Of a stretch of DNA of 26,534 nucleotides, positions 1 through 26,534 are shown in pieces. Every line of letters begins with the position of its first letter. Positions within the stretch are counted from its first letter, which is position 1. The notes beneath the pieces were generated by a model. The model saw only the letters and a list, made by a program, of their open reading frames with translations, searched no databases and was not told the DNA's origin. The position numbers and the translations under genes were made by a program. This DNA comes from a virus. The DNA lies in the IMG/VR virus record IMGVR_UViG_3300036800_000139, positions 1-26,534 of that record. One strand, given 5' to 3'.

Positions 1-2
1 AG

Positions 3-1688
3 CTGCTCAACCCCGCCGACATCAAGGCGGAGCGGTCCCCGTTCCTCAAGGACCCCCGCTACTTCATCAAGCTGCCGTGGACCATCCGGCAGATCCTCCA
101 GACCCGGCAGCCGGTCTGGGAGTACCAGAAGCTGATCCAGGAATACCCCGAGCTGGCCGCCTACACGTCCGAGAACGCGTTCATGCCGGTCTCGAATGTG
201 CTGCTGCGCCAGCTCAAATTCAAGGGCGACACGTTCAACATCCGGGGCATCCCGCTGCTGACCCGGGCGATGCGGTCCATGCTCCAGCAGGAGATGCTGA
301 ACTCGGCGCTCGACTCGATCGCCGACCGGCTCTACACCCCGCTGCTGCTGGCCAAGCTGGGCGCGTCCGCCAGCGACCTCGGCACCTCGGTCCCGTGGAT
401 CCCCACCGACGACGACCTGGAGAACTTCGAGCTGGCCCTGGACGCGGCGCTGGCCGGTGACTTCCGGGTGCTGATCCACAACTTCGCGATCGAGCTGGAG
501 CAGGTGTTCGGCAAGGAGAACATGCCGGACCTGACCCCCGACTTCGAGCGGATCGAGGACCGGGTCCTCCAGGTGTTCGGCCTGTCCCGCACGTTCCTGA
601 TGGGCGCCGGCGAGGGCGAGACCTACGCGGCCGACGCGCTGAACAAGGAGCTGGTCACCCAGCTCATGACCCGCTACCAGAAGTACCTCAAGCAGCACTT
701 CCGGTCCCGGGCGCTGATCGTGGCCGAGGCCCAGGAGCACTACGACTATGAGGAGCGCGCCGGGCGCCGGTTCGTGATCATGGAAGAGGTGCTGGAGGTT
801 GACGAGGAGTCCGGAGAGCGGCGCATCGTCGAGCAGCCGAAATTGTTGGTCCCCGACCTCAAGTTCAAAACGCTCAATTTTAAGGACGAGGACGTGGTCC
901 GCCAGTTCACCGAGGCGCTGCGCGCGTCGGGGGTACCGATCAGCCAGCGAACCCGGACCCGGGGCCTGGACCTCGACATGGACGACGAGATCGAGAAGAG
1001 CCAGGACGAGGCGATCCAGATGGCCATCGCCGAGCAGGAGACCCGCAAGCGGACGTTCATCGCGCTCCGCGACGCGGGCCTGCCGATCCCCGACGACCTG
1101 ATGCAGGACTTCGCCCCTATGGCCCAGATCGACGGGCTGCCGCCGGCGGCTGCTGCCGAGGCGATCATGGCCGAGCGGATCGGCATGGACCCGCTCGGTC
1201 TCCCGAACCTGGCCCCCACCCCGGAGGACGCGGAGATGGCCCAGGAGGCCGAGGAGAGTGGCGAGGACCCGATGGACGGCTCGATGGAGGAAGAGGCCGA
1301 GGAGGATGGCGCCCCGCCCGGCGGGGACGAGCCTCAGCGGCCCGAGGAGTCCGACGAGGAGCGCGCCGGGATGCCAAAGGCCGGCGCGCTGTTCCGGCGC
1401 ACAGCGCGCGTACGGCGCCAGGTGGAGGCCGCCGCGTTCGAGAACGAGTCGATCCGGGTCACGGCGGGCAAGACGCCCCGGGCCGAGCCGGAGGAGTTCG
1501 AGGAGTTCGAGTTCGTCAAGCATGCCGAGCTGGCCGGGCTGGACAAGGAAGGCAACGCCCTGACCGCCGAGTGGGAGTCAGGGCCGGTCCCGTCCTGCTA
1601 CGACACGCCCCGCCACGTCGGGATCCGGCGCGAGCTGGGCGTCCGCGAGAACGACGAGGACCTGGCCGGGGCCGGGAAGTACTCCTGA
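3..1688 (+). CDS. Phage portal protein (5' end beyond window)
   Basis: The frame is open from the first bases to the TGA at 1686-1688, giving 561 residues without the true N-terminus. A portal forms the dodecameric ring at the capsid vertex through which DNA is packaged and where the tail attaches. The part from about residue 60 to 400 has the look of T4/SPO1-type portals: alternating helices, a GDTF..RGIPLL stretch, and a GEGETYAADALNKELVTQL-like segment resembling the portal region that precedes the long stem helix. The C-terminal 160 residues are acidic and low-complexity (runs of E and D), then end in a more ordered tail with an FVKHAELAGL segment. Its place at the head of a portal, protease, capsid order supports the call. 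An unrelated large head protein is the alternative. Confidence 0.72.
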   Translation: MLNPADIKAERSPFLKDPRYFIKLPWTIRQILQTRQPVWEYQKLIQEYPELAAYTSENAFMPVSNVLLRQLKFKGDTFNIRGIPLLTRAMRSMLQQEMLNSALDSIADRLYTPLLLAKLGASASDLGTSVPWIPTDDDLENFELALDAALAGDFRVLIHNFAIELEQVFGKENMPDLTPDFERIEDRVLQVFGLSRTFLMGAGEGETYAADALNKELVTQLMTRYQKYLKQHFRSRALIVAEAQEHYDYEERAGRRFVIMEEVLEVDEESGERRIVEQPKLLVPDLKFKTLNFKDEDVVRQFTEALRASGVPISQRTRTRGLDLDMDDEIEKSQDEAIQMAIAEQETRKRTFIALRDAGLPIPDDLMQDFAPMAQIDGLPPAAAAEAIMAERIGMDPLGLPNLAPTPEDAEMAQEAEESGEDPMDGSMEEEAEEDGAPPGGDEPQRPEESDEERAGMPKAGALFRRTARVRRQVEAAAFENESIRVTAGKTPRAEPEEFEEFEFVKHAELAGLDKEGNALTAEWESGPVPSCYDTPRHVGIRRELGVRENDEDLAGAGKYS

Positions 1689-1694
1689 CGTGAC

Positions 1695-1724
1695 GCAGCC
1701 CCCGACGGGGGATCCGGGGGCTGC
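1695..1724 (+). terminator. Rho-independent-type hairpin after the portal gene
   Basis: A perfect 10-bp inverted repeat (GCAGCCCCCG / CGGGGGCTGC) with a 10-nt loop begins 6 nt after the portal stop codon. There is no T-run, as is common in high-GC actinobacteria. It would close the portal transcript before the reverse-strand island. Confidence 0.75.
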
Positions 1725-1794
1725 GGCGGGCCGGCGCACGGGGGATTGCGCCTACCAGGGAGGCTGGTCACTGACCAGCCATCGGATGATGTTA

Positions 1795-2238
1795 TCAGGC
1801 CGCCAGACGGAACGGGCTCGTCCGGCCGGCCAGTGTGCCGGGGATCACCAGAGGTGAAAGACCCTCCATCCGGGGACTGACCGGGTGCGCCCCGCACAGC
1901 GGGCACTTCCGGGCCTGGCCACGGTCCTTGAGCCGCCGCTCGTGACTGCGGGTGCCGGTCCACAGCCGGGCCACCTGCCACTCGATGCCCGCCGCCCGGA
2001 CGTGGCGCATCAGCACCGCGCCGTCGTGGGTGCCGTGCCTGGCCATCCGCTGCATCAGGTTGCCGGTCCAGCCCAGGTAGTGCCCGGCGTGCCCGAACCG
2101 GATGTGCTGGCCGGTGGCGGGGTCCACGAAGTGCAGCAGGTAAATCGTCCCGAGCAGGTGATCGTCGTCGATCGCCGTGTAGTAGTTCAGCAGCGCCGGC
2201 GTCGCCACTTCACGCTGAGGGAACGTGAGAACGGTCAT
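1795..2238 (-). CDS. GIY-YIG-like nuclease domain protein
   Basis: This 147-residue protein carries a short GIY-YIG-like core. A GTIYLLHF strand near residue 30 is followed at about residues 52-66 by GHYLGWTGNLMQRMARH, which corresponds to the YIG strand and the Arg-bearing helix. A conserved-looking R(L)W(T)GTRSHERRLKDRG segment follows, where many actinobacterial relatives carry a KxxC-type tail, and then a CPLC pair. GIY-YIG domains cut DNA with one metal ion and occur in free-standing homing endonucleases. The ATG at 2238 is preceded by AGCAGGA at a 7-nt gap. It is the last gene of a reverse-strand operon inserted between portal and downstream head genes, which fits a mobile or regulatory nuclease. 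The catalytic Glu is not obvious, so activity is uncertain. Confidence 0.68.
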   Translation of the reverse strand: MTVLTFPQREVATPALLNYYTAIDDDHLLGTIYLLHFVDPATGQHIRFGHAGHYLGWTGNLMQRMARHGTHDGAVLMRHVRAAGIEWQVARLWTGTRSHERRLKDRGQARKCPLCGAHPVSPRMEGLSPLVIPGTLAGRTSPFRLAA

Positions 2239-2250
2239 ATCAGTATCCTG

Positions 2251-2583
2251 CTACGTGGCACTGACAATATGATCCGTGTAAGCGGTAATGGTTTCCCCAC
2301 GGCAAATGACCCGGCCAAGATATATCCGGATGATCCGCACACCATTCTGATCGTAATAGTCAACGTACTCGACCTGGCAGGCAGGCATGTTCTCGAACCT
2401 GACCTCGGCGGCTCCAGGCGGGACGGTCGCGACCATCTTGCAGTACGCCGGGATGGTGATCAGCTCGACGCGAGTCAATCGCCGGCCGGTGTCCAGCGAC
2501 AGCTTTAGCGGTGCCCCGCTGAGTAGCGGCTCCATGATCTTGCGCAGCAGCGCGTCAGCGAACCGGGGCGAGTACCTGGCCAT
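2251..2583 (-). CDS. Unknown phage protein, operon-coupled
   Basis: A 110-residue protein of unrecognised family. The ATG at 2583 is chosen because it overlaps the stop of the upstream gene as TGATG, the usual sign of translational coupling; a start further upstream would overlap that gene by 55 nt. The sequence has an N-terminal helix (ARYSPRFADALLRKIMEPL) followed by alternating beta-like segments (VELITIPAYCKMVATVPPG, VEYVDYYDQNGVRIIRIYLG) with no signal peptide or membrane segment. It lies 12 nt upstream of the GIY-YIG-like gene. Function is unknown. Confidence 0.62.
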   Translation of the reverse strand: MARYSPRFADALLRKIMEPLLSGAPLKLSLDTGRRLTRVELITIPAYCKMVATVPPGAAEVRFENMPACQVEYVDYYDQNGVRIIRIYLGRVICRGETITAYTDHIVSAT

Positions 2584-2924
2584 CAGGGGCCGACCCAGCA
2601 GACGCCGTAGTTCTCGGACCGCTTGATTCCCCTCCACCGGCCGGTGACGGCGGCCTTCTCGATCATGGCCCCGGCGAGGATCAGGTCCCGCAGGTCCTGC
2701 GGGAACATGGGGAAGATGCGGTCATCCGGATCGGTCCAGTAGAACATGTGCGTCTTCCGGTGGCGTTTCAGCCCGGCCAGGGTCAGCGTGGCCGGGAATG
2801 GTTCCCTGGGCCTCCACTCGGCGGCCTTCGGCACGTTGGATGGGCGGCACCAGTCCGGCATCGAGAACGGCATCAGGCTGCCGTTCTCGTCGAACGGGAT
2901 CAGGTATGAGGGGACAGTCGGCAC
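2583..2924 (-). CDS. Unknown phage protein with WRGIKRSENYGV motif
   Basis: A 113-residue protein starting with GTG at 2924 behind GGAGAG. The Pro-rich N-terminal half leads to a charged, aromatic C-terminal half (FYWTDPDDRIFPMFPQDL, then GRWRGIKRSENYGVCWV). The closing 'W..xKR.xNYG' pattern resembles small phage proteins seen in actinophage genomes, but I cannot name the family. It overlaps the upstream HTH gene by 25 nt and the downstream gene by one base, so it sits inside a tight operon. Confidence 0.6.
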   Translation of the reverse strand: MPTVPSYLIPFDENGSLMPFSMPDWCRPSNVPKAAEWRPREPFPATLTLAGLKRHRKTHMFYWTDPDDRIFPMFPQDLRDLILAGAMIEKAAVTGRWRGIKRSENYGVCWVGP

Positions 2925-3241
2925 TGATCTCTCCAGGCTCTCGGCAGTGCACGGGCGGTCGCGCGCGCACGGGGGCAGGGACCTCCTAACCTCCCGTCCC
3001 TGATCTGGTAGACGCGCTGCCGGCTGAACCCGGCCGCGACGGCGATGGAGGACACCGAGATCCCGGCCGCCTCATAGGCCCGGACCCGGTCGGCGAACCC
3101 CTGCCGCGCGTCCCTGATAGTGCTGTCACGCTCCTCGCGCGCGCGCGCGAGGTCAGCCAGCGCTTCTGCCTCCTGCTCAGCGGTCATCATGTGCAGCGGC
3201 CGGGGCCGCCGCTTGTCCAGGCTGACGACCTCGCCGGTCAC
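2900..3241 (-). CDS. Small helix-turn-helix DNA-binding protein
   Basis: A 113-residue basic protein. Residues 19-50 form a charged helix rich in Glu, Ala and Arg (coiled-coil-like). Residues 55-82 (YEAAGISVSSIAVAAGFSRQRVYQIRDG) match a helix-turn-helix with the SRQRVYQI recognition helix typical of small resolvase- or sigma-4-like HTH proteins in actinophages. The tail is rich in Arg, Ala and Pro. The GTG start overlaps the preceding stop as GTGA, which favours it over the internal Met pair at residues 18-19. It is the only simple HTH regulator-like protein in the window, and its operon begins next to an 18-bp operator-like palindrome, so it is a candidate regulator for that site; this link is inference. 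Confidence 0.7.
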   Translation of the reverse strand: MTGEVVSLDKRRPRPLHMMTAEQEAEALADLARAREERDSTIRDARQGFADRVRAYEAAGISVSSIAVAAGFSRQRVYQIRDGRLGGPCPRARATARALPRAWRDQCRLSPHT

Positions 3242-3504
3242 GAGGCGTCGCTGCTCAGCTCGTCCACGATCTCGCTACAGGCCGGATCCCGGCAGTACAG
3301 CACCGACACGGCACCCTGCGGGTGGACAGCCTCGTGCAGCTTCTGGAGGGCTGCCAGTGCCCCCTCGGTCAGGCAGTCGCCGTCTACGTGCAGGCCCTCT
3401 TCATCCAGGCTGAACCGGATCCGGTGCTGGCCCTCGCAGCGGTCGCTCTTGCCAGAGGCGTGGGTCAGGCCGTTCTTCTTGAGGTCGATGATGATCTCAG
3501 CCAC
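3238..3504 (-). CDS. Unknown small acidic protein, first gene of reverse operon
   Basis: An 88-residue protein beginning with GTG at 3504, preceded by GGGGGAA at a 4-nt gap. A second GTG at 3516 in the same frame has only a weak ribosome site, so 3504 is preferred. The sequence reads as a compact alpha/beta fold (AEIIIDLKKNG, HRIRFSLDEEGLHVDGDCL, then a helix and a SVLYCRDPAC segment) with three Cys. Relatives in actinophages are usually hypothetical. It opens the operon that runs down to the GIY-YIG-like gene, and the palindrome at 3543-3560 lies 39 nt upstream. Confidence 0.6.
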   Translation of the reverse strand: MAEIIIDLKKNGLTHASGKSDRCEGQHRIRFSLDEEGLHVDGDCLTEGALAALQKLHEAVHPQGAVSVLYCRDPACSEIVDELSSDAS

Positions 3505-3542
3505 AGGTTCCCCCACCCGGTCTCACGTGCGGTTCTTCTTGA

Positions 3543-3560
3543 TTACAAGGAACCTTATCA
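3543..3560 (-). promoter_or_regulatory. Operator-like palindrome, copy 1
   Basis: Read on the reverse strand this is TGATAAGGTTCCTTGTAA, 14 of 18 matches to the window consensus ATACAAGGTTCCTTGTAT and 17 of 18 identical to the copy at 23539. A possible promoter for the reverse operon overlaps it: TAGACA, 17 nt, then TAAGGT, with the palindrome covering the -10 box and start site. Repressor binding here would block transcription; that role is inferred. Confidence 0.6.
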
Positions 3561-3613
3561 GGGAAAATGTGATCTGTCTAACGAGTTTGACAGTAGCAGG
3601 CACGGTCACAGCC

Positions 3614-3626
3614 TGATAATTTTTGC
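3614..3626 (+). promoter_or_regulatory. Possible forward promoter (-10 TGATAAT)
   Basis: TGATAAT at 3614-3620 would place a start site near 3627. A TTGACA lies at 3587-3592 but is 22 nt away, longer than the usual 16-19 nt, so the -35 assignment is weak. A GTG seven nt downstream opens a 19-codon frame ending at 3686, which I do not call as a gene. Confidence 0.35.
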
Positions 3627-3685
3627 GTGGGGCACGTCGGACTTGGTCTCCGCTTGCGTTGCTCCTGTCTGAGGGGACGAATGTG

Positions 3686-3713
3686 AAAGGGCCGGCCTGA
3701 GCGCCGGCCCTTT
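3686..3713 (+). terminator. Strong hairpin terminator between reverse island and giant gene
   Basis: An 11-bp perfect inverted repeat (AAAGGGCCGGC / GCCGGCCCTTT) with a 6-nt loop. It lies about 50 nt upstream of the giant gene, so it either attenuates a transcript started near 3627 or stops read-through from further upstream. Confidence 0.7.
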
Positions 3714-3765
3714 CCTATTACCCGCCCAGCCGGCACCCGGAAGGGGTGACCGGGAGGCGGGACCT

Positions 3766-6700
3766 GTGGAGCGCAAGATCGTCAGGCACGCGGTGGGTGC
3801 CGCCGCGCATGAGGCCGCCCTCGACGCCGAGTTCCACCCCGGCCAGCGGGTGGTCACGATTGACGGCATCGCCGGCCGGATCCAGTTCGCCACGGCCTCA
3901 TTCGCGCCCGGCGTGACCGAGTACCAGGTGGTCCTGGACAACGGCATGGGCGGCGGCACGTACACCTCCAGCCAGCTGCGCGCCGTACCCGATAGTTATC
4001 GTGCACCGTCCGGCCCGCACGGCAACTTGCCCGCCGGGGTGACCGCCGGGCTTGAAGCCGAGGCCGGGGAGATCCACCTGGCCTCGGAGGATTACCCGGA
4101 GATGGGCCAGATCCTGCACGACCGGCCGGACCCCGCCGGGCTGATCCGGATGATCGGGTCCCGCCGCACCGCCGACGCCTACGCCCAGGGCTACGACGAG
4201 CGCGACGACGACCCCAACGGCGGCGAGGCCGACACCGGCATGTACTGGGAGGCCCCCGGCAACCAGCAGTGGCGCGACGAGAACCTGGGCGAACCGCCAG
4301 AGCCGCAGATCGAGGACGTGCCCGGCTATGGCCAGGAAGAGTTCGCCCAGAACGTGATGGCCCGGCTGCACCAGCTGGAGGACGCGGACCGGCTGGACGC
4401 CGTGGCCACCACGATCAACGGTGAGCAGATCGACGGCCACGGCGACGCCCCCGAGCACGGTTCCCGGCCCCGCGCCCAGGACCCGAACGCCTACGACGGC
4501 GAGTCCACCGAGGGCCAGGGCGACCCGGACCAGGACAAGCCGCTCTCCGGGATGGACGACGACACCGGCAACGGCGCCACCGCCGGGATGTTCCCCGCCG
4601 GGGTATCGGCCGGCGACGGCATGTTCGGCATGTCATTCGGGGCCGCATTCGGAGTTGATCAGGATAACTGGAATGACTGGAACAACTTCGCGGCGGACAA
4701 ACCCAGGGGCCCGCGTGGTGACCACGACACCGACGATGAGGACGAGCTGCACTACCCGGAGGAGCACCTCAAGCACGAGGCCCGGGTCCCGTGGACCGGC
4801 CAGGAGCGCACCGAGCTGCACAGCTGGGACAACGGCGCGGCGGCCAGCGCCGGCGACTTCGTCCCGTCGGGCAACTTCACCGGCCGCCATCCGCTCCAGC
4901 CGCACGAGCAGCTCAGCGAGCCGGCCCAGGAGGTCATCCAGCGGGAACTCCAGGCCCAGGCCGCTGTCCACCCGGACATCTTCTGCGCGGTCCGCCACGG
5001 CGGCCCGTGCCGCTACCCCGAGCCTATGCGGGTGCACGGCGAGTCGCTCCGCCACCCCCGGCCGCGCGGTTTCAGCTCCGAGATCCACCCGGTGGACAAC
5101 GACACCAGGGATCTGGCCCTGCGGACAGTCGGGCTCACCCCCACCCACGTGCTCAAGGGCTACCACAACGGCCAGCACGTCGGCAGCCTGCACTACCAGC
5201 AGAGCGACGACGGCAAGGCCGCCTACGTCACCAACCTGGAGAGCCACAAGACCGAGGGTCACGGTGTCGGCTCGGCAATGATGGACGATCTCTACTCGCA
5301 CGCCCACCGCAGCGGGATGTGGATTAACCACGGCCAGCGCACCACCGAGGGGATGAACTGGTGGAACAGCTACCGGGAGCCGCACCCGGAGCACAACGTC
5401 CACAACGCCATGCCCAACCAGGGGATCCAGGCCAGCTCTGAGCACCCGGGGGTGAAGTCCTGGCAGCACTACTGGGACCCCCGCGAGGTCGCGGCTGACA
5501 TGCACTTTCACAGCGAGGTGGATCCGGCTGGCAAGCACGAGCCGCCCCGGTTCAACCCGCACCTCTACGACGAGACGGCCGACTACAACCGGCACTGGAA
5601 GGGCTCCACCAAGCAGCTGCCGAAGGAGCAGGACCCGTTCGAGGGAGAGGCGATGCGTGACGCCATGCGCGATATGCGCGCTGGTGGTCACGGCGCTGAC
5701 GAGTACCACGGCTGGGGCGACCTGGCCCACACCGGGGCCACCCAGAGCCCCGACCACCACTACGCGCGGCACCTGATGGACGCCCACGGGTACAGCGAGG
5801 CGGACGTCGCCCGGGTCGCCGTTCACGGGCTGCACGACATGCACGGGGTGCTGCACCAGTCCGGCCTGGCCAGCCACACCCACTCAGACCTGCCCAGGGA
5901 GCTGGCCGAGGGCGCGCACCGGCACCAGACCAGCCAGGTGGCGGACACATTCGGCAAGTCGGTCAGCCGGCCGGTGATGCAGACGATGACCCGTCCGGAG
6001 AAGGGCGGCCACTCTGGTGAGTTCGACCCGGATCAGCTCAGCAGCACCCGCGTCCGGGCACCCGAGGACGTCTACGACCCGGCGAAGCTGCATGCCTACT
6101 ATTCCAGCCGTAGGGCTGAGGGGGGTGTGAGGGTCCGTACCAACGGTCCCGACGACTTTACCTTCCACCATGTCCCCGACGACGCGGAGGACCCGGCCAA
6201 CAGCCTGGACGAGGGCGACCCGGGCGAGGACAGCGCCCTGGACAACGAGCAAGACAAAAACGGCCTAGAAAACGGTGAAGACCCAGGCCAGGCCCCGGAC
6301 GGCAAGGACATCGGGGAGGACGCCGGCCTGGGCAATGAGACGGATCCGGACGGATCCAGAGCCGTAGGGAATGAGCCGCCGGGCAACCTGCCTGCCGGCG
6401 TTCAGCCGCCTGCGGCACCGTCCGGCCGGCCCCCGTCGGTGCCGCAGTCGGGTGACATGCCGGCGGAGACCTGGCCGCTGGCCACCGCCCCGGTGCAGGA
6501 GCGTCCGCTGCCGCTGAGCCAGGGCGGCAAGCCGTCGCCGAGCACGAAGCGGTCCAACCCGGTCAAGCTCCAGCTGCCCGGCGCGGGCGGCGGGGCCGAG
6601 GTGGACGGCGAGAAGCCGGGCAGCGATGACAAGGCGGCCTCGAAGGAGGCGGCGCTCGGCGCGTTCACGGCCGCCGCCGGGAGCCAGGCGTTCCGGTTCG

Positions 6701-8955
6701 AGTTCACCGCCAGCTGGCGCGACGTGGTGGCCAAGGCCAAGCGGCTCCGCAAGGGCGGCCGGGTCCGGATCACCCACGTCTCGGCCGGGATGGTGATCGG
6801 CGAGGTCGGCGGGGACCACGACGTCTACGAGTCCGGCATCCAGCGCCCCCCGGGCCGGCCGCAGACTATCCAGCACTGGGCCTGCGGCTGCCCGTGGGCC
6901 AGCTACCACCAGGACTCCAGCTACCCGGGCCGGCTGAACGGCCGGCCGTGCTCGCACGTCTACGCGCTCCAGCTGGAAGCCTCCGCCCGGAGCATGTTCG
7001 GCCGGGACCTCACCCAGGACCCGTCCGCCGACGAGGTGGGCGTGCCGCATCAGGTGGTGGTCAAGTCGATGCCGCCGTGGGGCGCGGGCGGCTGGGCGCA
7101 GACCTGGCTGGCCCCGGCGGCGAGCCTGCACAAGACCGCCGAGATGTTCTGCCCGGGGTGCTCTGGCGATAGGGACGACTACGGCCGTTGCATGGACTGC
7201 GGGCTCGTCTCCCGCGATCTGCGCCAGGAGCACCACCTGCCGGGAGCGGTAAACGTCCCGGCCTCGAAGATGGCCGGCCGGCACGAGCGGCCCGAGGCAG
7301 AGGACTGGGCCGAATCCCCCGAGGACGACACCGACTACGACTACTACGAGGGCGGCGGCGAGCCGAGCCCGTGGGGCGAGGGACGCCACCGCAGGCCGGC
7401 TCACGAGGCGGCGCTGGTCCTGGTGGCGGCCGGGGAGCCCCCGGCCGACGTCGAGCTGCTGGCCCGCACGGCCGGGATCGACCTGACCGCTGCGGCTAAC
7501 GACCCGTGGGGCGACAACAACTACGCCGAGCACCCGCCGGCCAAGCCGTACGGCGCCACCTCACCCCGGGACCCGGGCCAGAACCCGGCCAACACCGGAC
7601 CGCTGAACGCCCCCGACCCGGAAGACTGGGGCGAGATCCCCGACTCCGGCCTGATCGGCCCGATCACCTCCGAGAGTTCCCTGCCCGGCCTGGACCAGCC
7701 GGCCCAGGCGGTCCCGGACTCCCCGGGCGGCGCGGTGCCCTACGCGTACCGGACCAACACGGCGGGCCCGGCCACGGCGGCCGACCCGGCCGATCCCGGC
7801 GGGCTGTCGGTGGACGCGGCGCTCGACGACGACGCGCAGGGCCACGAGTACGAGCGGCACCTGATCGAGCACCACGGCGTCCCGGCTGACTGGGCCAGCC
7901 GGTGGGACCACGAGAAGCACCTGAACGACCACGACGAAGTGAACCAGATGGCTCACCGGGGCGACCCGCTGCCCGATGGCTACCGGCCGCACCCCTACCA
8001 CCAGACCGACTGGGAGCACCAGCGGGAACCGGGCAGCTGGCCGGACGCGGGGCACAGCCACAGCTTCACCGGGGCCGAGCACCGGGAGCTGCCCGACCAG
8101 ACCCCCGGCGCGGAGGTGCACCACCACCCCGAGTGCACTTGCCAGACCTGCGAATACAACCGCTACCACGCCAAGCACGCTGTCCAGCTGGCGGTCCAGG
8201 CAGGGCTCGCCGAGCTGGAGGCCAACATGGAAGCCTTCCAGGACGCCGGGGAAAGGGACCGGCAGCGGGCCGGGATCGACGGCACCGCCGGCGACGCCCA
8301 GGACATCCCGCACGCGTTCAGCGGCAATACCCCCTACTGCCGCTCGTGCCTGCTGTCACCGGACGCGGGAGTGCACCATCGCGGCGGGGCGCACAGCGAG
8401 TTCCACTCCACCCCGGAGCCGGCGCTGCCGGAGACCACAGCCGGCGTGGAAATGCCGGACACCGCCCAGGCGGGCCAGTTCGCGCTGGACCCGGGAGCCA
8501 CCGGGGGCGGGCCCGGGATGAGCCCCGACGACGAGAGCCTGAGCCCGTCGGACACCTCGATCCAGACGGTCGGCGAGGCGAACTTCGGCGGCAGTGACGA
8601 GCTGGCCGACAAGTCGTTCAGCGTGAGCCCGCACGAGACCGGAGCCGAGGCCTACTCCGATGACCCGGTCGCCCAGTTCCACGCCACGGCCGCCGCCCGG
8701 CAGTACGCAGGAGGAGGCGGGGCACCCGGGGGCGACGGCGAGATGGCCGCCGCCGCGAAGGCCTACCTGGCCAAGACGGCCGACGTGCTGCCCGACCACG
8801 AGGCCGCCGCGCTGATCTCCGAGGGCCGGGGCACCCGGGCCAGGAACCTGGACCTGCTCCAGCTGGAGGGGACCCACTACGAGGGTATCGACGACGAGCT
8901 GGGCAAGCGGGGCCTGAGCCTCGACTACTACGACGACGACCTGGCGGTGCTGTGA
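3766..8955 (+). CDS. Giant multidomain virion protein: SH3-like, GNAT-like, SWIM zinc and zinc-ribbon segments
   Basis: A 1729-residue protein starting with GTG behind GGGAGGCGGGA. Visible parts, in order: residues 23-75, an SH3/KOW-like beta segment (VVTIDGIAGRIQ...YQVVLDNGMGGGTYTSSQL); 85-330, acidic linkers; 460-545, a GNAT acetyltransferase-like fold with the acetyl-CoA loop G498-H-G-V-G502; 640-700, a His-rich segment with H-L-x3-H-G near 668; 800-960, acidic then Pro-rich disorder; 1000-1075, a SWIM zinc finger (C1040, C1042, C1062, H1064); 1129-1145, a CxxC/CxxC ribbon; 1360-1560, more His- and Cys-rich stretches including a second HLxxxHG. SWIM fingers bind nucleic acid or protein; GNATs acetylate amines. 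Lying between portal and protease, it may be a minor head or ejected protein, or a 'polyvalent' effector. The catalytic role is unproven. Confidence 0.75.
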   Translation: MERKIVRHAVGAAAHEAALDAEFHPGQRVVTIDGIAGRIQFATASFAPGVTEYQVVLDNGMGGGTYTSSQLRAVPDSYRAPSGPHGNLPAGVTAGLEAEAGEIHLASEDYPEMGQILHDRPDPAGLIRMIGSRRTADAYAQGYDERDDDPNGGEADTGMYWEAPGNQQWRDENLGEPPEPQIEDVPGYGQEEFAQNVMARLHQLEDADRLDAVATTINGEQIDGHGDAPEHGSRPRAQDPNAYDGESTEGQGDPDQDKPLSGMDDDTGNGATAGMFPAGVSAGDGMFGMSFGAAFGVDQDNWNDWNNFAADKPRGPRGDHDTDDEDELHYPEEHLKHEARVPWTGQERTELHSWDNGAAASAGDFVPSGNFTGRHPLQPHEQLSEPAQEVIQRELQAQAAVHPDIFCAVRHGGPCRYPEPMRVHGESLRHPRPRGFSSEIHPVDNDTRDLALRTVGLTPTHVLKGYHNGQHVGSLHYQQSDDGKAAYVTNLESHKTEGHGVGSAMMDDLYSHAHRSGMWINHGQRTTEGMNWWNSYREPHPEHNVHNAMPNQGIQASSEHPGVKSWQHYWDPREVAADMHFHSEVDPAGKHEPPRFNPHLYDETADYNRHWKGSTKQLPKEQDPFEGEAMRDAMRDMRAGGHGADEYHGWGDLAHTGATQSPDHHYARHLMDAHGYSEADVARVAVHGLHDMHGVLHQSGLASHTHSDLPRELAEGAHRHQTSQVADTFGKSVSRPVMQTMTRPEKGGHSGEFDPDQLSSTRVRAPEDVYDPAKLHAYYSSRRAEGGVRVRTNGPDDFTFHHVPDDAEDPANSLDEGDPGEDSALDNEQDKNGLENGEDPGQAPDGKDIGEDAGLGNETDPDGSRAVGNEPPGNLPAGVQPPAAPSGRPPSVPQSGDMPAETWPLATAPVQERPLPLSQGGKPSPSTKRSNPVKLQLPGAGGGAEVDGEKPGSDDKAASKEAALGAFTAAAGSQAFRFEFTASWRDVVAKAKRLRKGGRVRITHVSAGMVIGEVGGDHDVYESGIQRPPGRPQTIQHWACGCPWASYHQDSSYPGRLNGRPCSHVYALQLEASARSMFGRDLTQDPSADEVGVPHQVVVKSMPPWGAGGWAQTWLAPAASLHKTAEMFCPGCSGDRDDYGRCMDCGLVSRDLRQEHHLPGAVNVPASKMAGRHERPEAEDWAESPEDDTDYDYYEGGGEPSPWGEGRHRRPAHEAALVLVAAGEPPADVELLARTAGIDLTAAANDPWGDNNYAEHPPAKPYGATSPRDPGQNPANTGPLNAPDPEDWGEIPDSGLIGPITSESSLPGLDQPAQAVPDSPGGAVPYAYRTNTAGPATAADPADPGGLSVDAALDDDAQGHEYERHLIEHHGVPADWASRWDHEKHLNDHDEVNQMAHRGDPLPDGYRPHPYHQTDWEHQREPGSWPDAGHSHSFTGAEHRELPDQTPGAEVHHHPECTCQTCEYNRYHAKHAVQLAVQAGLAELEANMEAFQDAGERDRQRAGIDGTAGDAQDIPHAFSGNTPYCRSCLLSPDAGVHHRGGAHSEFHSTPEPALPETTAGVEMPDTAQAGQFALDPGATGGGPGMSPDDESLSPSDTSIQTVGEANFGGSDELADKSFSVSPHETGAEAYSDDPVAQFHATAAARQYAGGGGAPGGDGEMAAAAKAYLAKTADVLPDHEAAALISEGRGTRARNLDLLQLEGTHYEGIDDELGKRGLSLDYYDDDLAVL

Positions 8956-9236
8956 TGCTCGCGTACCGGCTGGAGATGCACACCCCCGAGCAGATCGCCG
9001 CGCAGGACCCGTTCGCTGGCGGCGGGGTGCGCCTGTTTACCGCCGGACTCGCTCAGGCCCCGGCCGAGCCTGTCATCACCGAACTATTCGGAGCCGTCCC
9101 TTACGTGACCTTCCCCGGCTGTGTGTGGCTGGATGGCCGCGTGTTCCCCGGGGGAGTGACGGCCGAGACGGCACGGGCAATCTGGCGGGAGCGCGTGTTT
9201 CCCGAGCAGCGAGACGGGGGCGATGGTGGCCGATGA
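8955..9236 (+). CDS. Unknown small protein coupled to giant gene
   Basis: A 93-residue protein whose ATG overlaps the giant gene's stop as TGATG, so it is probably translated by re-initiation. It has no clear signal peptide or membrane helix; the middle reads as short strands (VITELFGAVPYVTFPGCVWLDGRV) and the end is Gly- and Asp-rich. I recognise no family. It overlaps the next gene by 14 nt, placing it in one transcript with the giant protein. Confidence 0.6.
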   Translation: MLAYRLEMHTPEQIAAQDPFAGGGVRLFTAGLAQAPAEPVITELFGAVPYVTFPGCVWLDGRVFPGGVTAETARAIWRERVFPEQRDGGDGGR

Positions 9237-9546
9237 CCCAACCAACTGGGAACTCGCGCGTCGGCTCGACCAGATCTGGCAGCTGATCAATGCCCGGATC
9301 GGACGGGACGAATACGCTGAATACCAGCGGGGAGTAGATAGAAGGTATGAGGAGGCGCAGCACGATATCGAGAACCTGAGGCACAGGCACGACACCGACC
9401 TCGCCGAGATCCGGGTGTGGATCGCGGAAGAGCTGAAAAAGATCAGCGAGAGAAGCCAGTGGCGGATCACCATCATCATGGGCAGCTTGTCTGTCCTTGC
9501 CGCCGTCGCCAGCATTCTTGTCACCATTTGGCTCAAGAAAGGATAA
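9223..9546 (+). CDS. Coiled-coil protein with C-terminal membrane anchor (holin/XhlA-like topology)
   Basis: A 107-residue protein. Residues 8-78 are charged and helical with heptad-like spacing (RRLDQIWQLINARI, YEEAQHDIENLRHRHDTDLAEI, VWIAEELKKISERS). One hydrophobic helix follows at about 82-103 (ITIIMGSLSVLAAVASILVTIW), and it ends in LKKG. A cytoplasmic coiled coil plus a single C-terminal membrane segment is the layout of XhlA-type and some actinophage holin-associated proteins. The next gene also encodes a membrane or exported protein, and a cell-wall-type hydrolase gene follows on the other strand, so a lysis role is plausible; a structural or membrane-anchoring role is the alternative. 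Confidence 0.65.
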   Translation: MVADDPTNWELARRLDQIWQLINARIGRDEYAEYQRGVDRRYEEAQHDIENLRHRHDTDLAEIRVWIAEELKKISERSQWRITIIMGSLSVLAAVASILVTIWLKKG

Positions 9547-9550
9547 GTTT

Positions 9551-9988
9551 ATGCACCTTTGGGCGCATAGAGTTCTCCAAGTAGGTATCATGCCGCTAAT
9601 TGTTATTTCCGCTATGGCCGTTGAGACCAGCGTCTTGCAATCGCACTCTGCGCCGCCTCCGGCCGCGCTCGGAGGCCACGGCCTGCCGCCCGTCGAGCCG
9701 CATCCCCGGCCGTCATCCCGGGCGTCGGCCACGCCCGGCCCCACCAGCAGCCTGCTCCCGGTGAGAAGCGGGACACCGAATCCCGGCCTCCGGCTGGTCG
9801 CCACCCAATCCTCTTCGTCCCCGCAGCTAAGCCCTACACCGCCGGCCCGGCGGAGCACGCCGCCGCAGCCGGCACCCAGCCCGGCGCCCACTGTGACCGT
9901 GACCGGCAGCCCGCAGCCGTCGCCGGGCCCGGTGCCCACGTGCATCGTGAAGCTGCTGGGCGTCGGCGTGTGCTTTGGGGGGAACTAG
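9551..9988 (+). CDS. Membrane-anchored or secreted Pro/Ser-rich protein
   Basis: A 145-residue protein; ATG at 9551 follows AAAGGATAAG. After a short basic N-terminus, residues 9-25 form a hydrophobic signal or anchor (VLQVGIMPLIVISAMAV). About 95 residues of Pro, Ser and Thr linker follow (SPQLSPTPPARRSTPPQPAP and similar), and the end (TCIVKLLGVGVCFGG) has two Cys that could form a disulfide outside the cell. The linker length and composition would suit spanning the actinobacterial envelope, so a spanin-like or surface role is possible but unproven. Its stop overlaps the convergent reverse gene by 4 nt. Confidence 0.6.
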   Translation: MHLWAHRVLQVGIMPLIVISAMAVETSVLQSHSAPPPAALGGHGLPPVEPHPRPSSRASATPGPTSSLLPVRSGTPNPGLRLVATQSSSSPQLSPTPPARRSTPPQPAPSPAPTVTVTGSPQPSPGPVPTCIVKLLGVGVCFGGN

Positions 9989-10551
9989 GCAGCCCAGAGC
10001 TGCCGGTCGTTCCAGTCCCACCAGTCTGCGGGCATGCACATCCGCTCGGTGCCGAGATCCGGGTGCGCCCAGCCGACCGCAGGCAGGCCGTAGAGCATCG
10101 CGGCGAGGTTGGAGCAGAACACCTCGCCGGGCAGCTTGCCGTGGTCGGCGGGCCAGCGCCACAGGTGATCGAGCACAGCAGCCAGGTCCACAGCGTGCAG
10201 CGCGTCGAGCCCCTCCTCAGCTATCCCGACCCAGTCGTACCGCACGCCAATCGTCTTGGCCGCGCTGGCCAGGAAGACCGGCAGACGGCTCAGGTCCCGG
10301 GGCTGGTCGTGGTTGCTGCGGGTCCGGCTGTCGCGCAGGAACGGGGTGCAGTCCACCAGCCCGACGCCGCCGGGCTCCCCCTGGATACCCATCCAGCGGC
10401 CCAGCTTGTCCTGGTGCGTAATGATGATGACGTGGTTGGCGACGGCTGGCTTGCCTTCCATCGCCTCGCTGACCCGGATCGCGTTGGCGGTGAAGCTGCG
10501 GCTGGTCCAGACGGCGAGCACGTCGCTGGGGGAGGGTTCAAGCGGGGGCAT
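9985..10551 (-). CDS. Permuted NlpC/P60 (YiiX/YaeF-like) cysteine hydrolase
   Basis: A 188-residue protein starting at ATG 10551 behind AAAGGACC. The order of motifs is His first (NH40VIIITHQD), a central GVRYDWVG segment near residue 105, then the Cys helix (FC146SNLAAMLYG). This is the circularly permuted papain-like arrangement of YiiX/YaeF and lecithin-retinol-acyltransferase-type enzymes, in which Cys and His form the catalytic pair; family members cleave peptide or amide bonds in peptidoglycan or lipids. It ends the reverse fibre operon, only 14 nt after the fibre gene, so it may act at adsorption, entry or lysis. There is no signal peptide, as expected for a phage endolysin-like or virion enzyme. 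Confidence 0.68.
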   Translation of the reverse strand: MPPLEPSPSDVLAVWTSRSFTANAIRVSEAMEGKPAVANHVIIITHQDKLGRWMGIQGEPGGVGLVDCTPFLRDSRTRSNHDQPRDLSRLPVFLASAAKTIGVRYDWVGIAEEGLDALHAVDLAAVLDHLWRWPADHGKLPGEVFCSNLAAMLYGLPAVGWAHPDLGTERMCMPADWWDWNDRQLWAA

Positions 10552-10565
10552 CGCTGGTCCTTTCA

Positions 10566-13229
10566 TTACTGAACGGGAAGGCCGAAACCGGAGACATGCA
10601 GCCAAAGGGCGTAGGCGGCATCGGCCTGCGCGTCCGCCTGGTACGCCTTGAAGAAGGCCGGCGCGGCCTGGATCGGGTCGCCGGTTGATTTGGCCTCGCG
10701 CCAGAACTGCCATAGCCGCAAGGCGATGTTCAGCTTTTTCTGGTAGTCGGCCCAGAGCCAGTCCGCCGTCGGCGGGCTGATGATCCAGCTCGCGGTCAGC
10801 ACGCCGGTCCCGGACAGGACCGCCGATCCGGGCACCGGGATGATCGGGGCGCTGCTGAGCGAGCCCGAGCCGAGAAGCACGATCATCTCGCTGAGAGTCA
10901 GCGCTGCATTTGCTGCCAGCGTCCCGGACCCGGACAGGGACAGCGGGGGCGCGATGATCAGCCCGGCGGCGCTGAACAGGCCCTCTCCGGACAGCGCTGC
11001 GCCGCCGTTGGCCGTGATGCTCGTGCCGACAGCCAGGGTGCCAGATCCGGAAATCAAGGCCAGCGCGTTGAAGACGCGCACGCCAGCGCCGCCCAGGGTT
11101 CCCTGCCCGGACAAATTGACTGCCGCAAGAATGAGTGGCATGCCCCCCAGTGAGCCTGTCCCGGCCAGCGCTGCGGCGGCTGCGAGAACGGGGGCCGCGC
11201 TGAACGATCCCAGCCCGGCCAGCGGAACGGCCGGCGCGAACGCCGGGGCCGCGCTGAACGATCCCAGCCCGGCCAGCACGGTGCCGGACCGGAACGCCGG
11301 GGCCAGGACCAGCGAGCCAGACCCGGCTAGCACGGCCCCTGCTACAAAGCGCGCGGAGGACACGGCCAGCGAGCCGGATCCGGCCAGCACGGCAAAGTTG
11401 AAGCCGGAGACCATGGCGCTCAGCGTGCCGGTGCCGGACAGGGCTGCCGCCCAGCCGATTGTTTCGGCTGCCGACAGCGTGCCCTGCCCGGCCAGCGGCA
11501 TTGAGCCGGGGTAAACCGCCCCTGCGCTCAGCACCCCTGATCCGGAGAGAATCGCGATTACCCCGGCGATTTCAGCAGTGTGCAGGGTGCCCGATCCGGA
11601 CAGCACCGCAGCCGGCGTGAACACCGGAGAATCTGCCAGTGTCCCGGCGCCAGCCAGCGCCGCCGCTGCGCTGAACCTGGAGGTAGCGCTCAGCAAGCCA
11701 GTTCCTGCCAGCGCTGCCGCCCCGGCGAACCTGGATGGCAGGGAAAGCGTGCCAGAACCGGATAGGACGATGGAGCCGAACTGGGAGGTGTCCGGTCCGA
11801 ACCAGCCGGCGCCGGTCAGGCCGATGCTGTCGTGGTAAATCCCGGCCCAGGTCTGCGCGGTCGCGGCCTGCGCGCCAAACGCGGCCACGTTGACCGGGCT
11901 GCTGCTGGTAATCGTGCCAGAGACGGTCTCGTCCGGGGTGGTGCCGGAGAAGTTGGAGCCGTAGAAGCACCGGAGCGTGACGCTGTAGGCAGAGCCGTTG
12001 TAAGAGACCTGGCATTCGTATCTGTTCCTGGTCCCGGCGGTGACCGCCGTCGCGGCCTGCCCCTGCCAGGCCCCGGCCCCCAGGTCCCTGATGCCCAGCT
12101 TCCCGGTGGTGTCCATGCAGATGCCCCATACGTCTACCGACGCGAGGTCGTCCTGGAACTTAGACAGCCGCATCAGGACTGGCGGCAATGATGCGATTGA
12201 GAAATAGTCCCGGACGTACCAGGGCACCGACGAGGCGTTGAAGCCGAGAGCGAACGAGTCCCGCCATTCCAGCGTGGTGGTCGAATTTCCCGCCAGTGGG
12301 GTGCCGCCGGCCAGCGTGCCGATAATGGCGCCGGCCGAGGAGTAGGCGGGCAGCGTGGCGGATCCGCCCAGCGAATCCCACGGGCTGCCTGACAGGCCCC
12401 CGGAGTTGGCCACGCTGATCACGGTGCCGCTGCTGCCGCCCTCGAAGCTGTTGGTCAGCGTGGCCTGGACCGTGGGACTGGCCGTCAGGGCGCCCGAGCC
12501 GGACAGGGCGGCAGCAGCCGGGCGGGTGCCTGCCGCTGCCAGGGAGCCACTCCCGGACAGGGCCGCTGATCCTGAGAACGAGCCGGCCTGGAACGTCCAC
12601 ATGACCCCGCGCCACGCGGCGGAGACGATGGTCAGGGTGGATGTCTGCGCCGTGCCGGAGCCCCCGGTCAGCACGTCGTACGCCATCGTGTTGTACGGGT
12701 TGGTCCCGCTCTGCCAGATACCAACCGAGGTGAACGGGCTGTTGATCGTGGGGCTTCCGCCGCTGCCGGCGGTCACGAACCCGGCGATGCAGGTCTCGTT
12801 GGCAGCAGCGGGGGTGGCCGAAACCGACGGGGTAGTGGAGGTGCCGGTGGTGACGGTGCTGATCTGATCGACAGCACCGACCCCTGGGGCGTCAGCAGCG
12901 ATCAGCTCGACGTTGCCGCTGACCGCAGCGGTGGTCAGCGTCCAGGTGTCCGTCACTGCCAGGCCGGCGGTCGGGCCGCCGCCGGAGCCCCCTGTAGCGC
13001 CGGGGCTCCGGAACCCGTACAGCATCGGGCTGGCGGTCGTGAATGACTTGTCCAGGGTGTACTGGTTGCCCTGGGAATCGGTCAGCGCTGAGACCGTGCA
13101 GCTGGTGTTGTTGACGCTGATGACGACCAGCAGCGTGTCGCCCGGCGAGGTGGCGGCGGTGACTGCGTAAGAACGGCTGGAAAGCGACGAGCTTACGGTC
13201 GATCCGCCGATCTGGGACGGGTTGGCCAT
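10566..13229 (-). CDS. Large tail-fibre-like protein with about 20 L(S/A)GSGxL repeats
   Basis: An 887-residue protein, ATG at 13229 behind GAGGG. Residues 1-215 form a Ser/Thr/Gly beta-rich head that starts ANPSQIGGSTVSS and looks like phage or cell-surface adhesin domains. Residues about 250-475 resemble a LamG/concanavalin-type beta-sandwich (RDSFALGFN, YVRDYFSIASLPP, GIRDLGAGAW, YECQVSYNGSAYSVTLRCFY). Two repeats lie before this and eighteen after it, each about 17-20 residues with core L(S/A)G-x-G-x-L(S/A). The last 65 residues are helical and aromatic (DWLWADYQKKLNIALRLWQFW) and may be a trimerisation or attachment tip. Such proteins bind host surface polymers. A receptor-binding or fibre role is inferred from composition and neighbours. 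Confidence 0.72.
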   Translation of the reverse strand: MANPSQIGGSTVSSSLSSRSYAVTAATSPGDTLLVVISVNNTSCTVSALTDSQGNQYTLDKSFTTASPMLYGFRSPGATGGSGGGPTAGLAVTDTWTLTTAAVSGNVELIAADAPGVGAVDQISTVTTGTSTTPSVSATPAAANETCIAGFVTAGSGGSPTINSPFTSVGIWQSGTNPYNTMAYDVLTGGSGTAQTSTLTIVSAAWRGVMWTFQAGSFSGSAALSGSGSLAAAGTRPAAAALSGSGALTASPTVQATLTNSFEGGSSGTVISVANSGGLSGSPWDSLGGSATLPAYSSAGAIIGTLAGGTPLAGNSTTTLEWRDSFALGFNASSVPWYVRDYFSIASLPPVLMRLSKFQDDLASVDVWGICMDTTGKLGIRDLGAGAWQGQAATAVTAGTRNRYECQVSYNGSAYSVTLRCFYGSNFSGTTPDETVSGTITSSSPVNVAAFGAQAATAQTWAGIYHDSIGLTGAGWFGPDTSQFGSIVLSGSGTLSLPSRFAGAAALAGTGLLSATSRFSAAAALAGAGTLADSPVFTPAAVLSGSGTLHTAEIAGVIAILSGSGVLSAGAVYPGSMPLAGQGTLSAAETIGWAAALSGTGTLSAMVSGFNFAVLAGSGSLAVSSARFVAGAVLAGSGSLVLAPAFRSGTVLAGLGSFSAAPAFAPAVPLAGLGSFSAAPVLAAAAALAGTGSLGGMPLILAAVNLSGQGTLGGAGVRVFNALALISGSGTLAVGTSITANGGAALSGEGLFSAAGLIIAPPLSLSGSGTLAANAALTLSEMIVLLGSGSLSSAPIIPVPGSAVLSGTGVLTASWIISPPTADWLWADYQKKLNIALRLWQFWREAKSTGDPIQAAPAFFKAYQADAQADAAYALWLHVSGFGLPVQ
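10770..11780 (-). repeat. Tandem 51-60 bp coding repeats of the fibre gene
   Basis: Eighteen consecutive units encode variants of ALSGSGTLSA plus 7-10 variable residues; two more units lie outside this span near 12480-12570. Units are diverged at DNA level, except that two adjacent ones near 11190-11270 encode the same GLGSFSAAP core, indicating recent duplication. Confidence 0.85.
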
Positions 13230-13269
13230 ACGTCACCCGCCCTCTGGATTGATCAGCAGTGCCGGGGTG

Positions 13270-13773
13270 TCACCAGGCGGAGCCGTCGGCGGTGATCGAG
13301 CCCGCCGCAAAGCTGAGGGTGTTTCCGTTGGCCAGAGTGATCGAGGTAATAGCGCCCTGGAGGATGCGCTGTTTGGTGCCGGAGGAGTCCCAGATCTCGA
13401 CGGCCACCACGGCGGTCCACGCAGCGCCGGCGGTCCAGTTGACCGCATTCGAGCTGGCCGACACCCCGTTCACCGGGGCGCCGAACGCCGAGGAGCCCAT
13501 CGTGTTGCCGAGCGCGGTGTAGCCGGTGGCCGACAGCTCGGTGCCGTTGGAGGTGTTAGAGCCTTGCGCGGTCATCAGCCGCAGGAAGTAAGGCGGCGTG
13601 AAGGTGAACGCCGATCCTCCGCCAGTGCCGGGGCTGATGGTGAACGCCGTGCTGGAGGTGAGGATCGCCTGGAGCAGCTTGGCGACCACGTTGGTCCGGT
13701 CGGTCATGTTGGCGCCGAGGAACGTCAGCCGCCAGATCAGCAGCGCGCTCGCCACCCGTGTCCAGGTCTTCAT
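13270..13773 (-). CDS. Phage minor structural/fibre-like protein
   Basis: A 167-residue protein. ATG at 13773 overlaps the upstream stop as TAATG, supporting this start; an internal start at MTDRTNVV (13707) is the alternative. The body begins TDRTNVVAKLLQAIL and continues with YFLRLMTAQGSNTSNGTELSATGYTAL and later AWTAVVAVEIWDSSG, GAITSITLANGNTLSFAAG. The 'xANGTELxGxGYxR/L' pattern and the late strands match small fibre-type or tail-associated proteins common in actinophages, where similar modules are usually encoded beside fibres. It lies 40 nt upstream of the large fibre gene. The exact virion location is not known. Confidence 0.65.
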   Translation of the reverse strand: MKTWTRVASALLIWRLTFLGANMTDRTNVVAKLLQAILTSSTAFTISPGTGGGSAFTFTPPYFLRLMTAQGSNTSNGTELSATGYTALGNTMGSSAFGAPVNGVSASSNAVNWTAGAAWTAVVAVEIWDSSGTKQRILQGAITSITLANGNTLSFAAGSITADGSAW

Positions 13774-14096
13774 TACTGCGCCGCTCCTACCTTTACAGCC
13801 CCCGGCAGCGGGGTAACCGTGATCGGCCGGCAGACCGTGCAGCCCGGATCGTCCTGGGTGCAGTGGCCGCCGGGGCACGCCTCGCCGTGCGGGGTGCGCA
13901 GGGTGCAGTCCAGACCGTCGTTGTCCTTGTGGCAGGGCACCCCCGGGTGGCCCGCCTCGATACCCGGGCAGGCGTTGGCGGCCCGGCCGTGGTGGTGATC
14001 CAGGGTGCAGCAGCCGCAGTTGAGCGCGGCATCCGGGTCGCTGAGATCCTGGACCGTGGTCCAGGCACCACAGCGGGGGCAGTGGAGGTGGAACAT
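13773..14096 (-). CDS. Cys/His-rich zinc-binding small protein
   Basis: A 107-residue protein with 13 Cys and several His in about 90 residues: HCPRC near residue 5, LNCGCCTLDHHH near 26, then C-x-G..HPGVPC, CHKDND, LDC, EACPGGHCTQDDPGC and TVC. The spacing fits two or three zinc-binding units. The last 15 residues are plain hydrophobic and basic. ATG at 14096 lies behind GGAGG at a 10-nt gap; longer forms reading back through the divergent gene are rejected. It opens the reverse fibre operon. Function is unknown; an adaptor or nucleic-acid-binding role is possible. Confidence 0.6.
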   Translation of the reverse strand: MFHLHCPRCGAWTTVQDLSDPDAALNCGCCTLDHHHGRAANACPGIEAGHPGVPCHKDNDGLDCTLRTPHGEACPGGHCTQDDPGCTVCRPITVTPLPGAVKVGAAQ

Positions 14097-14191
14097 GCCT
14101 GCGAGGCCTCCGTCACGATGGGCGTCTCTGCTCCTTCCGGGCCGCCGGGTCCCCGCTGCTACAGCCGGCGCCGTTTTGTTTCGTCGTTCTG

Positions 14192-14221
14192 TTGACCCGA
14201 TACAAGGTTTCTTGGTATGCT
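14192..14221 (+). promoter_or_regulatory. Forward promoter with operator-like palindrome in its spacer (copy 2)
   Basis: TTGACC (14192-14197), 18-nt spacer and TATGCT (14216-14221) form a good sigma-A-type promoter for the gene at 14265. The palindrome ATACAAGGTTTCTTGG occupies 14200-14215, exactly between the boxes, which is where a repressor would exclude polymerase. The whole element lies in the gap between divergent operons. Confidence 0.7.
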
Positions 14222-14264
14222 CTTCGTAGCGAAGACGAGCAGCCGCAGCGGACGAGGAGACAGC

Positions 14265-14831
14265 ATGGCGACGCAGACCACCGAGAAGCTGGATATGGAC
14301 GACAGCCTGATGGCTGAGATCCGCGAGCTGGCCAAGACCGCAGCCGGCCATCACCTCTCGCCGCAGATGCTCGGCGACCGCCCCCTGACCCGCGCCTCGG
14401 CGCTGATGGTCATCCAGCGGCTCCGCTCCAAGCAGCCCGCTGAGTCCGCGCCGCGCAAGGTGGAGTTCGTCGAGCCGGCCACGCCGGCGCCCGCGATCAA
14501 GCGGGACCCGAGCTGGCCCCGGTGGCTGCATGTCCCCGAGGGAATCTACTTCTACGAGGGCAGCGTCTACCGGGTCTACAAGTCGAAGTACCCGCCGAAC
14601 TACTGGATGTGCAAGCTGCTCGACATCGAGGCCGTGCAGTCCGGCGGATCCCGCTGGACCAGCGTCCGGGGCGTCGTCGCCAAGCTGCGCCCCGAGCACG
14701 AGATGAGCGCCGACCAGTCCCGCGAGTTTGAGGCCATGTACGGCATCACGGTCTGTACCGTCTGCGGCGCCGAGCTGGAGAATGAGGAGTCAAAGGCCCG
14801 GCGCAAGGGCCCGGTCTGCGCTAACAAGTAA
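14265..14831 (+). CDS. DUF6011-like phage protein with C-terminal zinc knuckle
   Basis: A 188-residue protein, ATG behind AGGAG at a 6-nt gap. The N-terminal 70 residues are helical (MAEIRELAKTAAGHHLSPQM, LMVIQRLRSK). A central beta region (PEGIYFYEGSVYRVYKSKYP, then WMCKLLD) follows. The tail TVCTVCGAELENEESKARRKGPVC has the CxxCGxxLxxxxSxxxxxGPVC pattern of the DUF6011 zinc element found in many actinophage and actinobacterial proteins. Such proteins may bind nucleic acid, but no function is established. It has its own promoter with an operator-like palindrome and a terminator right after it, so it is a single-gene unit. Confidence 0.72.
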   Translation: MATQTTEKLDMDDSLMAEIRELAKTAAGHHLSPQMLGDRPLTRASALMVIQRLRSKQPAESAPRKVEFVEPATPAPAIKRDPSWPRWLHVPEGIYFYEGSVYRVYKSKYPPNYWMCKLLDIEAVQSGGSRWTSVRGVVAKLRPEHEMSADQSREFEAMYGITVCTVCGAELENEESKARRKGPVCANK

Positions 14832-14832
14832 T

Positions 14833-14874
14833 CAGACCCCGGCCCCGGGGGCGCCTGACCCCGGGGCCGGTCTG
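14833..14874 (+). terminator. Long GC-rich hairpin after DUF6011-like gene
   Basis: A near-perfect inverted repeat, CAGACC(CC)GGCCCCGGGG against CCCCGGGGCCGGTCTG, with an 8-nt loop, starting 1 nt after the stop codon. It is followed by TCCCC rather than a T-run. Confidence 0.75.
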
Positions 14875-14898
14875 TCCCCTCAGAATCGGAGAGGCCTC

Positions 14899-15159
14899 AT
14901 GCTGAGCATTTACGAGGCGGTGCTGGCCGTGACGGCGTTCTGGCTGGCCTGGGAGTACTGCCGGGCCGAGTCGGTGATCTGGCCGGACGAGCTGGCCGCG
15001 CCGGTCACCCTCGAAGAGCAGCGGGCCGCCGAGTGGCTGACTGCGCTCCGGCCGGCCGTGCTGGCCCCGCACACCGGGACCCGGGTCCGGACGTCCGGTT
15101 ACTTCGCCCGCCGCCGGGCGTCCAGCGAGTACCCCTCCGACCACTACACCAGGGGCTGA
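14899..15159 (+). CDS. Small membrane-anchored protein
   Basis: An 86-residue protein; ATG at 14899 follows GGAGAGG. Residues 3-20 (SIYEAVLAVTAFWLAWEY) form one hydrophobic helix. The rest is soluble: a helix (LEEQRAAEWLTALRPAVL) and a basic, Arg-rich end. It ends base-to-base against the convergent HNH gene. No family recognised. Confidence 0.5.
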   Translation: MLSIYEAVLAVTAFWLAWEYCRAESVIWPDELAAPVTLEEQRAAEWLTALRPAVLAPHTGTRVRTSGYFARRRASSEYPSDHYTRG

Positions 15160-15771
15160 TCACGCGACCATGCTTAGCCGCGTGATCTCCCAGCCGGCCA
15201 GCAGCTTCGCACCCTTGGACTGATTGCAGTCCTGGCAGGCTGGCAACAGGTTACCGATGGCGTGTCTCCCGCCACGAGCCAGCGGGATCACATGATCAAT
15301 GTGCTTCCATGGCTTCAACTGGCAGTAGGCACAGAGTCCCCGATGGCGGTAGATCAGTCGCTCAAGATCGCGTCGTGTGACCAGGCGTACATCAGTGCCT
15401 AGCTTTCGCGCCAGGTAAGCAGCTGATGTTCTCCGGCCGCTGTCAGGATTGAGCTTCTGCCACTTGCGCCGGTAGAGCCTCATCTTCTCCTGGTTCTCAG
15501 CACGCCACTCCGTGCTGAGAACCAGCATGCGATCTCTGTTCTGCTGATACCAGGCTGCCTTGTAGGCGACAGGATCGAACGGCACGCGTGCAGCCCGGCG
15601 CTCGGCGGCGGCAGCTTTCTGCGCCAGCTTCGAGGGGCTGTTCATAACGCGATCTTTTGTGCAGCTCATGCACTCGCCGCGCAGTCCGTCTTTGGACCCA
15701 GCCCGGCTGTAGAACTCCAAACGGTCCTTGGCGATGCCACAGATCCGGCACACCTTCTCGGACTCGCTCAC
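15160..15771 (-). CDS. HNH endonuclease with N-terminal zinc ribbon
   Basis: A 203-residue protein. The N-terminus has a zinc ribbon (C8xxC11 and C34xxC37), followed by a basic linker with repeated Trp/Arg/Lys helices (AWYQQNRDRML, EWRAENQEKMRLYRRKW), as in free-standing phage homing endonucleases. Residues about 145-195 are a complete HNH core: CAYC, IDHVIPLARGG, N in GNLLPAC, then CxxCNxxKG. The DH pair and Asn are present, so it should be active on DNA. It starts with GTG at 15771, only 5 nt after a TATAAT box, so its mRNA is probably leaderless. It sits alone on the reverse strand in front of the capsid protease gene, a usual site for homing endonucleases. Confidence 0.88.
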   Translation of the reverse strand: MSESEKVCRICGIAKDRLEFYSRAGSKDGLRGECMSCTKDRVMNSPSKLAQKAAAAERRAARVPFDPVAYKAAWYQQNRDRMLVLSTEWRAENQEKMRLYRRKWQKLNPDSGRRTSAAYLARKLGTDVRLVTRRDLERLIYRHRGLCAYCQLKPWKHIDHVIPLARGGRHAIGNLLPACQDCNQSKGAKLLAGWEITRLSMVA

Positions 15772-15776
15772 AGTTA

Positions 15777-15803
15777 ATTATACAAGATTCCTTGTTCAGA
15801 TAA
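15777..15803. promoter_or_regulatory. Divergent promoter region with operator-like palindrome (copy 3)
   Basis: The palindrome ATACAAGATTCCTTGT (15780-15795; 15 of 18 to consensus over 15780-15797) overlaps a reverse-strand TATAAT (15782 to 15777) for the HNH gene. On the other side GATAAT (about 15799-15804) could be a -10 for the forward capsid-protease gene. One bound protein could control both. Confidence 0.6.
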
Positions 15804-15873
15804 TGGCGTATTCCACGAGCAGTCGCTGCCGGGTGCCCGGCCCCCGGAAGAGAGGAGAGAGCTAGGAGACCCG

Positions 15874-18800
15874 ATGATCCGCAAGCACGCGGCTTTGCAG
15901 GTTCTTGAGGCGTGGAAGGTTCCCTCCCACGCCTCGCCTGAGTCGCTGCGGAAAGTAGCCCACCGCGTTGATTTTCAGTACGAAGCACGCAAAGGGTACC
16001 TTTACGTCCGCGCTCGGGCCATCTCTTCTCGCTGCAATGACAATCACGATGCTTTTCCGGAAGACGAGATTGAAAAGGGCTGGAAGTCGTTCATCGGGAA
16101 GCCTGTCTTCGTCAACCACCACAACAGCAACCACCGCCGCGCACGCGGGGTCATTGTTGCGGCAGCCTTGCACCGGGACCGGAACCCAGACGGGTCTCCG
16201 GACACCTGGGTGGAGGTTCTCCAGGAGGTAGACGCGGCCCGCTTCCCGCTGCTGGCCAAGGCGATCCTCGCCCGGCGGGTCAACCGGACCTCGATGGGCG
16301 TGGACGTCGAGTGGTCCAAGTGCTCGGCGTGCGGCAACAAGGCCACCTCCCCGGCCGAGTACTGCCGCCACCTGCCCGCGCTCAAGGGCAAGAAGATCCG
16401 CAAGCGGGGCGCCGACGGCAAGTTGCGCGAGGAGATCATCCGCGAGATCTGCCACGGGCTGTCGTTCTTCGAGAACAGCCTGCTGGTGGAGGACCCTGCG
16501 GATCCTACGGCGTTCCTGCTTGGCGAGCCGGATGCGCGCGGGCTCAAGATGTCGGCCAGCAGACACACCGCCGCGCCCGCCGGGCCGCACCCCGGCCGGC
16601 TCCAGGGCGGCTCGTGCAAGGAGAACTGCACCTACGGCGGCACCCACTGCCTGATGTGCCACGAGCCGGTCGCGATCAACCTGCACAAGACCGATACCTC
16701 CACCGCGGGCTGGCACCACGCGGACTCCATGAAGCGTGACCACCCGGCGATCCCGTCCGACGGCGAATCGGTCATCAGCTCGATCCCGGCCCAGCAGGCC
16801 CAGAAGGACCAGGCCCGCGAGCACGTCAACGACGTCCTGGAGCGCCAGGGGCTGCCCCGGCGCCAGCCGCAGGGCATGCCGCCCGACCCATTCACCGCCT
16901 CGCTGCGGAAGAACGCCTCGGCCGACGACGACAACCTGTACGCGCTGACCGGCTGCCATCACACCTCCTGCGGCCGGACCCTTCACCGGGGCCGGACCGC
17001 CTCCGTGCAGATCAACGAGGACCGGCTGCACAGCTATACCCCCGACGCGCCCAGCGAGCCGGACCGGCGCCTGATCGAGGGTGCCCGCTCCTACTCGGCC
17101 AAGGCCGGCCTGCCCGACCCGCACGAGTCCGGCTACTCACACGTCGAGACCCATCCGGACCGGCTCCGCCGGCTGGCCCGCGCCTATGACTCGCTGCCGA
17201 TGAACGACCGCAACGCGCACCACGCGTTCGCCGACATGGGCCGGCAGGTGCACGACCAGTACCACCACCTGACCCACACGATGGGGATCAAGGTCGAGCC
17301 GGTTGATCACGACCCGTACCCCGATCACCACTCGATGCTCGCCGACCTCCGGGACAACAAGCGGCTCCAGGTTCTCAAGACGGCCACCACCGGCCCGCAC
17401 GGATTCTTCGACGACAACACCAATGACAAGTTCCGCGCGGTGCACGACGCGTTCGGCCACGCGGCCACCGGCCGCTCCTTTGACCGGCACGGCGAGGAGG
17501 CGGCCTGGCTGGCCCACTCCCGGATGTTCCACGGCCCGGCGCGGCACGCGATGACCACCGAGACGCGCGGCCAGAACTCGATGCTGATCGCCACTGGCCA
17601 GTTCGCTCCCCAGAAGACGGCGCTCCTGCCACCCAGCTTCCTGAGCAGAGAGGCCAGCATGCTGACCACTGCCCCGCCGCTCGCCTACGTCCCGCTGATG
17701 GCCGAGGCGGCCAGCAGGCCCGCGTACCAGGACCCGGCGGACCACCCGTTCTTCAAGGCGAACCCGGTCAACCACCAGCACATCGTGGACGCCTACTTCG
17801 CGGCCACCGACGACCAGCGCAACCTGGGGCACCGCTGGTACTCCGACGCGCACCACCTGGCCCGCGCGATCTCCGGCAACGACCCGCACAAGGGCGGCGG
17901 CGTGCTGTCGTCCTACTCCCCGCAGGCCGGCTGGGGCATCAACATGCACAACGCCTCGAAGGCGTTCCGGGCGCACGCGGCCGGCGAGGAGATCCCCGGC
18001 AAGGGCTCCGGCGCGATGAGCATGCACCAGAAGGCTGCCAGCAGGATCCTGTCCGGCGAGTCGATCGACAAGGTGCTCCGGGCGCCGAAGACCAACGCGT
18101 TCGCCCACCTGATCGAGCACGGCGGTGATTCGCCGGAAGACAAGGCCCGGGGCCACAGCCTCGTGGTGGTGGACCGGCACGCGATGAGCACGGCGATCGG
18201 CCGGCGGACCACGGGCGACGACGACCTGTCTTTCCTGAGCAACCCGCACTACTACAACCACGTCGCCGACACGTTCCGGCACGCCACCCACGAGATCAAC
18301 CAGAAGACCGGCCTGAACCTGGATCCCCACATGACGCAGGCCGCCGTCTGGGGATGGCAGAAGTCCAAGAACGACGCGGAAGACGAGCACACGGCGGCCG
18401 GCAAAGGCCGGAAGAGCCGGGAGGTCAACGACTTCCGGCGCTGGAACGAGCACGCTACCGATGCCCACCCGGACATCCCGCGCGGTGGCGCCGGCAACAT
18501 GCACGTCAGCGTCCGCCAGGCGTACCTGGATGCGATCCGGGCGCTGGCGTACGGGGAGGACAAGGTCCCCGCCCAGGTGAACACGCTGCGCGCCGAGAAC
18601 TGCCCGGTCTGCGGCGAGCAGGACGCCTGGTCCGGTGAGCGGTGCCCGGTCTGCGGCTTCGTCACCCCGCCGAGCATGTTCCGCGACCCGGACACCGACA
18701 AGGCCGGCGAGGTCCGCGACCAGCTGGACAGCTCGGGCGAGGTAAACCTCCCGTCCGAGGCGGACGAGGCGGCCCAGTCGGCCCGCAACGGCGAGGGCGG

Positions 18801-20061
18801 CGACCCGCAGGGCAGCGACCCGGACGCGGACCGGCAGATGGACCACCCGGACCAGGTCGCCCCGGACGGCGTCCCGGCTGCGCAGCAGGGCTCCGACACT
18901 CAGGCCGAGCAGAACCCAGAGGACCCCTCCGAGGAGCCCCAGGACGAGGCGAACGCCCAGGCGTCGATGCTCGGCTGCCCCGCCTGCGGCGCCCAGCTGG
19001 GGGCCCAGGAGCCCGGCGCGGCGGAGGGCGCCCCATGCCCGCAGTGCGGAAACGGACGGCTCGGGCCTGTAGCTAACGACCCGGCCGCCCAGAAGGAGCA
19101 GAGGCCATCCGGACCCGGAGGGACAGTAATGGGAAGTGCAAAGGACTCCGCAGCCGCAGCGAGCGTGCAGCGGCAGGCGGCACTGGAGCGGGAGAACCGC
19201 GTCCTGCGCGCCCAGCTGGCGATGCTGGGCAGCCTGGCTGGTGTCGGCCCGGAGATGGACGCGATCCGGCGCCAGGCGGACGTGATGAACCCCGGCTCCC
19301 CGGTGCCGGACCCGCCGGAGCAGCCGGCCACCCAGTCCACCGAGGAGGCGCTGGCCGCCGGCAGCTCGCACGCAGGCGGCGGGCAGCAGGGCTCGGCGCC
19401 GATGGGCGGCGGCCACTCGGTTGACGACGTGTCCCGGCCCGGGACCACGCCGGGCTCGGTGACCAACGTCCCGGCCGTGCAGACCACCACGCCAATCACC
19501 CCGGGCGTCGAGATCCCGACCGCCCCGGCCACCAACCTCCAGGACGTCACCGCCCCGGTGACCGGGACCAACCCGGCCCAGGACGGCGGGGTCCCGCTGG
19601 ACCAGCGCCGGATCGAGACCGACGTCCGGATCGACCCGGACCCGCTCAAGGCGTCCGGCCCCGGCATCGGCGGCATGGGCAATGACGGGACCGCGTTCCC
19701 GTGGCTCGGCGGCGACAAGCAGGATCAGATGGCCAAGGGCGCCAGCCTCCAGGACCAGCAGGCGGAGCGGACGTTCGCCGCGATCCGGCTGGCCCGGCTG
19801 CGGGTGCAGGCCGGGCTGGACCAGGGCGATGAGCTGACGGTCGCGGCGGGCATCGAGCGCGACGCCACGCTGAGCCTGCCGGTGATCGCCCGGGAGATCG
19901 AGACCCTGGGCCGGGTCGCCTCGGCCCAGCCCCGCCGCCCAAGCCAGCAGCGGACCGCCTCGCGGCCCCCGTCGCTGGCCCCCAGCGGCGCCCCGATGAT
20001 GGCCTACGCCTCGGCTGCGTCCACCGACGCGGGCGACGCCGAAGACATCTTCCTCGGCTGA
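15874..20061 (+). CDS. Prohead protease fused to polyvalent domains and scaffold-like tail
   Basis: A 1395-residue protein, ATG behind AGGAG. Residues 20-225 read as a T4 gp21-like capsid maturation protease: FPEDEIEKGWKSFIGKPVFVNHH (H82/H83), a ARGVIVAAAL strand, VDAARFPLLAKAIL, RTS140MGVDVEWSKCSACG, and GLSFFENSLLVEDPADPTA. His and Ser are candidate catalytic residues. Residues 384-585 form a domain with VH524DAFGH and T562ETRGQNS. Residues 610-850 form another, with SYSPxxxW near 681-687 and VVVD767RHA. Two CxxC/CxxC ribbons follow (910-927 and 1035-1058), then a helix (RQAALERENRVLRAQLAML) and a Pro-rich tail like scaffold segments. It precedes the decoration and capsid genes, as such proteases usually do. 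The middle domains resemble phage polyvalent-protein modules of unknown chemistry. Confidence 0.8.
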   Translation: MIRKHAALQVLEAWKVPSHASPESLRKVAHRVDFQYEARKGYLYVRARAISSRCNDNHDAFPEDEIEKGWKSFIGKPVFVNHHNSNHRRARGVIVAAALHRDRNPDGSPDTWVEVLQEVDAARFPLLAKAILARRVNRTSMGVDVEWSKCSACGNKATSPAEYCRHLPALKGKKIRKRGADGKLREEIIREICHGLSFFENSLLVEDPADPTAFLLGEPDARGLKMSASRHTAAPAGPHPGRLQGGSCKENCTYGGTHCLMCHEPVAINLHKTDTSTAGWHHADSMKRDHPAIPSDGESVISSIPAQQAQKDQAREHVNDVLERQGLPRRQPQGMPPDPFTASLRKNASADDDNLYALTGCHHTSCGRTLHRGRTASVQINEDRLHSYTPDAPSEPDRRLIEGARSYSAKAGLPDPHESGYSHVETHPDRLRRLARAYDSLPMNDRNAHHAFADMGRQVHDQYHHLTHTMGIKVEPVDHDPYPDHHSMLADLRDNKRLQVLKTATTGPHGFFDDNTNDKFRAVHDAFGHAATGRSFDRHGEEAAWLAHSRMFHGPARHAMTTETRGQNSMLIATGQFAPQKTALLPPSFLSREASMLTTAPPLAYVPLMAEAASRPAYQDPADHPFFKANPVNHQHIVDAYFAATDDQRNLGHRWYSDAHHLARAISGNDPHKGGGVLSSYSPQAGWGINMHNASKAFRAHAAGEEIPGKGSGAMSMHQKAASRILSGESIDKVLRAPKTNAFAHLIEHGGDSPEDKARGHSLVVVDRHAMSTAIGRRTTGDDDLSFLSNPHYYNHVADTFRHATHEINQKTGLNLDPHMTQAAVWGWQKSKNDAEDEHTAAGKGRKSREVNDFRRWNEHATDAHPDIPRGGAGNMHVSVRQAYLDAIRALAYGEDKVPAQVNTLRAENCPVCGEQDAWSGERCPVCGFVTPPSMFRDPDTDKAGEVRDQLDSSGEVNLPSEADEAAQSARNGEGGDPQGSDPDADRQMDHPDQVAPDGVPAAQQGSDTQAEQNPEDPSEEPQDEANAQASMLGCPACGAQLGAQEPGAAEGAPCPQCGNGRLGPVANDPAAQKEQRPSGPGGTVMGSAKDSAAAASVQRQAALERENRVLRAQLAMLGSLAGVGPEMDAIRRQADVMNPGSPVPDPPEQPATQSTEEALAAGSSHAGGGQQGSAPMGGGHSVDDVSRPGTTPGSVTNVPAVQTTTPITPGVEIPTAPATNLQDVTAPVTGTNPAQDGGVPLDQRRIETDVRIDPDPLKASGPGIGGMGNDGTAFPWLGGDKQDQMAKGASLQDQQAERTFAAIRLARLRVQAGLDQGDELTVAAGIERDATLSLPVIAREIETLGRVASAQPRRPSQQRTASRPPSLAPSGAPMMAYASAASTDAGDAEDIFLG

Positions 20062-20074
20062 GCGGAACGGCCCC

Positions 20075-20404
20075 GTGACCTGGCAGCTGACTGTCAACGC
20101 CGGCGTGAAGGATTACGCCGCGCCGAATGGCAATCGCTACCAGGCCGGGGCCGTTTTCACCGTCTCTGACCGAGAGTACGGCCTTATGTCAGCTGGTGGC
20201 CGCGCATTGATCGCCCCTTCTTATCTGGGAGGCACCGTGTCGCACCAGGTGACGATTGCCAGCGGCAAAACGAACGTCGTGCTGCCCAATCTGGGCCGCT
20301 ACAAAGCGGGCGACGTGGTCACGCTTTCCGACGAGCAGTACTCCACAATCTCCGCCGGAGCCAAGGCTGCGCTGTTTTCCGCAGACACAACGACCTTGAC
20401 ATAG
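20075..20404 (+). CDS. Small head protein with internal duplication
   Basis: A 109-residue protein starting with GTG at 20075, 13 nt after the protease stop. Two copies of one module are visible: NRYQAGAVFTVSDREYGLMSAG near residues 20-41 and GRYKAGDVVTLSDEQYSTISAG near 73-94, each a beta hairpin followed by a helix-like LSxxxYxxxSAGxxAL. Small proteins with this Y(K/Q)AGxxVTLSD pattern are frequent beside capsid genes in actinophages and are probably head decoration or completion factors; the role here is inferred from position. Confidence 0.65.
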   Translation: MTWQLTVNAGVKDYAAPNGNRYQAGAVFTVSDREYGLMSAGGRALIAPSYLGGTVSHQVTIASGKTNVVLPNLGRYKAGDVVTLSDEQYSTISAGAKAALFSADTTTLT

Positions 20405-20467
20405 CTGCCTGAGTGCCCCTTCCCCCCAGAAGGAGTAGCAGGAGACACACCAAGAGGAGTGACCTCG

Positions 20468-21073
20468 ATGATCAGGACCTACCTGAGCAACGATTACATC
20501 AAGCGGACGATCCGCCCGCTGTACTCGTGGACCCAGGCCACTCCCAAGGCCTGCTTCCTGGACCCGAACTGGCAGCGCGGCGTCCCGATCTGGCCGGGCA
20601 TGGGCTTCGTCCGGACTGGCGGTGACCTCGTCACCCTGTCCGGCGCCACCACGGCCCAGATGAACAACGCGACGATGAACGCCACCGTGATCGGGCAGCC
20701 GGTCTACGGCCTGGGTGCCCTGTACGTGGGCGGCGACGGCATCGACGAGCTGCTCTACGCGGGCATCAACACCTTCGCGGTGTGGGTGCTCGGCCCCGAC
20801 GCCGAGTTCGAGATCCTGGCCCCCGCGTTCGACGCGACCGCCACCTGGGTGGACCCGACCGACGGCACGGGCGCGGCGCTGGTCGCCGTCTCGATCACTG
20901 GTGCCAACCAGGGAATGCTCGTCCCCTACGTCGCGGCCTCCACCTCCGCGCCGTGCGCCCGGCTGCTCAAGATCAACTCCAGCACCAAGCTCACCATCGG
21001 TGGCCTGGCGCCCTTCACCTCGGGCACCACTGGCGAGCTGGCGTTCGCCTCCGCTCCGGCCGGCCGCGACTAA
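20468..21073 (+). CDS. Probable capsid decoration protein
   Basis: A 201-residue protein. ATG at 20468 is preceded by AGAGGAG at an 8-nt gap; a GTG at 20459 would overlap that ribosome site and is rejected. The sequence starts MIRTYLSNDYIKRTIRPLYS and is then rich in Gly, Ala, Thr and small strands (VRTGGDLVTLSGATTAQ, YGLGALYVGGDGIDELLY, FAVWVLGPDAEFEILAP, GALVAVSITGANQG), with no enzyme motif. This beta-rich composition and the position immediately before the capsid gene fit a decoration (capsid-stabilising) protein; a minor head protein is the alternative. Confidence 0.66.
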   Translation: MIRTYLSNDYIKRTIRPLYSWTQATPKACFLDPNWQRGVPIWPGMGFVRTGGDLVTLSGATTAQMNNATMNATVIGQPVYGLGALYVGGDGIDELLYAGINTFAVWVLGPDAEFEILAPAFDATATWVDPTDGTGAALVAVSITGANQGMLVPYVAASTSAPCARLLKINSSTKLTIGGLAPFTSGTTGELAFASAPAGRD

Positions 21074-21128
21074 GCGGCAGATCAACAACCCCCTCAGATA
21101 CGCGGGAACGCAGGAAAGGACCACCAGG

Positions 21129-22145
21129 ATGAACGCTCTGGCCCCCACGGCGGACGGGCAGCTGGCTCTGGCGCCGCAGGCTGGCCTGCGCCCGCGTACG
21201 GCCGCCCGGAAGTCGGATGACTACGTCTCCAACATCCTCGCCCGCCGCGAGGGCAAGTCGCCGCTGACCCGCGAGGCCAAGGTCCGCAAGATGGCCCTGA
21301 TCCTCTCGGACGAGATGCACGGCTTCCGCCGGCTGGGCGTCGGCATGGTCGGCCCCATCCAGCTCAAGCTGCGCTACCAGGGCATCACCCGCAACGTGCT
21401 CGTCGAGGACCCGGTCACCCCCGGCACCCCCGTCGAGTACGACGTCTGGGACGACCTCGGCCAGGCGTACCTGATGTCCGGCACCGAGGGCGAAGTGCGG
21501 GTCACCCCGTTCGAGGGCAAGCGGATCCCGGTGCGGTTCTTCCGTATCGCCTCCCGCCCGGCGATCCGCAAGGAGGACCTGTTCTACCTCCGCATCAACG
21601 CGGTCGAGCAGGCCCAGGACGAGACCAAGCAGGCGATCCTCAAGCAGGAGGACGCCCGGCTGCTGGTCATCCTCCAGGCGGCCGTGACGGACTACGCCAC
21701 CCGCCCCGACCACGTGGTGACCCCCAACCACAACATCACCGAGGCGTCCGGCTACCTGACCCCCGGCTCGCTCTACAGCGCGGTCTCCATGACTGACCTG
21801 CACGAGCTGCCCTCGGCCCGGCTGCTCATCAACCCGTTCGACTTCCGGGACATGTACCGCTGGGACATCAACCAGACGGGGTGGGCGTTCAAGGACCGGG
21901 TCGTGGCCGGCGAGACGATCACCTCGTTCGGCGAGTTCCAGGTCCAGCGCTCGATCATCGTCCCGCAGGCGAAGATCTTCCTCACGCCCGAGCCGAACTT
22001 CCTGGGCGTGTTCCCGATCCTGTACAGTCTCGACGTGGAAGAGAACCATAACGTCGAGGCATTCTGGAAGGGATGGGTCTTCGACGAGATGGTGGCCATG
22101 AGCATCCTGAACCCGCGCGGAATCGCAACCATCACCAAGTCGTAG
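21129..22145 (+). CDS. Major capsid protein (HK97-type fold)
   Basis: A 338-residue protein; ATG at 21129 follows AGGAAAGGA. N-terminal residues 1-50 are helical and may be a removable delta or scaffold segment; then comes an extended region, YQGITRNVLVEDPVTPGTPVEYDVWDDLGQAY. Mid-protein EQAQDETKQAILKQEDARLLVILQAAV is the long spine helix expected in the fold. Near the end, SARLLINPFDFRDMYRWD, VVAGETITSFGEFQVQRSIIV and EPNFLGVFPILYSLDVEEN fit the A-domain and P-domain strands of capsid proteins in SPO1/T4-like and large actinophage families. It is the last gene of the protease-decoration-capsid block and is followed by a terminator. A longer upstream start would overlap the decoration gene and is rejected. 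Confidence 0.82.
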   Translation: MNALAPTADGQLALAPQAGLRPRTAARKSDDYVSNILARREGKSPLTREAKVRKMALILSDEMHGFRRLGVGMVGPIQLKLRYQGITRNVLVEDPVTPGTPVEYDVWDDLGQAYLMSGTEGEVRVTPFEGKRIPVRFFRIASRPAIRKEDLFYLRINAVEQAQDETKQAILKQEDARLLVILQAAVTDYATRPDHVVTPNHNITEASGYLTPGSLYSAVSMTDLHELPSARLLINPFDFRDMYRWDINQTGWAFKDRVVAGETITSFGEFQVQRSIIVPQAKIFLTPEPNFLGVFPILYSLDVEENHNVEAFWKGWVFDEMVAMSILNPRGIATITKS

Positions 22146-22165
22146 CAGGTCACAGACCTGAATCG

Positions 22166-22197
22166 AACACCCCGTCGGCTCCGGTCGGCGGGGTGTT
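22166..22197 (+). terminator. Terminator after capsid gene
   Basis: AACACCCCG (22166-22174) pairs with CGGGGTGTT (22189-22197) around a 14-nt loop, with T-rich sequence (TTTGCTATT) after it. It begins about 20 nt after the capsid stop. Confidence 0.8.
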
Positions 22198-22261
22198 TGC
22201 TATTCTCATGGTGACCATATCTACTAATACCCAGCGGTTCCATAAGTGGTCTAAGTACGAT

Positions 22262-22290
22262 TTGCAAAAGTTAAGGAAGCCCCCTACGAT
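22262..22290 (+). promoter_or_regulatory. Promoter for HTH-zinc-nuclease gene
   Basis: TTGCAA (22262-22267), a 17-nt spacer and TACGAT (22285-22290) lie in an AT-rich gap 34 nt upstream of the ATG at 22324. GGGAG precedes that ATG by 5 nt. There is no copy of the 18-bp palindrome here. Confidence 0.6.
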
Positions 22291-22323
22291 GGTGGTGTCT
22301 AGTTCACCTCGAAGGGAGCTTCC

Positions 22324-23541
22324 ATGACCGACTATACCCACGACCAGCGCACTCCCCTGGCAGTGCAGATGGCTGCCGCAGGCGCCTCGCGGGAGGAGAT
22401 CGCCGCCGAGTTCGGCGTCTCCATGCAAACCGCCAGCCGCCTGGTCAAGGCAGGCGGGGGCAAGATCAGGATCCCTGGCGGCCAGAAGATCGGCAAGAAG
22501 CCAAAGTATCTCTCTCGCGTTCTGGCGCTGCACGACGCTGGCAGCTCCGTCGGGCAGATCGAGGAAGAGATCGGCGACGTCCACCACAGCACCATCGCTG
22601 TGTGGCTCCGCGAGGCTGGCCGCAGCCCCCGTTACACGGGAGACATCCGGATCCCCGTCCGGGTGGAGGACGATCCCCGTCGGCCTGAGGCAATCGCCCG
22701 CTACCTCGCTGGGGAAACAGCCCCGGCCGTGTCCAAGAGCATGGGCCTCAGCGAGCGCACCGTGGAGTGGTGGGCCAAGCAGGACGGGGTCTGGGGCCAG
22801 GGCGGCATCCAGAAGCGCCAGCGGGACGCAGCGCAGGAGGCGGTCAGGCTATTCCGCGAGGGCATGCCGCTCGGGTCGATCGTCACCAGGTCCCGGCTGG
22901 ACTACTACCAGATCCGGTTCGCCCTGGACGAGGCCGGGATCCTCTCCTACACCGATGACGAGAAGCCGGATATCTGGTGTCCCTGTGGCCAGAAGACCGG
23001 GCACCCGGGGCGCAAGTACTGCTCCCAGGAGCACAAGCTCGAATACGGCACCAAGCGCCAAGCCGACCCGGCCAACCAGGTCACCCTCACCTGCTTGAAC
23101 TGCACAAAGGAGTTCACCCGTCCTCGCAGCCAAACCAACGCGGGCAAGTACTGCTCGAACGAGTGCTCGTCCAAGCACAACCGGACCAAGCAGCACATCG
23201 TAATCGAGGACGCGCTGGTGCTCGACTCGCCATTCGAGGCACTCTTTTACGGGCTCTGCCGGCTCTGGAAGATCCCCTGCGACCGGGCCGACCGCGCCGA
23301 GGCCATCCCGGTAAACGGCAGCGGATGGTACTGCCCGGACTTCTACCTGCCGCAGCTCCAGCTCTACGTGGAGATCAAGGGGTTCGAGGACGACGACGAC
23401 CGCGCCCGGTGCGACGAGTGGCGGAAGACCAGGCCGCTGGCGGTCCTGCGACGCGAGGAGCTGCACGTGCTCCGTACCAGGGCCAACGACAGCGTCGTCA
23501 AAGAACAGCTCAAAATCTGGGCATACGAGCAAGCGTCGTGA
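22324..23541 (+). CDS. Multi-HTH, double zinc-finger, PD-(D/E)XK nuclease-like protein
   Basis: A 405-residue protein. Four helix-turn-helix-like units occur in the first half: residues 11-42 (AAGASREEIAAEFGVSMQTA), 63-98 (DAGSSVGQIEEEIG..STIAVWL), 122-152 (APAVSKSMGLSERTVEWW) and 165-205 (REGMPLGSIVTRSRLDYYQI). Then come two treble-clef-like zinc motifs, C219xC221..C233xxxH237 and C257xxC260..C277xxxC281. The end has PD-(D/E)XK signature residues: E305 in SPFEALFYG, D339 in CPDFYLP, then E350-I-K352-G. Such layouts suggest a site-specific DNA nuclease, probably a free-standing homing endonuclease beside the capsid gene. It has its own promoter and sits between the capsid terminator and the next gene. 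A transposition- or defence-related role is also possible. Confidence 0.72.
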   Translation: MTDYTHDQRTPLAVQMAAAGASREEIAAEFGVSMQTASRLVKAGGGKIRIPGGQKIGKKPKYLSRVLALHDAGSSVGQIEEEIGDVHHSTIAVWLREAGRSPRYTGDIRIPVRVEDDPRRPEAIARYLAGETAPAVSKSMGLSERTVEWWAKQDGVWGQGGIQKRQRDAAQEAVRLFREGMPLGSIVTRSRLDYYQIRFALDEAGILSYTDDEKPDIWCPCGQKTGHPGRKYCSQEHKLEYGTKRQADPANQVTLTCLNCTKEFTRPRSQTNAGKYCSNECSSKHNRTKQHIVIEDALVLDSPFEALFYGLCRLWKIPCDRADRAEAIPVNGSGWYCPDFYLPQLQLYVEIKGFEDDDDRARCDEWRKTRPLAVLRREELHVLRTRANDSVVKEQLKIWAYEQAS

Positions 23542-23556
23542 TAAGGTTCCTTGTAT
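23539..23556 (+). promoter_or_regulatory. Operator-like palindrome at a gene start (copy 4)
   Basis: TGATAAGGTTCCTTGTAT overlaps the TGA of the nuclease gene and the ATG (23555) of the next. TAAGGT at 23542-23547 could be a -10 box giving a leaderless mRNA, 7 nt before the ATG; no good -35 is visible. It matches 15 of 18 consensus positions. Confidence 0.55.
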
Positions 23557-23860
23557 GTCGTTCACAACCCCTCAGCCCCAGCAGCCCGCCCCCTACTACT
23601 ACCCGCAGGCGCCCGCGCGGCGCACCAACGGCCTGTCCATCGCGTCGATGGTGCTGGGCATCCTCTGGATCACCTGGATCGGCTCGATCCTCGCGGTGAT
23701 CTTCGGGCACGTCGCGCTCGGCCAGATCCGCCGGGACGGCTCGGACGGCAAGGGCATGGCCATCACCGGGCTGGTGCTCGGCTACGTCGGCGTGGCGACG
23801 CTCACCGGCTGGATCCTGCTGCTGATCGTGGCCGCCGGCCAGCCGGGCGCAGGAGGATAG
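23555..23860 (+). CDS. DUF4190-like two-helix membrane protein
   Basis: A 101-residue protein: a Pro/Gln/Tyr-rich N-terminus (PQPQQPAPYYYPQAP), then NGLSIASMVLGILWITWIGSILAVIFGH as the first membrane helix pair region, GQIRRDGSDGKGMAITGLVLGYV as the characteristic loop and second helix, and a final hydrophobic GWILLLIVAA. This NGxAIASLVLG....GHxALxQIxRxxxxGxGxAxAGLVLGY pattern is the DUF4190 signature, widespread in actinobacterial membrane proteins and thus likely host-derived. A role in the phage is unknown; exclusion of superinfecting phage would fit but is only a guess. Confidence 0.85.
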   Translation: MSFTTPQPQQPAPYYYPQAPARRTNGLSIASMVLGILWITWIGSILAVIFGHVALGQIRRDGSDGKGMAITGLVLGYVGVATLTGWILLLIVAAGQPGAGG

Positions 23861-23890
23861 CGCTGGGACATCAGCCAGACTGGACGCGAG

Positions 23891-23916
23891 ACGCCCCGGC
23901 CACCCGGCCGGGGCGT
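23891..23916 (+). terminator. Terminator after DUF4190-like gene
   Basis: ACGCCCCGGC (23891-23900) pairs with GCCGGGGCGT (23907-23916) around a 6-nt loop, followed by TCTGCTTTG. It lies between convergent genes and may serve both. Confidence 0.8.
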
Positions 23917-23935
23917 TCTGCTTTGTCCCGTGGCG

Positions 23936-24130
23936 CTAGACGGTGGCGGGCTCGGCGCCGTTCAGCCCGTAGCCGGTCACCGGGATGTCCCGGTGGGTGC
24001 CCCTCCGGCCCCGCACGGCGGAGACATTCTGCTGGAACGTCGAGTTCGGGACCTCCCTGGACAGCCGCAGCAGGAGCTGGAAGCGCTCGGCCTCGCTCAG
24101 CTCGCAGATCTGTGACGTCATCCGGTCCAT
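23936..24130 (-). CDS. Small unknown protein, probably leaderless
   Basis: A 64-residue protein, start ATG at 24130, chosen because TATCAT ends 6 nt upstream; a GTG at 24157 would lie inside the promoter. The sequence starts with a helix, MDRMTSQICELSEAERFQLLLRL, resembling short DNA-binding or regulatory proteins, and ends in a loop-rich stretch. No family recognised. Confidence 0.5.
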   Translation of the reverse strand: MDRMTSQICELSEAERFQLLLRLSREVPNSTFQQNVSAVRGRRGTHRDIPVTGYGLNGAEPATV

Positions 24131-24136
24131 ACCGGG

Positions 24137-24164
24137 ATGATAGCCCAAAAGGATCACTTCTAAA
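24137..24164 (-). promoter_or_regulatory. Reverse promoter for leaderless small gene
   Basis: On the reverse strand, TTTAGA, a 16-nt spacer and TATCAT, then 6 nt to the ATG at 24130. The gap leaves no room for a ribosome site, so the message is probably leaderless. Confidence 0.55.
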
Positions 24165-24169
24165 CGGAG

Positions 24170-24198
24170 GAGGCCCCCGGTTGTTCGCCGGGGGCCTC
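24170..24198. terminator. Terminator downstream of vWA gene
   Basis: GAGGCCCCCGG (24170-24180) pairs with CCGGGGGCCTC (24188-24198) around TTGTTCG. It lies about 30 nt past the end of the reverse-strand vWA gene. Confidence 0.78.
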
Positions 24199-24228
24199 TG
24201 CTCGCTGGAGCGGGCTAGCTGTTTCAGC

Positions 24229-25233
24229 CTAGCGGAGCACGACCACCTGCGTGCCGCCGATCAGCTTGCGGTTGTAGCTGGTGGACTGGACGAACACCTT
24301 GCAGTCGGTGTGCAGGTCGCGCGGGTTGACCTTGACCGCGTAGTCCGGCAGCCCGAGCAGCGAGCGGGCCTCCTGGAGCGTGCCCGAGTAGAGCACCCCG
24401 CCGGCCTCCACCAGCACATCCTTGTAGTCCTGGATCGTGACCGGCTTGGTCAGCTGGTAGTAGACGCGGCCCTTCGGGTACGGCCGCCTGGTGACGCTCT
24501 CCACGAACAGGTCGATCCGGGAGTCGCCGGGCACCGGGTAGACGCCGTAGGCGCCCGAGGTGATCGGGGTGAGCCGGGCCTGGACGTCGGCGGCCGAGAA
24601 GCTGCCCGGGGTGAACATGCCGCTCCTGGCGCCGCGCACGCCCTGCGAGCGGCCCTCGAAGAACGACCGGGAGGTTTCCTTGATCCGCTCGCCGAGCATC
24701 TCCACGGCACGATGCGCGTTCGGGTCCCACTTCTCGATGGACCCGGCCGGGAAGCCGCACGCCTCGGCGTAGCGGACTCCCCGGAGGTCGGGGACGAACA
24801 CGCCCTCGGTCCAGTTCTCCTCCAGGCCGGCCAGCCGGGAGCTGAGCTGCTGCGGGCGCTGGCGGCTGGAGTTCTCCTGGCCGTCGGTGAAGGTGTAGCC
24901 GAGCATGGCGTGGTCGCCGTGGATCTGCGGGATGCGGCGCATGTCGTCGATGCTCGTGCATACGGCGTCGATCAGCGCGGTGTTGCCGCTCGCGCGGTAG
25001 AGGCCGGCGATCGAGGGGAACCGGAGCACGTCCATGTCCCAGACCACGTTCTCGACGCCGTGGTTGAACAGCCAGACCGAGAGCCGGGTCTCCTGGTCGA
25101 AGATCTTGGACTGCTCGGCCAGGTCGGCGACGAGGTTGTCCACGACCTGCACGACCGCCGCCGAGTGCGGGGTCATGCTGAGCGACTTGTCGATGGTGAG
25201 TGCTACGTGGTTGACCTTGTGCTCGATGCTCAT
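24229..25233 (-). CDS. von Willebrand factor A (vWA) domain protein
   Basis: A 334-residue protein; ATG at 25233 is preceded by CAGGAG at a 6-nt gap. Residues 8-200 form a vWA domain with a complete metal site (MIDAS): D15-K-S17-L-S19, T85 in SGNTALID and D117 in FTDGQEN. Such domains bind Mg2+ and a partner protein and often work with a MoxR/RavA-type AAA+ ATPase. Residues 225-334 form a beta-rich C-terminal domain (GVYPVPGDSRIDLFVES, GRVYYQLTKPVTIQDYKD). No ATPase gene is in this window. Phage copies are found in large actinophage genomes with unknown roles; host interaction or metal stress are possibilities. Confidence 0.85.
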   Translation of the reverse strand: MSIEHKVNHVALTIDKSLSMTPHSAAVVQVVDNLVADLAEQSKIFDQETRLSVWLFNHGVENVVWDMDVLRFPSIAGLYRASGNTALIDAVCTSIDDMRRIPQIHGDHAMLGYTFTDGQENSSRQRPQQLSSRLAGLEENWTEGVFVPDLRGVRYAEACGFPAGSIEKWDPNAHRAVEMLGERIKETSRSFFEGRSQGVRGARSGMFTPGSFSAADVQARLTPITSGAYGVYPVPGDSRIDLFVESVTRRPYPKGRVYYQLTKPVTIQDYKDVLVEAGGVLYSGTLQEARSLLGLPDYAVKVNPRDLHTDCKVFVQSTSYNRKLIGGTQVVVLR

Positions 25234-25271
25234 GCGGTGCTCCTGACTGAGGGGGTCTGCTTCGAGGCTCT

Positions 25272-25289
25272 CGCCTAGGTTGCTTGTAT
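25272..25289 (-). promoter_or_regulatory. Operator-like palindrome, diverged copy 6
   Basis: CGCCTAGGTTGCTTGTAT, read on the forward strand, matches 13 of 18 consensus positions. It lies 39 nt upstream of the vWA start, so it is placed like the other copies. On the reverse strand TACGAT lies beside it as a possible -10. Confidence 0.4.
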
Positions 25290-25325
25290 CGTATCGCGGG
25301 GGTCTGACATTTTCCGGGGTGCGCC

Positions 25326-25460
25326 AGCGCCGGGGCCGGACCATACGGCCAGACCCTGGTCACCCCTGCGCTAGCGCCGGGTGTAACACGCTTGCGCCGG
25401 TCTGACCCTTACGTTTGCGCCGGGGTCACCAATACGTTTATGGCCGGTACGACGTTATAC
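25326..25460. repeat. Iteron-like repeats beside AT-rich sequence
   Basis: Four adjoining units of 22-24 nt start at 25369, 25391, 25414 and 25437, sharing a (T)TTGCGCCGGnnTnACnnnTACG-like pattern, with a fifth related unit near 25326-25347. An AT-rich stretch (about 25455-25500) follows. Tandem 22-23 bp units next to easily melted DNA resemble replication-origin iterons or partition sites. No replication initiator is visible nearby, so the role is inferred. The whole 298-nt gap 25234-25531 holds no credible gene. Confidence 0.5.
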
Positions 25461-25489
25461 CGGGATTCCCTCATATTATGACGAGCCAT

Positions 25490-25525
25490 ATATAAGGTTC
25501 CTTGTTGCCATTGATCCGCTATAAT
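25490..25525 (+). promoter_or_regulatory. Operator-like palindrome (copy 5) and promoter for HNH gene
   Basis: ATATAAGGTTCCTTGTTG at 25490-25507 matches 15 of 18 consensus positions. It lies just upstream of TATAAT at 25520-25525, which is 6 nt before the ATG at 25532, a leaderless arrangement. The palindrome covers the -35 region. Confidence 0.6.
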
Positions 25526-25531
25526 CGGTGC

Positions 25532-25990
25532 ATGTCCAGCAGGCAGGAGAGGGTGGACCGCAACGCAGTGGCGGAGCGGCTCTTCGCGCTGGACGAGCCC
25601 GCCAGCCGGCCGCAGTTCTCGGCGCCCTGGGCGGAGGACGAGCAATCGGGCCGGATCCAGGTCTACGAGCCGGGGCTGCCCAGGCTGATCAGGAAGTCGA
25701 AGAAGAGCCGGGCCCGGCAGCCAGCCGGCTCGGCGGTGGTCTGCTCGAAGAGCCTGCGGGCGCTGATCTACGAGCGGGACGCTGGTATCTGCCAGCTGTG
25801 CGCGGAGATCGTAGTGGAGCCCTCGATCGACCGGATCATCCCGGGCTCGCTGGGCGGCCTGTACGTCGAGGACAACTGCCAGCTGGCCTGCTCCGGGTGC
25901 AACGGCCGGAAAGGCTCGCTGCTAGTGCTGAGGTTCGCCTACGCGTCCAGGGTGCGCCGGGCGGACCTCAAGTCCCGGGGGCTGATCTAG
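25532..25990 (+). CDS. HNH endonuclease-like protein
   Basis: A 152-residue protein. The N-terminal 65 residues are charged and partly disordered, with a basic KSKKSRARQ stretch. The HNH core begins ALIYERDAGICQLCAEIV and continues IDRIIPGSLGGLYVEDNCQLACSGCNGRKGSL. The first catalytic His is replaced by Arg (IDRIIPG instead of IDHIIPG), a form also common in actinophage HNH proteins. It may be a DNA-end-processing or homing enzyme; with no terminase nearby, the choice is open. ATG at 25532 is probably leaderless, and a hairpin terminator follows 9 nt after the stop. Confidence 0.8.
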   Translation: MSSRQERVDRNAVAERLFALDEPASRPQFSAPWAEDEQSGRIQVYEPGLPRLIRKSKKSRARQPAGSAVVCSKSLRALIYERDAGICQLCAEIVVEPSIDRIIPGSLGGLYVEDNCQLACSGCNGRKGSLLVLRFAYASRVRRADLKSRGLI

Positions 25991-25998
25991 GAGATAAC

Positions 25999-26030
25999 GG
26001 AGGCCCCGGGGCTCGGATCCCGGGGCCTCC
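25999..26030. terminator. Bidirectional terminator
   Basis: GGAGGCCCCGGG (25999-26010) pairs with CCCGGGGCCTCC (26019-26030) around an 8-nt loop, between the forward HNH gene and the convergent reverse gene. Confidence 0.8.
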
Positions 26031-26070
26031 GCTGCGCTGCCGCCCCCGGAGCAGGTGGGGGCGGCCATCC

Positions 26071-26316
26071 TCAGCTCTTCCGGGGGCTCCAAGGCATCGC
26101 CAGGAAGTTGCCGTCGGGCAGGAGATCTACCAGGCTGACCCTGACCGGCTCGTGTCCGGGGTGCAGCTGCGCCAGCCCGTCCCCGCAGCGCCACACGTCC
26201 ACGCAGGACAGGTCCTCCTGCTCGCCGAGCCATTTGATCAGCTCGTGCTTGACGGTGAACGCCGCGATCGGCTCGGTATCCTCGCGGACCACCCAGATGG
26301 TGCTAGCCCTGGCCAC
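26071..26316 (-). CDS. Small unknown protein
   Basis: An 81-residue protein starting with GTG at 26316, overlapping the upstream gene by 14 nt. It reads as beta-helix-beta: ARASTIWVVREDTEPIAAF, a helix (VKHELIKWLGEQED), then CVDVWRCGDG and VRVSLVDLLPDG. No family recognised, but size and layout resemble other small actinophage hypothetical proteins. No good ribosome site is visible, so translation may depend on the gene before it. Confidence 0.55.
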   Translation of the reverse strand: MARASTIWVVREDTEPIAAFTVKHELIKWLGEQEDLSCVDVWRCGDGLAQLHPGHEPVRVSLVDLLPDGNFLAMPWSPRKS

Positions 26317-26533
26317 TGAGCGCCTGATCGAAGGTGTCCGGCCGGCCGATCAGGACCCGGCGGACCAGGGCCAGCACCACCAGCTGGGTCTCGCCGGCCA
26401 CGGTCAGCTCATTATCGTGCGGCTGGACCAGGAGCGACCGCTTGATGGTGGACTCCAGATGCCTGGCCATCTCCTCGGCCCATTCCGGGAGGCCCTTGAC
26501 GGTGCCACCGTTGCTGGCGCCGTACGGGCTGCC
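26303..26533 (-). CDS. Unknown protein, 5' end beyond window
   Basis: The frame is open from the window edge to the TAG at 26303-26305, giving the last 76 residues. It has two helices (LPEWAEEMARHLESTIKRSL and GETQLVVLALVRRVLI) and ends DTFDQALSGQG. It is not recognised. It overlaps the next reverse gene, so both are probably one operon. Confidence 0.5.
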   Translation of the reverse strand, partial: GSPYGASNGGTVKGLPEWAEEMARHLESTIKRSLLVQPHDNELTVAGETQLVVLALVRRVLIGRPDTFDQALSGQG

Positions 26534-26534
26534 G

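Follow-up and report, generated by a model that had tools for sequence, protein, structure and literature searches.

What does a capsid maturation protease gain from a reading frame of 1395 residues? The question is raised by a sequence of 26,534 nucleotides from a bacterial virus (IMG/VR record IMGVR_UViG_3300036800_000139, hereafter the window), in which the protease gene sits between the portal, at the left end, and the major capsid protein. A preliminary description, made from the letters alone, had read this ORF as a prohead protease fused to two polyvalent-type domains, zinc ribbons and a scaffold-like tail, and had proposed structure prediction with fold search and a survey of protease homologues. 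We used computation to define domain boundaries, the fold of the second domain (D2), catalytic-pair conservation, slot variability, an internal start and motif enrichment. The fusion was confirmed: the frame is uninterrupted throughout and encodes, from N to C terminus, a capsid maturation protease, domains D1 and D2, zinc ribbons and a scaffold-like tail (Table 1). Homologues sharing 70-80% identity over the protease and D1 support coding on the + strand. A 986-aa antisense ORF across the region was dismissed as an artefact of high GC content, since homology lies exclusively on the + strand.

Table 1. Features of the polyprotein gene and its surroundings, in window coordinates; slashes within residue strings mark candidate cleavage points.
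Feature	Position	Strand	Basis or remark
Polyprotein ORF	15874..20061	+	1395 aa; AG-rich Shine-Dalgarno-like stretch immediately 5' of ATG
Capsid maturation protease core, residues 41-215	15994..16518	+	PHROG 18299 and 2774; E3 gp77 synteny
Second candidate cleavage site ahead of D1, K-N-A348/S	16909..16917	+	
Candidate cleavage site ahead of D1, R-T-A376/S	16993..17001	+	[RK].A[AS]; RHTA in L002, GRTA in L004
D1, residues 381-589 (or about 394-589)	17014..17640	+	PHROG 3170; AlphaFold2 model
Candidate cleavage site at D1/D2 junction, R-E-A594/S	17647..17655	+	RDA/A in L002, REA/A in L004
D2, residues about 621-841	17734..18396	+	Pfam PF23802, E 2.8e-30; fold match Z 10.9 to 3knt
Zinc ribbon 1, C910-x2-C913 ... 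C924-x2-C927	18601..18654	+	Sequence; weak DZR match; kept in relatives
Zinc ribbon 2, C1035-x2-C1038 ... C1055-x2-C1058	18976..19047	+	Sequence
Candidate internal start: GGAGG (19117-19121), 7 nt, ATG (19129-19131) = M1086	19117..19131	+	
Scaffold-like tail, residues 1086-1395, acidic C terminus DAEDIFLG	19129..20061	+	Separate ORFs in relatives
Major capsid protein	21129..22145	+	PHROG 2522; N-terminal motif LRPRTA25/ARKSDDYV

The protease-like N terminus was substantiated by a match to PHROG 18299, ‘head maturation protease’ (E 3e-19, residues 61-209), and by synteny with Rhodococcus phage E3, whose gp77, annotated ‘prohead protease’, occupies the same position directly upstream of the minor capsid and major capsid protein pair. 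Among 21 aligned sequences, the putative catalytic His and Ser, H82 (16117-16119) and S140 (16291-16293), are invariant; H83, which the preliminary description named together with them, is not kept (LinStu reads NHEN). Both previously noticed zinc ribbons were found, the first right after a conserved AYGE...P..VDTLR motif, and a third Cys/His cluster lies within the protease itself (C150, C153, C164 and H166, each invariant in the same alignment). The expectation that such proteases measure 200-300 residues fails for this lineage, where long fusions of the protease are the norm. Even without D1 or D2, the homologous ORFs in cultured relatives span 852-1286 aa (Phrappuccino gp53, 852 aa; E3 gp77, 895 aa; CherryTomatoes gp94, 1084 aa; LinStu gp97, 1286 aa). 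These Bxz1-like polyproteins (LinStu gp97, Phrappuccino gp53 and E3 gp77) resemble that of the window in their homologous protease, AYGE...VDTLR motif, scaffold-like tail and gene order; they differ in lacking D1 and D2, which LinStu (gp104-gp105) and E3 (gp205) carry elsewhere. Their lengths would suit an ordinary long protease of Bxz1-like myoviruses with D1 and D2 as functionless passengers, a reading that the invariant residue sets of both domains despite large divergence, and their repeated pairing, render most improbable.

The C-terminal tail, which had been described as long, disordered and scaffold-like, is more than a disordered stretch. In seven relatives (L085, L089, L090, L093, L094, L095 and L099) its homologues are free-standing ORFs of about 300-350 aa that adjoin capsid genes and start at about the place equivalent to M1086, as befits a scaffold-like protein. 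An equivalent Met followed by [KR]x[AG] occurred in 20 of 23 distinct fused relatives and in none of 419 control windows. The ribosome site is GGAGG-7-ATG in the window, and several relatives have weaker purine-rich stretches. This conserved internal start would make a free scaffold. In lambda (C protease and Nu3) and in herpesviruses (UL26 and UL26.5), an N-terminal protease and a C-terminal scaffold likewise share one frame, from which free scaffold is made too. The window polyprotein is alike in its N-terminal protease, C-terminal scaffold and conserved internal start predicted for free scaffold; it adds, between protease and scaffold, enzyme-like domains of ~200 residues as well as zinc ribbons.

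D2, the domain previously noticed as SYSPxxxW...VVVDRHA, was recovered as Pfam DUF7178 (PF23802; E 2.8e-30, residues 635-826). Its separate predicted model (pLDDT 89) gave as best fold matches two DNA 8-oxoguanine glycosylases, 3knt (Z 10.9, 176 residues, 3.7 A) and 3n0u (Z 10.7). The 20 best matches comprised helix-hairpin-helix glycosylases, a queuosine salvage glycosidase and one unnamed archaeal protein (1xg7); the list was uniform down to Z 5, and the entry after these 20 had Z 3.7. As the Z scores fall inside the range reachable by chance for helical folds, the fold assignment rests on this uniform list together with residue conservation. K739 and D767 are invariant in 87/87 D2 relatives, including free-standing podovirus and siphovirus proteins, and by motif we take them to be the equivalents of the catalytic Lys/Asp pair of helix-hairpin-helix glycosylases. 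Likeness to the Ogg2-type enzymes 3knt and 3n0u thus comprises the predicted fold and, presumably, the conserved Lys and Asp-Arg-His motif; D2 differs from them in lacking a sequence-level match and in a longer, variable Lys-to-Asp stretch. A significant Foldseek E-value was not obtained, the PDB profile search gave no match, and DUF7178 was the sole family matched, with no HhH-GPD Pfam match. D2 is therefore a member of the HhH-GPD superfamily at the fold level only, that is, in the sense of ‘works like’. We conclude that D2 is probably a helix-hairpin-helix DNA glycosylase fold with K739 and D767 as candidate catalytic residues. Alternatively, D2 could share the fold but be inactive, or be directed, in the manner of the queuosine salvage enzyme DUF2419, at free nucleotides or defence signals instead of DNA. 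The third-best fold match (7ugk, DUF2419, Z 8.7) and the classification of the family as a DUF fit this option; we judge it unlikely in view of the two top matches and of the K...D(R)H arrangement, which by motif is presumably that of DNA glycosylases.

For D1, earlier recognized as the VHDAFGH...TETRGQNS stretch, a PHROG 3170 match (E 2e-60, residues 343-589) and >60 distinct viral homologues were found. Invariant residues comprise H524-D-x-x-G-H529, E541, H548 and E563-T-R-G-Q. Its AlphaFold2 model (pLDDT 87.9, pTM 0.82), examined by fold search, and a profile comparison with the PDB that returned chance matches only, point to a fold of its own, predicted with confidence, that carries the signature HDxxGH...E...H...E and has no relative among solved structures. 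The chemistry of both middle domains had been called unclear; that of D2 is largely readable from its glycosylase-like fold. A scan of 84,980 species yielded four D1 loci in cellular genomes; at that sensitivity, D1 is therefore essentially a phage family. A gluzincin-type metallopeptidase was considered for D1 and rejected: the selecase match (Z 2.7) is meaningless alone, and the spacing is HDxxGH rather than HExxH. It also seems decidedly unlikely that D1 is a true non-haem iron enzyme resembling aromatic amino acid hydroxylases, with H524, H529 and E563 as iron ligands. By eye, HDxFGH equals the HDIFGH of bacterial hydroxylases and TETRG parallels TVEFG, and hhalign pairs the HDxFGH motifs with a score (29.1) that none of 60 column shuffles reached (best 25.7). 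Its probability, however, was 6% over a core of just 8 columns, Pfam Biopterin_H was absent from the families listed for 62 D1 members, and phenylalanine hydroxylase 6hyc reached TM 0.16 in Foldseek and was missing from the rows with Z >= 2. The likeness is one of motif, with no profile match and no clear fold match.

Beyond the window, unrelated phages again carry D1 and D2 as a fusion or side by side. The two are fused in E3 gp205 and in one further locus (L063), adjacent in Skog (165-166) and LinStu and nearby in Dagobah; both also occur as free-standing genes in other phages. With confident separate models and separate genes elsewhere, the middle region is therefore not one continuous scaffold lacking independent domains. 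At least two enzymatic domains, the protease and the glycosylase-fold D2, would share one head-operon polypeptide. Three relatives (L090, L092 and L093) instead encode protease, D2, zinc part and scaffold each in an ORF of its own, one after the other. Most D1 loci lack D2. Small phages carry free-standing D2 away from head genes, as podovirus first genes or at genome ends; in the regions examined of these podoviruses and siphoviruses, D1 was not found except in Dagobah, and D2 therefore does not need D1.

The survey of protease homologues identified the stretch from protease to zinc ribbon as a variable slot, 309-1519 residues long across relatives, some of which hold other candidate effector domains there. 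Stronger matches were ParB-C (PHROG 2579, E 1e-24, L004) and L5 gp82 (E 4e-22, LinStu gp97), weak, sub-threshold ones an Arr-type ADP-ribosyltransferase (E 0.0023, L004) and GNAT (E 8e-4, L099). Together with the occurrence of D1 in large proteins of uncultured phages that bear the labels ART-PolyVal, large polyvalent or phage head morphogenesis, these occupants support the earlier suggestion of a polyvalent-like protein. Catalogued polyvalent domains (ART, GNAT, ParB, metallopeptidase, LPD) were not among the Pfam matches of the window ORF itself. Each of the 14 loci recovered by searching with the protease has D2 in its slot, and D1 is absent from most relatives. Constant occupancy by D2 and a shared scaffold neighbourhood are as expected if D1 and D2 served assembly only, checking or trimming DNA at packaging or acting as scaffold spacers, and were degraded or expelled with the scaffold and never injected. 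The invariant candidate catalytic residues of D2, its free-standing genes away from head genes in small phages and the many relatives without D1 argue against this role, which we consider an improbable though tangible alternative. There is roughly an even chance, in our estimate, that the slot is swappable: any domain placed in it would ride into the procapsid on the scaffold end, be cut loose by the protease and be injected along with the genome. In this lineage, the standard load would then be a DNA glycosylase, either alone or accompanied by D1 as a partner metalloenzyme.

Candidate cleavage sites were sought using the N-terminal motif of the major capsid protein, kept in 25+ capsid proteins, to stand in for the protease site, cleavage there being deduced from conservation. 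The shared [RK]xA[AS] pattern is enriched in linkers and present as candidate sites ahead of D1 and at the D1/D2 junction. Across polyproteins, linkers contained 76 copies against 24.0 +/- 4.8 expected and domains 18 against 14.2, an enrichment whose z-score is inflated because the polyproteins tested are related. The window polyprotein alone contained 8 versus 2.1 expected (p = 0.001), while the more distant LinStu polyprotein was not enriched in the strict motif (4 versus 2.4).

Taken as a whole, the data moderately favor a lambda-C/Nu3-like protease-scaffold polyprotein that loads enzymes into the head; we infer its cleavage, encapsidation and injection, as well as the activity and substrate of its cargo. 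The ORF would encode a capsid assembly polyprotein of protease, cargo slot, zinc ribbons and scaffold, whose scaffold end would bring the whole fusion into the procapsid beside free scaffold initiated at M1086. At maturation, the protease would cut [RK]xA sites and destroy the scaffold, freeing D1 (about 24 kDa) and D2 (about 33 kDa) as separate enzymes within the head, from where they would pass into the host together with the DNA. On this reading, D2 would be an N-glycosylase of the helix-hairpin-helix kind that at entry attacks bases in host or phage DNA, probably as a lyase too, given its invariant Lys and Asp; D1 would be its metal-dependent partner. The annotation of E3 gp205 as ‘structural protein’ is the sole virion pointer for D1 and D2; our literature search found no virion proteomics for either Bxz1-like phages or E3.

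Polyvalent proteins combine many enzymatic domains in one phage polypeptide encoded near virion genes, in some cases with C-terminal assemblin-like peptidases (Iyer et al. 2017, PMC5512222). The ART-like, GNAT-like and ParB-type domains in relatives' slots recall that group (PMC5512222), while the protease here is N-terminal and lies in the capsid operon, and the maturation protease and scaffold themselves would act as the carrier; a match of D1 or D2 in the window ORF to a named LPD domain was not found. T4 Alt and internal proteins and P1 DarA and DdrB are packaged in heads, several of them protease-processed, and are injected or thought to be (PMC5512222 and general knowledge). Their cargo is encoded by separate genes with its own targeting, whereas here it is fused into the protease-scaffold gene. 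Our literature search found no paper describing a protease-cargo-scaffold fusion; the Myrna capsid paper gives the minor capsid protein gp98 and does not cover the protease.

If correct, this interpretation would mean that a single gene handles loading, processing and release of injected enzymes. It would offer a natural design for placing foreign proteins in heads, in a lineage with many mycobacterial, gordonial and rhodococcal relatives. DUF7178, a glycosylase fold that marine, cyanobacterial and Streptomyces phages carry among their early genes, would gain a function, and PHROG 3170 would be identified as its partner family.

The polyprotein ORF runs for 1395 residues without a stop, and gene order places it in a predicted head operon. 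No close relative of the 26.5-kb window was found among cultured phages; by DNA, its nearest cultured kin are large Mycobacterium, Gordonia and Rhodococcus phages of the Bxz1-like group or related to it.

Predicted features of the window and their family matches.
Feature	Position	Strand	Family match	Observation
Portal protein	left end of window		PHROG 2833	
1729-aa ORF, GTG start	3766-8955	+	PHROG 30974 (sole match)	Positional equivalent of the LysM protein (LinStu gp96, E3 gp76)
887-aa ORF	10566-13229	-	no match in family searches	Many SGSGTLSA-type repeat units
Polyprotein ORF	15874-20061	+		Between portal and major capsid protein
Major capsid protein	21129-22145	+	PHROG 2522	
HTH plus HNH-like protein	22324-23541	+	several HNH/HTH PHROGs	Directly after capsid gene; HNH endonuclease at the equivalent position in LinStu
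371-aa ORF	24229-25344	-	PHROG 26613	By eye, begins like a von Willebrand A domain (VALTIDKSLSM...)

The 1729-aa ORF, with a GNAT-like stretch seen by eye that Pfam did not confirm, is possibly another multi-domain virion protein, and the 887-aa ORF, on the opposite strand within the head operon, resembles a fibre or adhesin-like protein.

PHROG 18299 ('head maturation protease') matches polyprotein residues 61-209 (E 3e-19), and Rhodococcus phage E3 gp77, at the same gene position, is annotated as a prohead protease. The preliminary description had singled out H82/H83 and S140; in an alignment of 21 sequences, H82 and S140 are invariant but H83 varies, and a Cys/His cluster (C150, C153, C164 and H166) is invariant too. 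Great length, also taken there as this protease's oddity, does not by itself set the ORF apart: every homologous ORF in the cultured relatives is long (Phrappuccino gp53, 852 aa; E3 gp77, 895 aa; CherryTomatoes gp94, 1084 aa; LinStu gp97, 1286 aa), which leaves its middle as the unusual feature.

That middle holds two domains, D1 (PHROG 3170) and D2 (Pfam DUF7178). Protease homologues were surveyed for the same fusion. D2 separates the protease from the zinc/scaffold part in 41 of 47 distinct protease ORFs and is absent there in 6, a count biased by the many loci retrieved with D2 as query; it was present in 14/14 loci retrieved with the protease query alone. D1 occurs only in the window and two of the 47. 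Protease-to-zinc ribbon spacing ranges from 309 to 1519 residues. Related locus L004 carries here a ParB-C domain (PHROG, E 1e-24) and an Arr-like match that does not reach Pfam's cut-off (E 0.0023), locus L099 a GNAT-like match that narrowly misses the cut-off (E 8e-4) and LinStu gp97 an L5 gp82 domain (E 4e-22). Three further loci (L090, L092 and L093) encode protease, D2, zinc part and scaffold as four consecutive ORFs, which fixes the part boundaries. The region from protease to zinc ribbon is thus a variable slot. The L099 and L004 slots also share a repeat domain, with two copies each of HGPY(H/E)V(I/V)(R/K)HPET...HVVD.AGR units.

Structure prediction upheld D1 and D2 as separate domains, with pLDDT values of 87.9 (pTM 0.82) and, from an input of 25 sequences, 88.9, respectively. 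D1, modelled as an independent domain, had no relative in the PDB; among viral models its matches were uncultured-phage proteins that carry the labels ART-PolyVal, large polyvalent, NAT and phage head morphogenesis, with weaker matches to small phage proteins that include some from T7-like phages. Residues invariant across 62 sequences include H524-D525, G528-H529, E541, H548, E563 and Q567, a set that looks like a metal site. Assignment as an aromatic amino acid hydroxylase, by resemblance to HDxFGH and TxExxG, failed when tested. Elsewhere, D1 accompanies a LAGLIDADG homing-endonuclease match (E 1e-8) in a 1049-aa protein (L006, 5038-8187) and a further partner domain, DUF6321, in L053, L065 and L068 (E 1e-28 to 4e-30). 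It stands free (~230 aa) in a Micromonosporaceae genome (L121, 3254-3958), beside what by eye are an N-6 DNA methylase-like gene and a protein kinase-like gene; just four bacterial loci turned up, this one included.

DUF7178 covers polyprotein residues 635-826 (E 2.8e-30) in D2, whose chemistry the preliminary description did not recognize. Although no Foldseek E-value for the D2 model reached significance, ranking by Z after aligning Foldseek's 1000 best chains placed M. jannaschii 8-oxoguanine glycosylase/lyase first (3knt; Z 10.9, 176 residues, 3.7 A), with the T. maritima 8-oxoguanine glycosylase 3n0u at Z 10.7. The best 20 entries (Z 5.1 to 10.9) comprise helix-hairpin-helix glycosylases, a queuosine salvage enzyme (7ugk) and an unnamed Pyrococcus protein (1xg7); the next falls to Z 3.7. 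In a diverse set of 87 D2 sequences, K739 and D767 never vary and R768/H769 rarely do. By motif, this is the K...(V)DRH arrangement of bifunctional superfamily members. Because no match to the superfamily was found at sequence level, D2 is filed as a fold-level member, its modelled fold now readable as that of a putative glycosylase. Free-standing D2 genes of Kumao, Triumph, Cece and Skog are already annotated 'glycosylase' in databases. In E3 gp205, the D2 match falls into two pieces (residues 443-528 and 803-854, ~270 residues between), as if another domain or intein were inserted in the fold.

The tail, earlier called disordered and scaffold-like, is borne out as a putative scaffold by homologues in relatives that form their own ORF (~300-350 aa) between protease and capsid genes, and it gains a predicted start of its own. 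GGAGG precedes an in-frame ATG (M1086) by 7 nt, and Met plus [KR]x[AG] recurs at the equivalent place in 20/23 distinct fused ORFs versus 0/419 control windows from the same linkers; several relatives show a weaker ribosome-site signal. Lambda Nu3 and herpesvirus UL26.5 are free scaffolds made from an internal start.

In the family's capsid proteins, [RK]xA stands at a constant N-terminal position. Linkers of the polyproteins contain 76 copies of the stricter [RK].A[AS] versus 24.0 +/- 4.8 in shuffles, and domains 18 versus 14.2; as the sequences are related and some had been seen before the strict form was set, this enrichment supports, rather than proves, candidate cleavage sites. The window has 8 versus 2.1 (p = 0.001), three at the D1 and D1/D2 junctions (A348, A376 and A594); Phrappuccino shows an excess (12 versus 2.2) and LinStu none (4 versus 2.4).

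Most probably, scaffold interactions would bring a minority of full-length fusion into the procapsid, where the protease would cut scaffold, capsid protein and itself; D1 and D2 would stay in the head and then enter the cell with the DNA. Lambda C/Nu3 is the model for this proposed assembly, and T4 Alt and P1 Dar proteins for delivery. The suggested likeness to polyvalent proteins has a published counterpart: a 2017 survey noted assemblin-like peptidases only at their C-termini (PMC5512222), whereas the window's protease is N-terminal, in a capsid operon, with scaffold as the proposed carrier. A literature search found no such arrangement in searchable papers.

D1 and D2 appear to co-occur repeatedly, each also without the other: fused in the window, L002/L003, L004, L063 and E3 gp205 (annotated as structural), adjoining in Skog (165, 166) and LinStu (gp104, gp105), and <=3 kb apart in Dagobah. 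D2 is among the first genome genes in podoviruses A-4L, S-CBP2 and ICBM2 and close to a genome end in Streptomyces and Mycobacterium siphoviruses, positions that suggest work at the start of infection. The pattern suggests that D2 may be expressed first in small phages and possibly particle-borne in large ones.
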